From NCBI GenBank assembly GCA_015075635.1, contig JABTUA010000003.1:2232001-2296000 (forward strand): 64,000 nt of DNA. Direction: 5' to 3'. Below are positions 1 through 64,000 of this stretch, in pieces. The translations under genes were made by a program, and so were the position numbers. Within the stretch, counting starts at the first letter, position 1. Each line of letters begins with the position of its first letter. Below the pieces are notes generated by a model. That model saw only the letters and a program-made list of their open reading frames with translations. It was not told the DNA's origin and ran no database searches. Source of the DNA: Polyangiaceae bacterium (GTDB taxonomy: Bacteria > Myxococcota_A > Polyangia > Polyangiales > Polyangiaceae).

Positions 1-949
1 CCTCGGACCCCGCGCGGCGCCCGAGCAGCTCGCCGAGCAGGCGCACGCCGAGCGGGCTGGGCGCGAGGGGCTCCGGCCCGAGCGCGGAGAGCGCCGTCTC
101 GTAGGCAGGCTGATCCCCGGCGAGCGTCGCGGCCACGAGCAGCGCGATCAGCGCGTCGCTGTCGTCCGGATCGGCGGCCAGCACCCGCTCGGCCTCGGTC
201 TTGGCGAGCGCGGCGTCGCCCAGGGCCGCGGCGCGGAGCGCGAGGGCGGAGGGACCTAGTCCCATGCTCTTGGCCGCGCGTCGCGCGGCCGCGGTGTCGC
301 CGAAACGGAGGGCACGGTCCACGTCCTCCACGCTCGCGCGGCGTTCGCCCGGGCCTCGCGCGCCGAGCGGGTCGGAGCGCCGAGCGGGGGTCGGCTCGGT
401 GGGATGCAACCGGAGGCGAGCCGGCTTGGAGGTCGGATCCCAGAGTGCGAGCGCGAGCAGCCAGCGCCGGGCGTCCGCGGGGCGCCCGAGCTTCTCCAGC
501 GCCCGGGCCACCAGGAGCGAAGCGGCCGGGTCGAGGGGGTCGAGCGCCACCGCGCGCTCCGCCAGCGGGAGCGCGCGCGCCGCGTCGTTGCGATCGACCG
601 CGCAGCGCGCCCGCTCGCGCCAGAGCGGCGAAAAATCGGGATCCAGGGACTCGGCCCTCTGGAAGGCCCGGGTCGGGTCCTTGCCGAGGCGGCACTGGAC
701 GGCTGCCACGCGGGTCCAGAGGTCGGGGCTCGAGTCGTCGTCGGCGAGCGCCGCCTCGTACTCGCGCAAGGCCTTGGCGAAGTTCCCTTGGCTCTCGTCG
801 AGCACGCCTTGCGCGTAGTGGGCGTAGGCCTCCGGCGTGATGTAGGGCCCGGGGACCTCTCGCCCCGAGTAGACGCGGATCACGTTGCCGCCGCCCAAGG
901 TGCAACCGCTGGCGAGCGCGAAGAGCAGCGGAGCGAGCGCGCGCCTCAC
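1..949 (-). CDS. TPR-type lipoprotein, C-terminus outside window
   Basis: The reading frame starts at a GTG (949-947) that overlaps the TGA of the upstream aminotransferase by three bases (GTGA), then runs off the left edge, so about 316 residues are visible. It opens with a signal peptide ending in a lipobox (LASGC, Cys about residue 16). The rest is Ala/Leu/Arg-rich helical sequence with spaced tetratricopeptide-like segments (for example AEAYAHYAQGVLDESQGNFAKA-like and a LDPLDPAAS turn). It is the last visible gene of the mevalonate operon. TPR lipoproteins usually scaffold envelope complexes; nothing here shows a substrate, and the link to isoprenoid synthesis may only be transcriptional. 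Confidence 0.7.
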   Translation of the reverse strand, partial: MRRALAPLLFALASGCTLGGGNVIRVYSGREVPGPYITPEAYAHYAQGVLDESQGNFAKALREYEAALADDDSSPDLWTRVAAVQCRLGKDPTRAFQRAESLDPDFSPLWRERARCAVDRNDAARALPLAERAVALDPLDPAASLLVARALEKLGRPADARRWLLALALWDPTSKPARLRLHPTEPTPARRSDPLGARGPGERRASVEDVDRALRFGDTAAARRAAKSMGLGPSALALRAAALGDAALAKTEAERVLAADPDDSDALIALLVAATLAGDQPAYETALSALGPEPLAPSPLGVRLLGELLGRRAGSE

Positions 950-2043
950 GTCACCTCGGCCAGAGCCCGCAAGAAAGCGTCGTTCTCCTCGCGCGTGCCG
1001 ACCGTGACGCGGAGCTGCGAGCCCAGCCGCCCGCCGCGAGCATGGAAGCTGCGCACCAGGATCTTCCGCTGGCAGAGCGCGTCGAACACCTCGCCGGCGG
1101 GTCGCTCCGTCTTCACCCAGACGAAGTTGGCTTGGCTCGGCGTCAGGGTCACGCGCGGCAGGGCCTCGAGCGCGGCCGAGAGGCGAGAGCGTTCCTCCTT
1201 CACGCTCCGAGCGAGCGCCGCGACCTCGTCGCCGAGCTCGGTGAGCACGGTGGTGGCGAGGGCCTGGGAGACGCTCGGCAGGTTGTACGGACAGCGCGCC
1301 TTGTCGAGCTCGCGCACGAGCTCGGGTCGAGCGACCAGCCAGCCCACGCGCAGCGCCGCGAAGCCGACCTTGGACAAGGTGCGCAAGATCGCGACGTTGT
1401 CGTACTTTCGATACAGGTCCAGGTGGTCGCCGCTCGAGTAGTCCACGTAGGCCTCGTCCACCACGCAGAGCGCGCCCTGGGCAGCCTGAATCAGCCGCTC
1501 CAGGCGATCGCGGCTCATCAGATTGCCGGTCGGGTTGTTCGGCGTGGCGATGAACACCACGTTCGGCGGCGTCATCTCGAGCGCGCGGGCGAGGGAGGCG
1601 TCGGCCAGATCCCAGCCGGCGTCGAGGGGCACCTCCATCACGTTCATGCCGCGCACCCGAGCGCTCTGCCGGTACATCACGAAGGTCGGCGTGGTGGTCA
1701 GGATGGTGGGGACGCCGCTCTTGTCGCGGGGACGCGCCAAGACCGTGAGCAGCGTGGTGATCACCTCGTCGCTGCCGACTCCCGCCAGCACCTCGTCGGG
1801 GCTCACGCCCATCTTGGCGGCGATGGCCTGCTTGAGGTGCTCGCAGCGCGCGTCCGGGTAGCGCTCCCAGGCCGTGTCCGCGGCGACCTCCGCCAGGCGC
1901 GCTCGGGCCCGCGACGAGAGCAGCGGCGGAGCCTCGTTGGCGTCGAGGCGGACACTGAAGTCGCCCGCCAGCGGCGCGTACGCAGAGAGCTCCGCCAGCT
2001 CGGGGCGGAGCAGGTCCGAAATGGAACCTTGGGGCGGGGCCAT
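946..2043 (-). CDS. hisC: Class I/II PLP aminotransferase, HisC (histidinol-phosphate aminotransferase) type
   Basis: 365 residues, the usual length for HisC. Fold-type I features are visible: the substrate/PLP loop ATPNNPTGN, DEAYVDYS with the PLP-ring Asp, the Schiff-base Lys in LRTLSKVGFAALRVGW, and the distal Arg in LRVTVGT. HisC converts imidazole-acetol phosphate plus glutamate to histidinol phosphate, but relatives act on aromatic amino acids or phenylpyruvate. The ATG shares its A with the stop of the HMG-CoA reductase gene (TGATG), so translation is probably coupled. No other his gene is nearby, so the histidine role is a family-level inference. Confidence 0.85.
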   Translation of the reverse strand: MAPPQGSISDLLRPELAELSAYAPLAGDFSVRLDANEAPPLLSSRARARLAEVAADTAWERYPDARCEHLKQAIAAKMGVSPDEVLAGVGSDEVITTLLTVLARPRDKSGVPTILTTTPTFVMYRQSARVRGMNVMEVPLDAGWDLADASLARALEMTPPNVVFIATPNNPTGNLMSRDRLERLIQAAQGALCVVDEAYVDYSSGDHLDLYRKYDNVAILRTLSKVGFAALRVGWLVARPELVRELDKARCPYNLPSVSQALATTVLTELGDEVAALARSVKEERSRLSAALEALPRVTLTPSQANFVWVKTERPAGEVFDALCQRKILVRSFHARGGRLGSQLRVTVGTREENDAFLRALAEVT

Positions 2044-3374
2044 CAGCGCACTCCTTTGATCTTCGTCAGCTGTCGTCCGGCTTCTTCGAGGGTGATGAGG
2101 CCGAGCTCGGCCATCGCGGCTGCGACGCGCTCCACCTGGTCGCCGACGGCTCCGGCGGCCGTCGCCACCGCGCGCGCGTGCAGCGACATGTGCCCGCGTT
2201 GGATGCCCTCCGTCGCCAGCGCGCGAAGCGCCGCCAGGTTCGACGCCAGGCCGGCGCAGGCCGCGACGTGCTGAAGCTCCGCGGCCGTCGTGACGTCCAG
2301 CATGCGCAGCGAGAGCCGTGCGACGGGGTGCACCCGCAGGGTGCCGCCGACGATGCCGAGGGAGAGCGGCAGCTCCAGGCTCCCGACCAAATCGGCGCCG
2401 TCGCGATGCCAAGTGGCCAGCGGGCGGTAGCGGCCCGACTGCGCCGCGTAGGCGTGGGCGCCGGCCTCCACGGCGCGGAAGTCGTTGCCCGTGGCGAGCA
2501 CCACGGCGTCCACGCCGTTCATGATTCCCTTGTTGTGGGTCGCCGCCCGGTAGGGATCGAGCTCCGCGAAGCGCGAGGCCTCCACGATCAGGTCCACGAT
2601 TTCCCCGCCGCTCGGCCGCGGCGGCTCCGAGCCGGAGCCCTCGGGCAGGGCGAGATCCTTCGCGTGCACGCGGCAGGTGGCGCGCACGCGCCGGCGATCG
2701 CACAGGTTCGTCAGGATGCGCAGCCCCAGCTTGCCCGCGCTGAGCTCGGCAACCCGCGGGCCGATGGCTTCGGCGATGGAGTTCACCAGGTTGGCTCCCA
2801 TCGCGTCCCGGCAGTCCACGTGGACGTGGACGACCAGGCTCGCCTGACCCAGGTCGCGCACGTCGATGGAGCGGGGGCCGCCGCCGCGCTCGACCAGGTT
2901 CGGGACTGCGCGGCTGCCGACCTCCAGCAGCTCCGCCGCGTGCGCTTCCAGGCGCGCGATGGCGCGGGCAGGGTCTTTCACCCCATACACCTGCACCTGC
3001 GTGGTCATCAGCGACTCGACCATCTCCGCGGAGAAGCCGCCTGCGGCGCGCACCATCTTCGCTGCGTTGGAGGCCGCGGCGATCACGCTCGGCTCCTCGA
3101 CCACCATCGGCACCAGTCGATCCCGGCCGTTGACGCGGAAGTTCAGCGCCACGCCGAAGGGCAGGGCGTAGGTGCCGAGCACGTTCTCGACCAGCTTGTC
3201 CGCGGTGCTCGGGTCGAGCCCGCCGGCGTCCACCGCCGCGCGGATCTCGGCCGCGTCGATGCCCGTGCGGGCGCTGATCTCCTGCACGCGCTCCGAGATG
3301 TCGAGCTTGTAGAAGCCGGGCAGGCGCGAGCCGGACGCTTCGGCGTCCAGCGAGGGATCATGGGTCGAGCTCAT
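2043..3374 (-). CDS. mvaA: Class II hydroxymethylglutaryl-CoA reductase
   Basis: 443 residues from the ATG at 3374; a longer frame to 3413 would overlap the phosphomevalonate kinase stop (3394) and is less likely. The enzyme interconverts HMG-CoA and mevalonate. Diagnostic motifs are ENVLGTYALPFGVALNF (catalytic Glu), DCRDAMGANLVNSIAEA (DAMGxN), an internal Asn-Lys in ATHNKGIMNG, and GHMSLHAR with the general-acid His. The soluble form without membrane segments and the late GHM..H motif mark class II, the bacterial type. It is fifth in the mevalonate operon, 19 bp after the kinase gene. Direction is presumably biosynthetic because all the later pathway enzymes are co-transcribed. Confidence 0.95.
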   Translation of the reverse strand: MSSTHDPSLDAEASGSRLPGFYKLDISERVQEISARTGIDAAEIRAAVDAGGLDPSTADKLVENVLGTYALPFGVALNFRVNGRDRLVPMVVEEPSVIAAASNAAKMVRAAGGFSAEMVESLMTTQVQVYGVKDPARAIARLEAHAAELLEVGSRAVPNLVERGGGPRSIDVRDLGQASLVVHVHVDCRDAMGANLVNSIAEAIGPRVAELSAGKLGLRILTNLCDRRRVRATCRVHAKDLALPEGSGSEPPRPSGGEIVDLIVEASRFAELDPYRAATHNKGIMNGVDAVVLATGNDFRAVEAGAHAYAAQSGRYRPLATWHRDGADLVGSLELPLSLGIVGGTLRVHPVARLSLRMLDVTTAAELQHVAACAGLASNLAALRALATEGIQRGHMSLHARAVATAAGAVGDQVERVAAAMAELGLITLEEAGRQLTKIKGVR

Positions 3375-3393
3375 CGAGGGAGCCCGGGTCTTA

Positions 3394-4299
3394 TCACGGG
3401 CCGTCCCACACATGCACGCCGCGCGCCTCCAAGGAGAGCTCGAGTCGCTGGTGTCCGAGCTCTTCCCTCAGCGCCACCAGAGGACCAGACGGTGGCTCGG
3501 AGCCCACGAAGAGCGCGACGTCGCCGCCACCAGCCCCGGACGGGATCACCACCGCGCCCTCGCGCTCGGCGAGCGCTCCGAGCGACTCGACCTCGCTCGT
3601 CACGATCGGGATGCCCGCGGCGAGGCCGAGCCCAGCCAGGCCCTGCCGCTGGCCCGCGAGGTGCGCGAGCAGGCGCCTTGCATCTCCTTCGCGAACAGCC
3701 TGTGCCGCGCCCTCCGCGTGCAGGCGGAGCGCGTCGAGCTCGGCGGAGAAGGTCCCGGGATCGCGCGCCGCGAGCGCGGCGACCTCGGCAACGAACGAGG
3801 CCGTCGACGTTGGCTGACCGCCGGCCCACACCTCCCAGACCAGACCGGGCGGCAAGCCGACGCGCTCGGTCCGTAGCGTCTCACCTTCGCGCCAGGCGAG
3901 CAGCGTGCCGCCATGGGCGCTGCTCGCGACGTCCACGCCGCTGCCGCCGCCTTGCGCGGCGCGGTGCGCGGCGAGCGCTCGCTCGAGCACGGCGCGCGCC
4001 AGTGAGCCGTCGTCGCTCGCGCCCCCGGCGGCGAGCTCGAGGGCCGCCAGGGAGGCGACCAAGATGGCCGCGCTCGAGCCGAGGCCGAGCTTGCCGCGAG
4101 GGCCCCTGAGCTCGGAGGCGTCGAACCAAGGCGCCGGAGCCGGACCGATGGCTGCCTGGACCTCGGGCGTGACGAGCTCGGCTGCTCGCGCCGTGTCCGC
4201 GACGGCGTAGCGACTCACTGCGCTGACGACGGCGGTCGCGCCATAGAGCACCGCGTACGCGCCCGAGATCACCAGCTTGCCCGGGGCGCGGGCCTTCAC
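3394..4299 (-). CDS. Phosphomevalonate kinase (GHMP family)
   Basis: 301 residues from a GTG that overlaps the previous stop (GTGA at 4299-4296). It phosphorylates phosphomevalonate to diphosphomevalonate. The N-terminus KARAPGKLVISGAYAVLYG is the GHMP substrate-binding strand, and GKLGLGSSAAILVASLAAL is the ATP-binding glycine loop; a later GAGGGDVAL is the third GHMP motif. The specific assignment is by elimination and position: it sits between clear mevalonate decarboxylase and HMG-CoA reductase genes, and mevalonate kinase is accounted for elsewhere in the operon. At 301 residues it is shorter than fungal ERG8. Confidence 0.85.
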   Translation of the reverse strand: MKARAPGKLVISGAYAVLYGATAVVSAVSRYAVADTARAAELVTPEVQAAIGPAPAPWFDASELRGPRGKLGLGSSAAILVASLAALELAAGGASDDGSLARAVLERALAAHRAAQGGGSGVDVASSAHGGTLLAWREGETLRTERVGLPPGLVWEVWAGGQPTSTASFVAEVAALAARDPGTFSAELDALRLHAEGAAQAVREGDARRLLAHLAGQRQGLAGLGLAAGIPIVTSEVESLGALAEREGAVVIPSGAGGGDVALFVGSEPPSGPLVALREELGHQRLELSLEARGVHVWDGP

Positions 4300-5279
4300 G
4301 CGAGACTCCGCGGATCTTCGTCGGTGAGCGCGGCGTCCGGGCCCGCGCCGGTCACGATGCTGCGCTCCACGCCGGGCACGGCTTCGACGGCCTGCACCAC
4401 CCGCGCGGCGTGCTCGGGCAGCGTCAGCACCTTGACGTGGGGCCCGGCGTCCATCGTGTAATACGCCGGCGTTCCCGCCTGCCGCAGCTCGCGCACCGCC
4501 GTCATGACGGCCAGCGTGGTGGGCTGGAAGTAGATCACTGCCGGGCTCGCGGCGAGCATCGAAGCGTGCATCATCAGCGCGCTCTGCTCCATCGCCGCGC
4601 CGAGGCGCTCGATGTCCCGACCGAGCACGCCCTGGCGCACCTCTTCGAACAGCGCCGGCGCGTGCGCGACCCAGGGCGGGTAATAGGGGCTGGTCGCCGC
4701 GGTGTGCTGCATGCCTTCGGTGGAGCCGACGGACTTCGGTCCCTTCGCCGTGAGCGTGACCACCATCGAGAGCGGGAAGTGAGCGACCGCCGCGACGCGT
4801 TCGGCGCGCTCGGCGCCGGCGGGGAGCGCGGCGAAGCCGCCGAACAGCGAGCGCGCCGCCGAGGCGCTCGACGCGCGCGCCACGGCGCTCAGCTCCTCCA
4901 GCGAGAGCTCGAGCCCGTAGGCGCGCGATGCGGCGAGGGCGAGGGCCGCGAAGCCCGAGGCGCTCGAGGCCAGCCCCGCCGCCGTTGGGAAGTCGTTCTT
5001 GCTCACCACGCGCGCGCGGGTCGAGACGCCGGCGCGCTGGCGCAGGCGCTCGAGCAGCTCGACCACGCGGGCGAGCGGGCGCCCCGCGAGCGGCGCGTCG
5101 CCGAGGGTGCCCTCGTCCGCGCCGAGGCTCGGGTCGAGCTCGACCTCGGTGAGCGTGCGCAGGCCGGCCAGCGTGAGCGAGAGGCTGGGCGTGGCGGGCA
5201 GGTTCCGGGCGACGTCTGCCTTCCCCCAATACTTGGCGAGGGCGATGTTCGAGCACGCGACGGCGCGAACCGGCTTCAT
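4296..5279 (-). CDS. mvaD: Diphosphomevalonate decarboxylase
   Basis: 327 residues, normal for the family. It performs ATP-dependent decarboxylation of 5-diphosphomevalonate to isopentenyl diphosphate. The N-terminal SNIALAKYWGKAD is the hallmark of this enzyme, followed by KNDFPTAAGLASSASGFAAL (nucleotide loop), an SARSLFGGF strand, and a late MDAGPHVKVLTL segment with VTGAGPDA near the C-terminus. The ATG overlaps the mevalonate kinase stop (ATGA at 5279-5276) and its own stop overlaps the next GTG, so three kinase-fold genes are translationally chained. Confidence 0.95.
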   Translation of the reverse strand: MKPVRAVACSNIALAKYWGKADVARNLPATPSLSLTLAGLRTLTEVELDPSLGADEGTLGDAPLAGRPLARVVELLERLRQRAGVSTRARVVSKNDFPTAAGLASSASGFAALALAASRAYGLELSLEELSAVARASSASAARSLFGGFAALPAGAERAERVAAVAHFPLSMVVTLTAKGPKSVGSTEGMQHTAATSPYYPPWVAHAPALFEEVRQGVLGRDIERLGAAMEQSALMMHASMLAASPAVIYFQPTTLAVMTAVRELRQAGTPAYYTMDAGPHVKVLTLPEHAARVVQAVEAVPGVERSIVTGAGPDAALTDEDPRSLA

Positions 5280-6172
5280 GTGCCACCAACCCTCGCCGCG
5301 ACGCGGGTGCTGAAGCAGGTGAGACCCTGGCGCCGCCAGGCGTCCAGCACTGGCTCGGGATCGGCCTCGCAGAGCGCGATCACCGCGCCGCCCCCGCCCG
5401 CCCCGGTCAGCTTCGCGCCGAGCGCCCCGGCCTCTCGCGCGACGCGACAGGCGGTCTCGATCTCCTCCGTCGACACCATCAGGCCGGAGAGCAACATCTG
5501 GTTCAAGTCGAGCAAGCGACCGAGCCCCGTCACGTCACCGGCCTCGAGCGCCAGGCGAGCGTTCTTCACCAGCGACTCGATGCCCGCCAGCGACTTCCGG
5601 AACACCTCGGGGCGGCGCTCCCCGAGCCGCGCCACCGACTCGACCATGGCCTTGGTGCTCGCCGGCGGGCCCGCCACGGCGATGGCCAGCGTGAGCGTCG
5701 AGCCGAGCGCCAGCGGCTCGGTGCCGCCCTGCTTGGTGTACCAGATGCAGCCTCCGTGGGCCGCAGCTGCCGTGTCGATCCCCGACGGGTTGCCGTGGAA
5801 CACGCGCTCCCAGGCCGACGCGGCGGCGAGCACGCGCGCTTCCGGTCCGCCACCCCCGAGCTCGAGCACGGCGCGAGCGATGGCGACCCCGAGCGCCGCC
5901 GAGGAGCCCAGACCCGCGCCGACCGGCAGCTCAGAGGTCGCTCGCACCACGGCGGGCGCGGCCCCGAGCTCGCGCACGAGCGCGGCGAACGCGCGACCGA
6001 GGTCGCTGTCGTCGGCTGCACTGATGCGTGCTTCGCCGAGCCAGAGCAGAGAGACCTCCGCGTGCTGGGCGCTGGCCTCGGCGCCGCGTTCGATGCCCGC
6101 TGCGATGGCCGGCACCCCGTACACCACCGCGTGCTCGCCGAGCAGGATGACCTTGCCGCAGGCCCTGGCCAT
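5276..6172 (-). CDS. mvk: Mevalonate kinase
   Basis: 298 residues. It phosphorylates mevalonate to 5-phosphomevalonate. GHMP motifs appear in order: GKVILLGEHAVVYGVPAIA at the N-terminus, PVGAGLGSSAALGVAIARAV (ATP loop), FHGNPSGIDTAAAAHGG with the catalytic Asp, and KLTGAGGGGAVIAL near the C-terminus. The GNPSGID motif distinguishes mevalonate kinase from the other two GHMP genes of the operon. The ATG shares one base with the polyprenyl synthase TGA (TGATG). Confidence 0.95.
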   Translation of the reverse strand: MARACGKVILLGEHAVVYGVPAIAAGIERGAEASAQHAEVSLLWLGEARISAADDSDLGRAFAALVRELGAAPAVVRATSELPVGAGLGSSAALGVAIARAVLELGGGGPEARVLAAASAWERVFHGNPSGIDTAAAAHGGCIWYTKQGGTEPLALGSTLTLAIAVAGPPASTKAMVESVARLGERRPEVFRKSLAGIESLVKNARLALEAGDVTGLGRLLDLNQMLLSGLMVSTEEIETACRVAREAGALGAKLTGAGGGGAVIALCEADPEPVLDAWRRQGLTCFSTRVAARVGGT

Positions 6173-7206
6173 CAGTTTCGCCTGAGGGTGAGCACGCGAG
6201 CGGCACCCTCGAGCAGCAGGGCCCCGCTGGGCGGCAGGCGGCCAGCTTGGAGCGCCTCGAGCGCGGAGGCGGTGAGCTCTTCGATCCGCTTCTCGACGAG
6301 CTCTCGGGCACCGCTGCGTTCGATGACGTCCACGGCCTGCTCGAGCTCCGCCTTCGTGGCCCTCGCGTTGCCGATCACCGCCTTGAGCAGGCGATGGTCC
6401 CGGCCGCGAGCGCGCTTGAGCGCCGTGAGCAGCACGACGGTGTTCTTGCCGGCGCGCAGATCGCTGCCGAAAGGCTTGCCGGTCGCCTTCGGATCGCCGA
6501 AGACTCCCAGAAGGTCGTCGCGCAGCTGATAGGCGATGCCGACGGGGAGCGCGAAGCGATCCAGCGCCGTCAAGAGGCGCGCGCTGCCCCCCGCCATCAG
6601 CGCGCCCATGCGCAACGGTCCGCGGATGGTGTAGCTGCCGGTCTTGAGCTCGTAGACCTTCTCGACGTCGGCAGCGTTGGCCAACAGATCGAGCTGCTGC
6701 CCGGTAACCGCCGCCAATTGCATCTCCGCGAAGCAGCCGAGCACGCGGCCCATGCGCTCGGGGGCGACGTCCACGCGCGCCAGCGCGTCCGCGGCCAGCG
6801 CGACCGCGTAGTCTCCGGCCAAGATCGCCGAGGCCTCGCCCTTTTCCCGCGACCGCAGCCGGCGCGCCAGCGCCGCGTGGACGCTCGGTCCGCCACGCCG
6901 GGTCTCGTCGTGATCCATCCAGTCGTCGTGCACCAGGAAGTAGGCGTGCAGGAGCTCGAGCGCGACCCCGGCATCCAGCGCGGGCTCGAGGCTGGCGCCC
7001 GTGCTCGCGGCACGGTAGCCAGCCACCAAGAGGGCCGCCCGCGCGCGCTTGCCGCCGCGCAGGGTGAGATCGCGCAGCGCGGACACCATCTCGGTGACTC
7101 CGGGCCCGAAGGCCTTGGCGGCTGCCAGGTGCTCGTCGAGGTAACCCGCCAGGCGCGAGTCCACGTCTCGCTTCACCGCGGTCAGGAGGGAGGTGAAGGG
7201 GTTCAT
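6172..7206 (-). CDS. Polyprenyl (GGPP/FPP-type) diphosphate synthase
   Basis: 344 residues from the ATG at 7206; an alternative ATG at 7284 would add a basic KAKAKA-rich leader of 26 residues encoded by short CTTCGC repeats, so the start is uncertain. It condenses IPP with allylic diphosphates. Both aspartate-rich regions are present: HDDWMDHDETRRG (first, DDxxD) and YQLRDDLLGVFGD (second), with GGKRARAALLVAGY upstream for IPP binding. It is the first gene of the mevalonate operon and takes the product of the downstream genes after isomerisation by the divergent IPP isomerase. Chain length cannot be read with certainty; GGPP is likely for this subfamily. Confidence 0.9.
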   Translation of the reverse strand: MNPFTSLLTAVKRDVDSRLAGYLDEHLAAAKAFGPGVTEMVSALRDLTLRGGKRARAALLVAGYRAASTGASLEPALDAGVALELLHAYFLVHDDWMDHDETRRGGPSVHAALARRLRSREKGEASAILAGDYAVALAADALARVDVAPERMGRVLGCFAEMQLAAVTGQQLDLLANAADVEKVYELKTGSYTIRGPLRMGALMAGGSARLLTALDRFALPVGIAYQLRDDLLGVFGDPKATGKPFGSDLRAGKNTVVLLTALKRARGRDHRLLKAVIGNARATKAELEQAVDVIERSGARELVEKRIEELTASALEALQAGRLPPSGALLLEGAARVLTLRRN

Positions 7207-7275
7207 GGCGATGGCCTTCGCCTTCGCCTTCGGCGGGCGCCGGCGAGCCCCACCCCTCGTGGAAGTCCTCGACCT

Positions 7276-7302
7276 CTTAGGCATTTTCCGAGGAAGCCTA
7301 GG
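7276..7302. promoter_or_regulatory. Imperfect inverted repeat between divergent isoprenoid genes
   Basis: CTTAGGC (7276-7282) and GCCTAGG (7296-7302) form a 6/7 inverted repeat, and the spacer itself contains TTCC-GA-GGAA. It lies in the 178-bp gap between the polyprenyl synthase start (7206) and the IPP isomerase start (7385), and overlaps the alternative upstream ATG at 7284. It is positioned to act as an operator for either transcript; that role is inference. Confidence 0.35.
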
Positions 7303-7384
7303 AAGCGCGCCGGGGCCTGTCAATGCCCGGCGCCCGCCGTCTCGGACTTCTCTTTTGCCGGCATGTGTGGCCCGCTCGCGATCG

Positions 7385-8434
7385 ATGAGCGAGATCGGCA
7401 AGCGCAAGGACGACCACCTCGACCTCGCGGCCACCGGCGACGTCGGCTTCCACCGCACCACCACCCTGTTCGAGGCCATCCGCTTCGTGCACGACGCGCT
7501 GCCCGAGCTCTCGATGGACGAGATCGACACCTCGGTCAGCGTGCTGGGCAAGACGCTCCGCGCGCCGATCTTGATCGCCGGGATGACCGGCGGCACCGAG
7601 CGCGCAGAGCGCATCAACCGCGAGCTGGGAGCGCTGGCCGAGGCTCGCGGCTACGCCTTCGGCCTGGGCAGCCAGCGCGCGATGCACAAGGACCCGTCGG
7701 TCGCGCCGACCTACGCCGTGCGGGAGGTCGCGCCGAACGTGCTGCTCCTCGGAAACGTCGGCTTGGTTCAGGCCACCCGCATGTCCACCGACGAGGTCGC
7801 CGAGCTCGTCCGAGCCGTCGGCGCCGACGCCCTGTGCTTGCACCTGAACCCCGCCCAAGAAGCCGTGCAACCCGGCGGAGATCGCGATTTTCGCGGTGGC
7901 CTCGAGACCATCGCGCGCCTGGTGGCGGAGCTGCCCGTGCCCGTGGTGGTGAAGGAGACCGGCTGCGGCATCTCGGCGGGCGTGGCGCGGAGGCTCCGTG
8001 CCGCGGGGGCGCTGCACGTGGATGTCTCCGGGGCCGGCGGAACGAGCTGGGTTGCCGTCGAGACCCAACGCTCCGACCCAACCCGCCGCGCGCTCGGCGA
8101 GACCTTCTGGGAGTGGGGCATTCCGACCGCAGCCAGTCTCGGGCTGTGCAGCGGGTTTGGCTTCCAGACCGTGTTCGCGACCGGCGGCGTCGCGACCGGG
8201 CTCGACGTCGCCAAGGCGGTGGCGCTCGGTGCCAGCGCCGCGGGTCTGGCGAGACCCGTGCTGAAGGCGCTCGAGAGCGGCGGCGCGGAGGGCGCGAGCG
8301 CGTTCTTCGAGCGCATCGAGGCGGAGCTCCGCACCGCCATGCTGCTGGTCGGGGCGAAGTCGCTCGGCTTGCTCCGTCGCGCGCCGCGCGTCGTCTCGCC
8401 GGAGCTCTCGGCTTGGCTCACCCAAGCCGGTTGA
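7385..8434 (+). CDS. fni: Type 2 isopentenyl-diphosphate delta-isomerase (FMN-dependent)
   Basis: 349 residues from the ATG at 7385 (an open frame extends upstream without family similarity). It interconverts IPP and DMAPP using reduced FMN and Mg2+. Family motifs: RKDDHL at the N-terminus, LIAGMTGGT, GLGSQRAM, LHLNPAQEAVQPGGDRDF with the catalytic Gln region, VVKETGCGIS, VSGAGGTSW, and ATGGVATGLDVAKAVALGA for phosphate binding. It is transcribed divergently from the mevalonate operon and completes the supply of DMAPP for the prenyl synthase. Confidence 0.95.
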   Translation: MSEIGKRKDDHLDLAATGDVGFHRTTTLFEAIRFVHDALPELSMDEIDTSVSVLGKTLRAPILIAGMTGGTERAERINRELGALAEARGYAFGLGSQRAMHKDPSVAPTYAVREVAPNVLLLGNVGLVQATRMSTDEVAELVRAVGADALCLHLNPAQEAVQPGGDRDFRGGLETIARLVAELPVPVVVKETGCGISAGVARRLRAAGALHVDVSGAGGTSWVAVETQRSDPTRRALGETFWEWGIPTAASLGLCSGFGFQTVFATGGVATGLDVAKAVALGASAAGLARPVLKALESGGAEGASAFFERIEAELRTAMLLVGAKSLGLLRRAPRVVSPELSAWLTQAG

Positions 8435-8436
8435 CC

Positions 8437-8730
8437 TCACACCTCGACGTGCACCGCGATCAGGCGACCGTCGAGCGCTTCGCCGTGGAGGGTGAAGGTC
8501 AGGTAGCCGGGTACGTCGGGCACCTCCAGCGCCACGCTGAGCGAGTCCGGGCTGGCGTCGAGCAGCCGATACGTCGAGTCGCGTCCGCGGTCGAGGGAGG
8601 CCAGGACTTGCCGGCGGCCCTGGCACAACGTGCCGTCGGCCAACCGGAGCAAGATGGCCTCGTGCAAGACCGAGGCGCGCTGCTCGCGTGTGCCCGTCAC
8701 CAGCACCGCCAGCAAGCGCGCGACGAACAT
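8437..8730 (-). CDS. Small conserved-looking protein of unknown function
   Basis: 97 residues from the ATG at 8730 (MFVARLLAVLVTGTREQ). Not recognised. The coding-like composition, alternating beta-type segments (LIAVHVEV at the end, YLTFTLHGEAL) and position directly after the thioredoxin-like gene support it as a real gene. Its stop is 2 bp from the convergent IPP isomerase stop. No signal peptide is obvious. Confidence 0.55.
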   Translation of the reverse strand: MFVARLLAVLVTGTREQRASVLHEAILLRLADGTLCQGRRQVLASLDRGRDSTYRLLDASPDSLSVALEVPDVPGYLTFTLHGEALDGRLIAVHVEV

Positions 8731-8749
8731 CGCATCAGCGTAGCATGGT

Positions 8750-9250
8750 TCACTCGAGGAGCCCGCGCAGCCGCGGCGTGATCTCGGCCACTGCACCTTC
8801 GCCTTTGATCGAACCCTCGATGCGTCGCTCCGAGCAGCGACCCTCGGGGCTCGGTCGCGCGAACAGCGGGATCAGGCGCGAGAGACAGCCGGCCTTGCCG
8901 AGCTCGGCCTCGTCGCGGTCGCGATCGAACTCGAGCAAGCGCAGCTCGGGAAAGGTCTGGTCGAGACGACCCGCAGCCGCAGCGTCGTGGAAGCGCACGC
9001 AGGGCTCGCACCACGGCGCGCCGACATACACGACCAGCTTCTTGCCGTCGCGCTGGGCGCGGGCGGCCTCGCGCGCGATCGTCGCCAGGGCGTCGGCTCC
9101 GGCGCTTGCCTGGACGAGCTCGACCCTGCCCGGAGGCGGCTGACGCGGCTCCGGCTTCGGCGGCGGGTCGTCACAAGCCGAGGACGCGAGCAGGACCAGA
9201 ATTCCCGCGAAGGTCTGCCTCTCGAGGAACACGCCGGCGGAGCCTACCAC
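8750..9250 (-). CDS. Thioredoxin-fold lipoprotein
   Basis: 166 residues. A hydrophobic leader ends at LASSAC (weak lipobox, Cys about residue 26), then a Pro-rich linker, then a thioredoxin-like domain with the redox motif APWCEPCVRFH after the strand KKLVVYVG. A third pair of cysteines (GCLSR and GRCSER) occurs near the C-terminus. The cis-Pro position LIPLF is present. It probably handles disulfides outside the cytoplasm, which fits a genome region rich in Cys-rich exported proteins. Partner unknown. Confidence 0.75.
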   Translation of the reverse strand: MVGSAGVFLERQTFAGILVLLASSACDDPPPKPEPRQPPPGRVELVQASAGADALATIAREAARAQRDGKKLVVYVGAPWCEPCVRFHDAAAAGRLDQTFPELRLLEFDRDRDEAELGKAGCLSRLIPLFARPSPEGRCSERRIEGSIKGEGAVAEITPRLRGLLE

Positions 9251-9277
9251 CTCCGCCGCGTGTTAGCTTCGGGCGCC

Positions 9278-10360
9278 ATGAAGCGGGAGCTCAGGCGTTC
9301 GGTGCGCGCGATCCTGGTGCTCGCGCTGCTCGGACCCGGCTGCGACTTCATGTGCGGCAAGAAGAAGCCCGCGACGACCGCCGGCGCCGGCGCCGACGAG
9401 ACGCCGGCGGGGGTCGAGGTGATGAGCGCCGGCGCCGAGCCCCGGGTCAAGCTGGAGATCGGACGCTGGGCAGGCCTTCACTACGAGCTCGAGACGGAGA
9501 GTGACGGCTCCTTCGGCAAGAGCGGCGAGGCTCCAGCGAAGGCGCCGACCTCGGTCTTGAAGCTCTCCGTGGAGGTGCAGCGCGGCACCGCCGACCCGCT
9601 GGTCGTGGAGAAGGACGGGAGGAAGCTGCGACTGGTGGAGGAGCGCGCGACCCTCGAGCGCATCGAGATACGAAACCCGGCGGCGCCCGCCGACTTCATG
9701 GCGAAGCTGAACGCGGCGTTCGGGCTGCTCCGGGGCCTGACCACCCGCTCGCTGATCGCCGAGAGTGGCGAGCTGGTCGAGGTGACCACCGAGCACGTCG
9801 GCGGCGTCGTGCCTCCGCCGGAGATCAAGCAGATCTTGGACGAAGCGCTGAGCGGCCAGCGCTTCTTCCCGTTCCGATTGCCGCCCACGCCGGTGGGGCT
9901 CGGGGCGCGCTGGCGCTTCAGCGCGCCGCTCGAGGCGCGCGGCGTCAAATCGCTTCAGGTCGCGGATCTGACGCTGGTCGAGCTCGGCGCCAAGACCGCC
10001 CGAATCGGTGTCCGCGTGCGCCACCAGGCGCCGCGCCAGGAGGTGCCGCATCCCACCGAGCCAGGCCTGACCGCGACGCTGGTCAACCTGCGGGGCGACG
10101 CGGACGGAGAGGTCACCATCGACCGGCTGACGGCCTGCATCATCGCCGCTCGCTTCAGCTCGACCTCGCACCTGACGATGACCTGGATGGACGCAGACGG
10201 GCACGACCAGACTGCGACCTTCCTTCAGGCCAACGTCCAGCGCATGCGCGGTCGGGTCGGACCGCCTGACGACGCGGGCACGGACGGCGGCGAGGCCCGG
10301 GTGGACGCGGAGCCGGAGGCCGCGGCAGTCGAGCCGGCGGACGACGACGAGGACGAGTGA
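9278..10360 (+). CDS. Lipoprotein of unknown function
   Basis: 360 residues from the ATG at 9278; the basic N-terminus MKRELRRSVRAILVLALLGPGC is a lipoprotein signal with the modified Cys at about residue 22. The mature region is a soluble, mostly beta-predicted domain (residues 55-330) and ends in an acidic tail of Asp/Glu/Ala. The body, with a PFRLPPTPVGLGARWRF segment and repeated measurement-like strands, resembles the DUF6263-type lipoproteins of myxobacteria, but I do not recognise an enzymatic motif. It is divergent from the thioredoxin-like gene and convergent (2 bp) with the membrane protein downstream. Confidence 0.65.
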   Translation: MKRELRRSVRAILVLALLGPGCDFMCGKKKPATTAGAGADETPAGVEVMSAGAEPRVKLEIGRWAGLHYELETESDGSFGKSGEAPAKAPTSVLKLSVEVQRGTADPLVVEKDGRKLRLVEERATLERIEIRNPAAPADFMAKLNAAFGLLRGLTTRSLIAESGELVEVTTEHVGGVVPPPEIKQILDEALSGQRFFPFRLPPTPVGLGARWRFSAPLEARGVKSLQVADLTLVELGAKTARIGVRVRHQAPRQEVPHPTEPGLTATLVNLRGDADGEVTIDRLTACIIAARFSSTSHLTMTWMDADGHDQTATFLQANVQRMRGRVGPPDDAGTDGGEARVDAEPEAAAVEPADDDEDE

Positions 10361-10362
10361 AG

Positions 10363-12120
10363 TCAGCCGAACGGCGGGACGACGAACTCGCCGCCGACCT
10401 CTGGCATGAACGCCCGGCGCATGCGGCCGTTCTCCAGCAAGAGGAACACCCGGTTCGGGTCGTCGAGGCTGCTCTCGAAGCGATAGCGCACGCGCTTCGG
10501 TGCCCAGCCCTCCACTTCGAGCACGGTGACGTCGAGCCCCGGGAGCGTCGCGCGATCGCCCGGACGGAAAGGCAGCGTGGGCCGCCGGAACATCTGCGAG
10601 GTCGGATCTTCGAACATGTGCCCGTGCTCGACGCTCAGCTCGAGCGTGTCGTCGGAGACCCTGAGGGCGCGCTGCGGCGAATTCGCGATGCCGAGCACGC
10701 GCCAGCGCTTGGGCAGCGGGGAGCCGTGGAAGTGGCGCACCCAGGGCGGGTAGATCAGCGCGGCGATCTCGCCGGCCGCGTTGATCAGCACCAGCTCCTG
10801 GCCGGCGACCTGCTGGTCGTCGATCTCGGCGGCCAGGTGCTTGGCGCGGATTGTGCCCACGATGTTCTTCCAGAAGTAGGCGTGGTCGTGGGTGAAGCGA
10901 GCCGAGAACCCCAGGTGCACGATGGCGACGGGGATCGTGGCGAGCCCGCGGAGCCAGGCGCCCGCGCGGCGCTCGGCGCTCACGAGCAGGAGCAGCCCGG
11001 AGTCCCAGATGGCCGCGCCGAGCAGCGCGCTGCCGCCGAAGCTGGTGATGAGCAGCAGGCGCACCGAAGGGATCGTGCCGACGAGCGGCAGCATGCCGAG
11101 CAGCATGCCGAGCCCCGCGGTGGCGAGGCGTCGGCGGTTCTGGGCGTCGGCGCGCCGCCACGTTCCGGCCACCAGGGCGAGCACCAAGGCGATGGGCACG
11201 AGCGCGCCCAGCGCTTCCGGCGAGCGCGAGAGCAGCTTCCCGTAGAACTGCTCGCCCGGAGTCAAGAGCACCTCGGTGGCGATCATGGCGGGGACGCGCA
11301 GCGCGACTTCGCTCAGGAACTGCCCTGGGCTGTCGAACGGGCCGATGTACACCACCGAGCCCTTGGCGCCGTAGCCGAGCGCGAGATGGACCGCCAGGTA
11401 GAGCGCCGCCGGGATCGCCGCCAAGGAGAGCCCGCGGAGCCGCTCGCGAAGCGGCTCTCCCCGGCTGCAGAGCTCGAAGGCGAGCACGTAGGCGAGGGCG
11501 CAGATGGCGTACTCGCCCCCGGCGAGCGCCAGCCCGAAGCCCAAGAGGGCGAGCGGCGCGCCGGGGCGCCAGCGCTCCTCGCGGAAGCGCAGGTACGCCC
11601 ACAGGCCGAGCGCGCCGAAGGTGGCGCTGATCAACGCGGTGCGGTTGCAGATCCAGGCGATGGGCGCGACCAACGCCGAGTCGAAGGCCAAGATCGCCGT
11701 GGCGATCAGCGCCGCGCCCTCGGGCAGCAGGCGCCGCGCCAGCAGGAAGTAGGCGAACACCAGGCCGACCAGCCAGAGCAGGGAGTGGACGTGCTGGCCC
11801 CGGGGACCGAGCGCGAGGGCGCGGTGGTCGAGCCAGAGCAGCGCGCTCGACAGGGGCCTGAGCAAGCTGAGCTTCAGATCCGGGTGGCTCCACCAGGGGG
11901 CGATGCCGCCGTCTTGGAGCGGGGCGAGCTCCCCCGGCCGCCTGAGGAACGAGTACAGATCGAGGGGCATCCGCGCCACCGGGTACTCGCCGTCGAGCAT
12001 GGCCCGGTTCAGGAAATCGTCCGCGGCCAGGCCCGCGTCGAGCGACGGCCAGTGGAGCCACAAGGCGACCGCGGCGAGCAGCGCCACGACGACGAGGCTC
12101 TTCCCGGTGGTGCTCGGCAT
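10363..12120 (-). CDS. Polytopic membrane protein, GT-C-like, paralogue of the 15973-17679 gene
   Basis: 585 residues from the ATG at 12120. About ten membrane segments fill residues 8-400; the C-terminal 170 residues are soluble. The first extracytoplasmic loop holds DDFLNRAM and the WSHPDLKLSLLRPLSSALLW motif, a layout reminiscent of GT-C glycosyltransferases with acidic residues after TM1. The same order of motifs (PDL.LS..RP.SS, CNRTALIS/LANRNALLAS, ERWRPG/EGWRPG, and a C-terminal F.PG/F.AG strand set) is found in the protein at 15973-17679. Substrate unknown; a lipid-linked sugar donor is only a guess from topology. Confidence 0.75.
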   Translation of the reverse strand: MPSTTGKSLVVVALLAAVALWLHWPSLDAGLAADDFLNRAMLDGEYPVARMPLDLYSFLRRPGELAPLQDGGIAPWWSHPDLKLSLLRPLSSALLWLDHRALALGPRGQHVHSLLWLVGLVFAYFLLARRLLPEGAALIATAILAFDSALVAPIAWICNRTALISATFGALGLWAYLRFREERWRPGAPLALLGFGLALAGGEYAICALAYVLAFELCSRGEPLRERLRGLSLAAIPAALYLAVHLALGYGAKGSVVYIGPFDSPGQFLSEVALRVPAMIATEVLLTPGEQFYGKLLSRSPEALGALVPIALVLALVAGTWRRADAQNRRRLATAGLGMLLGMLPLVGTIPSVRLLLITSFGGSALLGAAIWDSGLLLLVSAERRAGAWLRGLATIPVAIVHLGFSARFTHDHAYFWKNIVGTIRAKHLAAEIDDQQVAGQELVLINAAGEIAALIYPPWVRHFHGSPLPKRWRVLGIANSPQRALRVSDDTLELSVEHGHMFEDPTSQMFRRPTLPFRPGDRATLPGLDVTVLEVEGWAPKRVRYRFESSLDDPNRVFLLLENGRMRRAFMPEVGGEFVVPPFG

Positions 12121-12179
12121 CGGCTCGCGAGCATTGCCGATTTCCAATGCGCTGTAAGCTCAATTAGCTTGGTCACTCG

Positions 12180-13034
12180 ATGTCGGCCGCGCTGCGCATC
12201 CTGCTCGACGTCGTCGTCTTCCGGCTGCGCCGGCTCGAGATGGCGAACCTGGCGGGGGCCGTGTCGGTCATGGTCGCGCTCAGGTTGCCCATCGCCGACG
12301 TGGCGGTCCGCACGGGCTTCGCGCTCTTGCTCAACCTGCTGGCGTACCTGACCAACGACTACTGCGATCTGGAGCGCGACCTCGAGACGGGCCGCGCCGA
12401 GGCGAAGACGCGCTTCCTAGCGGAGCACCGGCGCGCCGCGCTCGGCGTGCAGATCGGGCTCGGCGCGCTGCTCTCTGTGCTCGCGCTCGCTTGGAGCCCC
12501 GGTCTGCTCCTGGCTCTGGTCCTGGGCGAGGGGCTGTGCTGGCTCTACTCGGCGAAGGTCAAGCGCGTGGCGTACGCGGACGTCTTGGTGATGGCGGTGT
12601 GCGGCGGCGCGATGGCGCTCTGCGCCGTGCCCCTCGACCGCCCGCTGGGCTGGCTCCTGGTCGCCGAGCTCGGCCTGTTCTCGGGAGCGTTCGAGCTGAT
12701 CCAGGTGCTGCGGGACCGGCGCGAGGACGCCGACATCGGCGTCGTGACCACGGCGGTGAAGCTGGGGGAGCGCACGACGCTCGCGCTGCTCCGGGTCTGG
12801 ATGCTCCTGACCGCTGCGTTCGCCACGCTCTTCTTGCACCGTTACGTGGGTCCCGCGCTGGCGCTCGCGGTCCTGGTTCCCTACGGGCAGAGCGGCGCGA
12901 AGACCTACTGGAATCGGGTGCGTCTGGTCTTCGGCCTGGTGTGGCTCGGCATCATCGCGACGACGACGCTCGAAGGTCGAAGCGACGGGCTCCTGACTCA
13001 GGTCGCCGTGGTAGCCTCGCGATCGCTGCCATGA
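12180..13034 (+). CDS. UbiA-family prenyltransferase
   Basis: 284 residues with about eight membrane helices. Two Asp-rich motifs define the family: NDYCDLERDLETG (NDxxDxxxD, residues about 59-71) and DRREDADIGVVTTAVKLG (second motif, about 179-196). Such enzymes transfer a prenyl chain to an aromatic or lipid acceptor; here the acceptor cannot be told. The nearby mevalonate pathway would supply the prenyl donor. The stop overlaps the ATG of the following kinase (ATGA), which is unusual company for a prenyltransferase. Confidence 0.85.
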   Translation: MSAALRILLDVVVFRLRRLEMANLAGAVSVMVALRLPIADVAVRTGFALLLNLLAYLTNDYCDLERDLETGRAEAKTRFLAEHRRAALGVQIGLGALLSVLALAWSPGLLLALVLGEGLCWLYSAKVKRVAYADVLVMAVCGGAMALCAVPLDRPLGWLLVAELGLFSGAFELIQVLRDRREDADIGVVTTAVKLGERTTLALLRVWMLLTAAFATLFLHRYVGPALALAVLVPYGQSGAKTYWNRVRLVFGLVWLGIIATTTLEGRSDGLLTQVAVVASRSLP

Positions 13035-14266
13035 CCTTCCTGCCGGCTAGCGGCGAGGTATTCGCCGGTCGATACCGCATCGACGGTCGGCTGGGGCAGG
13101 GGGGCCACGGCGCGGTGTTCCGGGCCGCCGATCTCGAGGGTGGTGGTGTGGTCGCGCTGAAGCTGCTCTTGCCCGAGCAGCTCGACGGCGTCGGGCGCGA
13201 TCGCTTCCGCCGCGAAGCCGAGCTGGGGGAACGTCTCGCCAATCCGCACAGCGTCCGCCTGCACGATTGGGGCGAGGACGCACATGGGCTGCCCTACATC
13301 GCGTTCGAGCTCCTGGAAGGGCGCTCGCTCGGGCGCTTCCTGGAGGAGCGGGGCCCGCAGCCGGCCGAGGTCGTTGCGCGTGTGGCCCGCGCGATGCTCG
13401 AGGCGCTCGCCGACGCGCACGAGCTCGGGATGATTCACCGCGACATCAAGCCCGCCAACGTCTTCTTGTGCGACTACGCCGGCAGTCACGACTTCGTGAA
13501 GGTCCTGGACTTCGGCATCGCGAAGCGCTCCGGGCGCGACGCGACCCAGCTCACCGCCACCGACGTCGTGGTCGGGACGGCGCGCTACATGGCCCCCGAG
13601 CAGCTTCGGGGTGAGGAGGTGACGCCGGCCACCGACCTCTACTCGGTCGGCCTGGTCATGGCGGAGATGCTCGCCGGGGCGCCGGTGTTCCGCGGCTCCA
13701 CCATCGAGGTGTGCCTCGCGCAAGTGTCCTCCGACCCAGTCCCGCTCTCGGAGCGAGTGCTGAGCTCGTCCCTCGGGCCGGCCATCGTCCGCGCGACCGA
13801 CAAGCACCCCGGGCGACGTTTCGCGACGGCGCGCGCCATGCTGGAGGCGTTGCCGTCGGCGACACCGCGCACGCTGATCGACGATCCGGACGGCGAGACC
13901 GCCGTGATGGGTCCGCCTCCGGCGCTGGCGGCAGTCCCGACTTCGACCCCGGCGTTCCAAGCGCCGCTCGGCTCCTCACCGGTGTTCGCCGCGGTGCCGA
14001 CATCGGCGCCGGTCTACCCGTCGGTGCCCCCGGGCTCCTCGCCCGTCTTCGCCGCGGTGCCGACGTCGGCACCGGTCTACCCGTCGCTGCCGCCGGGCTC
14101 GCTGGCGCCCCAGCGCAGCAGCGCATCGGGTCCGTGGGCCTTGGGGCTGGTGGCCGCGTTCCTGCTGCTCGCCGCGCTGATCGCGGCCGGGGCCTGGCTC
14201 GTCGCGTCGCCGACCACCCCCGAAGAGCCGCCGCCGATGCCTTCCGCGCGTCAGCGCGGGCGCTGA
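13031..14266 (+). CDS. Hanks-type Ser/Thr protein kinase with one C-terminal membrane segment
   Basis: 411 residues. Kinase domain about residues 13-270: glycine loop GQGGHGAVFRA, catalytic Lys in VALKLL, HRDIKPANVFL catalytic loop, DFGIAKRS, and GTARYMAPEQL. A Pro/Ala/Ser-rich linker with two 21-residue repeats (residues about 314-355) leads to a hydrophobic segment (about residues 370-392) and a short tail, so the kinase is cytoplasmic and anchored by its C-terminal helix. The ATG overlaps the UbiA stop, implying translational coupling. The last 16 bp overlap the convergent acetyltransferase gene. Target proteins unknown. Confidence 0.9.
   Translation: MTFLPASGEVFAGRYRIDGRLGQGGHGAVFRAADLEGGGVVALKLLLPEQLDGVGRDRFRREAELGERLANPHSVRLHDWGEDAHGLPYIAFELLEGRSLGRFLEERGPQPAEVVARVARAMLEALADAHELGMIHRDIKPANVFLCDYAGSHDFVKVLDFGIAKRSGRDATQLTATDVVVGTARYMAPEQLRGEEVTPATDLYSVGLVMAEMLAGAPVFRGSTIEVCLAQVSSDPVPLSERVLSSSLGPAIVRATDKHPGRRFATARAMLEALPSATPRTLIDDPDGETAVMGPPPALAAVPTSTPAFQAPLGSSPVFAAVPTSAPVYPSVPPGSSPVFAAVPTSAPVYPSLPPGSLAPQRSSASGPWALGLVAAFLLLAALIAAGAWLVASPTTPEEPPPMPSARQRGR
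13970..14095 (+). repeat. Two tandem 63-bp units in the kinase linker
   Basis: Units at 13970-14032 and 14033-14095 each encode GSSPVFAAVPTSAPVYPS plus a short Pro tail; a degenerate third copy (AAVPTSTPAFQAPL) precedes them at about 13928. The near-identical DNA suggests recent duplication and a length-variable linker. Confidence 0.75.
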
Positions 14267-14847
14267 ACCGAGCGGAGCACGTCACGCTCGCCCGCGATCA
14301 GCGCGAACAGCGCCAAGTCGGCGGGCCGACCGCGGCGCTGGCCGACCGCGCGCAGCACCCCCTCGAACCGGAAACCGAGGCGCTCCGCGACGCGATTGCT
14401 GCGCTCGTTGTGGGGCTCGGTGCGGATCTCCACGCGCGGCGCGTCGAGGTCGTCGAAGGCGTGCTCTGCCAGGCGGCGGGCTGCTTCCGTTGCGTAGCCC
14501 TGCCCGAGAGCGTGGGGCCCGAGCCAGTAGCTCACGTCCACGTACAACCAGCTGCTGCCCGGCTCCAGGCTCCGTGCTCGAAGGCCTGCCGCCCCCAAGA
14601 GCTCGTTTCGGTCTTTGGTGAACACTCCCAGGCGGTTGCTCTCGCTACCGTCGTACGGGCGGGCGGCCCACGCTTCGACCGCCTCGAGCGAGCTCATGCG
14701 TCCCGGCCAGAGCAGCCAGGGGTCGAGGTGGGCGCGGCTCGCCTGGACGAGCTCGAAGAGCGCGGGAGCGTCGCCGGGCTCGAACGCGCGCAGCACGAGG
14801 CGCTCGGTCTCGAGCCGCTGGGCCAGGCGATCGAGGCGCAAGTTCAT
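14251..14847 (-). CDS. GNAT N-acetyltransferase, RimJ/RimL type
   Basis: 198 residues from the ATG at 14847. Typical order: ETERLVLRAFEPGDAPALFE at the start, YWLGPHALGQGYATEAARRL (acetyl-CoA pyrophosphate loop Q/R-x-x-G-x-A/G) in the middle, and NERSNRVAERLGFRFEGVLR near the end. The family acetylates N-termini of ribosomal proteins or small amines. It follows the membrane-protein operon by 43 bp and is convergent with the kinase gene. Confidence 0.85.
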   Translation of the reverse strand: MNLRLDRLAQRLETERLVLRAFEPGDAPALFELVQASRAHLDPWLLWPGRMSSLEAVEAWAARPYDGSESNRLGVFTKDRNELLGAAGLRARSLEPGSSWLYVDVSYWLGPHALGQGYATEAARRLAEHAFDDLDAPRVEIRTEPHNERSNRVAERLGFRFEGVLRAVGQRRGRPADLALFALIAGERDVLRSVQRPR

Positions 14848-14890
14848 GGTTTCGCAGCCTCGCACACCAGCTGCTCGACGTCACCGTGCG

Positions 14891-15976
14891 TCAAGGCGGC
14901 GGCCGAGCGCGCGCGAGGCGGAGCATGAGCGCCGCGCCCGCGACGGCGCCGAGCCCGCCGCCGAACACGAGCGCGTACGGCGAGAGCGGGTCCTGCATGC
15001 GAAAGGCGCCGATCGCGAGCCCGACGCCGCCGTACAGTGCGATGCCCAAGAGGAGGCCGAGCGGGGCGCCCATCCAGATCAGCGAGAACATCCCGATGTT
15101 CGCGGCCCAGCTCGGTCGCTCCCGGATGCGCTCGAGCGCGTCTAGCTCCTTCTCGAGCGGACCAGGCTCGAGGCCGAAGCCTCGGCGCAGCGCGGCCGCC
15201 GCCCGAAGGTGCACCGTCCGCCCGGGGAAGGACTGCCGGCTGAGCTCCTGCCGCTTTCCGCTCGCGGAGACCAAGATCAGCCGGCCCACGGGGCGGGTGG
15301 CGCCCGCCTTGGATTTCCAGACGTCGCGCTCGTCACTCTGCTCGACGACGACCTCATCCACGTCGAACAGCTCGAAGGCCGTGCTGCGACCGGGGATGCC
15401 GAGCACGCGGCGCTGGACCGAGAGCCGGCGCTCCGACGGCTCGACGTCGAGGATCAGCCGGCCCGCGCCGCGGAACGCAGAACGGAGCACGGCGAGCCCG
15501 CCCGAGAGCATGGCCAGGCCGAACACCAGGAGCCAGGGTGACTGGCGTAGCTTCACCCCGATGGCGGTGCCCGATGCTCGCGCGCGCTCGACCTCGGCGG
15601 CGATCTCCCGCGCGCGCTCGGCGTCCACCTCTCGCAGGCGGTAACCACGACCTCCGACCGCGAGCACCGGGCGCCCGTACTCCGTCGTGTTGCCCTTGCC
15701 GCCCCAGCGTGACTCGACGCTGACGCCGGTGAGCTCGCGTCGCGGAAAGCGCGCTACCGGCTGTGGCTCGAACACGCCTTCGGAGACCACGCACCAGGAG
15801 TCCGGCGCTCCCCCACACGAGAGCTCTTGGCGCTGCAGCCCGAGCATCAGCAACAGCGACGCGACCAGCGTGAAGCCGGCGCCGGCCAGGATGCGGCCGA
15901 GGCGCAGCGGGAACGGCCCGTGCACGACGCGAAACGGCGGCAGCGCCGGCGGTCCCTGGCGATACGCCGACGTCAC
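14891..15976 (-). CDS. Membrane protein of unknown function
   Basis: 361 residues from a GTG that overlaps the previous stop (GTGA at 15976-15973). One membrane segment near residues 28-46, one near 155-172, and two close together near 285-345. Between TM1 and TM2 an exported domain with an SCGG....WCVV cysteine pair; between TM2 and TM3 a soluble domain beginning LILDVEPSERRLSVQRRVLG. Not recognised. It is fourth in an overlapping five-gene minus-strand set (20386 down to 14251). Confidence 0.65.
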   Translation of the reverse strand: MTSAYRQGPPALPPFRVVHGPFPLRLGRILAGAGFTLVASLLLMLGLQRQELSCGGAPDSWCVVSEGVFEPQPVARFPRRELTGVSVESRWGGKGNTTEYGRPVLAVGGRGYRLREVDAERAREIAAEVERARASGTAIGVKLRQSPWLLVFGLAMLSGGLAVLRSAFRGAGRLILDVEPSERRLSVQRRVLGIPGRSTAFELFDVDEVVVEQSDERDVWKSKAGATRPVGRLILVSASGKRQELSRQSFPGRTVHLRAAAALRRGFGLEPGPLEKELDALERIRERPSWAANIGMFSLIWMGAPLGLLLGIALYGGVGLAIGAFRMQDPLSPYALVFGGGLGAVAGAALMLRLARARPPP

Positions 15977-17679
15977 GGTGCGGCTCCGAGCTGGCGCTTC
16001 TCCCCCGCGCGCGGCGGGGCGAACGGGACGAAGCGCGCGCCGTCCCAGCCGACGAACCGGAGCTTCTCGCTGCCGAGCGGCCAGTTGAAGCGGAAGGTCA
16101 CCGCCAGCGGCTCGCCGCGCTCGCTGACCTCGGTGACCAGCGCTTCGAGCGGGCCGGTGTAGACGCTCTCGCCGGCGCGGAACGGCTGGCTGCGGCCGCG
16201 GAAAAGCCGGTTGAACGGGTGCTCCAGGTAGCCCCCGGGAACGCGCAGCGCGAGCGCGTTGTCGTCCACGCGCTCGACCTCGACCTTGCCGGGGCCGGCC
16301 GCCAGGCACACCACCGGCGGCGCGGGACCGCGCTCGACGTGGCGGCGCAGCGGGCGCAGGAGCGAGCAGTAGTAGTAGTCGGGCGCGTTCAGCGCGATCA
16401 CCAGCTCGTCAGCGGAGATGACGCTGGCGTAGGCGCCGGAGACGCCCGCCACGACGCGGTCGTGATAGCGGCTCATGGTGAGCGAGCGCCAGGGCAGGAG
16501 CACCGGCGCCACGACCAGGTGCAGCGCGCCGAACGGTACGGCGAGCAGCCGAATCCCGAGCGACGCCTGCTCGACGGCGCGCGACAGGAGCGTCCCGAAG
16601 CACAGCGCCGCGCCCAGGCCTGGCAGGAACAGCGTGCGATCGCTGGGTGAGGTCGCTGCCAGAGGGACGAGCGAGAGCAACATGCCCGCGAGACCGAAGC
16701 GGAGCTCCGGCGCCGACAAGCTGCCGGCCAGGCCGAGGACGAGCAGCGAAAGCAGCGCCGCGCCGCCCAGGGCGAGCCCGAGGTGCGCGCGATCGCCGAG
16801 CGCGACCCAGGCGTCCGCGCTCGGGTAGCCGAGCAGGCCCGCGAACAGCGCGCCGAGCCGGCCGGGGAGCTCAGTCAGGAACGGGAGCGGGGCGCGCAGG
16901 GGATCCAGGTAGATCCCGGAGCCGACCGCGCCGTGACCCAGCCCGAGGTAGAGCCCCGCCCAGCCGAGCGCGACCGCCCCCGCCGGCAGGAGCGCGAGCG
17001 CGCGCCCGGATCCGCGATCGAGGAACAGCGCGTAGGCGGCGAGGTACCCGAGCACGCCGAGCCCGAGCTCGCTCGAGCCCAGCGCGAGCGCCACGAACGC
17101 CGGGGCCAGCCACGCGCCGGGACGCCAGCCCTCGCGCCGGAGGCGATCGTGGGCCGACAGCGCCGCCACGGCGAACACCGACGCGAGCAGCGCGTTGCGG
17201 TTCGCGAGCCAGCCGACGGCGTGGCCATGGGCGTCGTCCACGGCGTAGAGCAGTGCGGCGAGCCCGGCAATCCAGGGTGTGGGCATCAGGCGGCGGAAGA
17301 GCCGTGCCGCCAAGGCCACCAGCGCCGCGTAGAGCGCGATGCTCTCGAGGTGCATCAGCCAAACGGCGTCGCCGAGCACTCGGTAGTCGAAGAGTGCCCA
17401 CAGCGACGAGACCGGGCGAAAGAACGAGAGGCGAAGATCCGGTGACGCGAGCCAGGGCAAGACGCCCGCCGCCTGCGCCGCCTGCACGTCCGCGGCGCTC
17501 GAGAGCGCCGAGTAGAGGTTGACTCCGGCGCGCGACTCGAGGGCGTTGTCGCGGAGCACCCAGTCCTCCGTGCAGAGGCCAGCTCCCAGCGACGGAGTGA
17601 CCAGCAGGCAGGCGGCGAGCGCGAGCCAGAGGAGCGCTCGCGGGCTCGCGAGCCAGCCGCGCCAGCCGCTCGACGTCAT
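15973..17679 (-). CDS. Polytopic membrane protein, GT-C-like, paralogue of the 10363-12120 gene
   Basis: 568 residues; the ATG shares one base with the upstream stop (TGATG at 17681-17677). About ten membrane helices, then a soluble C-terminal third. Shared motifs with the 10363-12120 protein include LASPDLRLSFFRPVSSLWAL, WLANRNALLASVFAVAALS and a C-terminal FRGRSQPFRAGESVYTGPL strand. An early acidic pair (CTEDW) follows TM1, as in GT-C transferases. Its operon partner is the spermidine-synthase-like protein, which suggests the two act on the same envelope or membrane process. Confidence 0.75.
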   Translation of the reverse strand: MTSSGWRGWLASPRALLWLALAACLLVTPSLGAGLCTEDWVLRDNALESRAGVNLYSALSSAADVQAAQAAGVLPWLASPDLRLSFFRPVSSLWALFDYRVLGDAVWLMHLESIALYAALVALAARLFRRLMPTPWIAGLAALLYAVDDAHGHAVGWLANRNALLASVFAVAALSAHDRLRREGWRPGAWLAPAFVALALGSSELGLGVLGYLAAYALFLDRGSGRALALLPAGAVALGWAGLYLGLGHGAVGSGIYLDPLRAPLPFLTELPGRLGALFAGLLGYPSADAWVALGDRAHLGLALGGAALLSLLVLGLAGSLSAPELRFGLAGMLLSLVPLAATSPSDRTLFLPGLGAALCFGTLLSRAVEQASLGIRLLAVPFGALHLVVAPVLLPWRSLTMSRYHDRVVAGVSGAYASVISADELVIALNAPDYYYCSLLRPLRRHVERGPAPPVVCLAAGPGKVEVERVDDNALALRVPGGYLEHPFNRLFRGRSQPFRAGESVYTGPLEALVTEVSERGEPLAVTFRFNWPLGSEKLRFVGWDGARFVPFAPPRAGEKRQLGAAP

Positions 17680-20060
17680 CACGCCTCGGAGCGTACCAAG
17701 ACCGCGACGGCCGGCACGAGCAGGACGTAGAGCGCGGCGGCCACTGAGAGCAGCGTCGTGAGGCCGTAGGACAAGGCGAGCAAGATGGCCAGGCTCGACG
17801 ACAGCACGCTGCCGACGCCGTTGATGCCCCAGAACCAGGGCGTCTCGCTCTGGTGGCTCTTCTTCACCAGGCGCATCCCCGCCGGGAAGGCGGAGCCCAG
17901 CGCGATGCCGAGGACGCCGCAGATCGCGATCGCGAAGCCGATGCGCGCGGGCGTGGACGCGGCGGCGACGCCCCCGACGAGCTGCTCCCAGCCGAGCGCG
18001 ACCGCGCCGAGCAGGAGCGCCAGGACCACCGGGTACAGGTAGCACCAGGGCTTCTCGTCGAGGGGTAGGCGGTCGCTGATGAACGAGCCGACGCCCATGG
18101 CGCTGACCAAGCTGGCCAGGACCACCATCAGGCTGTAGCTCGGGTGGCCCAGCACCAGCGACAGGCGCTGGAGCAGCGCGATTTCCGCGAGCATGAAGCC
18201 GACGCCGATCAGCGCGAAGTAGCAGAGCGCCGCCACCAGGCGCCGATCGACGCGGCCCTCCGGGCGGGCGCGACTTCGGAGCGGCAGCGCGATGGCGACG
18301 ACCACCAGGACCAGTGACGCGAAGAGCGCGAGACCGAGCGTGCGCGTCGCGAGCAGGTTGCCCTCGATCAGGCCCAAGAGCTCCGGCGACAGCGCCTGCG
18401 TCATCGCCGCGACCCGCACCACGTTGAAGAAGAACGGGCGATCGTCGGTGGTCGGGCGCACGTCCAGCGCTCGGGTCAGCGTGCGGCGGTCGAGATCGGC
18501 GCGGCTGACGGCGCCGAGGATGTGCTCCACCGGCTTCTGCACCGCCTCGCGATCGGGCAGCGCCGCAACGAGGAACCCCTTCTCGCCCGCCAACGCTCCG
18601 AGCTTCGTGATGTCGTCCGCGGTGAGGGGATCGCGCCCCACGAGCAGGGTCGCCACCGGGCCTGCGCCGAGCAGCGCGATGTGCTCTCGGGGGTTCGGCA
18701 CGCCGCGTTCGTAGAGCGCGGCGACCGCCAGCGCGACCATGCGCGGCGTCTCGATGCTGGCCCAGCGCGAGACGGTGAGCACGCCCCCGGGCTCCAGGCG
18801 CTCGAGGAAGAGCCGGAACGCCTCGACGGTGTAGAGCCCGTTCTCCCCCAGCGCGTGCGCGCCGGCGCCGGTCGCGGCCCAGGTGTCGATGAGCGAGGCC
18901 TGGATTACGCGGTACCGCTCCGGGTGCCGCGCCAGTTGACTGCGCGCCTCGTCGTGGATCAGGCGCACCTCGGGCCGTGACGCGATGCCGGTGTCCCTGC
19001 CCAGATCGCTCTTCAGGAGATCGAGCAGCGCTCGGTTCAGCTCGATGCCCACGACCGGCGCGTGTCCCGCGAGCAGCGCAGCCTGGATGTCCCGCGAGCC
19101 CCCCACACCGATGATGGCGATGGCGCCGTCCGGTCGGATGCGGTGCACGGCGTTGGTCACGTCGCACTCGATGAAGCGCAGGGCCTCGAGGTCGTTGCCC
19201 ACCAAGTAGAGCGGGGTCGCCGCGTGGGCGTCGATCTCCACACCTCGCTGGAGCACGACGCGCGGGCCGCAGCGCTCCCCCTTGCCCCAGAGCGCGGCCG
19301 GGAGCTCCACCGCCCGCGTCACCATCACCCGCGAGTGGCTGTTCCAGCGCTCGAGCACGATGTCGTCCCGGGCTTCGGCCCGCCCCTTGACCCAGAGCGG
19401 GACCAGCCCCCGGGTGGTGGCGGCGTTGCCGGCGCTGAGGGCCACGCTTCCGGCCAGCACGATCAGGGCCGTGCGGGCTGCCCGCGAGTCGTCCGCGGCC
19501 CGCGCGAAGCAGTAGCTGCCGAGCGCCGCCAGGGCGCCCACCGCGAGGATCGCGCTGCCGCCGCCCAGGCGCTCGAGCAGGAGCGGGCACAGCGGAGCGC
19601 CGAGGGCCGCTCCCAGCAGATCGACCGCGTAGACCCGCCCGACCGGCAGCGGCGAGCGGGTGAGCGCGGCGGCCACCACCTTGCCCGCGGGGTAGAACGG
19701 CAGCGCGATGGCGCCCGCGAAGAACACGAACAGCGGCACGACCGTCGCCACGCTCTCGGCGCGCAGCGGCACGATCAAGAGCAGCACGTAGCTCGCCGGC
19801 ACCGCCAGCGACATCCACAAGGCGTCCTTGGCCAGCGAGCTCGCCAGCCGATCGGGGTCGTAGTCCGCGCTCCTGAGGTAGACCGACACGGCGCCCGCGG
19901 TGAGCCCGAACAGGCCCATGGCGATGACCAGGAACGCCAGCGAGTACCAGGTCAGGACCGAGAGCAGGCGCGTATCGAGGACCTCGAGCGCGAGCACCGA
20001 GGCGCTCACCACGAACAGTCCCCACAAGAACGGCCGAGCGCGCAGCCGCTCGGAGCTCAC
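17679..20060 (-). CDS. Membrane-embedded spermidine-synthase-like protein
   Basis: 793 residues. About seven N-terminal helices (residues 8-215), a central Rossmann methyltransferase/aminopropyltransferase-like domain (about 255-520; glycine-rich AIAIIGVGGSRDIQAALL, acidic VVGIELNRAL, and DEARSQLA), and a second helix bundle (about 575-785). The glycine loop is GVGGSRD instead of the GGGDG of true spermidine synthases, and the YGPE-type substrate motif is absent, so polyamine synthesis is doubtful. Such fused proteins are common in myxobacteria and their reaction is unknown. The ATG overlaps the stop of the 109-residue gene upstream. Confidence 0.75.
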   Translation of the reverse strand: MSSERLRARPFLWGLFVVSASVLALEVLDTRLLSVLTWYSLAFLVIAMGLFGLTAGAVSVYLRSADYDPDRLASSLAKDALWMSLAVPASYVLLLIVPLRAESVATVVPLFVFFAGAIALPFYPAGKVVAAALTRSPLPVGRVYAVDLLGAALGAPLCPLLLERLGGGSAILAVGALAALGSYCFARAADDSRAARTALIVLAGSVALSAGNAATTRGLVPLWVKGRAEARDDIVLERWNSHSRVMVTRAVELPAALWGKGERCGPRVVLQRGVEIDAHAATPLYLVGNDLEALRFIECDVTNAVHRIRPDGAIAIIGVGGSRDIQAALLAGHAPVVGIELNRALLDLLKSDLGRDTGIASRPEVRLIHDEARSQLARHPERYRVIQASLIDTWAATGAGAHALGENGLYTVEAFRLFLERLEPGGVLTVSRWASIETPRMVALAVAALYERGVPNPREHIALLGAGPVATLLVGRDPLTADDITKLGALAGEKGFLVAALPDREAVQKPVEHILGAVSRADLDRRTLTRALDVRPTTDDRPFFFNVVRVAAMTQALSPELLGLIEGNLLATRTLGLALFASLVLVVVAIALPLRSRARPEGRVDRRLVAALCYFALIGVGFMLAEIALLQRLSLVLGHPSYSLMVVLASLVSAMGVGSFISDRLPLDEKPWCYLYPVVLALLLGAVALGWEQLVGGVAAASTPARIGFAIAICGVLGIALGSAFPAGMRLVKKSHQSETPWFWGINGVGSVLSSSLAILLALSYGLTTLLSVAAALYVLLVPAVAVLVRSEA

Positions 20061-20386
20061 TCCTCGTCCTTTGGGTCCGTGGGCCGCACCGGCGGCGGCG
20101 GGTGCGAGTGCGAGACGCTGGACTGCCGGTGCTGGTACGCGCGGCTCGAGGCCTCTTGGTACAGAGCCTTGCCCCCGGCCACGTCCGGGTGCTGCCGCAT
20201 CAGCTGGATCAGCTTCTGCATCGCCAAGGGCGGCGGCACCGACTCGTCGTACAGCGAGAGCTTGATGCGCAGGACCTCGACGGGTGGGCTCGACCCGGCC
20301 TCGTCGAGCTCGCTCCTGGCAGCGTCGTAGTCGCCCGCCTCCAGCATTTCGTCGATGGCTCGAAGGTGGTCGGGGATGTCGGACAT
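20057..20386 (-). CDS. Small helical-repeat protein
   Basis: 109 residues, first gene of the membrane operon. The N-terminal half is a helix-turn-helix pair of TPR type (HLRAIDEMLEAGDYDAARSE, later LSLYDESVPPPLAMQKLIQL), the C-terminus is Pro/His/Ser-rich and charged. Its TGA overlaps the ATG of the spermidine-synthase-like gene, implying coupled synthesis. No catalytic motif; a cytoplasmic adaptor is a guess. Confidence 0.65.
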   Translation of the reverse strand: MSDIPDHLRAIDEMLEAGDYDAARSELDEAGSSPPVEVLRIKLSLYDESVPPPLAMQKLIQLMRQHPDVAGGKALYQEASSRAYQHRQSSVSHSHPPPPVRPTDPKDEE

Positions 20387-20521
20387 GGGGCCGCTCGGGG
20401 CAGTCTACGGAAGCTCGGCGACGCGAGTAAAGCTCTCGACCAGAGGCCGTGGTGGAGCCGGCAGCGGCGTGATACGGTCTCCGGGCGCCGGAGCGGTCCG
20501 AGACGCGCGAATTTCGAGGCG

Positions 20522-21376
20522 ATGGTGAACGACAAGAAAGGCCGGAGGGGCGGATCGAGCGATTCTCCGCCGCCCGATCTGAAGCGCGAGCGCGACGAGC
20601 TGCTTCACAGCATCTCCAAGGGCACGCGCATCACCGAGGAGTTCACCCGCGAGCACGAGCGCCTGGAAGCCCGGCTCCGGGAGCTGGAGAGCGAGAACGC
20701 CAGCCTGCGCGCCAAGGTCGAGGCCGACTCGGCGGTCCGCGAGCTGCTCGAGAAAATCCAACAGCTCGAGACCGACAAGCGCGAGCTTCTGTCCCGGTTC
20801 CATGCAGCCGAGGCGGCTTCGACCGAGGTCAGCGCCCGCGTCCAGGAGATCGAGGCGGAGTTCGCCAACCTGGCGAACCTGTTCGTGGCCAGCAACCAGC
20901 TCCACGGCAGCCTGTCTCCGCGTGGGGTCATGCGTCGCATCAAGGAGGTGCTGGCCCAGCTGGTCGGCGCCGAGCGCTACTGCCTGTACCTGTCGAGCGC
21001 GGACAAGAACGAGCTGGTCCCCATCGCCTTCGAGGGTGTGTCGGGCGAGAAGGTCGCTCCGGTCAGCGTCGAGCGGGGCCCGCTCGGGGAGGTGTTTCGG
21101 AGCGGGGAGGCCGCGGTGGACGAGGAGCGCGACCCGAGCCAGGGCAGCCACGAAGCCCCGGCCGCCGTCATCCCGCTCACCGTGGACGACCAGCGTGTCG
21201 GAGTGATCGCGATCTTCAGCACGCTCTCGCAGAAGAAGCGCTTCGACACCATCGACTTCGAGCTGTTCAAGCTCCTGGGCCAGCACGCGGCGGCGGCGCT
21301 CGTCAGCGCCAGCTTGTTCGCCCAGGCGGATCGCAAGTTCCCGGGCCTCGAGTCCTTCATCGACCTCAGCGTGTGA
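20522..21376 (+). CDS. Coiled-coil plus GAF-domain protein
   Basis: 284 residues from the ATG at 20522. Residues 20-110 are a long heptad-rich coiled coil (ELEARLRELESENASLRAKV type), residues about 120-275 a GAF domain (LFVASNQLHGSLSPRGVMRR, ERYCLYLSS, AVIPLTVDDQRVGVIAIFS). GAF domains bind small ligands or chromophores or act as dimer sensors. There is no output domain; the next gene, a stand-alone receiver, overlaps its stop (GTGA), so the two are a likely sensor/receiver pair. Confidence 0.8.
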   Translation: MVNDKKGRRGGSSDSPPPDLKRERDELLHSISKGTRITEEFTREHERLEARLRELESENASLRAKVEADSAVRELLEKIQQLETDKRELLSRFHAAEAASTEVSARVQEIEAEFANLANLFVASNQLHGSLSPRGVMRRIKEVLAQLVGAERYCLYLSSADKNELVPIAFEGVSGEKVAPVSVERGPLGEVFRSGEAAVDEERDPSQGSHEAPAAVIPLTVDDQRVGVIAIFSTLSQKKRFDTIDFELFKLLGQHAAAALVSASLFAQADRKFPGLESFIDLSV

Positions 21377-21756
21377 AAATGGCGGAATACTCCTGCTTGA
21401 TTGTCGAAGACTCGCCGATGATGCGGCAGCTTCTGGTGTTCGCGCTCGCCCGCGTGAAGAACCTCCGTGTGACGGAGGCGGACGACGGTGTCGACGGCCT
21501 ACGCAAGCTCGCGTCTGCTCGCTACGACATCATCGTGACCGACATCAACATGCCCATCATGGACGGGCTGAAGCTGGTCAAGCGGGTGCGCAGCGATCCG
21601 GTTCACAAGGACACCCCCATCGTCATCATCACGACGGAGGGCTCGCACGAGGACCGGCAGCGGGCGCTCCAGCTCGGCGCGAACGCCTACATCACCAAGC
21701 CCATCCAGGCTCCGCAGGTGATCGCGACGGTGAAAGAGCTCCTGAAGATCGAGTGA
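21373..21756 (+). CDS. CheY-like single-domain response regulator
   Basis: 127 residues from a GTG overlapping the GAF gene stop; an ATG two codons on (21379) is an alternative. The receiver motifs are complete: acidic pair VEDSPMMR, phospho-acceptor Asp in IVTDINMPIMDGLKL, Thr/Ser in IVIITTEG, and Lys in YITKPIQAP. No output domain, so it signals by protein contact. No histidine kinase lies in the window. Its stop overlaps the trpF start. Confidence 0.9.
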   Translation: MKMAEYSCLIVEDSPMMRQLLVFALARVKNLRVTEADDGVDGLRKLASARYDIIVTDINMPIMDGLKLVKRVRSDPVHKDTPIVIITTEGSHEDRQRALQLGANAYITKPIQAPQVIATVKELLKIE

Positions 21757-22376
21757 GCGTCTGGGTCAAGATCTGCGGCATCACCCGCGTCGAGGACGCC
21801 GAGCTGGCCGTCGATGCCGGCGCCGACGCCATCGGTCTGAACTTCGTGCCGGGCTCGCCGCGACGGGTCGAGCGCGCTCTGGCCGAGGCCCTCGTCGCCT
21901 GCTGCCGGGGGCGAGTCGAGATCGTCGGCGTGATCGCCGACCTGGGGCTCGAGGAAGCGCGCCGTCTGCGCGACGAGCTCGGCCTCGATGCGCTCCAGCT
22001 CCACGGCGACGAGCCCCCGGGGCTGCTGGCGGCGCTCCTGCCGGCGGCGTTCAAGGCGGTTCGGGTCGGCAGCGCGCTGGACGCCGAGGACGCGGCGCGC
22101 TTCGGGGGCGAGCGCCTGCTCCTGGACGCAAAGGTCGCGGGGCAGCTCGGCGGCACCGGGCAGCGCGTGGACCCCGGATGGGTCCGCGGGCTCGCGCGCC
22201 GCCGGCGAGTGATCCTGGCCGGGGGCCTCACTCCGGGCAACGTCGCGGCCGCCGTCCGGGCCGTGGCACCTTGGGGCGTGGACGTGGCGAGCGGGGTGGA
22301 GCGCTCGGCCGGGGTGAAGGCCGAAGCTCTGGTCCGCGCCTTCGTGGCAGAGGCGCGTCGGGCGGGGGAGAGCTAG
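21753..22376 (+). CDS. trpF: Phosphoribosylanthranilate isomerase
   Basis: 207 residues. It converts phosphoribosylanthranilate to CdRP in tryptophan synthesis. TIM-barrel motifs: [20 protein letters not shown] with the catalytic Cys, [18 protein letters not shown] with the following region, LLLDAKVAG, and [10 protein letters not shown] with the catalytic Asp in VDVASGVE. The GTG start overlaps the response-regulator stop (GTGA), so trpF is translationally coupled to a signalling gene. Confidence 0.95.
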
Positions 22377-22387
22377 AGTCCCCGCCC

Positions 22388-22864
22388 ATGCGCGTCCCGT
22401 TGCTCTTCGCGCTCGCCGCCGTCGCTTGCGGCGCCCCCGCGCTCCGAGGCGGCGAGACCGCGCCACCGGGTCGCGAGCCGCCGGGGCGTTGCGTCGCGAG
22501 CTACCGCACCGCGGCGTGCATCGACAGGGACGGGGGGAAGCTCGACCACCCGGTCCGCGTTTACCTGGTGGAAGACGCCTCCAGGAAGCGCATGCTGGTG
22601 GTCGCACGACCGAGCTACGACTCCCTCGTGATCCGAGCGCCAGCCGCCGAGGGTACGGAGCGCGTCTTCCAGGTGATCGTGGAGGGCGGCGACGGGGGAC
22701 GAGTGCTCCACGACTTTCGCCTGCCCGCGAGCGGCCGCGGCGACGGGCGCATGGCGGTGTCCACCGAGTTCAGCGAGGCGCCCACCGAGCCCACCAAGGT
22801 CAGCGCCAAGGTCACGCGCGTCGCCATCGCGTGTCGGCTCACTCCGGACGAGGCCGCGCAGTGA
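22388..22864 (+). CDS. Small lipoprotein inside the trp cluster
   Basis: 158 residues from the ATG at 22388. Short signal peptide with lipobox VACG (Cys about residue 14), then a beta-rich domain with a second pair of cysteines ([14 protein letters not shown]) and one near the end (IACRL). Not recognised. It sits between trpF (11 bp upstream) and trpB, whose GTG overlaps its stop, so it is co-translated with tryptophan enzymes although it is exported. Confidence 0.65.
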
Positions 22865-24063
22865 GCGGCATGCAGCCCGGCTATTTCGGCGAGTTCGGCG
22901 GGCGTTTCGTCGCAGAGACGTTGGTGCCGGCGCTGCTCGAGCTCGAGCGGGCCTTCCACGAAATCGTGCTCGGTGAGCCCTTTCAGCGCGAGTGGCGCGA
23001 GCTCCTCCGCTCCTACGTTGGGCGCCCTACGCCGCTCTGGCGCGCAGAGCGGCTGACCCGCGCCATCGACGCGAGCGGGACCGAGCTCGGCGAGCTGTGG
23101 CTCAAGCGCGAGGATCTCTGTCACACCGGCGCCCACAAGATCAACAACGCCCTCGGCCAGGTGCTCCTGGCGAAGCAGCTCGGAAAGACGCGCATCATCG
23201 CGGAGACCGGCGCGGGCCAGCACGGGGTCGCGACCGCGACGGCCGCCGCGGTGATGGGCTTGCCTTGCGACGTGTACATGGGCGCGGTGGACGTCGCCCG
23301 GCAGGCGCCCAACGTCGCGCGCATGAAGATGCTCGGCGCCCGCGTGCTCAGCGTCGAGAGCGGCTCGCGCACGCTGAAGGACGCGATGAACGAAGCGCTG
23401 CGCGACTGGGTGACCAACGTCGCCGGTACGCACTACTGCGTCGGCTCCGCGGCGGGGCCGCACCCGTACCCCACGCTGGTGGCCGAGCTGCAGCGGGTGA
23501 TCGGCGACGAGGCCCGCAGTCAGTGGGCCGAAGGCCCCGGCGGGTTGCCGGACGCCGTCGTGGCCTGCGTCGGCGGCGGCTCGAACGCCATCGGCATGTT
23601 CCGCGCCTTCATCCACGACGAGGTGGCGCTCTACGGCGTGGAGGCCGCGGGTGAAGGCGTCGAGACGGGGCGGCACGCGGCGACCTTGACCCAGGGGCGG
23701 GTCGGCGTGCTGCACGGCGCACGCACGCTGGTGCTCTCGGACGAGCACGGTCAGATCCTGGAAGCCCACTCGATCAGCGCGGGCCTCGATTACCCGGGCG
23801 TGGGTCCGGAGCACGCCGCGCTGATGCGTTCGGGCCGCGCGCGTTACTCGGCCGTCACCGACTCGCAGGCCGTGGCCGCCGCGCACTTGGTGGCGCGGAC
23901 GGAGGGCATCCTGATCGCGCTCGAGACGGCGCACGCCTTCGCCGCTCTGCCCGAGATCGCGCGTGCCGAGCGCAAGCGCTTGGGTCGCGCGGCGCGTTTC
24001 GCGCTCTGCCTGTCCGGGCGCGGCGACAAGGATCTGGGTACGCTCGAGGAGGCGACCCGGTGA
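22861..24063 (+). CDS. trpB: Tryptophan synthase beta chain
   Basis: 400 residues from the GTG at 22861 (an ATG lies three codons on). It condenses indole with serine using PLP. Motifs: [19 protein letters not shown] at the start, [20 protein letters not shown] with the Schiff-base Lys, [24 protein letters not shown] (phosphate loop), and [11 protein letters not shown] at the end. Length is normal. The trpA GTG overlaps its stop. Confidence 0.97.
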
Positions 24064-24878
24064 GCGTGGCGCGCCTCGACGAGTGCTTCGCGGCGTGCCG
24101 AGGTGCGGGCCGTCCCGCGCTGGTCATCTACCTGACCGTCGGCGATCCCAGCCTGGAGGACTCGCTCGGCTGCGCGCGCGCGGCGCTCGAAGCCGGAGCG
24201 GACGTGCTCGAGCTCGGCGTGCCGTTCAGCGATCCCAGCGCAGATGGCCCAGTGATCGCCGCGGCGAGCCAGCGCGCCATCCGGGCCGGCGGCTCGCTCT
24301 CGGCGGCGCTCGAGCTGGCGACGCGCTTGCGCGAACGGAGCAGCGCGCCGCTGGTCTTGTTCACCTATCTCAACCCGCTGATCGCCTTCGGCGAAGCGCG
24401 CCTGCCGGGTGCGCTCGCTGCCGCCGGGGTGGACGCGCTCCTGGTGGTCGACTTGCCTGCGGAAGAAGGCGCGGAGCTCCGAGCGGGGCTCGGCCGCGAG
24501 GACATCGCCGTCGTGCCGCTGATCGCGCCCACCACCAGCGAGGAGCGCGAGGCGAGCGTGCTCTCCGGCGCTCGGGGCTTCGTCTATTACGTGTCGGCGA
24601 CCGGCGTGACCGGGCTCGGGGACGCGCCGCTCGAGCGCGCTGCCGAGCGAGCGCGCGCCGTCTCGGCCCGGTCGGGGCTGCCGGTGGTGGTGGGCTTCGG
24701 CGTGGATTCTCCGGAGAAGGCCCGGCTCCTCGCGCGCGCGGGGGTGGACGGGGTGGTGGTGGGGAGCACGGTCGTGAAGGCGATCGCCGCTGCCTCCGAC
24801 GGCGCCGCCCGCGTTCGCGTCGTGTCCGAGCTGGTGAAGAGCCTGCGGGCCGCTGTAGGTCGGGGTGCGCAGGCCTAG
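24060..24878 (+). CDS. trpA: Tryptophan synthase alpha chain
   Basis: 272 residues. It cleaves indole-3-glycerol phosphate and passes indole to TrpB. Key motifs: [32 protein letters not shown] with the catalytic Glu, [10 protein letters not shown] with the catalytic Asp, [10 protein letters not shown] and [13 protein letters not shown] for phosphate binding. GTG start overlapping trpB. A small hairpin (24885-24898) follows the stop. trpC, trpD, trpE and trpG are not in the window. Confidence 0.96.
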
Positions 24879-24910
24879 ACCCTTTGCGGAAACCCGCAGA
24901 GTGGGCTGAA

Positions 24911-26455
24911 ATGGTGGTGATGTGGAAGGCCCTCGGAGCGTTCGTGGCGTGCGCGACCCTCGCCGTCGCCTGCGCCGGTAGCACCGAGGACGGAGGGTCC
25001 ACTCCGAGCGGTGGCAGCGGCGGCGCGAGCGGTGGCACCGGCGGAGCGACCGGCGGCAGCGGCGGGACGCAAGTGTTCCCGAGCTGCAACGACGGCGCGA
25101 AGGGTGAGACGGAGACCGACGTGGACTGCGGCGGCACTTGCCCGCCCTGCGCCGACAAGAAGGCGTGCAAGGCCATCGAGGACTGCCTGTCGAAGATCTG
25201 CACGGATGGGGTTTGCGGTGGTTGCACGGCGACCTCGCCGTGTCCGAACGCGTTGGCCTGCGTCGCGGGCATCTGCCAGCCCTGCACCGGCAACGCGGAC
25301 TGCGCAGCAGGTCAGGCGTGCACCTCGGGCAAGTGCGGCGATTGTGGCGGCGCGGGCGCCTGCGCGACCGGACAGGCGTGCGTGAACGGCAAGTGCGGGC
25401 CCTGCGACAGCAGCGCGGACTGCGGCGGCGGCCAGGTCTGCGACAACGGCAGCTGCAAGCCCTGCGAGAGCGCCGGGCAGTGCGCGCCCGGGCAGATCTG
25501 CCAGGCCGGAGCCTGCGGACCGTGCGCGAAGACCAGCGATTGCCCCGCAGGCCAGGCGTGTGTCGGCGGTGCTTGTGGCAACTGCACCGCCAACTCCGAC
25601 TGCGAGCCAGGCCAGGCGTGTGTCGGCGGCGTGTGCGGGCCGTGCAGCAGCGCCAGTCAGTGCACCTCGGGCCAAGCCTGCGTGGGCGGAAAGTGCGGCG
25701 CGTGCTCGACCACGGACGACTGCCCCAAGGGGCAAGCCTGCGTCGGCGGCACCTGCGGAGCCTGCACGCTCGCGAGCCAGTGCAGCGGCACGGACGCCTG
25801 CGTGAACGGGGCCTGCACGGCCTGCACGGTGAGCTCCCAGTGCGGTAGCGGCAAGGTCTGCGATTTCGGGCGCTGCCTCGCGGGCAAAGAGGTGCAGATG
25901 TACCAGTGCCCGCCGTCGCAGAGCCTTGGCGGCGGGTCTTGGGGTTTCTACGGCTGCCAAGGTCACGTGGCGAGCACACCCACTTGCACCATCATCGAGT
26001 ACCCGAGCTCGCAGAGCTTCAACTGCACGCCGCTCGGCAAGCTGGCGCTGGTCACGGCGACCGCGCCGGCCGCACCGGGGACGACGCAGGTCAGCATGTA
26101 CCAGTGCCCGCCGTCGCAGAGCCTCGGCGGAGGGTCGTGGGGCTTCTACGGCTGCCAGAACCAGCTCGCGAGCACGCCGACCTGCACCATCATCGAAGCG
26201 CCGACCACGCAGGCGTTCAACTGCACGGCGGCCGGCAAGATCTCCCTGGCCGCCTCGCCGCCGACCGCTCCGCCCGGGGGCAAGGTCGTGCCCATGTACC
26301 AGTGTCCGCCCCAGCAGAGCCTGGGTGGGGGGTCCTGGGGCTTCTATGGGTGCCAGGGCCAGCTGGCGAGCACGCCGACCTGCAACATCACGGAGTACCC
26401 GAGCTCGCAGAACTTCACCTGCACACCAGTCGGCTCCATGGTCCTCGGCCCGTAG
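24911..26455 (+). CDS. Cys-rich repeat lipoprotein with three 66-residue domains
   Basis: 514 residues from the ATG at 24911. Signal peptide with lipobox VACAG (Cys about residue 22), a Gly/Ser/Thr-rich linker, then about eleven Cys-rich units of 20-22 residues (pattern C..C..C..GQ.C..G.CG.C; residues 58-325), like those in Dickkopf-type and myxobacterial surface proteins. The last third is three near-identical 66-residue units starting at residues 330, 396 and 462. It is exported and probably disulfide-rich, presumably exposed on the cell surface. Function unknown. Confidence 0.8.
   Translation: MVVMWKALGAFVACATLAVACAGSTEDGGSTPSGGSGGASGGTGGATGGSGGTQVFPSCNDGAKGETETDVDCGGTCPPCADKKACKAIEDCLSKICTDGVCGGCTATSPCPNALACVAGICQPCTGNADCAAGQACTSGKCGDCGGAGACATGQACVNGKCGPCDSSADCGGGQVCDNGSCKPCESAGQCAPGQICQAGACGPCAKTSDCPAGQACVGGACGNCTANSDCEPGQACVGGVCGPCSSASQCTSGQACVGGKCGACSTTDDCPKGQACVGGTCGACTLASQCSGTDACVNGACTACTVSSQCGSGKVCDFGRCLAGKEVQMYQCPPSQSLGGGSWGFYGCQGHVASTPTCTIIEYPSSQSFNCTPLGKLALVTATAPAAPGTTQVSMYQCPPSQSLGGGSWGFYGCQNQLASTPTCTIIEAPTTQAFNCTAAGKISLAASPPTAPPGGKVVPMYQCPPQQSLGGGSWGFYGCQGQLASTPTCNITEYPSSQNFTCTPVGSMVLGP
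25898..26452 (+). repeat. Three tandem 198-bp units encoding a 66-residue domain
   Basis: Units begin at 25898, 26096 and 26294. Each opens with MYQCPP(S/P)QQ/SLGGGSWGFYGC and includes LASTPTCTIIE and a FNCTP/FTCTP end, with four cysteines per unit. Conserved aromatic and Gly residues suggest a small folded domain rather than a linker. I do not recognise the domain. Confidence 0.8.
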
Positions 26456-26467
26456 TAGAGTCGGCCC

Positions 26468-27970
26468 ATGGATCCCAGGCAGGTGGACCTCGCCGCAAAG
26501 CTGAAGTCTCTCGAGAAGCTCCTGGGCGCCGGCGCGGACGGGGCCAAGCTCTTCGAGGCCGCCGAAGCGACGGCGCTGGCGCTCGAGTTTCGCGACACGG
26601 ACGCCATGATCGGCCTCGAGCCGGTCTCGGGTGAGACCTTGGAGCGAGCCCGAGCGCTGGTGCAGAAGGCGCGCGAGCAGGCGGTGAGCGCCGGCGTGCC
26701 GGAGGCTTGCCTGGCGGCAGCGGAGGCCATCTGGCTCGGGCGCGACGAGAGCCGAGCCAAGCGAGCGGTGGAGCTAGCGAGCCGTGCGGAGAAGGAACCC
26801 CGGGCGCAGCACCTGCTCGGGCTCTTCGCGTTCCATGGCTTCGGTCAGAAGAAGAACTTGGAGCACAGCCTCGAGCTCCAGCGCAAGGCTGCAGAGCGCG
26901 GACACGCCGACGCGATGTTCGAGGTCTACGCGATGGTCTCGCAGGGGCTCGGCTGCAAAGCGGATCCCGCAGCAGCGCTCGAGTGGTGCGAGCGCGCGGC
27001 GAAGGCCGGCAACGTGCGCGCGATGTCGAACCTCGGTGGCCTCTACGCCACGGGCGGCGGCGGGCAGCCCGCGGATCCCGAGCAAGCGGTGTACTGGTAC
27101 AACAAAGCCGCCCGGGCGGGGCACGGCCGCGCGGCAGCGACCCTCGGCGTGATGTACGCGCTCGGGGCGGGTGCGCCGCGCTCGGTGGTGGACGCCACAC
27201 GCTACTTCGCCATGGCCGACGAGATGGGCTTCGACTGGCGGGCCTTCGCCGAGGCCGCGGGCGTCGATCTGGGCGACTTGTTGCGCGTCACGCTGGCGCC
27301 AAGCGCCCGAAAGCCGGGTGGAAACGGCAAGCTGCCGCCGATCCCCAAGCTGCCCGGGGCGCCAAGGACGCCGAGCTTCGGTCCCGCCGAGCCGGCTGCG
27401 CTGGAGGTGGTGGACGACGGCTGGGACGTGCCGGCGGAGACCACGCGCAAGCCGAGGGCCCCGGCGAAGGAGAAAGCTGCGCCGAAGGAGAAGGCTCCCG
27501 CGAAGGAGAAGCCTGCCGCGAAGGAGAAGGCTCCCGCGAAGGAGAAGCCTGCCGCGAAGGAGAAGCCTGCCGCGAAGGAGAAGCCTGCCGCGAAGGAGAA
27601 GCCTGCCGCGAAGGAGAAGGCTCCCGCGAAGGAGAAGCCTCCCGCGAAGGAGAAGCCTCCCGCGAAGGAGAAGCCCCCGGCGAAGGAGAAGCCTGCCGCG
27701 AAGGAGAAGGCCCCGGCGAAGGAGAAGCCCGCCGCCAAGGAGAAGGCCCCGGCGAAGGCGAAGCCTGCCGCGAAGCAGAAGGCGCCGGTGAAGAAGAAGG
27801 CCCCGGTGAAGAAGAAGGCCCCGGTGAAGAAGAAGGCCCCGGTGAAGAAGAAGGCCCCGGTGAAGAAGAAGGCCCCGGTGAAGAAGAAGGCCCCGGCGAA
27901 GAAGAAGGCCCCGGCGAAGAAGAAGGCCCCGGCGAAGAAGAAGGCCCCGGCGAAGAAGAAGCGGAAGTAG
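26468..27970 (+). CDS. Sel1-repeat protein with Lys/Ala/Pro-rich histone-H1-like tail
   Basis: 500 residues. Residues about 100-250 contain Sel1-like (TPR-related) repeats: AQHLLGLFAFHGFGQKKN, ALEWCERAAKAGNVRAMSNL, AVYWYNKAARAGHGRAAATL. From residue 330 to the end the sequence is almost only Lys, Ala, Pro, Glu and Val in 6-residue units (AKEKPA, then VKKKAP, AKKKAP), net strongly basic at the extreme end. Such tails bind nucleic acid or polyanions in H1-like bacterial proteins. No signal peptide, so cytoplasmic. The repetitive tail may change length by slippage. Confidence 0.8.
   Translation: MDPRQVDLAAKLKSLEKLLGAGADGAKLFEAAEATALALEFRDTDAMIGLEPVSGETLERARALVQKAREQAVSAGVPEACLAAAEAIWLGRDESRAKRAVELASRAEKEPRAQHLLGLFAFHGFGQKKNLEHSLELQRKAAERGHADAMFEVYAMVSQGLGCKADPAAALEWCERAAKAGNVRAMSNLGGLYATGGGGQPADPEQAVYWYNKAARAGHGRAAATLGVMYALGAGAPRSVVDATRYFAMADEMGFDWRAFAEAAGVDLGDLLRVTLAPSARKPGGNGKLPPIPKLPGAPRTPSFGPAEPAALEVVDDGWDVPAETTRKPRAPAKEKAAPKEKAPAKEKPAAKEKAPAKEKPAAKEKPAAKEKPAAKEKPAAKEKAPAKEKPPAKEKPPAKEKPPAKEKPAAKEKAPAKEKPAAKEKAPAKAKPAAKQKAPVKKKAPVKKKAPVKKKAPVKKKAPVKKKAPVKKKAPAKKKAPAKKKAPAKKKAPAKKKRK
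27460..27967 (+). repeat. 18-bp minisatellite in the Sel1 gene 3' half
   Basis: About 28 units of 18 bp (some degenerate). The 5' block encodes AKEKPA/AKEKAP, the 3' block (from about 27782) encodes six VKKKAP then three AKKKAP units that are nearly identical at DNA level. All units are multiples of 3, so copy-number change would keep the frame. The minus strand is also stop-free here, an artefact of composition. Confidence 0.85.
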
Positions 27971-27977
27971 CTCACCC

Positions 27978-28424
27978 ATGACGGAAGACTTCGCGGCGGT
28001 CATCAACTCGTCCTTGGGGGGGTGGAATCGCGCGATGGGGCTCTCGTTCACCCGCGCCACGGCGGAGGAGGTGAGCGCAGAGCTCTCGGTCGGTCCGGAG
28101 CACTTGCAGCCCTACGGCATCATCCATGGCGGCGTGTACGCGGGCATCATCGAGACCGTGTGCTCGACGGGCGCCGCGCTGGCCGCGGCTCGGAACGGCC
28201 AGGTCGTCGTCGGCGTGGAGAATCACTCGACGTTTCTGCGCGCCACGCGCGCGGGCAAGCTCACGGTGAGCGCGAAGCCGCTCACGCGCGGGCGGCGTAC
28301 GCAGGTCTGGGACGGTCGGGTGACCGACGAAACGGGGACCCTGATCGCGACGGGCCGCGTCCGCTTGATCTGCATGGACGGCGGCAGCGAGCTCGCCGGC
28401 GAGCGAGTCAGCGTCAGGGGATGA
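27978..28424 (+). CDS. Hotdog-fold acyl-CoA thioesterase (PaaI-like)
   Basis: 148 residues, 7 bp after the Sel1 gene. The family signature is LQPYGIIHGGVYAGIIETVC, with the catalytic-loop HGG and downstream Glu, followed by VVVGVENHSTFLRATRAGKL and RVRLICM. PaaI-like enzymes hydrolyse aromatic or medium-chain acyl-CoA. Specific substrate not determinable. Confidence 0.85.
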   Translation: MTEDFAAVINSSLGGWNRAMGLSFTRATAEEVSAELSVGPEHLQPYGIIHGGVYAGIIETVCSTGAALAAARNGQVVVGVENHSTFLRATRAGKLTVSAKPLTRGRRTQVWDGRVTDETGTLIATGRVRLICMDGGSELAGERVSVRG

Positions 28425-28476
28425 GGGCCGATGCAGGGCGCTGACGTGCTCGCGTTGCGTCGGGCCGTCTTGCCAG

Positions 28477-28524
28477 AATGCAAAATTAAGTTTGCATTTG
28501 AAGCTTAAAGCGATACTTTATCGC
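28477..28524. promoter_or_regulatory. Two inverted repeats upstream of hipB (candidate autoregulation operators)
   Basis: IR1 at 28477-28498: perfect 8-bp arms AATGCAAA / TTTGCATT around ATTAAG. IR2 at 28510-28524: perfect arms GCGATA / TATCGC around CTT, ending two bases before the hipB ATG (28527). The 50-bp stretch is strikingly AT-rich for this genome. No Shine-Dalgarno is visible before the ATG, so the hipB message may be leaderless or its start may be occluded by the repressor. HipB proteins repress their own promoters through palindromes; assignment here is inference. Confidence 0.6.
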
Positions 28525-28526
28525 CT

Positions 28527-28847
28527 ATGCCGAAGCGAACGCCCGCTGTGTTCCCCAGCGCCGCGCGGCAGCTGGTCGCGCTGGGCGAACGCCTGGCTGC
28601 TGCGCGCAAGCGACGGCGAATGACCCAGCAGACGCTGGCCGTCCGAGCCGGGATCTCCGTTCCTACGCTCCGGAAGCTCGAGACAGGCGATGCCGGCGTC
28701 AGCCTGGCAGCGGTGCTCCGGATCTTGCAGGTGCTCGGGTTGGCGAGCGACATCGACAACCTGGCCTTTGAAGATCATCTGGGCCGGCGCCTCCAGGACC
28801 TCCAGCAGAAGGGTGCGCCCCGTGGCCGGCGGGCGAAGTCCACATGA
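28527..28847 (+). CDS. HipB-type XRE-family antitoxin/repressor
   Basis: 106 residues. A helix-turn-helix of Cro/C1 type occupies residues 15-75: LGERLAAARKRRRMTQQTLA, VRAGISVPTLRKLETGD, VSLAAVLRILQVLGL. The basic C-terminal tail (GRRAKST) follows. The stop overlaps the ATG of the HipA-type gene (ATGA at 28844), the usual antitoxin-then-toxin order. It should neutralise the kinase and repress the operon through the inverted repeats just upstream. Confidence 0.88.
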   Translation: MPKRTPAVFPSAARQLVALGERLAAARKRRRMTQQTLAVRAGISVPTLRKLETGDAGVSLAAVLRILQVLGLASDIDNLAFEDHLGRRLQDLQQKGAPRGRRAKST

Positions 28848-30103
28848 TGACCGATGCGGTCGATGTGGTTCTGGATGACCCGCGGCTGACCGCGCCGCCC
28901 CACGTCGGCGTTCTGTCGCGGGAACGAAGTGGCAGCGCGGAGGTCGTGCGCTTCTCGTACTCGAGCGCCTGGCTCGGCGCCGCGCGCGAGGGCTTCGCGC
29001 TCGAACCTGAGCTCCCGCCCTTCTCAGGAGAGTTCTTCTCCAGCGCGTCCGGCGGGCTATTTCGCATCTTCCGGGACACGTCCCCCGATCGGTGGGGGCG
29101 CGTTCTGATGGAACGCCGGGAAGCCCTGGTCGCTCGTGCGGAAGGTCGCAAACCCCGCCGGCTTGGCGAGTGGGACTTCCTGCTTGGAGTCTCGGACGCC
29201 ACGCGAGTCGGGGCTCTCCGGTTCCGTGAAGCGGGCGCGGACGAGAAGTTCTTGGACGGGCAGACGCTTGGTGTGCCGCCGTCCGCGCGCCTGCGGGAGC
29301 TTCAAGCGATTGCGCTTCTGCTGGACGAGCCGGACAGCGAGGGGCGACCCGAGTACGAGAGCTGGCTGCGACAGCTGCTCGCCCCGGGCAGTAGCCTGGG
29401 CGGCGCTCGGCCCAAGGCGACGTTCACGGCGGGTGACGACACCTGGTGGATCGCCAAGTTCCCGGCACGGCAGGACCGTCACGACGTGGGCGCTTGGGAG
29501 TTCTTGGCGCACCAGCTGGCCGTGCGGGCTGGGATTCAGGTGCCGGATGCGCAGCGCTTGAAGCTCGGGGGCGAGCATCACACCTTCGCGGTCAAGAGGT
29601 TCGATCGTGAGGGTAGAGGTCGCCGCCTCTACGCATCGGCCATGACCTTGGCCCAGCGCAATGACGGGGAAGCCGCCAGCTACCTCGACATCGCGCAAGC
29701 GATCCAGGACAGCGGCGATCCAGAAGCGCTGAATCACGATCTCGCAGAGCTGTATCGCCGGGCCGTCTTCAACGTGCTGATCGGCAACCGCGACGACCAC
29801 CTGAGGAATCACGGGTTCCTGCGTGGCCCGCGGGGATGGCGATTGGCCCCTGCGTTCGACGTGAACCCCAACCCCGACAAGGACGAGCACACTTTGGCCT
29901 TGGGCGAATCCGGGGGCCATCCGTCGGTCGCCGACCTCCGTGCGACGCGCGAGCTGTACCGGCTCACCGGCTCCGATGCGGAGCGAATCGAGCGCGAGGT
30001 ACGTGACGCCTTTCGGGACTGGGCGACCGTTGCAAAAGCGTGCGGAGTCAGGCGCCCAGGACTCCAGCGCTTGTCGGCCGTGATCGACCCGACGCTCGAG
30101 TAG
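28844..30103 (+). CDS. hipA: HipA-type serine/threonine kinase toxin
   Basis: 419 residues, typical for HipA. It would phosphorylate a translation factor (glutamyl-tRNA synthetase in E. coli) and induce dormancy. Visible features: the autophosphorylation/P-loop segment GSSLGGARPKATF, ATP-anchoring Lys in WIAKFPARQD, catalytic loop LIGNRDDHLRNHGF, and metal-binding AFDVNPNP. All core kinase residues are kept, so it appears active. The base composition is a little less GC-biased than in neighbours, suggesting acquisition as a module. Confidence 0.9.
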   Translation: MMTDAVDVVLDDPRLTAPPHVGVLSRERSGSAEVVRFSYSSAWLGAAREGFALEPELPPFSGEFFSSASGGLFRIFRDTSPDRWGRVLMERREALVARAEGRKPRRLGEWDFLLGVSDATRVGALRFREAGADEKFLDGQTLGVPPSARLRELQAIALLLDEPDSEGRPEYESWLRQLLAPGSSLGGARPKATFTAGDDTWWIAKFPARQDRHDVGAWEFLAHQLAVRAGIQVPDAQRLKLGGEHHTFAVKRFDREGRGRRLYASAMTLAQRNDGEAASYLDIAQAIQDSGDPEALNHDLAELYRRAVFNVLIGNRDDHLRNHGFLRGPRGWRLAPAFDVNPNPDKDEHTLALGESGGHPSVADLRATRELYRLTGSDAERIEREVRDAFRDWATVAKACGVRRPGLQRLSAVIDPTLE

Positions 30104-30122
30104 GCGGCGGGCACAAAACGAA

Positions 30123-30150
30123 GACGGGGCCGACTTCAGTCGACCCCGTC
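30123..30150 (-). terminator. Rho-independent-like terminator for the pyrophosphatase gene
   Basis: GACGGGG (30123-30129) pairs with CCCCGTC (30144-30150), with an inner CGAC/GTCG pair around TTCA. On the minus strand it is followed by TTCGTTTTG, a U-rich tract. It lies 18 bp after the hppA stop and between convergent genes, so it could also serve hipA in the other direction, though that side has no T run. Confidence 0.75.
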
Positions 30151-30168
30151 TCGTAAGAGAGCTCGGGC

Positions 30169-32661
<2,493 letters not shown>

Positions 32662-32900
32662 CTCGTTCAACCTCCGCTTTCGCGGAGGCGAGCTTCCACG
32701 TCCGGGCGACGGACCGAGCACCAATCGGGCAGCTCGGGTCGTCGATCGAAGCGCTTGGCCTCGCCTCGCCCCCCCTACAGCAGGGGGAGAAACTGGGCGC
32801 GCTTTAGCAGAGTCCGGGCACGCAGCCAATGGCCACCGAGCACCCCGGCACAAGGTAGGTAAATGTACGCAATTCCACGCGGGCCGGCCCCGGGCCTCGT

Positions 32901-33845
32901 CTAGTGAGGCTGAACGGCCAGCGCGATCAGAAACGCCGCATAGGCGCTGACCAGGAGCGCGCCCTCGGCGCGCTGGATGCGCCGAGCGGTGCGCATGCTG
33001 ACCGCGGTGAGGAGCGTCAAACCGCCCATTACCAAGAGATCGAGGCGCATCGTCGCGAGCTGGCCGTCCACCGGGTGCGCCAATGCAGTGGCACCCAGGA
33101 TCAGCAGCACGTTGAAGATGTTGGAGCCGAGCACGTTGCCGACGGCGATCTCCGAGTGCCCCCGCAGGGCGGCGACGACGGAGGCGGCGAGCTCCGGCAG
33201 GCTGGTGCCGATGGCCACGACCGTCAGACCGACGAGCCGCTCGCTCATGCCGAAGGTGCGCGCGATCCCGACGGCGCCGTCCACGAAGAGCTTGCCTCCA
33301 CCGAGCAGGAGCACCAGGCCGAGCAGCACGAAGGCGGCCAGGGCCAGCCGACCCTGCTTCGGGGGCGGCTCGATGTCGGTGTGCGCGGCTGCGCCCGCGG
33401 GGGTGACTGCTCGCAAGGTGATGCGCGTGAACCAGAGCGCGCCCAGCAGGAGCAGCGCGCCTTCGACGCGACCGATGCGGCCGTCCCAGAGCAACACGGG
33501 CACGGCAGCCGCGGACAGGAACACCGCCGGCAGCTCGCGGCGCATCAGGCCGTGCTGCACGTTGGGCGGGGCGATGAGGGTCGTGATCCCCAGGATCAAG
33601 CCGAAGTTCGCGATGTTCGAGCCGATCACGTTGCCGAGCGCGAGCGCGCTCTTCCCCTGGACTGCCGAGACCAAGCTCACCATGAGCTCCGGCATGCTGG
33701 TGCCGTAGGCCACCACGGTGAGCCCCACCGCCAACGGCGAGACGCCCATGGCGCGGGCCAGGCCCGACGCGCCTTTCACCAGCCACTCCGCGCCGAAATA
33801 GAGCCCGACGGAGCCGAGAGCCAAGAGCAGCAGATCCGTAGCCAC
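32901..33845 (-). CDS. CaCA-family Ca2+/cation exchanger (YrbG-like)
   Basis: 314 residues from a GTG at 33845; an ATG at 33893 would add 16 residues but overlap the divergent gene. Two inverted alpha-repeats are clear: GTSMPELMVSLVSAVQG with GNVIGSNIANFGLILG, and GTSLPELAASVVAALRG with GNVLGSNIFNVLLILG. About ten helices, with a short charged loop (HTDIEPPPKQGR) between halves. The family exchanges Ca2+ or other cations for Na+ or H+. Ion not identifiable from sequence. Confidence 0.9.
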   Translation of the reverse strand: MATDLLLLALGSVGLYFGAEWLVKGASGLARAMGVSPLAVGLTVVAYGTSMPELMVSLVSAVQGKSALALGNVIGSNIANFGLILGITTLIAPPNVQHGLMRRELPAVFLSAAAVPVLLWDGRIGRVEGALLLLGALWFTRITLRAVTPAGAAAHTDIEPPPKQGRLALAAFVLLGLVLLLGGGKLFVDGAVGIARTFGMSERLVGLTVVAIGTSLPELAASVVAALRGHSEIAVGNVLGSNIFNVLLILGATALAHPVDGQLATMRLDLLVMGGLTLLTAVSMRTARRIQRAEGALLVSAYAAFLIALAVQPH

Positions 33846-33919
33846 GCCGGAATCAAGACTGGCGGGCCGGCGGATGCAAGCGTTTGACGGCAACCTTCGC
33901 CGGGCGCAGCCTTCGCGGC

Positions 33920-34315
33920 GTGTCGCCTCACTCCGTACGAGCCCTGGCCATGTTCCCGGTGCTGGTGCTCGGTGCCTGCATCTCGACGCGGCAGGCGCTG
34001 ACTCCGGAGGCCTCCAAGGTTCACTACGTCGAGGGCAAGCTGGAGCCCGCCTGTGACATGATCGAAGAGATCAGCGTCGGGCGCGAGTTCTTCGTGACCG
34101 ACGAACGCCAGCCCGCGGTGAGCAACGACGACGTGGTCGTGCGCATGCGGCGGCTGGCGGCGAAGCGCGGCGGCAACCTGGTCGTCATCCTCGAGAACGA
34201 GCCGCCCAACAACCAGTGCACGGGGTACAACGGCATGGGACGCGTGTATCGCTGCAGCGCGGAGGCGCTGGCTCAGCTGCCGCCGTCCGGCAGCAAGCTC
34301 GCGGCCAAGGAGTAG
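33920..34315 (+). CDS. Small lipoprotein (DUF4156-like)
   Basis: 131 residues from a GTG at 33920; a longer frame from 33884 has no signal-like start. Signal peptide ending in LVLGAC (Cys about residue 20), then ISTRQALTPEASKVHYV and a C-terminal AKRGGNLVVILE strand with two cysteines, the layout of DUF4156 lipoproteins. Envelope protein of unknown role. Stop is 2 bp from the convergent outer-membrane gene. Confidence 0.65.
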   Translation: MSPHSVRALAMFPVLVLGACISTRQALTPEASKVHYVEGKLEPACDMIEEISVGREFFVTDERQPAVSNDDVVVRMRRLAAKRGGNLVVILENEPPNNQCTGYNGMGRVYRCSAEALAQLPPSGSKLAAKE

Positions 34316-34316
34316 C

Positions 34317-35018
34317 TCAGCGCTTCGCGCTCTGGGTACGTGACTTCGACCCAGTCGCGGTGTCGAACGTCAGCCCCACGGTCGCCACGACGCCGACCCG
34401 CTGCCCGCCCAGCAAACGTTCACCGGTCGTGGTCGTCGGTCCGAACAGGCCACCGGTCGTCGAATACTCCACGCGCTGCCGCTCCAGGTCCCTGCCGTAG
34501 AAGCCCTCGAACCCCAGCTCGAGGTGGGTCTTGCCACGCGCCCAGAACACGTGCGAGGCGCCGGCGTGGACGGCGGCGTAGGGCAACGTGGCGGAAGCGC
34601 CGCCGCGCTGGCAGAAGAGATCGCAACCGACGCCGGAGTAACTGTCGCTGCCGACCACGCCTCGCAATGTGAAGCGCGGACCGAGCTCGCTCTGCACGAC
34701 CGCGCCGAGCGACATGCCGAGCGCGGCGTAGGAGCCCCCGAACAGCTTGGTGCCGAAGTTGCCGACGATGGCGGGCTCGAAGTAGCCGTAGCGATAGCCG
34801 AGCGTCAGCGAGTGTGCGACGACGTTGCCCAGGACCTCGTCTCGCGCCCAGCCGGGACCGGCGTTGAAATGGAAGTCCTGGTTGGCCGAGCCGTGCCGCT
34901 GGTCTGGTCGTTCGGGCTGGCCCGCGTCCCTTGCAGGCTCGGCCGCGAGCGCGGACGTGGCGGCGAAGAAGGTCAGTGCGAAGGCTACCGTGCGCAACAT
35001 GCTGGTGGGCCTACGCAT
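34317..35018 (-). CDS. Probable outer-membrane beta-barrel protein
   Basis: 233 residues from the ATG at 35018 (a second ATG at 35000 is possible). A Sec signal peptide (LRTVAFALTFFAATSALAAE) is followed by alternating aromatic/small residues typical of a small barrel (YRYGYFEPAIVGNFG, RFTLRGVVGSDSYSG, THLELGFEGFYGRD, VGVVATVGLTFD at the end). One Cys pair in GCDLFCQRG. Function unknown. Confidence 0.65.
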   Translation of the reverse strand: MRRPTSMLRTVAFALTFFAATSALAAEPARDAGQPERPDQRHGSANQDFHFNAGPGWARDEVLGNVVAHSLTLGYRYGYFEPAIVGNFGTKLFGGSYAALGMSLGAVVQSELGPRFTLRGVVGSDSYSGVGCDLFCQRGGASATLPYAAVHAGASHVFWARGKTHLELGFEGFYGRDLERQRVEYSTTGGLFGPTTTTGERLLGGQRVGVVATVGLTFDTATGSKSRTQSAKR

Positions 35019-35154
35019 CGCTCGTGCCAAGACGCTGCGGACCGAGCTTCGCGGCCGAAACCCCGAGCTTTTCGCTCCGTCTGACAGCGCTGTCAGGGCC
35101 GAGCGGTGTTGCGCCGCGTTCACATGGCGCCGACGCAACACTCGCCGCGAGGCG

Positions 35155-35790
35155 TCAGTCCAAGGGCACGGTCAGCAGCCTGGCCTGGTGCCCGATGGAG
35201 CTGGTCTCGACCAGGGCCGCGCTCGCGAACGCGCCTGCCGGGTTCTCGCCGACGCTACCCACACCCACGATGTGCACGTCGGGCAAGTACCGCTCGAACG
35301 CCACGTGGCTGCCCCCACACACGATGATGTCGGCCATGTCGTCCCCGACCAGCGCGTTCATCTCGTCGTCGCTCATCTCCGGAGAGAACGGCTCGGTGGG
35401 ATCCACTGGGCAGCCGTGTATGGCCAGGAGCTCGTCGGCGTTCTCGAGGGGAATGCGCGCCATGATCGGGAGCTTCGAGACGCGGGCGAGGATCAGCTCG
35501 CCGAGCTCCTTGTGCACCTGGCGCAGGCGCGCGATGCGCTGGCGCTCGGTGTCGGTGGTGCCGAGGAGCTTGTCGGGGTCGACCCGCGTGAGCGCCCGAT
35601 CGCCGATGCCCTGGACGCAGACCGCCTTGTGCTCCGTGAGCAGCTTCCAGACTTCCAGCGGCTCGGGTCCCGGAAACAAGAGGTCGCCGCAGGCGACGAG
35701 CTGATCGAAGCCCAGGCCGCCCGCGTATTCGAGCACGGCTCGGAGGGCCTTGGCGTGGCCGTGGATGTCGGAGACGCACAGGAAGCGCAT
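35155..35790 (-). CDS. Calcineurin-like metallophosphoesterase
   Basis: 211 residues. First metal motif CVSDIHGHAKAL and second ACGDLLFPG are intact, and a late IHGCPVDP and CGGSH stand where the family has H and GHTH. The middle GNH(D/E) is replaced by GIGDRAL, so the Asn and catalytic His are missing. Either a variant enzyme with altered metal site or a binding protein. Preceded by about 50 bp before the glnE start on the other strand. Confidence 0.75.
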   Translation of the reverse strand: MRFLCVSDIHGHAKALRAVLEYAGGLGFDQLVACGDLLFPGPEPLEVWKLLTEHKAVCVQGIGDRALTRVDPDKLLGTTDTERQRIARLRQVHKELGELILARVSKLPIMARIPLENADELLAIHGCPVDPTEPFSPEMSDDEMNALVGDDMADIIVCGGSHVAFERYLPDVHIVGVGSVGENPAGAFASAALVETSSIGHQARLLTVPLD

Positions 35791-35850
35791 GGCGCGCCTG
35801 GGGCTTTAGCAGACCCCGCTCGGGTTGGCGATTCATGCTACTTCCGCGGC

Positions 35851-38736
35851 GTGTCGTCCGAGAGCCTGCTCGCCCGCGCCCGGGGCATCGACCCCGACCG
35901 CGCAAAGAGCTCGGAGCGCGAGCTCGGCTCCGAGCGCGCCGTCGCGGTGCTGCTCACCACGGCCTTTCCGCCGCTCCGACCGGCGCTCGGCTGGCAGGTG
36001 GACGCGCTCGACGAGATCGCCCGAGCGGGCTGGCGCGGCCGCCGGCAGCGGGCAGACCTGTTGGCGCGCCTGCTCGCGGCAGTCGGCGACCTTCGCGACG
36101 CCGACGCGGTGCTGAGAGAGCTCAGGCGCGCGGTCTGGACGGAGAAGGCGCGCATCGCGCTGCGCGAGCTCCTGCCGGCGAGCCTCGGCGGCGCCAGCAT
36201 CGACGTGACCGCGGCGGAGCTGTCCGACTTGGCCGAGGCCGCCCTGGAGGTCGCGCTGGCCGAGGCGCTGGAGCACGTCACCGCGCGCTTCGGTGAGCCG
36301 CGCCTGGAGACGGGTGAGCGCTCCGGCATCGTCTGCCTGGGCATGGGCAAGCTCGGGGGCAGGGAGCTGAACGCCGGCTCCGACGTCGATCTGATCTTCG
36401 TCTACGACAGCGACGAAGGCGCCGCCGGCGAGATTTCGCTGCACGACTTCTGGACGCGCGTGGTGCGGAGAGCGGTGGCGACCATCGAGGCGCCGACGGC
36501 GGACGGCCTGGTCTGGCGCGTGGATCTGCGCCTGCGCCCCGAAGGCTCCCAGGGCCCCATCGTGAACAGCGTGGACGCCGCCGAGCGCTACTACGAGACC
36601 TGGGGCCGGCTCTGGGAGCGCGCGGCCATGCTGCGCGCGCGTCCGGTGGCGGGGGACGCCGCGCTGGGCAAGCTGGTGGAGCGCGAGCTGATCGCGCCCT
36701 TCGTGTTCCGTCGCGAGCTCGATCCCGCCATCGCCGGCGCGCTGTCGTCGCTGGTGGAGCAGTCGCGCGCGGAGCTCTCCGAGAGCCCCGCGCGCGACGT
36801 GAAGCTCGGACCGGGGGGCATCCGCGAGGCGGAGTTCTTCGTCCAGAGCCTTCAGCTGTTCTGGGGCGGCCGCGAGCCCAGCCTGCGCGTGACCGGGACG
36901 CTGTCGGCCCTGAACCGCCTGCGCGCGCGCGGTCTGGTCACCGACCGCGAGATGCGCAGCGTCGCGGGTGCGTATCGCATGCTGCGGCGAATCGAGCACC
37001 GCATCCAGTGGATGACCGGCGTCCAGACCCATGACCTGCCCGAAGACGGCGCCGAGCTCGACGTGCTGGCTCGCACGCTGGAGCATCCCGACGGCGCTGC
37101 GCTCCTGGAGGAGCTCGATTCGGCGCGCGCACGCGTCGGCAAGCTCTTCCGGTCGCTCTCGCCGGCAGGGCCGGCCCCGCTCGCGCGACATCACGTGCTG
37201 CTTCAGAAGCTCGACCTCGGCGACGCATCGCTCCCGGAGGTCGTGGAGCAGACCCTGGGCAATCCGGACGTCGCCGAGCACCTGCGCGCCCTCGCGCGCC
37301 GCCCCGACGGCTTGCTCGGCGCGCTCACGCGCGAGCGTCATCCGGAGGCGGCCGACCAGGTCCTCGACGGCATCGCCGAGTCTCCGGATCCCGAGCAAGC
37401 GGCGCGCACGCTGCGGGCGCTGGTCGGGCGTTTCACGAGCCCCGGCCCCTACGTCACCCTCCTGCTCGAGGAGCCACGCGCGCTCGCTCGCCTGCTGTGG
37501 GTGGTCGGCGCCAGCGCCTTCGTGGGAGACGCGGTGGTCAGCCGACCCGAGCTGGCGGACGTCGTGCTCTTCGGGCGGGACGGCGTGCCCGAGCCCCGCC
37601 AGGTCGTCGCCGCTGAGCTCGGCGCCGCCGAGGTCGCCGGCGGCGAAGATCCCTTCGAGCTGCGCGATCGGTTCGTGCTGGCCACGCGGCGGGCGAAACG
37701 CCGCGTGATGGTCGAGGTCGCGGTGGCCGACCTCGCCGGAGTCCTCTCCACGCGCGACGCCACGCGGCTGCTCTCCGAGCTCGCGGACGAGACGGTGGAC
37801 CGGGCCGTGCGCTTCGAGATGGGGGGCTCGCCGCAGGGGCTCGCCGTCATCGCCGTCGGCAAGCTCGGGGGGCGCGAGATCGGCTACGGCTCCGACCTCG
37901 ACGTGCTGTTCGTGTACGACCCGTCGGCGGCGCCTCCGGACAAGGACGCAGGCGAGCACTTCGTGCGGGTGGCCCACCGGATCATCCGTTTGCTGAGCGA
38001 GGCCCACCCGGCGGGACCCGGCTACGAGCTCGACACGCGGCTGCGCCCGTCGGGCTCCCACGGCATGCTGGTGACCTCGCTCGCGTCCTTCGCGCGCTAC
38101 CACGGCGTCGCGCTCGGCGCGGAGGACGCGGGCCCGGCCGTGCAGTCCTCCGGGGCGGCCTGGGAGCGCCAGGCGTTGATCCGGGCCCGCGGCGCGGCCG
38201 GGGATCCGCTGCTCGTGGACGCGGTGATGCGCGTCGCCACGCGCGCGGCCTACGAGGCCGGCGCACCCCCCATCGAGGAGATGCACCGGCTGCGCTCACG
38301 CATGGAGGTCGAGCTCGGTCGGGAGCGGCCTGGGCGCTACGACCTCAAGACCGGGCGCGGCGGGCTCTTGGACATCGAGTTCCTCACGCAGTGGCTGCAG
38401 ATGAAGCACGGCAAGGACCCGCGCATTCGCACGCCGGACACCGGGGAGGGGCTGGAGGCGCTCGCGAGCGTCGGTTACCTGCCGCGGCCGGAGTACGAGA
38501 CGCTGCGCGAGGCGTACACCTTCTTGCGCCGGCTCGAGCAGCGCATCCACGTCCTGCACGCGACCAGCGCGACCGTCATCGACGTGCGCGCTCCGGGGCT
38601 CGGGCAGCTCGCGAGGCGCATGGGCATCTACGACAGCGCTCGTCGCGGCGGTGTGGACGAGCTGCTCGAACGCTACCGGGACGTGACCGAGGCGGTGCGC
38701 GCCGCGTACCAGCGCGTGCTGTCGGTCAGCGGTTGA
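35851..38736 (+). CDS. glnE: Bifunctional glutamine synthetase adenylyltransferase/deadenylyltransferase
   Basis: 961 residues from a GTG at 35851, normal family length. It adenylylates and deadenylylates glutamine synthetase in response to nitrogen state. Both nucleotidyltransferase domains are visible: GMGKLGGRELNAGSDVDLIF (from about residue 164) and AVGKLGGREIGYGSDLDVLF (from about 669), each with a GS(D)xD core, followed by helical GlnD/PII-UR_A-like segments. Partner GlnA and GlnB/GlnK are not in the window. Convergent with, and overlapping by 11 bp, the CBS gene. Confidence 0.95.
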   Translation: MSSESLLARARGIDPDRAKSSERELGSERAVAVLLTTAFPPLRPALGWQVDALDEIARAGWRGRRQRADLLARLLAAVGDLRDADAVLRELRRAVWTEKARIALRELLPASLGGASIDVTAAELSDLAEAALEVALAEALEHVTARFGEPRLETGERSGIVCLGMGKLGGRELNAGSDVDLIFVYDSDEGAAGEISLHDFWTRVVRRAVATIEAPTADGLVWRVDLRLRPEGSQGPIVNSVDAAERYYETWGRLWERAAMLRARPVAGDAALGKLVERELIAPFVFRRELDPAIAGALSSLVEQSRAELSESPARDVKLGPGGIREAEFFVQSLQLFWGGREPSLRVTGTLSALNRLRARGLVTDREMRSVAGAYRMLRRIEHRIQWMTGVQTHDLPEDGAELDVLARTLEHPDGAALLEELDSARARVGKLFRSLSPAGPAPLARHHVLLQKLDLGDASLPEVVEQTLGNPDVAEHLRALARRPDGLLGALTRERHPEAADQVLDGIAESPDPEQAARTLRALVGRFTSPGPYVTLLLEEPRALARLLWVVGASAFVGDAVVSRPELADVVLFGRDGVPEPRQVVAAELGAAEVAGGEDPFELRDRFVLATRRAKRRVMVEVAVADLAGVLSTRDATRLLSELADETVDRAVRFEMGGSPQGLAVIAVGKLGGREIGYGSDLDVLFVYDPSAAPPDKDAGEHFVRVAHRIIRLLSEAHPAGPGYELDTRLRPSGSHGMLVTSLASFARYHGVALGAEDAGPAVQSSGAAWERQALIRARGAAGDPLLVDAVMRVATRAAYEAGAPPIEEMHRLRSRMEVELGRERPGRYDLKTGRGGLLDIEFLTQWLQMKHGKDPRIRTPDTGEGLEALASVGYLPRPEYETLREAYTFLRRLEQRIHVLHATSATVIDVRAPGLGQLARRMGIYDSARRGGVDELLERYRDVTEAVRAAYQRVLSVSG

Positions 38737-39214
38737 GCGCGAGCGCGCGCAGCATCGCGGTCGCCGTCAGCACGCCGATCAGACGACCGCCCTCGTCGAT
38801 CACCACGCCCAGCGGACGCTCGTCGTTTGTCAGCATTCGGGCCGCGATCTTCAACGACGTAGTCGCCGGGATGAACGCGCCGCCGCTGGTCGCGGCGTCG
38901 AGCGCCGTCGCGCGCGCGAGCTCGGCCTTCGAGCGGCGTCGCACGCAGCGCAGCACGTGGGCGGCGGTGACGACGCCGAGCGGTCGGTCGTCGTCATCGA
39001 CGACCACCACCACGGTCGCCGCGGTGTCCCCCAGCTCGCGGGCGACGAGGTCGAGCGGGGCGTCAGCTCGCGCCACGGGTGGCCGCCGCGCCAGCGCACC
39101 GGCCTCCGCCGTGCCTGCTTCGTCCGGATGTGGGCTGACGCCGGGCCAGGTGTCGCCGAGCCACCACGACGTCGCCTGCACCTCTCCTCGAAACTGATCG
39201 GGAACGGACGGCAT
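38726..39214 (-). CDS. CBS-domain protein
   Basis: 162 residues from the ATG at 39214. Two CBS motifs: PVARADAPLDLVARELGD with TVVVVVDDDDRPLGVVTAAH, and the second ending ERPLGVVIDEGGRLIGVLTA. CBS pairs bind adenosyl nucleotides and act as energy sensors. No fused effector, so it is likely a stand-alone regulator. Confidence 0.85.
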   Translation of the reverse strand: MPSVPDQFRGEVQATSWWLGDTWPGVSPHPDEAGTAEAGALARRPPVARADAPLDLVARELGDTAATVVVVVDDDDRPLGVVTAAHVLRCVRRRSKAELARATALDAATSGGAFIPATTSLKIAARMLTNDERPLGVVIDEGGRLIGVLTATAMLRALALNR

Positions 39215-39242
39215 GCTTCCGATTCGACCCACGTTGAACCTC

Positions 39243-39482
39243 CTAGAGCGCGGGCAACAGCCCGTCATCGTCCGGAGTCATCGGCTCCGGACCGGGTTTC
39301 TCGTCGCCGGGCGACGGCTGCGGCAGGAACGACAAGAGGAGCAGGACCGGGATGGCGGTCACGACCACCAGCAGCACCAGCGCGGAGAGTGCGAGTAGCA
39401 GCGGGCTCAGCAGCACCAGCATCGCGAACAAGAGCAGCCAGTCGCTCGGTCGCGCGGATGTCTCCGGTCGCAAGGTGTCCAC
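39243..39482 (-). CDS. Small membrane protein of unknown function
   Basis: 79 residues from a GTG at 39482. A polar N-terminus, one or two adjacent hydrophobic helices (WLLLFAMLVLLSPLLLALSA, then LLVVVTAIPVLLLLSFL), and an acidic Pro-rich tail (PGDEKPGPEPMTPDDD). Upstream frame is Arg-rich and not coding-like, so the GTG is preferred. 28 bp before the CBS gene, probably co-transcribed. Confidence 0.5.
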   Translation of the reverse strand: MDTLRPETSARPSDWLLLFAMLVLLSPLLLALSALVLLVVVTAIPVLLLLSFLPQPSPGDEKPGPEPMTPDDDGLLPAL

Positions 39483-39617
39483 GGGTCGTCTCCTCTGGGC
39501 TCGTGGCTGCAAGGCTCGGGCCAAGCCGAACCCGCGGAGAACCCAGCGACGACGCGAGGAAATCGGCCGAGGGCGCCAGCGTGGCATTCGGCGACAGCGC
39601 CTCACTTTGCCCCACGC

Positions 39618-39944
39618 TCAGCGCGTTTCCTCGCGCGTCGTGACTGTGAGCTTCGCCAGCGCCTGCTCCAGCTCGGCATCTTCTTCTAGAGTGGCCAGCA
39701 GGAGCTCTCGTGCTCGCGGCTCGGCGGCGACGTCAGCGGCGATCCGGATGCGCTCCGCGGCGCCTTTCGCGCTTCGGCGCAGGCGTCGCGGGCCTGCTCC
39801 AGGCGGGCGAGCGCCCGCTCGAGGTCTTCTCGTGCGCAGCCGATGGTCCACAAGAGCAGCTGCTCCGCGCCGAGCTCGAGCTTGATACCGGACCCCGGGG
39901 CGCGTCGGCGGGCGCGCCGCTCGCGGCGAGCTCTGCGCCCGCAC
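39618..39944 (-). pseudogene. Frameshifted small gene remnant
   Basis: Read on the minus strand, the downstream half (39618 to about 39765) is clearly coding-like: GAAERIRIAADVAAEPRARE then LATLEEDAELEQALAKLTVT, in one frame. Just upstream, a second frame holds ELGAEQLLLWTIGCAREDLE followed by RALARLEQARDACAEARK, and a third frame holds AVADGAGAELAASGAPADAP. Joined, they would make one helical protein of about 120 residues, with one-base shifts near 39766 and near 39880. This is either a decayed gene or sequence error. Family not recognised. Confidence 0.4.
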
Positions 39945-40025
39945 CGTCGGCGACCGCGTGCGTCGCTCTCGAAGGGTGAGTGGACCGCCGACCCGCCAGA
40001 AGCGAGGTGAGCTCGTGCGCGCGGG

Positions 40026-41000
40026 CTACTTCACGCTGCAGGTCGAGACCCCGGCGCCGACCACGGTCTTGGCGATGCTGCCCACGACCGTGGTGCTGCC
40101 GTCCGCCGGGCTGTAGCGAGTGATCTTGGTGGGACCGCCGGACGGGGACGTGAACACGTAGAAATCGCCGCCCCAATGCGCGAAGGCGAAGGCGTGATCG
40201 TTCCCCGCGGCGACGGGCGTCACCGCGAGGACCTCGGCCGTGTGCTTGTCGATGTGGGCCACGTAGCCGCCGTTGCCGGCGGGGTCGAGGATGTAGCCCC
40301 AGAGCTTTCCGTCGTCGGAGCTCGTGAGCTCGATGCGGTTGCCCGGGTTCTGGGAGAATGGCCCGACCGGCGTGAGCACGAAGGAGCCGAGGTCGATGGA
40401 GGCGAGCCCGAGCGAGTCCGCCCCGGGCTTGCCGCTCTCGGCGACGTACAGCGTCTCGCCCTGACCGTCGTCGTTCAGCGCGAAGCCCATGCCGAAGAGC
40501 TTGAAGCCGTGCTGGTTGGGCTCGAAGCTGGTCTTGGCGCAGGCAGCGTTCTCCACGTTCACCATGAAGAGCTTGCCGGGCGGCGTCGCGCCGAGGCCGT
40601 TCGGTCGATACACCACGTAAGCGACGCCGAGTCGGCTCACGCCCATCGAGAACGGGTTGCCGTCGACGGGGCAGTCGAGCGCGCCCACCAGCTTGACCTC
40701 GCCGCTCGCCGGGTCGTAGCGATAGAAGTCCTTCTCGCTCGTGACCAGGTAGACGAACAGGTCCTCCGGGTCGCAGGGCGCCAGGCCGTCGACCAGGAGG
40801 TCGGGGAACGCGTCCGACGGCGAGTCGGGCGTTACGTCCTCCGAGACGTCCGCCGTTGCGTCCTGGTCGGCGCTGGCGTCTTCGGGTCCCGCGTCCGACG
40901 CCGCGTCCGGAGGCGCGGGGGCGAGGCCGCTGCGCGCGCCGCATGCCGCGGCGATGGAGAGCGGGAGCAGGATCGTGAGCCAGCGCGCGCCGAGTCGCAT
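40026..41000 (-). CDS. Lipoprotein with beta-propeller-like domain
   Basis: 324 residues. Signal peptide with lipobox AAAC (Cys about residue 20), an Asp/Ala/Ser-rich linker (residues 25-70), then a domain of repeating strands with DDGQGETLYVAES, SSDDGKLWGYILDPAGNGG and FAHWGGDFYVFTSPSGG, the rhythm of six- or seven-bladed propellers. Two cysteine pairs. Last gene of the minus-strand lipoprotein cluster. Ligand unknown. Confidence 0.7.
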   Translation of the reverse strand: MRLGARWLTILLPLSIAAACGARSGLAPAPPDAASDAGPEDASADQDATADVSEDVTPDSPSDAFPDLLVDGLAPCDPEDLFVYLVTSEKDFYRYDPASGEVKLVGALDCPVDGNPFSMGVSRLGVAYVVYRPNGLGATPPGKLFMVNVENAACAKTSFEPNQHGFKLFGMGFALNDDGQGETLYVAESGKPGADSLGLASIDLGSFVLTPVGPFSQNPGNRIELTSSDDGKLWGYILDPAGNGGYVAHIDKHTAEVLAVTPVAAGNDHAFAFAHWGGDFYVFTSPSGGPTKITRYSPADGSTTVVGSIAKTVVGAGVSTCSVK

Positions 41001-41035
41001 GCGCGGAATCTACACCGCTTTGGCGGGGCTGAAGC

Positions 41036-42217
41036 TCACAGAGAGCAGGCGAGCTCCATGGCGCCGGAGTCGCAGGCCTTGGCGAGCGTGAATTTCTTGC
41101 CGAGGTTCTTGCCGAAGGTGCACTCGCAGCTGGTGCCCGGAGCCGCGCAGCTCGCGGCCCAGTCGCCGCAGCCCTCCGTGCACTCGCCGCTCGGCATCCC
41201 GGAGCTGAAGCACTTCGTGTGGGGGCAGCTGTCCCGAATGGCCTCGCAGCTCGGCTCCAGGACGATGCCCGTCGTCGAGTCGCACTGAACGCCCTTGGCC
41301 AGGTAACACTCCAGCGCTTTCCAGTGGTACTCGCCGCAATCCGAGCCCCACACCCGCATGCTCTGCTCGCACTCTGCGAGGCTGAGTCCGCCGCAGCTGA
41401 GCGCCGCCTTGCAGAAGTCGCGCACGACGTCGGAGCCCGTCGCGGAGGCGTTGCACGCGGCCGGGCAGGGCGTCGCGAGGCACGCCTTGTAGGCGTCCGC
41501 CGCCTTGCCAGCGTCGGGGAACGCGCCGCCGCAGATCGTGGCGCAGTTGCTGGAGGTGCCGGAGCAAAGCTCGATGCAGTCCGCCCAGCCGGTGAAGTCC
41601 TTGGCCAACGTGATGGCCTTGGCCGCGGCGCAGCAGTTGTTCTTGCCGCAGTAGCTGCACAGGCTCTCACCGGGCGTGTGCTCGCAGACCGTGCAGGCGG
41701 CCTCCGCCTGCCGCTCCGCGTCGCAGCCGCCGAGCTGTGGGGTTTCGAACGGACAAGTGAAACAGCCGGCGTTCGCCGCGCAGTCGACCACCGCCTGCGA
41801 CTCCTTGGCGCAGGCCGGGTACTTGGCGAGCTGTTTCTCGCAGCGGAGCTTGCAGACCGCGGGGTCCAAGACCTCGCAGATCCCCTGCGGCGCGGCTGCG
41901 AGGCTCTTGGCGCACGACTTCTCGCAGGGTGTCCCGCCTCCGCCCACGGGCCCGCACACGCCGCCGTCCCCGGCTACCGTGCCTCCTGCTCCGGCGGCCC
42001 CGCCGCCGGCGAACCCACCGCTGCCGCCGCTCCCCGCGGAGCCGTCGCCGGCTGCGCCCCCGGAACCTCCTGCGGCAGCATCGGAGCCCCCGGTGCCGCC
42101 GGTGCCGGCGCTCCCGCCCGCCGCGGGCCCGCCGCTGGGGTCATCCGAGCCGCATGCTGCCGTGACGAGCACGATCCCGAGTCCCAGTGCGCCCAATCCC
42201 GCCAGCGCGCTCCGCAT
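41036..42217 (-). CDS. Large Cys-rich lipoprotein
   Basis: 393 residues. Signal peptide with lipobox TAACG (Cys about residue 21), a Gly/Ser-rich linker (25-85), then a long domain with about 40 cysteines arranged as C...C...C...C helical-hairpin-like repeats (CEKSCAKSLAAAPQGICEVL, CIELCSGTSSNCATICGGAF). Possibly several related units. No known family. Disulfide-bonded surface protein. Confidence 0.7.
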   Translation of the reverse strand: MRSALAGLGALGLGIVLVTAACGSDDPSGGPAAGGSAGTGGTGGSDAAAGGSGGAAGDGSAGSGGSGGFAGGGAAGAGGTVAGDGGVCGPVGGGGTPCEKSCAKSLAAAPQGICEVLDPAVCKLRCEKQLAKYPACAKESQAVVDCAANAGCFTCPFETPQLGGCDAERQAEAACTVCEHTPGESLCSYCGKNNCCAAAKAITLAKDFTGWADCIELCSGTSSNCATICGGAFPDAGKAADAYKACLATPCPAACNASATGSDVVRDFCKAALSCGGLSLAECEQSMRVWGSDCGEYHWKALECYLAKGVQCDSTTGIVLEPSCEAIRDSCPHTKCFSSGMPSGECTEGCGDWAASCAAPGTSCECTFGKNLGKKFTLAKACDSGAMELACSL

Positions 42218-42268
42218 GTCTCCTCCTGAGGCTTCCCCCTTGATACGGAGCGCGCCTTCGGCTCCTCC

Positions 42269-42892
42269 CTACTTCACGCACAGCGTGGCACCCGGGTGCG
42301 GGCTCTCCTTGCAGAAGCCAGCCGGACGGCTCGGGAAGAAGCAGCAGAACGCGGCGGTCGAACCGCACTCGCTGCCCGTCCAGCAGGTGCGCTGCTCGCC
42401 GCTCAGGCACTCGGCGCGACACTTGGAGGGCGTGGATCCGAAGGTGGTGTCCGCGCAGCAGAGCTGTCCCTCGCCGCAGTCCTCGCCCGCGTCGCACATG
42501 CGCTCCAGGGCGTTCAATCCGCAGGCGATCTCCAGCGGGATGCACTGGAACGCGGGCGGGTTGCCGCTGCCTTCGCCGGTGATGCAGCAGTGCTGGAGCG
42601 GCGCCTGACAGGCGGCGCCCGGACAAGTGATGCTCGGACCATTGGACCCCGGACCGACCGGGAGAGCTCCGCCATCATCGCTCGCCCCGGCAGCGCCGCT
42701 CTGGCCCCCGGCTCCGCTGACGCCGCCGGCCTGGCCGCCGCTGCCTCCGCTGATCGACGCTTCCTCCCACCCCGCAGGTGCTCCGCCCGACGCCGCCGCG
42801 CCGGCAGCGCCGCCCGGCTCGCCGAGCGCTCCGCCAGACGCCGAGCATGCCGCCAGCGTGAGGGCGACCACGGGAAGCGCGCCGCGCATCAC
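42269..42892 (-). CDS. Cys-rich lipoprotein
   Basis: 207 residues. Signal peptide with lipobox LAAC (Cys about 16), Gly/Ala/Ser linker (20-85), then an about 110-residue domain with paired cysteines (LQHCCITGEGSGNPPAFQC, GQLCCADTTFG, AFCCFFPSRP). The CC pairs recall small disulfide domains of myxobacterial surface proteins. ATG overlaps the stop of the IgGFc-like gene (ATGA), so the two are probably made together. Confidence 0.7.
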   Translation of the reverse strand: MMRGALPVVALTLAACSASGGALGEPGGAAGAAASGGAPAGWEEASISGGSGGQAGGVSGAGGQSGAAGASDDGGALPVGPGSNGPSITCPGAACQAPLQHCCITGEGSGNPPAFQCIPLEIACGLNALERMCDAGEDCGEGQLCCADTTFGSTPSKCRAECLSGEQRTCWTGSECGSTAAFCCFFPSRPAGFCKESPHPGATLCVK

Positions 42893-44565
42893 TTCACCGG
42901 CGGGAGCGCGATGCGCTCCAGGTTCGAGCCGCCGGGGTACTGGTAGCTCGTGTAGCTGCCGTAGCCCATGACCTGGATGCCCACCGGCTCGCTCGCGTCG
43001 AGCACGTGCGCGCCGCCGTTGCCGGGTCCGAGCTTCACCCGCGCCACACCGTACTCGCCGCCGATGGCGCTCGGCGTGATGGCGAGCATCTCGCCGTCGA
43101 GCTCGAGCTTCGCGTCGAGCGGCATCACCACGTCCAGGTACGACACGTCGTAGTCGTCCGGCGCCAGGAACACGTAGGTCTTGCGGAACTGCTCGACCGG
43201 GATCATGAAGCTGAGCGAGGGGTCGCCGCGGTAGTCCTCGTCACCGGCGAATTCGGGCGGATCCTGGAGCGCACCACCCAGCATGAACGAGCCGACTCCG
43301 AAGGGAGCCGAGCCGACGATCTCGAAGTCGCTCTTCACGTTCTCGAGGTCCACCACCTGGCCCGCGCCGATCACGGTCGGCGCGCCGGGCGGCGCACCGC
43401 TCGGGTAACTGAGCTTGGTCTGGTCCACGTTGCCGTAGACGCGAACGCGGTGCCCCGGCACCTTGCCCAGCGGCGAGGTGGGTGCGGTCACGAAGTAGCG
43501 CGTGCCGAGCGTCTCGGCGGGGAGCAGGGTCTCCTCGAGGTGATCGCACGCCGGGGTGCCGGCGGGCTCCTCGGTGCAGCGCACGCCCGACAGTACCTGC
43601 ACGGGGTGGTTCGAGGTCACCAGGCTCCCGGAGAAATCCGAGCCGACCTCGCCCACCAGCTGGACGACATCCCCGCCGTTCATGTCGAGGCTGACGAGCC
43701 CACCCGGTCCGGTCTCCGGAGTCGCGCTGCCGGCGATCACCTTCGCGCTGGCGGCGAGCTTCACCTCGACCTTGGTGCCGTCGGTCGCAGCGGTGATGCT
43801 GACGAAGCTCCCCGACTTGTGGTTCTTCTGCCCCATCACGCGGTAGGTGCCGGTCCAGGCGTTGCTCGGGAGGAGCAGCGAGGCGTCGTTCGTGAACGAG
43901 AAGCAGCCCACCGGCTGGTTCCCGTTGGTGACGCAAGGCTCGAGGCCGGGGCAAGCGCTCCAGTCTTTGCCCGTCGGACCTCCCTTGCTCGCGTACTCGA
44001 GCGGGTTGAACTGGTAGACGGAGACCGCCGACGTGCTGGTCAGATGGTAAGCGCCGTCCTCGACCTCGGGGGAGTCGAGCGCCGGCCCCAGTGTTCCGCA
44101 CACGTTGCCCTGCCCGCCCTTGAGCTCGGGAACCCAGGGCAGGTGGAACTTCGCGAGCCCGCGGGGCTGGACGGTTCCGGTGGCCACCGGGACGCCGGCG
44201 CGGTCGATGCTGATGCTGGCCGGAGCGTCGCCCGCGTTGGCCACGACGACGGCGAAGTCGAAGACGTCCCACACTCCGTTGCTCGTCACGGTGGGCCAGA
44301 ACTCGCAGCCCACGTACGAGGTGTTCGGCTGCGCCGGATCGCACGGGTCGCTGCTCGCGCCCCCGGAGCCCGCGTCGATGTTCAGACCGCCTCCCGAGCC
44401 GCCGGAGGTGCTCGGTGCTCCCCCGCTCCCGAGGCCCGCGCCGCTGCCGGCGCTGCCCGCATCGGGGTCGCCGATGGCGACCACGTCCCGGCCTCCTCCC
44501 GGCACCGCGCTGCAAGCGAGCCCCAACGCACAGCTCATCGAGACGACCCAACGGCGCATGCTCAC
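42889..44565 (-). CDS. IgGFc-binding-protein-like lipoprotein
   Basis: 558 residues. N-terminal signal with lipobox LACS (Cys about residue 18), a Gly/Ser linker (35-75), then a long region matching the IgGFc_N-type bacterial domain: CEFWPTVTSNGVWDVFDFAV, FHLPWVPELKGGQGN, VSVYQFNPLEYASKGGPTG, DASLLLPSNAWTGTYRVMGQ, DHLEETLLPAETLGTRYFVT. In bacteria these are large adhesin-like surface proteins; binding to IgG is not implied. First gene of a four-lipoprotein operon. Confidence 0.75.
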   Translation of the reverse strand: MSMRRWVVSMSCALGLACSAVPGGGRDVVAIGDPDAGSAGSGAGLGSGGAPSTSGGSGGGLNIDAGSGGASSDPCDPAQPNTSYVGCEFWPTVTSNGVWDVFDFAVVVANAGDAPASISIDRAGVPVATGTVQPRGLAKFHLPWVPELKGGQGNVCGTLGPALDSPEVEDGAYHLTSTSAVSVYQFNPLEYASKGGPTGKDWSACPGLEPCVTNGNQPVGCFSFTNDASLLLPSNAWTGTYRVMGQKNHKSGSFVSITAATDGTKVEVKLAASAKVIAGSATPETGPGGLVSLDMNGGDVVQLVGEVGSDFSGSLVTSNHPVQVLSGVRCTEEPAGTPACDHLEETLLPAETLGTRYFVTAPTSPLGKVPGHRVRVYGNVDQTKLSYPSGAPPGAPTVIGAGQVVDLENVKSDFEIVGSAPFGVGSFMLGGALQDPPEFAGDEDYRGDPSLSFMIPVEQFRKTYVFLAPDDYDVSYLDVVMPLDAKLELDGEMLAITPSAIGGEYGVARVKLGPGNGGAHVLDASEPVGIQVMGYGSYTSYQYPGGSNLERIALPPVK

Positions 44566-44606
44566 GACCTCCGCTCTGCAGTGTGGCGGCTGGGAGCGAT
44601 GCCGAA

Positions 44607-44646
44607 CTGAAAGCTCGCTGAAAGATCGGTTTCAGCGTTCTTTCAG
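44607..44646. promoter_or_regulatory. Symmetric 40-bp inverted repeat in the divergent promoter
   Basis: Two CTGAAAG boxes (44607-44613, 44618-44624) face two TTTCAG boxes (44630-44635, 44641-44646), each pair 11 bp apart, one DNA turn. The centre of symmetry is 44626.5; the two half-sites match at 17 of 20 positions. It lies 42 bp from the 44565 start and 35 bp from the 44681 start. It is placed for a dimeric or tetrameric regulator of both transcripts. Regulator unknown. Confidence 0.55.
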
Positions 44647-44680
44647 CCCACACCGTCCGCGCGCGTGGCCTCCTCCGGCC

Positions 44681-45679
44681 ATGGAAACGCTGCGTATGGG
44701 GCTCGTCGTGCCACTGCTGATCTTGGGTTGCTCTGCCGCGGGCTCGGGGCCCGCGGGCGGCGCTGAGAGCGGAACAGCCGAGAGCACGGGCGGGGCCAGC
44801 GGGAGCACCTCCCCGGGCGGTAGCGCCTCGGTGGGCCAAGCTGGCCAGGCCGGGGAGGGAGGCGACACGGGCGCGGGAACGCCCCCGCTCGACGCAGGCC
44901 CGAAGACGCCGAGCCCTCCGGCGCCCGGCGAGTGGATCAGCGTCAACCAGGGCAGCTACCTCGCCGGCGCGGCGCCGGACGACACCTGCAACACCTCCGT
45001 GAACCAGGTAGAGCACCCGGTGACCCTGACCCACGACTTCGAGCTGAGCGCGACGGAGGTGACCTTCGCACAGTACGAGCTCGCGATGGGCGCGCCGCAC
45101 CCGAGCGCGGGCAGCTGCCCGAGCTGTCCGGCCAACCTGCTGAGCTGGCACGCGGCCGCGGCGCTCTGCAACGCGTACTCGACGAGCGCAGGGCTCGTGC
45201 CCTGCTACGCGTGCGACGGCGCGGTGTGCGAGGAGGCGATCGCCCCCCACGCCTGTCACGGCTATCGTCTGCCCACCGAGGCCGAGTGGGAGTTCGCCCA
45301 CCGCGCGGGCACCAGCGCGCCGACCTACGCCGGCGCCATCACGGTCTGCGGTGGGCTCGATCCCGGCCTGGATGGGATCGCGTGGTTCCTCTACAACTCG
45401 TCGGGCGGCGCCCATCCCGTCGGGACCAAGCAGGCAAACGCCTGGGGGTTCTTCGACATGAGCGGGAACGTCTGGGAGTGGACCCACGACGGCTACGTCT
45501 CGGACCGTTCGACGCTGCCCCAGCTGGACCCTGTCGGCCCTGCGAGCGATCTGCGCGTGATGCGCGGCGGCTCCTACAACTGCGTCCCGAGCGAGATCCG
45601 CGCGGCGCATCGCTCGGGGCTCCCGGCCACGATAGCGGGCCTGAACGTCGGGGTTCGCTGCGCGCGCACGCTGGACTGA
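44681..45679 (+). CDS. FGE-sulfatase-fold lipoprotein
   Basis: 332 residues from the ATG at 44681 (an ATG five codons on is possible). Signal peptide with lipobox ILGC (Cys about residue 16), Gly/Ser linker, then a formylglycine-generating-enzyme fold from about residue 85: FELSATEVTFAQYELAMG, YRLPTEAEWEFAHRAGTS, MSGNVWEWTHDGY, RVMRGGSYNCVPSEIRAAHR. The active-site segment keeps only one Cys (YNCVPSEIR) where aerobic FGE has two, so it is more likely a structural/C-type-lectin-like member than a true FGE. Divergent from the IgGFc-like operon. Confidence 0.8.
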   Translation: METLRMGLVVPLLILGCSAAGSGPAGGAESGTAESTGGASGSTSPGGSASVGQAGQAGEGGDTGAGTPPLDAGPKTPSPPAPGEWISVNQGSYLAGAAPDDTCNTSVNQVEHPVTLTHDFELSATEVTFAQYELAMGAPHPSAGSCPSCPANLLSWHAAAALCNAYSTSAGLVPCYACDGAVCEEAIAPHACHGYRLPTEAEWEFAHRAGTSAPTYAGAITVCGGLDPGLDGIAWFLYNSSGGAHPVGTKQANAWGFFDMSGNVWEWTHDGYVSDRSTLPQLDPVGPASDLRVMRGGSYNCVPSEIRAAHRSGLPATIAGLNVGVRCARTLD

Positions 45680-45702
45680 CGGCGGGGTAGACTCGCGAGT
45701 CG

Positions 45703-48402
45703 TTGGCTCGCGCCCCCACGAACTTGCGCCCCGATCCTTCGTCCTTCGTCGGTCGGGACGCCGATCTCGCTCGCGTGAAAGCGGCGCTCGAGAGCGCGAG
45801 CCTGGTGTCGCTGACGGGGCCGCCCGGGGTCGGAAAGTCGCGGCTGGCCAAGGAGCTCGCGCTGACCGCCGGCCACCCCGCGTGGTTCTGCGACCTGTCC
45901 GTCGCCGAGAGCGCCGAGGGCATCGCAGCCCGCGTCGCCAGCGTGCTCGATCTGCCGCTCGCCGAAGGCCGTTCGGCGAAGGACGCGGTCGCGCAGATCG
46001 CCCGGGCGCTCTCGCGCCGAGGCGCAGTGACGCTGCTCCTCGACGACTTCGACCACCTGGTCCCGCACGCCGAGGGCACGCTGGGGATCTGGCGCAGCGC
46101 GGCGCCGCGCGCCCGCTTCGTCGTGACCACGCGCCAGCGGCTCGGTCTGGCCGGGGAGAGCGTGATCGAGCTTCACCCCTTGGGCGCCGAGGCCGTCGAG
46201 CTCTTCGTCGAGCGGGCACGCGCGGTGCGCCGGAGCTTCGAGCCCACGAAGGCCGAGCTCGCCCTCATCGGTCGGCTCGTGGAGCGGCTCGACGGGCTGC
46301 CGCTGGCGATCGAGCTCGCGGCGGCCCGCGCCGGCGTGCTCGGCGTGCGCCAGCTGCTCGAGCGCCTGGAGGGCTCGCTCTCGGCGCTGGATCGGGGCGA
46401 GCGGAGCGACCGCTCGACGCTGCGCGGCGCCCTCCGGTGGTCGTGGGAGCTGTCGAGCGAGCGCGAGCGACAGGTGCTCGAGGCGGTCTCCGCCTGCGTG
46501 GGCGGCTTCGACGCGCGCGCCGCCGAGGCCCTCACCGAGCTCGAGGGGGCATCGGTGCTCGACGCGCTCGAGGCGCTCGTCGGCCGCTCGCTGCTCTTGG
46601 CGGAGAGCGACGGCGAAGAGATCCGCTTCCGCATGCTGGCGACCGTGCGCGAGTTCGCGCACGACGAGCTGGCGCAAGGCGGGCTCATCGAAACCGTGCA
46701 CCGACGCCACGCCGCCCACTACCTGGAGCTCGGCACTCGGGCTGCGGAGGGGATCGACGGCCCGCGCGCCGCGGAGCTCTTCGCTCGGCTGAAGGTCGAG
46801 CGGGACAACCTGCTGGCGGTCGCGCGGCGCGAGCTGGCGCGCTCACCGCTCTCCGCCGCCGGCATCGAGCGCGCGCTGGGCGCCGTGTTGGCGCTCGAGC
46901 GGCTCTGCATCATTCGTGATCCGGTCGAGGGCTACCTGACGCTCCTGGAGCGGGCGCTGGAGCACGCGCTGGGGCTCGGGGTCGATCGCCGCCTGGTGAC
47001 CGAGGCGCTGCGCATGCGAGGCGCGCTCTACTTGTTCTTGGGCCGACCGAGCGACACGGAGCGGGACAACCGCGCCGCGCTGGCGCTCGCGCGCGAGCTG
47101 GGCGACGTCGCGCTGGAGGCCCGGCTGCTCGCGGCGCTCGCGCTGACGGGGCTCAGGCGAGTCCCGGTGGCGCCCGAGGAGATGCCGAAGCGCCGCGTGG
47201 ACGCGCGTCACGCCATGGAGGAGGCGCTCGAGCTCTACCCGCACCGAGACGCGCGGCGCGGCATCATCCTGAACAACCTCGGCGTGATCCTCGAGGGGCT
47301 GGGCGATTGGGAAGAGGCCGAGCGGCGCTACGATGAGGCCGTCGCCTGCTACCGCAACGTCCCGTGCCAGAGCGCGGGCGTCGCGCTCGCCAGCCGTGGC
47401 GCGCTCCACTACGCGAGCGGGCGCCTGCCCGAAGCGCAGGCCGACCTGCGACGCGCGCTCGAGATGCTGGGCGCGTTCGGCGACCGGCGTTCGGGCGCGT
47501 ACGTCCACGCCGAGCTCGGCGCGCTCTACGCCGAGCAAGGGCTCGCCCGCGAGGCACGCGTCGAGCTCGAGGCGTGCCTGGTCTGCCACGCGGAGGCTGG
47601 CCTGTCGTGGTACGAGGGCCCCGCGCTGGCCACGCTCGGCGACCTGGAGCTGGGCTTGGGCGACGCATCGAGCGCGAGAGCGAGCTACGCCGCGGCGCTC
47701 GAGGCCGCCCGCTCGGGTGGTGACGGCGCGCTTCAGGTGCGCGCGCTCGCGGGTCTCGCCTGCGCGCTCGCGGCGGAGAGCTCCCGCGGCGACGCACGCG
47801 ACACGCTCGGGGCGGCCGCGTCGCTCGCCGAAGAGCCGGTGCCGCGTGCGTGCGTCGACGCGGCCCGCGGCTACCTGGCGCTCGTCGAAGCCCGCGCGCT
47901 GCCGACCCCGACCGAGGCGCGAGACGCGATGGATGACACGCGCGCGGTTCTCCGGGACCTCGCCGCCGTGGCGCGAACGGAGCGCTCGGCCGTCGTGCGC
48001 GCGCGCTCTCTGTGGCTCGAACGGTCCTTGGAAGCGGAGGCCGAACGCCGCGCCGGCGCGGTCGCCGCCGCCGCGCTACGGGTGACGGCCGACGGCAAGT
48101 GGTTTCGTCTGCCCGGTGGCGAAGGAGTGTCCCTCCACCGCCGTCCGGCGCTCGCGCTCGTGCTCGCGCACCTCGTCCGCTCACGCATCGACGCGCCCGG
48201 CGAGGGTGCGGCGCTCGAGGCGTTGTTCGCCGCGGGCTGGCCCGGAGAGCGCATCGACCCGCACTCGGCGGCGATGCGCGTCCACCAGGCCGTCGCGACT
48301 CTGCGCAAGCTGGGCCTCCGAGCTGCGCTCCTGCGCAAGCAGGACGGTTACCTGCTCGACCCGAGCCTGCCGGTCACGCGCGTCGCGAAGCCGGATGCGT
48401 GA
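45703..48402 (+). CDS. AfsR/STAND-type regulator with C-terminal winged helix
   Basis: 899 residues from a TTG at 45703. NTPase domain (residues about 14-300): Walker A GPPGVGKS (39-46), Walker B TLLLDDFDHL, sensor VVTTRQRLGL, and GLPLAIELAA. Residues about 380-790 are TPR-like helical repeats (GDWEEAERRYDEAVACYR and many others). The C-terminal 90 residues look like an OmpR-type winged helix (GGEGVSLHRRPALALVLAHL, WPGERIDPHSAAMRVHQAVA, LLRKQDGYLLD). In AfsR the winged helix is N-terminal; here the order is reversed. Likely an ATP-switched activator with unknown signal. Confidence 0.85.
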   Translation: MARAPTNLRPDPSSFVGRDADLARVKAALESASLVSLTGPPGVGKSRLAKELALTAGHPAWFCDLSVAESAEGIAARVASVLDLPLAEGRSAKDAVAQIARALSRRGAVTLLLDDFDHLVPHAEGTLGIWRSAAPRARFVVTTRQRLGLAGESVIELHPLGAEAVELFVERARAVRRSFEPTKAELALIGRLVERLDGLPLAIELAAARAGVLGVRQLLERLEGSLSALDRGERSDRSTLRGALRWSWELSSERERQVLEAVSACVGGFDARAAEALTELEGASVLDALEALVGRSLLLAESDGEEIRFRMLATVREFAHDELAQGGLIETVHRRHAAHYLELGTRAAEGIDGPRAAELFARLKVERDNLLAVARRELARSPLSAAGIERALGAVLALERLCIIRDPVEGYLTLLERALEHALGLGVDRRLVTEALRMRGALYLFLGRPSDTERDNRAALALARELGDVALEARLLAALALTGLRRVPVAPEEMPKRRVDARHAMEEALELYPHRDARRGIILNNLGVILEGLGDWEEAERRYDEAVACYRNVPCQSAGVALASRGALHYASGRLPEAQADLRRALEMLGAFGDRRSGAYVHAELGALYAEQGLAREARVELEACLVCHAEAGLSWYEGPALATLGDLELGLGDASSARASYAAALEAARSGGDGALQVRALAGLACALAAESSRGDARDTLGAAASLAEEPVPRACVDAARGYLALVEARALPTPTEARDAMDDTRAVLRDLAAVARTERSAVVRARSLWLERSLEAEAERRAGAVAAAALRVTADGKWFRLPGGEGVSLHRRPALALVLAHLVRSRIDAPGEGAALEALFAAGWPGERIDPHSAAMRVHQAVATLRKLGLRAALLRKQDGYLLDPSLPVTRVAKPDA

Positions 48403-48470
48403 CGGACTGCTACGACTCGCGTTGCTGGCCGCTCGAGGTCGCGAAGCAGCGGGGTTCGGGCAGGGCAGGT

Positions 48471-48503
48471 AGGTGAGGGGTCGGCTAGCCAGTGACCTCA
48501 CCT
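48471..48503 (+). terminator. Hairpin after the STAND regulator
   Basis: AGGTGAGG (48471-48478) and CCTCACCT (48496-48503) pair perfectly, with the palindrome GGCTAGCC in the loop; TT follows. It is 69 bp downstream of the 48402 stop. It has only two T residues, so termination is plausible but unproven. The rest of the 264-bp gap to 48667 has no gene. Confidence 0.45.
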
Positions 48504-48666
48504 TTGGCGGAGGTGCGCCCCCGCCCTTCTACAGTTCAGATGTCCTACGCGCCGACGTCGATGTTCGTGGCCGCTCGGCCCCATGGGGCTGCAAACTGGC
48601 AGGCAAGCCGCGCTCCGAGCTGCCTCATGCGGTGATGCGCCCGATACGGGTATCGCGCAACACGCT

Positions 48667-49332
48667 TCAGTGGGCGCGGGGGGCGACATCGAACGCCAGG
48701 GCCAGCCCGACGTGCGCTCTCGGCGAACGCGGGTCGAAGCCCAACTGAAGCCTCATCGGCTGCCCCGGACGCGTTCGGTTGTGCTCATTGACGAGGTCGA
48801 GCAGTTCCGAGCGCCCGGGCTTCAGGAGGATCCCGCCGACGATCCCGAGCGTCGCAACGCCCAAGCCTGCGCCGACGAACGCGAGCCCTTCGTCGGTCTC
48901 GCCTTCCCACTCCTCCATCTTCTGATCGTCGCAGCGGTCGCGCTCGGTGGACCCGATGGGCAACTTGTCGCACTCGCTCTGGTCGAGCCCGGTAGCCATC
49001 TTGCTGAATCCCCAGATGGCCAGACCGGTCCCGATGCCGATGCCGCTCCAGATGACGATGTTGCCGAGCGTGCGCTGGTCCTCGATCTCGCCGAGCTTCG
49101 GACTCAACGCGGCGTAGACCCGAGGTTCCGACGCGCGCAGCGTGTCGAGGTACTTGCGGAATCCGTCCCAGTCCGCCGTGTAGTACTGGTCCCCGACCGT
49201 GAGGCTGCTCGGCGGTACGGCGCGCGAGAGCATCACGTGGGAAGGGGGAGCCGGAGGCACCTGAGCGGACAGGGTGCTCGTCGCAAGTAGTACGGCCGAC
49301 ACCGCGCCAATCGGCCCCCGCCTTCCCCTCAT
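48667..49332 (-). CDS. Membrane protein with signal peptide
   Basis: 221 residues from the ATG at 49332 (a GTG three codons upstream is possible). Signal peptide ending about SAQVPPAP, an extracytoplasmic domain with SHVMLSRAVPPSSLTVGDQY, one membrane helix (IVIWSGIGIGTGLAIWGFS), a Cys-containing loop (SECDKLPIGSTERDRCDD), a second helix (GAGLGVATLGIVGGILL), and a C-terminal beta segment. Not recognised. Confidence 0.6.
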   Translation of the reverse strand: MRGRRGPIGAVSAVLLATSTLSAQVPPAPPSHVMLSRAVPPSSLTVGDQYYTADWDGFRKYLDTLRASEPRVYAALSPKLGEIEDQRTLGNIVIWSGIGIGTGLAIWGFSKMATGLDQSECDKLPIGSTERDRCDDQKMEEWEGETDEGLAFVGAGLGVATLGIVGGILLKPGRSELLDLVNEHNRTRPGQPMRLQLGFDPRSPRAHVGLALAFDVAPRAH

Positions 49333-49480
49333 GCGAGGCACCCTAGCACGGCATGCCCGTCGATGACCTCACCAGCACGGGCGGGCGCGGGAGAGCGTTC
49401 GGGCGACACGCGAGGGCGAGCCTATCGTCCGAAGGCCCGTGAGCAAGCGGTGCCGGGGGTTTCCCCGATGTGACGCCGCG

Positions 49481-51118
49481 CTAAGCGACCCGAGTCAGCG
49501 AGGCCCTGTGAGCCCCATCCACGGCGAGCGTCAGAGCCTCGCCCGTGGTCTGCACCGGGCTCTCGTCCAGGGCGGGCTTGTGCTCGTCCCACCAGGCCTC
49601 CGCCTGGGCCGCGTCCCACGGCTCGACGACACACGTCTGGAGGCGGCGGCGGAGCTCGGCGGAGCTCTGCGGGCGGTGCGCGGGATCCTTGCTGAGACAG
49701 GCGAGCACCAGGGCGTCGAGCTCGGGCGGGACGGCGACACCCCGCGCCTTCAGCGACTCGGGTGGCGCGTGGAGGTGCTTCCCGCAGATCTCCAGCACCG
49801 ACTTGCCCTGAAACACATCGACCCCTGCGAGCAAGTAGTAGGCGACCGCGCCCAGAGCGTAGATGTCGATGCGCGCGTCGACCGAGTCGGGATCGAGGAT
49901 GGACTCGGGCGCCATGTACTGCGGGGTGCCGATCAGCGCGCTCGCCGCGGTCAGCTTGACCTCGTCATCGACCTCGAACTCCTTGACCAGCCCGAAGTCG
50001 AGGAGCTTCACGACGTCGAGCTCGCCGCCCTGGGCGCACAACATGATGTTGGCCGGCTTGATGTCGCGGTGAATCAAGCCGATCGCGTGGGCCTCGTTCA
50101 GCGCCCCGCAGAGCATCGTGAGGATGCGGACCACCCGGCCCGGCGGCTGCAGGCCGCCGACGTGGACGATGTGCTCCAGCGTCGCGCCGTCCAGGAGCTC
50201 CATGGCGTAGTAGAAGACGCCGTCGTCGGTTCGCCCGTAGTCGTAGATAGTGATCGTATTGGGGTGGGTCAGGCGCGCCGTCAGCTGCACCTCGCGCTCG
50301 AACCGCTCGAGGCTGCTCGCGCCCGCCCGATCGACCCGCAAGAGCTTGATCGCCGACGGGCGCCGCATCATCCCGTGGCGTGCCCGGTAGACCTCCCCCA
50401 TACCGCCTTCGCCGAGCTTCTTCTCGAGGACGTACTGGCCGAGGCGGCGTGCCTCCTGGACCTGGACGCGGAGGCCGTAGATGACCCACGAGATGACCGT
50501 GCACGTCGCGACGGCGAATCCCCACATCATGACCATGGTCGAGGGCAGCCACGGAAACACGCCCGAGTCGAGCGAGCGCCAGGCCAGCCCACCCTCGCCG
50601 GTCGGCACCACGAGCACGGTGATGGCGATCATCGGCACGCCGCCGATCGCCGTGACCAGGGCGGTGCGACGCGCCGACGAGGGGACCAGCGCCGCGCGGA
50701 TGGCCGCCTGCATGGCCATGCCGGCCAACGGGACCATCGACAAGTAGCCGTCGGCCATGGTGGTGCCCTCGATGGTCACGAGCGCGCGCTCGCGGCAGAA
50801 GGCTTCGAGGACGAAGCGACCGATGAAGCCGCCGATGGTGAAGGAGGTGACGAAGCCGGCGGCCTCCACGACGCGGAGGAACCGCACGGACCGCTGCCCA
50901 CGTCTGGTGAGGAGCCAGAGGCTCCCCGACAGCGTGGCGCTGCTCGCCGTGAGGATCACGTCCACGCCAGGGGCGACGACCGCCCCCATCACGCCCAGCC
51001 CTACGCTGAACGCGATGATGAAGAACATGATCTTCCAGAAGAGCGCGACCCGGGCCTGGAGGAAGGCCCGACCCTCCTCGCCGCCGTCGGCGATCGGCGA
51101 TGCGTTCTCTACCGCCAC
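49481..51118 (-). CDS. Ser/Thr protein kinase with N-terminal membrane domain
   Basis: 545 residues from a GTG at 51118. Residues 20-215 hold about six membrane helices, then a kinase domain (about 228-480): GEGGMGEVYRA, AIKLLRVD, HRDIKPANIMLC, DFGLVKEFEV, GTPQYMAPESI. C-terminal 60 residues are Glu/Ala-rich. The membrane part comes first, the reverse of the common kinase-TM-sensor order, so it may sense the membrane itself. All catalytic residues are present. Substrates unknown. Confidence 0.88.
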   Translation of the reverse strand: MAVENASPIADGGEEGRAFLQARVALFWKIMFFIIAFSVGLGVMGAVVAPGVDVILTASSATLSGSLWLLTRRGQRSVRFLRVVEAAGFVTSFTIGGFIGRFVLEAFCRERALVTIEGTTMADGYLSMVPLAGMAMQAAIRAALVPSSARRTALVTAIGGVPMIAITVLVVPTGEGGLAWRSLDSGVFPWLPSTMVMMWGFAVATCTVISWVIYGLRVQVQEARRLGQYVLEKKLGEGGMGEVYRARHGMMRRPSAIKLLRVDRAGASSLERFEREVQLTARLTHPNTITIYDYGRTDDGVFYYAMELLDGATLEHIVHVGGLQPPGRVVRILTMLCGALNEAHAIGLIHRDIKPANIMLCAQGGELDVVKLLDFGLVKEFEVDDEVKLTAASALIGTPQYMAPESILDPDSVDARIDIYALGAVAYYLLAGVDVFQGKSVLEICGKHLHAPPESLKARGVAVPPELDALVLACLSKDPAHRPQSSAELRRRLQTCVVEPWDAAQAEAWWDEHKPALDESPVQTTGEALTLAVDGAHRASLTRVA

Positions 51119-51163
51119 GGGTGGTCCACGCCGAGCTCGATGAATGTCACGCGTCGCTGAGTA

Positions 51164-51352
51164 TCACGATCTCGCCGCTCGCGCTCGCTGCGCGGTCGAG
51201 TGACCAGTCTCGATCGGTTCTCCTCGAGTCGAGCTGCGTCGCCACCACCGGCGGGGAAGTGGTGACCCGGGGACGGGGCGGTGGAGAGGTACTGGGCCGC
51301 ACAGGAGCAAGCCAAGACCCAGCGCAAGAATCACTCGCCTGACGGGACCCAC
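51164..51352 (-). CDS. Possible very small lipoprotein
   Basis: 62 residues from a GTG at 51352: GPVRRVILALGLGLLLCGPVP is a good signal peptide with LLLC lipobox, but the remainder is Arg-rich with no coding bias, so it may be a remnant. It lies in the 338-bp gap (51119-51456) between divergent kinase and hydrolase genes, which otherwise shows only promoter space. Confidence 0.3.
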   Translation of the reverse strand: MGPVRRVILALGLGLLLCGPVPLHRPVPGSPLPRRWWRRSSTRGEPIETGHSTAQRARAARS

Positions 51353-51456
51353 CAGCCCGCGGCCTGAAAGCTGCGCTGCGCCAGGGGCAATTCGCAGTGC
51401 TGATCGTCTTCGCGTCGCGCACAGGCTACCGTCGTGTCTCTGGAACGGGGGCGACG

Positions 51457-52329
51457 ATGCGACTCTCTTTGAATGGCACCGAGATCTTCTTCGATGTCGA
51501 TGGGGCGAAGCTCGCCATCGACGCTGGCGGAAGCGTTCGCGAGCGCCCGACCGTGGTCGTGCTCCCCGGTGGGCCGGGCTTCGACCATGTCTATCTGCGC
51601 GCCGGGCTCTCTCCGCTCGCGGCGGACGCCCAGCTCGTCTTCGTCGATCCGCGCGGCTGCGGTCGGTCGGGTCGTCCCCCGCTCGAGACGTGGACGCTCG
51701 ACCAGGTCGCCGCGGACGTCGTCGGGCTGTGCGAGCGGCTCGGAATCGAGCGCCCGTTCGTGTTCGGCCACTCAGCGGGCGGGTTCGTCGCGCTGACCAT
51801 GGCGTGGAAGCACCCGGACCTCGTGCGCGGGCTCCTGCTCTGCGACACCGTTCCCGCGCTCCGCCCCCACACCGACGCTCATCCGCCGCCCGCTTCGCTC
51901 GAGCAGCGCGCGCCGGCGGAGGTCGCCGCGATCAAGGATCGCTTCTTCGGTGGCGACATGTCGGACGAGTCGATGGCTCTCTTCGCGAGCGAGGTCGTTC
52001 CTTACTACGCCGGGCCGGCGCACATGGAAGCGGCACGCGCTGTCGGGGCTAGCGGCGGGATGGAGGTTTCGGTGGCGAAACACTTCTTCGGCACCCAGGC
52101 GCGTGCGTACGACATGCACCCCGTCTTGGGCGACATCCGCGTCCCGACGCTCGTGATGGTCGGTGCCCACGACTGGGTCTGCTCGCCCGCCGCGAGCCGC
52201 GCGATCGCCGCGAAGATCCCCGGCGCCGAGCTCGTCGTCTTCGAGACCGCCGGCCACTTCGGGTTCGCCGAGGTGCCGGCGGAGTTTCAGGGCGCCGTGC
52301 GCGCGTTCCTCGCGCGCGTCGCAGTCTGA
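51457..52329 (+). CDS. Alpha/beta-hydrolase, proline iminopeptidase-like
   Basis: 290 residues from the ATG at 51457. Hydrolase features: oxyanion loop VVLPGGPGFDH, DPRGCGRSGRPP, nucleophile elbow FVFGHSAGGFVAL (Ser), acidic residue in MVGAHDWVCSP (Asp), and final His in ETAGHFGFAEVP. The complete triad and RGCGRS motif resemble proline iminopeptidases and related esterases (S33 family). Substrate unknown. Confidence 0.85.
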   Translation: MRLSLNGTEIFFDVDGAKLAIDAGGSVRERPTVVVLPGGPGFDHVYLRAGLSPLAADAQLVFVDPRGCGRSGRPPLETWTLDQVAADVVGLCERLGIERPFVFGHSAGGFVALTMAWKHPDLVRGLLLCDTVPALRPHTDAHPPPASLEQRAPAEVAAIKDRFFGGDMSDESMALFASEVVPYYAGPAHMEAARAVGASGGMEVSVAKHFFGTQARAYDMHPVLGDIRVPTLVMVGAHDWVCSPAASRAIAAKIPGAELVVFETAGHFGFAEVPAEFQGAVRAFLARVAV

Positions 52330-52421
52330 ATGGGAGGGAAGCGTGGGCTGCAACCTACCGGTGTGCGTGAAGTCGTGCCCGAGCCCGAGGAACTTGCTGA
52401 CGGCGGGGCCGCTGGGGATGG

Positions 52422-52742
52422 GTGCGCGGAGTAGCTCTCGGACGCATCGTCGCACTCGCGCTCGGCGCGGCGTGCTCCGAGCAAGGCGACGCCCAGCGCC
52501 GGTAGCGCGGGCCCCCGCGCTGGGAGACCTTACGGGCGCCCCGTGCCGCCGCTCCGGCCGCGGGCAACGGCGGCCTCCAGCGCGCCGTCGGCGCGCAGTG
52601 CGGAGAGGTCGTCGTCGGCGAGCAGGGCCGGGTCTGCGAGTGCGTTTGCCGAACGGCGGGTCCGCCTTGTGACCGGGTGGCGGGAAGCCGTCCACCTCCC
52701 GGAGACGGTGTTACTGGCAGGTGTGCCCGGTGGCCCACATGA
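52422..52742 (+). pseudogene. Amber-interrupted Cys-containing lipoprotein
   Basis: From a GTG at 52422 the frame reads RGVALGRIVALALGAACSEQ, a lipoprotein signal with lipobox GAAC, then hits a TAG at 52503. The same frame continues open to a TGA at 52740, with NGGLQRAVGAQCGEVVVGEQ and a Cys cluster (VCECVCRTAGPPCD). One frame, one internal stop: a broken gene or, less likely, readthrough. The 3' end overlaps the convergent gene at 52711. Nothing supported between 52330 and 52421. Confidence 0.35.
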
Positions 52743-53274
52743 GGTTCAGACTGCAATCCGTCGCTTTGAAGGTGGTGCCTGCCTTGGGTCCCATGTCGCA
52801 GGCGCAGTCGACGGGCCCGTTCGGATCCGGCCCCTGACAGGTCGAGCTCAGTTGGGGGCACTTGATCGTGCAGGTCACGACCTCGGGCGAGCCGCTGCCG
52901 ACTCCGACCGCGCACATTCCGCTCAGCTTGGTCCAGCACTCGCCGAACGCGACCCGCAGCTCGCCGCAGCTCTCATCGACCGTGGGGAACGACGGCCCAT
53001 CGTAGCTCGTGCAGCCGATCGGTTTCGACACTGCGCAGCTCAGGTAAGCGTCCAGCTGAGTCCGGCAGCCTTCCTGAGTCGCTCGGGACTGGTCCTCCTG
53101 GAGCTCTTCGGCGCAGGCTTGTTCGTCTTCGACGGTGTCGCACTTCGCCGACGCCACCTTCCGACATAGGTCGGTGATCATCGCCTCGGTGCTCGGGACC
53201 GGCTCTTCGTCGGAGCTTCCGGCGCAGGCGAGCGCGACGAACAGCGGCATCGCGAGACCAAGGCGGCGAGCCAT
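52711..53274 (-). CDS. Cys-rich lipoprotein of unknown function
   Basis: 187 residues from the ATG at 53274. Signal peptide LGLAMPLFVALACAGSS with lipobox LACA (Cys about residue 17). The mature part has about 16 cysteines in spaced pairs (ITDLCRKVASAKCDTVEDEQ, LSCAVSKPIGC, CTIKCPQLSSTCQGPD, CACDMGP). Resembles other exported Cys-rich proteins in this window but not recognised. It abuts the broken nucleotidyltransferase upstream. Confidence 0.7.
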   Translation of the reverse strand: MARRLGLAMPLFVALACAGSSDEEPVPSTEAMITDLCRKVASAKCDTVEDEQACAEELQEDQSRATQEGCRTQLDAYLSCAVSKPIGCTSYDGPSFPTVDESCGELRVAFGECWTKLSGMCAVGVGSGSPEVVTCTIKCPQLSSTCQGPDPNGPVDCACDMGPKAGTTFKATDCSLNLMWATGHTCQ

Positions 53275-53294
53275 CACCCAAGCATGCCACAGCG

Positions 53295-53492
53295 TCAGGA
53301 CCTGCGCCATCGCCGCCGTAGTTGCGTGCGCCGGTGCACGATGTCGAGATCGTTCGTGGTCATCGGTAATCCATGGATCACCGCGGCTTCGCCGCCAACG
53401 ACGATGAGCTCGACCCCGGCGTCGCACAGCTTCGCGAGCTGCGCCGGGAGATCAGCTGCGCTGGGATGTCGCCGCATCGCGCGCCAAACCAA
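53295..53492 (-). pseudogene. 5' fragment of a nucleotidyltransferase-fold gene
   Basis: 65 residues: ADLPAQLAKLCDAGVELIVV, then GGEAAVIHGLPMTTNDLDIV, the N-terminal core of the small nucleotidyltransferases (MNT/AbiEii-related) with GGxA..HG and (T/N)xDxDI metal-binding Asp pair. It then degenerates to Arg-rich sequence and stops, so the C-terminal two thirds are missing. The deletion point abuts the lipoprotein gene at 53274. Confidence 0.6.
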
Positions 53493-53674
53493 GTGTTGAC
53501 GCTCTGGGGTTGGACGCTCGGGCCGCCCTGGAGCTCCGCGCGCTGGCGCGCGCTGGTCTCATTGCCGATGTCACCCGCGCTGCAGCTGGCGATGCCCCCG
53601 GCAAGCGAGGCGAGTGCGAGTGCACGTCGCAGTGTGGAGGTCGCGCGCACCACCCTTCGCCGCTCGGACGCCAT
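53490..53674 (-). pseudogene. 5' fragment of a lipoprotein gene
   Basis: From an ATG at 53674: basic ASERRRVVRATSTLRRALAL, then ASLAGGIASC with lipobox IASC, then GDIGNETSARQRAELQGGPS. The good coding signal fades where the nucleotidyltransferase fragment begins in another frame (about 53490), so the two broken genes are joined back to back at a deletion. No counterpart of its 3' end is found. Confidence 0.45.
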
Positions 53675-53886
53675 CACCCACCTCCTGGTCGAAGTGTGCC
53701 CGGGATCTCTTTCGTCAAGCGCCAAACGCTGAGCGCGCACGCACGTGGTTCAGCAGATCGGCTGGAGCGCTCCACGCGGCCGTGTCACCAGGCTTCGTGG
53801 TGCGGCTACCGGCGGAGTCGGCGCCGGCGCAGCGCGAAGGCGGTCGTGCACGTGCGCGAGCCGTTGGCGCCCGCGTGCCTCCTGAC

Positions 53887-53934
53887 CTACGCCCTCTTCA
53901 AGAGCCTCGCCGCCTCGATCGCCCCATAGGTGAA
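53887..53934 (-). pseudogene. Diverged duplicate of the last 16 hemB codons (candidate attachment site)
   Basis: Encodes FTYGAIEAARLLKRA and stop, against FTYGAIEAARLLKKG and stop at the real hemB end (57727-57774). The 48 bp differ at six positions; four changes are silent and two change the last residues K to R and G to A. A 21-bp core is identical (53905-53925 and 57745-57765). Same orientation as hemB, 3.84 kb away. This is the pattern left when an element integrates in the 3' end of a gene and restores it. Confidence 0.7.
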
Positions 53935-54501
53935 TTTTCCTGCCTCCCCCGGTCGTTGCTGTGCGTCAAGAAGCTCTGTCCTGGAGGATGCCATGTAGAA
54001 GCCAATACAAAGCTGAAACCAGGTGAGTGACCCAGCGGGTTCGAATCCCGCCCAGCCAAGGGTGCGCCGCCATCTGGAAGCGAGCCTTGCGTGGCAACTC
54101 CAACCGAACAGGGAGGCTTGCTGCGAAGCGTAGGCAGCGAGGGTGCAGGCCGTGTGATTGGGCTGCGAAATTTGGGAAGTGGTGGGAGCCGACGGGACAG
54201 CACACCCCGGAAGGCAACATCGGTGAGGCAAGAGTCAGGGGCAACGCCCCGACGGCGCGTCCTCATCGGCCTGCCGCGGTCGGAGAGCACGGCATGTACA
54301 GCGAGGGTCACCAGGGAACTTGAGAGGTCCTGTTTGCTCCGGGCGACCGGAACCGCCAAGCGAGCGCAAGTGAGCAAGGTGGGGCAGCGGGAAGTCGGAG
54401 CACCGCCATAGTAGCGACGAAGCCGGGGAAGCCGCCCAAGCGACCCGGCGGAGCGAAGGGCGGTGTCGGGAAAGCGTTTCACGGAACCGAGCGAGGGCAA
54501 G

Positions 54502-55851
54502 ATGACCGAGACACCGAGCTTGACCACCATCTCAACGAAACTCGAGCGGATAGCAAAGCAGGCGCAGCAAGCGCCCGACATGGCATTCACGACGCTGGCG
54601 CATCACATCGACCTGGAGTGGCTGCGCGAGGCATACCGACGGACTCGCAAGGATGGGGCCGTGGGCGTCGATGGGCAGAGCGCGAAAGAGTATGCGGAAA
54701 ACCTGGAGGGAAACCTCCGATCGCTGCTCGACCGCGCGAAGTCCGGAGCGTACCGCGCGCCGCCAGTGCGACGCGTGCACATCCCGAAGGGGGACGGGAA
54801 GGAAACGCGTCCGCTGGGGATCCCGACTTTCGAGGACAAGGTTTTGCAACGCGCCGTCGCGATGGTGCTCGAAGCGATCTACGAGCAGGACTTCCTGAAC
54901 TGCTCATTCGGGTTCCGTCCTGGGCGCTCCGCGCGCCAGGCGCTCGAAGAGCTTTGGACACCGGCGGTGAAGATGGCTGGCGGTTGGGTCGTGGAGCTCG
55001 ACATACGAAAGTATTTCGACACTCTCGACCACGAACGTCTGCGGGAAGTGCTGCGCCGCAGGGTGCGAGACGGAGTCATTCTGCGTCTCATCGGAAAGTG
55101 GCTGAACGCGGGCGTGCTGGAGGACGGAGAGCTGAGCTACCCCGATGCCGGCACGCCACAAGGCGGGGTGATTTCGCCGATTTTGGCGAACATCTACCTG
55201 CACGAAGTGCTCGACGTGTGGTTTGAGCGAGAGGTCCGACCCCGACTTCGAGGGCGGGCACACCTCGTTCGATACGCGGACGATGCCGCGATGCTGTTCG
55301 AATACGAGGACGACGCGCGGCGCGTGCTCGACGTGCTTCCAAAAAGGTTTGGGAAGTACGGGCTCGCGCTCCACCCGGACAAGACGCGCCTGGTGCCGTT
55401 CAAGCGGCCCGATCGCATCCGACCTGGTTCGCGCGGCGACGGCCGGGGACCCAGCGGGCCCGGGACCTTCAGCTTCCTCGGCTTCACCTTCCACTGGGGC
55501 AAGAGCCTCGCTGGCAAGTGGGTGGTGAGGATGCGAACAGCGAAGGACCGCCATCGCAGGGCGCTGGGTGCAATCACCCAGTGGTGTCGGCTACACCGGC
55601 ACGAGCCCATCCGCGAGCAGCAACGTGTGCTGGCGGCGAAGCTCGCTGGACACTACGGCTACTACGGCCGTACAGGGAACTTTGGCCGTCTCTGGTGCTT
55701 CTACTGGCACGTGACCTGCCTGTGGCGGCGGTGGCTGTCGCGCCGCTCCGACAAGGCGTATTTGGACTGGGCGGCGATGAACAGGCTTCTGGAGCGCTAC
55801 CCGCTCCCGAAGCCGTCGGTCGTGCGCGCACGTCTCGTAGCGAATCCGTGA
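54502..55851 (+). CDS. ltrA: Group II intron reverse transcriptase/maturase
   Basis: 449 residues from the ATG at 54502; a GTG at 54463 is possible. RT blocks in order: [85 protein letters not shown] with the catalytic YADD, and [12 protein letters not shown] maturase X domain follows (about 330-420). No HNH endonuclease domain, so it retrohomes without second-strand cleavage. It helps splicing and reverse-transcribes the intron. Appears intact. Confidence 0.93.
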
Positions 55852-55856
55852 CCGAG

Positions 55857-55930
55857 GAGCCGGATGCGGGAAATCCGCACGTCCGGATCTGTGGGAGGCC
55901 CCGGCAGGTAACTGCCGGGGCCCACCCGAC
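55857..55930 (+). ncRNA. Group II intron domains V and VI
   Basis: Domain V is exactly 34 nt (55857-55890) with the catalytic AGC triad near its 5' end and a GAAA loop closed by GCGG/CCGC. Domain VI (55891-55930) is a GC-rich stem of GGCCCCGGCAG/CTGCCGGGGCC around GTAA, followed by CCACCCGAC with the candidate branch A (55924). Confidence 0.88.
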
Positions 55931-56434
55931 CGCCGCGCTTCGCGCGGCTGCGCGCCGCCTGCCCCCTCCTTATCCGTGCTCGCGCCGGCGTTCCAGGAAG
56001 CGAGCAGCACGTCTCGTCGCACCGCGCACACCGAGCGGACGCCCGCCGCGCCGGCGCTGCGCGCGGATGGAGGGGGCGCGTCATTCCGAGCCTGGTACCG
56101 CATGCGCGGAGCGGAGGCCGGGCAAGACCAGGCGTGCGCCATCGCTGCGCATAGCGCCAGAGCTTGCGGCAAGAACCGGCCGCTCACGTAGGCATCACCG
56201 CACGACGACAGGCTGACTGCGGGCGGGTTTCGATGCCCGCTCGGCCCTGCCCGGCAGCGCGTCCGGGCTCTGCCCTGATGGCGCACGGGCCGCGCCAGGC
56301 GCGTCGGAGTCGAGCGTTCCTCGCGCGATGTCGCGGAGCGAAGGTTACGCCGCAAAGTCCTGATCCGCGCCTGTCACGCCCCCTGCGCCGTGCTCGGGCA
56401 AAGCCCGGCCGCGCTGCCGGGCCAGGAGGACCTC
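55931..56434. other. Noncoding stretch after the intron
   Basis: No credible gene on either strand. It begins with a perfect hairpin GCCGCGC-TTC-GCGCGGC (55932-55948) right at the intron boundary. On the minus strand short frames have weak signal-like starts but no conserved core. Probably decayed sequence within the hemB-flanked element. Confidence 0.5.
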
Positions 56435-56788
56435 ATGCATCGAAACCACACCCGCCGTCAGCTCCTCGAAGCTCGGGCTTCTGCGATGCGCAGCGCTCCC
56501 ACCTGGAGCGAGCAGGCTTTCTTCAACCTCGTGCGCGGCGGTCGCCTGGGCGTCGCGGTCCGCAGGCAGGTGGTCATCGGGGAATTCGTGGCGGACTTCG
56601 CCGTGCCGAGCGCGAAATTGATCGTCGAAATCGATGGCAGCAGCCACGCGCACAGAGTTGCGGCCGATACCCGCCGGGACGAGAAGCTCGCGCGGCTCGG
56701 GTGGCGGGTGCTCCGGCTCGAAGCCGAGCTCGTGCTCCGGCAGCCGGAGGTCGCACTTTCCCGGGTGCGCCGGGCGCTCGGGCGCTGA
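56435..56788 (+). CDS. DUF559 (Vsr-like endonuclease fold) protein
   Basis: 117 residues. The ATG at 56435 is chosen because AGGAGG (56424-56429) lies five bases upstream, a rare strong Shine-Dalgarno here. Signature: SEQAFFNLVRGGRLGVAVRR, then VIGEFVADFAVPSAKLIVEI and DGSSHAHRVAADTRRDEKLA, with the D..E.D pattern of the PD-(D/E)XK/Vsr-like DUF559 fold. It may act in DNA repair or defence; activity unproven. Lies inside the element between the hemB ends. Confidence 0.88.
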   Translation: MHRNHTRRQLLEARASAMRSAPTWSEQAFFNLVRGGRLGVAVRRQVVIGEFVADFAVPSAKLIVEIDGSSHAHRVAADTRRDEKLARLGWRVLRLEAELVLRQPEVALSRVRRALGR

Positions 56789-56926
56789 GCCCGGGCGCCT
56801 GGCTCGAGGCCTCGAGCGGATACGGCGGAGAACACGCAGGGTCGCGCAACGAGCGCAACGCGAATTCGGCACAACTCGGGAACCGCGACGACGTCAGGAG
56901 CCGCGAGCGGGTTCCCCGCGGCACCG

Positions 56927-57589
56927 TCAACCGCAGCTTGGCGTCAGTCCGCGAATCGCGGAACGAATTGCTGACGGCGAGTCGATCAGGGCCCTGGCCC
57001 CAGCCAGTTCAAGCTCCTCCCGACTGCCGTAGCCCCAGAGTGCGCCAAGACCGACCACGTTGCTCGCGCGCGCCCCCCCTATGTCATGTCTGCGGTCGCC
57101 GATCATGCACGCGGTTAGGGGCTCGACATGCTCTTCGCGCAAAACGTGCCTCAGTAACTCTGCCTTTTTTGAGCGCTCTCCCGACAACTCCGAACCGTAG
57201 ACGCCTGCGAAGAACTCCCGCAGCTGGAAATGCTCGATGATGCGGTCTGCGTAGATCTGCGGCTTCGACGTGACAACCCAGAGACGAATGCCCATCGAGC
57301 GGAGCTCGCCCAATGTCTCGCGTATTCCCGAATAGACGACATTCTCGTACAATCCCTGCGTCCCGTACCGCTCCCGATAGGCGCGAATAGCCCGCTCGTT
57401 CAGCTCCGGATCTTCCGTTTGAAGGAGGGTCTCGAAGACCTCACGAAAAGGGGGGCCGATGAACTGTTGCAGCTCGATGTCCGTCCACGAAGGGCCGCAC
57501 ACCGCCCGCAGCGCATGCTGGAACGAGCGAACTATCCCCACCACTGGATCCGTCAGCGTACCGTCGAGATCAAAAAGCACATTGCGCAT
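56927..57589 (-). CDS. HAD-family hydrolase (phosphoglycolate phosphatase-like)
   Basis: 220 residues. HAD motifs: LFDLDGTLTDP (nucleophile and acid Asp), WVVTSKP (Ser/Thr), Lys in SKKAELLRHV, and MIGDRRHDIGGARA (metal Asp). The alpha-helical cap is of the Gph/PGP type. Base composition is visibly less GC-rich than in neighbours (more A/T at third positions), a sign of transfer. Substrate not readable. Confidence 0.88.
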   Translation of the reverse strand: MRNVLFDLDGTLTDPVVGIVRSFQHALRAVCGPSWTDIELQQFIGPPFREVFETLLQTEDPELNERAIRAYRERYGTQGLYENVVYSGIRETLGELRSMGIRLWVVTSKPQIYADRIIEHFQLREFFAGVYGSELSGERSKKAELLRHVLREEHVEPLTACMIGDRRHDIGGARASNVVGLGALWGYGSREELELAGARALIDSPSAIRSAIRGLTPSCG

Positions 57590-57726
57590 GTGACCGCCCC
57601 GCCAACGCTATCCCACTGAACACCCGGCTGCTGCGTCTCCGATAGGTGGGACCGATCTCGAGGAACCGCCGCGATTCGATCGGCGTCGTCCCTGCTCTGC
57701 GCCGCGGAGCTCCCGCCCGAACGCGC

Positions 57727-58701
57727 CTACCCCTTCTTCAACAACCTCGCCGCCTCGATCGCCCCGTACGTGAAGATGATGTCCGCCCCCGCGCGGCGCA
57801 GGCACAATAGGCTCTCGAGCAAGCAGCGATCGAAGTCGAGCCAGCCGTTCGCGGCCGCGGCCTTCAGTGCCGCGTATTCGCCGCTCACGTGATAGACGGC
57901 GACCGGCAGCGCGCTGATCTCGCTGACGGCGCGCACCACGTCGGCGTAGGGCAGGCCGGGCTTGACCATCAGCCAGTCGGCGCCCTCGGCCTCGTCCAGG
58001 CGAACTTCGCGCAGGCACTCGCGCACGTTGGCGGGGTCCATCTGGTAGGTCTTCTTGTCGCCGGCGCGGGGCGCGGAGTCGAGGGCGTCGCGGAAGGGGC
58101 CGTAGAAGCCCGAGGCGTATTTGACGCAGTAGCTGCAGATGAGCACGTCGGGGTGGCCCGCTTCGTCGAGGGCCTCGCGGATGGCGCCGACGCGGCCGTC
58201 CATCATGTCGCTCGGGGCGACGACGTCGGCGCCGGCGGCGGCCTGCGCCACGGCCATCTTGGCCAGTAGCGGCACCGTCACGTCGTTGTCGATGCGGCCG
58301 TCGATCACCACGCCGTCGTGGCCGTCGGACGAATACGGGTCCAGCGCGACGTCGGTGATCACCACCAGCTCCGGGAGCGCCGACTTGAGGGCGCGCACGG
58401 CGCGCTGGAGCAAGCCGGAAGCGTTCAGGCTCTCGGTGCCGTGCTGGTTCTTCAGCTCGTCGCCGAGGGCGGGGAAGAGCGCGACCGCCGGCACGCCCAG
58501 CTCGAAGGCTTCGCGGGACTTCGCCACCAGGAGCTCGATGTCGAGGCGCGCGTGGCCCGGCATGCTCTTGATGGGAAAGGCGCCGGGTCCTTCGTGGACG
58601 AACAGCGGCAAGACCAGGTGCTCGGGCCCGAGGTGGGTCTCGCGGACGAGGCCGCGGACGCCTGCGCTGACTCGATTGCGGCGGGGACGGATGGTCGGCA
58701 T
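57727..58701 (-). CDS. hemB: Delta-aminolevulinic acid dehydratase (porphobilinogen synthase)
   Basis: 324 residues, normal length. It condenses two 5-aminolevulinates into porphobilinogen. Catalytic Lys segments: WLMVKPGLPYADVV and CSYCVKYASGFYGPF, with AVYHVSGEYA. The metal site is DVALDPYSSDGHDG, without the three cysteines of zinc enzymes, so it is the Mg2+-dependent type. The C-terminal 16 codons are copied, with divergence, at 53887-53934; the 21-bp core is 57745-57765. Confidence 0.96.
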   Translation of the reverse strand: MPTIRPRRNRVSAGVRGLVRETHLGPEHLVLPLFVHEGPGAFPIKSMPGHARLDIELLVAKSREAFELGVPAVALFPALGDELKNQHGTESLNASGLLQRAVRALKSALPELVVITDVALDPYSSDGHDGVVIDGRIDNDVTVPLLAKMAVAQAAAGADVVAPSDMMDGRVGAIREALDEAGHPDVLICSYCVKYASGFYGPFRDALDSAPRAGDKKTYQMDPANVRECLREVRLDEAEGADWLMVKPGLPYADVVRAVSEISALPVAVYHVSGEYAALKAAAANGWLDFDRCLLESLLCLRRAGADIIFTYGAIEAARLLKKG

Positions 58702-58775
58702 GGGCGAGATCTATGCAGTTCCGCCGCGGTTCTCAACAGTCGCGAGGGAGGAGGGCCGGTGGTACCATCCAGCGC

Positions 58776-59906
58776 ATGGCGGGGATGGCGCTACTCAGGC
58801 TCGGTTCTCGACTCTTCTTGGGTGGTGCGTTGTCGCTCGTCGCGCTGCACTGCTCCGCGGGTGGTGACGGCGGGGGCGGCAGCGCCGCGAACGGCGGTGG
58901 CGGCACCGGAGCCAACGGCGGGGGAGGGACCGGGACCGGCACCGGCGGCGACTCCGGCCTGATCATCACGACGGACGGCGAGGCGCCGGACTACTCGGTG
59001 GACGCGTTCTTCGCCGTCGACCCGCCGCCGCCCGACTGCAGCGACGCCGGCGCGCAACCCATCAAGCCCGGCGGCACGCCGGAGTGCCCCGACGACAAGA
59101 ACCTCCAGGGTTGCCCGTGCACGAGCGCGGGGGCGACGGCGCCGTGCTGGCCCGGCAAGCGCAAGCACCGAAACCGTGGCGCGTGCAAGGACGGCGTCAC
59201 CACCTGCCAGCAAAGCTCGGAGTTCAAGCTCGCCTGGGGAGAGTGCCAGGGCTACACCGGCATCACGCCGCCGACCTTCGAGCCGGATCCGAACGCGACG
59301 GGCAAGGCCGCCTGCACCTGCTTCAGCGGCGGCTACTGGGACGTCAAGAACACCAGCCCGTGCTTCTACACGGACGGCACGGGCAAGGTGATCGGCGGGG
59401 TCTCGACGATCTTGGAGGCGAACGGGCCGCGCTGCCCGACGCAGGCGGAGATGGACTTCGCCACGAGCAAGCCCCCGACTCAGCCCTTCAGCCCGAACAC
59501 CCTGAAGGTGGACTGCAACGGCTACTTCAAGCTCTGCTTCAAGCTCCAGGCGCTGTCGGCGAAGGGCGCCGCGAAGAGCGCGGGCGACTGCCAGGTGATG
59601 GAGGTCTGCACCGAGGGGCACTACGGCCTGGCCGGCAAGGGTCCGAACGGCACCGACGGCGAGCTGCCGATGCCCGACTTGAAGTCGTGGATCACCAAGC
59701 CCGGCGCGGAGACGACCTGCGCGGGGCTCTTCTACGCCAACGGCGGCTACGGCAGCTTCAGCGTGAAGGGCATCAGCGACGAGTGTGATCAGGTGGACAA
59801 GACCTTCCTGACCTTCGACTACTGCCCCATCTACTGCAACGACCCCGCCAACAAGAGCAAGCCGGAGTGCGTCAACTGCACCACCGGCAGCGGCGGGCCA
59901 TTCTGA
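58776..59906 (+). CDS. Cys-rich lipoprotein with Gly linker
   Basis: 376 residues from the ATG at 58776. Signal peptide with lipobox LHCS (Cys about residue 26), a Gly-rich linker (30-60), then about 300 residues with roughly 20 cysteines in a non-repeating arrangement (CPDDKNLQGCPCTSAGATAP, CQVMEVCTEGHYG, DYCPIYCND). Divergent from hemB. No known domain recognised. Confidence 0.7.
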   Translation: MAGMALLRLGSRLFLGGALSLVALHCSAGGDGGGGSAANGGGGTGANGGGGTGTGTGGDSGLIITTDGEAPDYSVDAFFAVDPPPPDCSDAGAQPIKPGGTPECPDDKNLQGCPCTSAGATAPCWPGKRKHRNRGACKDGVTTCQQSSEFKLAWGECQGYTGITPPTFEPDPNATGKAACTCFSGGYWDVKNTSPCFYTDGTGKVIGGVSTILEANGPRCPTQAEMDFATSKPPTQPFSPNTLKVDCNGYFKLCFKLQALSAKGAAKSAGDCQVMEVCTEGHYGLAGKGPNGTDGELPMPDLKSWITKPGAETTCAGLFYANGGYGSFSVKGISDECDQVDKTFLTFDYCPIYCNDPANKSKPECVNCTTGSGGPF

Positions 59907-59921
59907 GCTAGAATCTCGGTC

Positions 59922-60533
59922 GTGGGCATCCTCTACCTGGCAGCGCTGATCGTCGGCTTCGGCACCATCGCCTTGCAGCTCGTGATGGGCGGCGAGGGCG
60001 ACGCCGACGCCGACACCGACGCTGGAGCCGACGCCGACGCTGGGGACGCCGGCGAAGCGGAGGCGGATCACCATGGCGATCACGGTCACGCCGACGGTGG
60101 GTTCTTGCCCATCTTCCTCTCGCTCCGCTTCTGGACGTTCACCTTCCTGGCGTTCGGCCTGAGCGGCTCGCTGATCCACTACCTCGATCTCGCCAACTCG
60201 GTGGTGGCGCTGGTCGTGGCCGTCGCTCTCGGCCTGGGAGCCGGCGTGCTCGCGTCGCTGACCTTCCGCGCGCTGGCCAAGAGCGAGGCGAACTCCGGTG
60301 CCACCGATCGCGACGCCGTGGGACAGGTCGGCAAGGTGATGATCCCGCTCGGCAAGGGCGCGCGCGGCAAGGTCCGCATCGAGCTGAAGGGGCAGACCGT
60401 CGACTACGTCGCGAGCACGGACGAAGCCGAGCTGGAGGCCGGACAGCTGGTCATGATCGAGGAAATGCGCGACACCACTGCGCACGTGTCGCGCGTGCCG
60501 GCGGAGCTGCTTCCGCCGAAACGCGAGCCGTAG
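59922..60533 (+). CDS. YqiJ/NfeD-like membrane protein with OB-fold
   Basis: 203 residues from a GTG at 59922. A signal/TM helix (LYLAALIVGFGTIALQLVM), a His/Asp/Glu-rich loop (DADADTDAGADADAGDAGEA, DHHGDHGHADGG), two more helices (about 70-130), and a C-terminal OB-like domain (AVGQVGKVMIPLGKGARGKV, ELKGQTVDYVASTDE). This matches YqiJ/NfeD partners of flotillins. It is followed by two SPFH genes. Confidence 0.8.
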   Translation: MGILYLAALIVGFGTIALQLVMGGEGDADADTDAGADADAGDAGEAEADHHGDHGHADGGFLPIFLSLRFWTFTFLAFGLSGSLIHYLDLANSVVALVVAVALGLGAGVLASLTFRALAKSEANSGATDRDAVGQVGKVMIPLGKGARGKVRIELKGQTVDYVASTDEAELEAGQLVMIEEMRDTTAHVSRVPAELLPPKREP

Positions 60534-60567
60534 CTTCCGCTCACCGGCTGGCCTATGCTCGGCCGCC

Positions 60568-61869
60568 ATGCAACCTCAACTGCCGCCGGAGCTGGGGCTG
60601 GATCCGGAGTCGACGCTGGTGCTGCTCGTAGCAGGCGGCATCGTCCTCGCGGTCGCGTTCCTGATCTTCGTGCTGTCGCGCTTCCTGGTGATCTGCCGCC
60701 CGAACGAGATCGTCGTGATCAGCGGGCGCAAGCACCAGCTCGCCGACGGATCGACCATCGGGTACAAGGTGCTGCACGGCGGGCGGGGCTTCCGCATACC
60801 GCTGCTCGAGCAGGTCAGTCGCATGGACATGCGCCTTATCCCGGTGCAGGTCGAGGTGCACAACGCCTATTCGCGGGGCGGCATCCCGCTCAGCGTGCAC
60901 GCCATCGCCAACATCAAGATCGGCAGTCACCCCGCGCTCGCGCGCAACGCCATCGAGCGCTCGCTGTCGATGACGCCCAGGCAGATCGGCGCCGTCGCCC
61001 AGCAGACGCTGGAAGGCGTGCTCCGCGAGGTGGTGGCCGAGCTGACCCCGGAGGAGGTGAACGAGGACCGGCTGAAGTTCGCCGGCACGTTGATCCGGCA
61101 CGCCAAGGACGACTTCGACAAGCTGGGCATCGAGCTCGACGTGCTGAAGGTGCAGAGCGTGAGCGACGAGCAGGGTTATCTGGCGAACCTCGGGCGCGCG
61201 CGCATCGCGAGGATGATCCGCGACGCGCAGAACGCGGAGAACAGCGCGAACCAAGCCATCGCGGAGGCGCAGGCCGGGGCGCGCCAGCGCGCCGAGAGCG
61301 CGCAGAAGCAAGCCGAGGCGTCGGTGCTCACCAAGCGCAACGAGCTCCGCGCCGAGCTGGCCCAGATGGAGGCCCAGGCGAAGTCCATCGAGAACGAGGC
61401 CGAGGTCGCCGCCCAGACCGCGCGCTCCGAGGCCGAGCAGGAGCTCCAGAAGCTGCGCGCGGAGCTCGAGCGTTTGCGGCTGGAGTGCGACGTGTTCCTG
61501 CCCGCCGAGGCAGAGCGCCTCTCGTCCGAGGCCGAGGCCCGCGGCCGCGCCGCGCCAGTGATCGAGAGCGGCAAGGCTTCGGCGGAGGCCCTGCGGTTGG
61601 TCGCGGCGGAGTGGCAGGCCGCCGGCAGCGACGGTCGCGATCTCTACGTGCTCCAGCACCTGCGCTCTTTCGTCGAGTCGGCCATCGCTCGGGTGACGCG
61701 GGCCAAGATCGAGGAGCTCAGCGTGGTGGACGGCGGTGACGGGCAGAGCTTCACCGGCACCGTCGCCAGCTTCCCGGCCGCGGTCTCCCAGGTGTTGCAG
61801 GAGACGGGTCGCGCCGTGGGTGTGGACATGAAAGCCCTGCTCGAGGGCAAGAAGGGAGGTGCGCGATGA
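60568..61869 (+). CDS. Flotillin-like SPFH protein 1
   Basis: 433 residues. N-terminal membrane helix (VLLVAGGIVLAVAFLIFVLS), SPFH domain (PNEIVVISGRKHQLADGST to IELDVLKVQSVSD), then a long coiled coil rich in A/E/Q (AEAQAGARQRAESAQKQAEA and beyond) ending near residue 345, with a short C-terminal globular part. Flotillins organise membrane domains. Stop overlaps the next gene (ATGA). Confidence 0.9.
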   Translation: MQPQLPPELGLDPESTLVLLVAGGIVLAVAFLIFVLSRFLVICRPNEIVVISGRKHQLADGSTIGYKVLHGGRGFRIPLLEQVSRMDMRLIPVQVEVHNAYSRGGIPLSVHAIANIKIGSHPALARNAIERSLSMTPRQIGAVAQQTLEGVLREVVAELTPEEVNEDRLKFAGTLIRHAKDDFDKLGIELDVLKVQSVSDEQGYLANLGRARIARMIRDAQNAENSANQAIAEAQAGARQRAESAQKQAEASVLTKRNELRAELAQMEAQAKSIENEAEVAAQTARSEAEQELQKLRAELERLRLECDVFLPAEAERLSSEAEARGRAAPVIESGKASAEALRLVAAEWQAAGSDGRDLYVLQHLRSFVESAIARVTRAKIEELSVVDGGDGQSFTGTVASFPAAVSQVLQETGRAVGVDMKALLEGKKGGAR

Positions 61870-63104
61870 CCGGCCTGTTGCTCGTCGGCGTGGTCACGGT
61901 CTTCGTCGTCGTGGTCGCGCTCTACATGATGGTCAAGCGTCTGCTCTGGGTCTCCACGCCCAACGAGGCGCTGATCTTCAGCGGCACCACGCGCCAGCTG
62001 GGCGAGGGGCGCCGCGTCGCGTACCGCTTCGTGCGCGGCGGCCGCGCGCTCCGGCGCCCGCTGGTCGAGAAGGTGGACGTGCTCGACCTCAGCATGTTCA
62101 CCGTCGCCGTGAACGTGAGCGGAGCCTTCTCCAAGGGCGGTATCCCCCTGACCATCCAGGGTGTCGCGAACGTGAAGCTCCCGGGCGAAGATCCGCTGCT
62201 GTCCAACGCCGTCGAGCGCTTCCTCGGTCGCTCGCGCGAGGAGATCTACTACATCGCCAAGGAGACGCTGGAGGGCAACCTGCGTGGCGTGCTCGCGAGC
62301 CTCACGCCGGAGGAGCTCAACGAGGACAAGCAGGCCTTCGCCAGCAAGCTCCTCGACGAGGCCGAGCACGACATGAGCCGGATGGGCCTCGTCCTCGACA
62401 CGCTCAAGATCCAGAACGTGACCGACGACGTGAACTACCTGGCCAGCATCGGCCGCATCCGCGGCGCCGGATTGAACCAGGTCCAGGCCATCGCCGAAGC
62501 GGAGGCCCGCGCCGACGCCTCCGTGCAGCAGGCCTCGAACTGGGCGGCGTCGGAGACGGCCAAGGTGGACGCCGACGTGCAGATCGCGCGGCAGGAGACG
62601 GCGAAGCGGATCGCGGAGGCGACCAGCCGTCGCGAGGCGCTGATCCAGGAGGCCAAGGGCCAGGTCCTGGCGCAGGTCGCGCAGGTGCGCGCCGAGATCG
62701 AGCGCCAGAAGGCGCGCGCGCTTCAGGAGAAGCGGCGGCTCGACGCGGACGTGGTGCAGCCGGCCATCGCGCGGCAACGCGCCGCCGAGGAAGCGGCGAA
62801 GGGCGACGCGGCCTCGACCATCGAGCGCGGTCGCGCCGAGGCGGGCTCGCTCAAGGTGCTGGTGGAGTCCTACCGGCAGGGTGGCGCGGCGTCGCGGGAC
62901 GTCTTGGCGCTTCAGAACCTGATGCCGCTCCTGCCGCACGTCTCCGGCGCGCACCACTCGCTGACCATCAGCAAGTTCAGCGTGCTGCCCTCCCGAGAGG
63001 TGGAGGGGGGCGAAGTGGCGCGCAAGGCCATCGGCGCGGCGGAGCAGATCAAGGCCGCGACCGGCGTGGACCTGGCCGGGGTCGCCAAGAAGCTCGGGGG
63101 CTGA
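61866..63104 (+). CDS. Flotillin-like SPFH protein 2
   Basis: 412 residues. N-terminal helix (LLVGVVTVFVVVVALYMMV), SPFH domain (TPNEALIFSGTTRQLGEG), a coiled coil (ARADASVQQASNWAASETAK and after), and a C-terminal SLTISKFSVLPSREVEGGEV segment. It is paralogous to the preceding gene and overlaps it by 4 bp, so the two proteins may form a hetero-oligomer with the YqiJ-like protein. Confidence 0.9.
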   Translation: MTGLLLVGVVTVFVVVVALYMMVKRLLWVSTPNEALIFSGTTRQLGEGRRVAYRFVRGGRALRRPLVEKVDVLDLSMFTVAVNVSGAFSKGGIPLTIQGVANVKLPGEDPLLSNAVERFLGRSREEIYYIAKETLEGNLRGVLASLTPEELNEDKQAFASKLLDEAEHDMSRMGLVLDTLKIQNVTDDVNYLASIGRIRGAGLNQVQAIAEAEARADASVQQASNWAASETAKVDADVQIARQETAKRIAEATSRREALIQEAKGQVLAQVAQVRAEIERQKARALQEKRRLDADVVQPAIARQRAAEEAAKGDAASTIERGRAEAGSLKVLVESYRQGGAASRDVLALQNLMPLLPHVSGAHHSLTISKFSVLPSREVEGGEVARKAIGAAEQIKAATGVDLAGVAKKLGG

Positions 63105-63160
63105 GGGCGGTCAGCCGGGTGCTGGCGCCGCCGGACCGGGCGGCGCATAATCGGAGCGCT

Positions 63161-63883
63161 TTGGCCAAGCTTGCTTCTCGGTGGATCCCGGGTTGGGCGC
63201 GCCGCGCGGCCGCGCTCGCCGCCCTCGGGCTCGCGTTCGGGCTCGCGTTCGCGGCCTGCGATCTGAACCCGCAGCCGGAGGTGCCGAGCGGCGCCGGCAC
63301 GGGGGGCGCTGGCGCGACGAGCGGAGCCGGCGGTGCCTCCATGGGCGGCGGCGGCGGCTTGGGTGGCTCGGGCGGCGGCATCAACGTCGGCGGGGCCGCG
63401 GGCGGCAGCGGTGACGCCGGCAACACGAAGTGCACCAGCGGCTGCGCGTCGGGTCAGCTCTGCAACGCTGGCGAGTGCGTGGACGATCCCTGCGCCGAGA
63501 ACTCGTCGTGCACCGCGGAGCAGGCCTGCAAGCCCAACGCGGACTTCACGGCGTCCAGCTGCCTGCCGTCCTGCGCGAACGTCACCTGCAACGCCGGGGA
63601 AGCGTGCAGCGACGGCACCTGCAAGCCGACCGGCTGCGGCACGGCCTGCCAGAGCGGCGAGGTCTGCGCGCCGAGCGGCGACGGCGGTTACGCCTGCGTC
63701 CCGGATCAGTGCGCCGGCGACGCGGCAGGTCCTTGTGGGCTCGGCGAGGCGTGCGAGCCGGCGAGCGGCGCCTGCCAGCCGGATCCGTGCACCGGCGTGA
63801 AGTGCCCCGCGGGCCAGGAGTGCCTGGCCGGCGAGTGCGAGTGGTCCGGCGACGCGGGGCCGATGGACGCCAGCGCGGACTAG
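63161..63883 (+). CDS. Cys-rich lipoprotein
   Basis: 240 residues from a TTG at 63161, chosen because GGAG (63153-63156) is five bases upstream and the signal peptide starts there: ALAALGLAFGLAFAACDLNP with lipobox FAAC. Gly/Ala linker (residues 45-80), then spaced cysteines (TKCTSGCASGQLCNAGECVD, SCANVTCNAGEACSDG, NVTCN etc.) like the EGF-type repeats of other lipoproteins here. Sequence after the stop to 64000 shows no gene. Confidence 0.7.
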   Translation: MAKLASRWIPGWARRAAALAALGLAFGLAFAACDLNPQPEVPSGAGTGGAGATSGAGGASMGGGGGLGGSGGGINVGGAAGGSGDAGNTKCTSGCASGQLCNAGECVDDPCAENSSCTAEQACKPNADFTASSCLPSCANVTCNAGEACSDGTCKPTGCGTACQSGEVCAPSGDGGYACVPDQCAGDAAGPCGLGEACEPASGACQPDPCTGVKCPAGQECLAGECEWSGDAGPMDASAD

Positions 63884-64000
63884 GGGGTGTCCCTAGTTCG
63901 GTGTGCGACCGGGCGGCGAGCCCCGGAATCACTCGAGCAGTCTTGCCATGATCAGATCGCGTTCCGCCAATGAGGCGTGAGTGCGAAGACCGGCCGGGCC

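Follow-up and report, generated by a model that had tools for sequence, protein, structure and literature searches.

Two tandem pairs of a short box lie back to back in a divergent promoter of a Polyangiaceae bacterium, and each pair is quite probably the operator of a STAND-type regulator encoded by the second gene to the right, at 45703-48402. Two winged helices would occupy each pair, one operator would serve each of the divergent promoters, and the regulator would most likely act as an activator. All positions refer to the window, the whole stretch of 64,000 nucleotides that was analyzed. Judged from the sequence, the functional unit appears to be one tandem pair per promoter, and the window carries two of these putative operators, each a TTTCAG-N5-TTTCAG oriented towards its own gene.

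Architecture of the box array

The boxes are CTGAAAG at 44607-44613 and 44618-44624 and TTTCAG at 44630-44635 and 44641-44646, centered on 44626.5, and re-reading the window bore out these sequences and coordinates as first given by the initial annotation. The steps between successive boxes are 11, 12 and 11 bp, in agreement with the one-helical-turn spacing that had been claimed, and the placement in a divergent promoter between a surface-lipoprotein operon and an FGE-fold gene was also correct, both flanking first genes encoding lipoproteins. The 20-bp half-sites had been credited with 17 matching bases; a recount gives 15 of 20.

Pair 1 (44607-44624, minus strand) reads CTTTCAG-N4-CTTTCAG on its own strand and is the putative operator facing an IgGFc-type lipoprotein gene. 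Its proximal box lies 47 bp from the ATG of that gene, compared with 45 bp in a second species of the genus (genome G002), where the hexamers are conserved at a similar position. Pair 2 (44629-44646, plus strand) reads GTTTCAG-N4-CTTTCAG and faces the FGE-fold lipoprotein gene, with 34 bp from proximal box to ATG in the window and in G002 alike. The gap between the pairs (44625-44628) is not conserved, measuring 4 bp in the window and about 22 bp in G002. The exact four-box symmetry stressed in the initial annotation is therefore present in the window but is not a conserved feature, and because the gap varies and single pairs occur alone we regard it as incidental rather than functional.

Within the 9.47-Mb source genome, CTGAAAG-N(3-5)-CTGAAAG has one match, and CTGAAA-N5-CTGAAA has two, both inside the array at 44607-44646. 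The pair was found 45 times in 108 genomes of the family, against about 17 for a reversed control, which puts the chance rate at roughly 0.2-0.4 per genome. A single pair elsewhere in the family genomes is usually a chance occurrence, but two within 40 bp are not, and the four-box array is real. The full array was also tried as a search unit in relatives and was discarded, as it found nothing outside the source genome owing to the variable gap between pairs; allowing up to three mismatches, the four-box pattern had no match elsewhere in 59 related genomes. A promoter scan found no sigma-70-like promoter near the array. At several sites only, a -10-like element resembling TAxxCT follows the proximal box at a distance of about 21 bp, which is no more than suggestive.

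Genes flanking the array

The leftward operon begins with the lipoprotein gene carrying the IgGFc_binding domain (PF17517; 42889-44559, minus strand), whose start was set at an ATG conserved in G002. It is followed on the same strand by a gene for a cysteine-rich lipoprotein (42269-42892) that overlaps its end, and then by two lipoprotein-like genes at 41036-42217 and 40026-41000, which are probably co-transcribed with the others across gaps of 51 and 35 bp. Lipoproteins with an IgGFc_binding domain are widespread, with a strong match in 70 of the 108 family genomes and six in the source genome.

To the right, on the plus strand, the gene at 44681-45679 encodes a protein of the FGE-sulfatase fold (PF03781, Pfam) with an N-terminal lipobox, LILGC, seen in its sequence. 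The proposed regulator gene (45703-48402, plus strand) starts only 23 bp after it, so the two genes probably form one transcript.

The candidate regulator

A Pfam scan of the 45703-48402 product identified an AAA/NB-ARC ATPase (AAA_22) and TPRs, a P-loop of sequence GPPGVGKS is present, and the family profile matches AfsR (8k60/8jke) across residues 11-702, which form the ATPase-TPR part (E 1e-35). The last 110 residues are named by neither Pfam nor NCBIfam. An AlphaFold model places a winged helix at about residues 790-895 with a pLDDT of 92; this segment, missed by Pfam, is encoded at 48070-48387 (plus strand) and has the recognition helix SAAMRVHQAVATLRKLGL. Compared with known structures, the predicted domain gave Z scores of 10.5 for CovR, 9.7 for RstA on DNA, 8.9 for PhoB on pho-box DNA and 8.2 for AfsR on the afsS promoter, and Z 8-10 for OmpR, CovR, RstA and PhoB taken together; Foldseek returned moderate E-values only. 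The C-terminal domain is thus predicted to fold as an OmpR/PhoB-type winged helix. The Pfam scan showed ATPase and TPRs only, with no match to a GerE domain, a BTA domain or a receiver domain.

This protein is the likely reader of the boxes. The initial annotation had suggested that one regulator could control both sides of the promoter and had named none; this idea is probably right, and the 45703-48402 product is our candidate.

Conservation within the genus

At the orthologous locus of G002 the regulator is 66% identical and the IgGFc-type lipoprotein 76% identical, with the FGE-fold gene in between. All four hexamers are unchanged while the rest of the intergenic region has diverged, and the right pair is the same at 18 of 18 bases. 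The homolog of the second lipoprotein gene of the window (66% over 127 residues) has moved in G002 to the far side of the regulator, where it has its own single pair, TTTCAGTGATCTTTCAT, 33 bp from its ATG. In a further genome of the genus (G001), the regulator is reduced to a remnant of its last 104 residues, 77% identical (locus L298, G001:C239:16000-29000, 6104-6415), and beside this remnant there is no ATPase-TPR part, FGE-fold gene, orthologous IgGFc gene or TTTCAG pair.

The initial annotation had called for a search for the CTGAAAG pair and would have given up the proposal if the pair neither recurred nor was conserved. The source genome has no further copy of the pair, but G002 has kept it and it occurs beside a regulator homolog in another genus, so that the condition for giving up the proposal did not arise.

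Regulator, box and lipoprotein sets in other genomes

In that other genus (G127), a regulator homolog of 34% identity adjoins two lipoprotein genes, both of which have a TTTCAG pair in front of them, at 35 and 25 bp from the start. G002, G127, Minicystis and a paralog locus of the source genome all have single pairs that lack an inverted partner and keep a similar distance to the start codon. The box changes from one homolog to another: it is TTTCGGGGATCTTTCGGG at L121, TTTCAACGAATTTTCAAC at L184 (Minicystis rosea) and ATGTAAGCGGCATGTAAG at L142, L143 and L144, with one change at L138. The paralog in the source genome (L080) has three TTTGAC boxes, with a TTTGACC pair conserved in G001 (L280), and TTATCGA boxes occur at L126, L127 and L129. 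Three boxes at 10 bp were found at L145 (TTAATC) and L306 (TTTCAG), and four TTAAGC in exact 11-bp register stand before the lipoprotein gene of L290 (G319:C49:37000-50000), some 98 nt beyond the stop codon of the regulator (6249). Repeats at the homolog loci are mostly upstream of a predicted lipoprotein adjoining the regulator, and in the source genome all three strong members of the regulator family have 10-11-bp repeats beside a lipoprotein.

Repeats were scanned with boxes limited to those with at least three A/T; unfiltered hexamers were swamped by GC-rich codon repeats. In 46 regulator loci, the search for spaced hexamers that recur within one locus returned 22 entries at p<1e-4 for a period of 11 bp, compared with 3 at period 10 and none at periods 13, 14, 16 and 17, a count that includes overlapping hexamers and so shows the period and not the number of sites. 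Exact 7-mer repeats at 11 bp occurred in 8 of 29 clusters formed at 55% identity, versus 0-4 for the other periods from 7 to 25. An 11-bp repeat was present in 7 of 58 lipoprotein promoters near regulators and in 0 of 32 control lipoprotein promoters, the control set having replaced an early, biased version that included loci picked for the 11-bp pattern. A second set of 36 loci, most of them belonging to other families and classes of the phylum, included 7 with a 10- or 11-bp repeat, where random windows gave a mean of 1.1 and a maximum of 4 in 200 draws. Similar sets of regulator, boxes and lipoprotein recur across the myxobacterial phylum. With the consensus boxes tested, a clear repeat is missing from more than half of the 62 regulator clusters, and none was seen at L123, which has the closest DNA-binding domain outside the genus (57%); the rule that joins regulator and box is common, not universal.

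Recognition helix and box type

When the 62 clusters were aligned, TTTCAG pairs (at most one mismatch) were found in 5 and TTAAGC, TTAAGG or GTAAGC pairs in 9. An Asn precedes the conserved Arg of the recognition helix in all 9 clusters of the TTAAG/GTAAG type and in none of the 5 of the TTTCAG type (p 0.0005), and each box kind tested against helix class over all 62 clusters gave p 0.008, values to be read with the boxes having been picked after some of the loci had been viewed and with the 55%-identity clusters being related and not fully independent. In the 45703-48402 product the residue at this helix position is Met (SAAMRV). Scrambled TTTCAG matched 0.17 clusters on average, against 5 for the real box, and scrambled TTAAGC 0.43, against 6; other spacings gave 0 or 1 clusters. 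The sequence of the box thus seems to change along with the regulator's recognition helix, and this agreement between a box and the protein encoded beside it provides the best available evidence that the protein reads the box.

These observations may extend to a large family in the Myxococcota, made up of one-component STAND regulators that end in an OmpR-type winged helix, many of them with their own surface lipoprotein and tandem operator, in which one helix position (Asn or not) predicts a TTAAG/GTAAG or a TTTCAG box. We give an even chance to this picture of diversified, insulated modules with a readable DNA code. If the code is true, regulator, operator and lipoprotein would form insulated modules, and a set of mutually insulated regulator-operator pairs could result. 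Many of the AAA-TPR proteins and surface lipoproteins in myxobacterial genomes have no regulation assigned to them, and the operator rule links a family of these. No description of the regulator family was found in the open literature searched, the coverage of which was incomplete.

Proposed mechanism and alternatives

Winged helices of the OmpR/PhoB type recognize direct repeats spaced by about one turn of the DNA helix, and STAND ATPases multimerize on a signal, driven by ATP. In the mechanism we propose, two winged-helix domains would sit side by side on each CTTTCAG-N4-CTTTCAG pair, perhaps cooperatively and on the same face of the DNA, in the manner of SARP/AfsR and PhoB-type domains. The AAA/NB-ARC-TPR part would sense a signal and assemble in an ATP-dependent manner, and the assembled regulator would place RNA polymerase on promoters without good -35 and -10 elements. 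Its targets would be the lipoprotein operon to the left (44559 to 40026) and, to the right, the FGE-fold lipoprotein gene together with the regulator gene itself, making autoregulation probable.

The strongest competing explanation, to which we attach roughly one chance in five, keeps the same regulator and sites and makes the protein a repressor, the bound pairs overlapping the promoters and blocking RNA polymerase until a signal arrives. With boxes 34 and 47 bp from the start codons, such an overlap with the core promoters could occur. However, AfsR and the SARP-LAL proteins, which come nearest in ATPase-TPR architecture and in type of operator, are activators (PMC10936776, PMC5930380), and the sequence shows no promoter strong enough to call for repression. 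Our preference for activation follows the example of AfsR and PimR and the lack of visible good promoter elements.

It is improbable that the neighboring gene is not the reader and that the pairs are instead operators of another OmpR/PhoB-type protein, such as a two-component response regulator encoded elsewhere. OmpR/PhoB-type winged helices in general use a heptamer with a 4-bp spacer, but several targets would normally be expected of a distant response regulator and the pair occurs at one locus only in the genome; moreover, the repeats accompany homologs of the regulator and vary with their recognition helix. Far less probable is an RNA hairpin in which the CTGAAAG and CTTTCAG arms fold as an attenuator or terminator. 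The segment does fold better than shuffled versions (z -3.3) and scores as terminator-like, but inverted pairs force such a fold, the single pairs of G002, G127, Minicystis and the paralog locus keep similar start distances with no inverted partner, and a hairpin does not need 11-bp direct spacing. Chance repeats without function can be dismissed almost entirely, for single exact pairs do arise at the background rate given above, but here two pairs fall within 40 bp, independent pairs occur at related loci, and conservation in another species, G002, contradicts this.

Comparison with known systems

The pho box consists of direct repeats at one helical turn, and the PhoB/OmpR response regulators share with the system proposed here both these repeats and the winged-helix fold; the 45703-48402 product differs in having no receiver domain. 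MalT has the order NB-ARC-type ATPase, TPR-like sensor and C-terminal DNA-binding domain, and its C-terminal domain is a LuxR-type helix-turn-helix. The order of domains in MalT and other LAL-type STAND proteins is that of the 45703-48402 product, but their DNA-binding domain is LuxR-type (GerE), whereas the one here is predicted to be an OmpR/PhoB-type winged helix.

The closest parallel is with AfsR, PimR and related SARP-LAL regulators of Streptomyces, which also combine an AAA/NB-ARC ATPase and TPRs with an OmpR-type DNA-binding domain. Their operators consist of two or three direct heptamers in the promoter of the target gene, separated by 4-nt spacers (11 bp) or, at a secondary site, by 3-nt spacers (10 bp) (PMC5930380, PMC10936776). 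The window and the related loci agree with this arrangement of direct repeats at 11 bp, and also 10 bp, in the target-gene promoter. The DNA-binding domain of these proteins is N-terminal, while in the 45703-48402 product it is C-terminal, the N-terminus being the ATPase, and no BTA domain was found. The targets also differ, being antibiotic genes in the Actinomycetota proteins and, by prediction, surface lipoproteins in this one from the Myxococcota. In SARP/AfsR systems the 3' repeat lies about 8 bp from the -10 element; the window has no convincing -10, and the -10-like element at some sites is about 21 bp away. The regulator would thus resemble AfsR but carry its DNA-binding domain at the opposite end, a different domain order serving surface lipoproteins.

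Additional box arrangements

Two further exact TTTCAG pairs stand before lipoprotein-like genes in G087 and G077, with no family regulator within the region covered, and these may be chance occurrences. The one at L308 (G087:C23, about 130216) is a TTTCAG-N5-TTTCAG located 33 bp ahead of the start of a lipoprotein; the 16 kb covered there contain no regulator of the family, and the pair may reflect either chance or a distant reader. At L117, a degenerate inverted second pair, CTTCAG-N5-TGTCAG (about 10466-10482), faces no gene start and is possibly an upstream auxiliary site.

Boxes of the TTAA type at 10 bp, identified by eye, occur before the regulator gene (L130 and L136) and after it (L128 and L130), which suggests autoregulation in that subgroup. 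At L122, L124, L126, L127 and L129 the regulator gene is preceded by two or three CGATAA boxes in 11-bp steps, and at the last three loci these boxes separate it from a divergently transcribed gene for a lipoprotein of about 900 aa. The loci L138, L142 and L144 each have two ATGTAAG pairs, one before the lipoprotein adjoining the regulator and the other about 93-119 bp ahead of a second lipoprotein, which is transcribed towards the regulator and its neighbor. The putative operator of L290 is the longest of its kind that we have seen.
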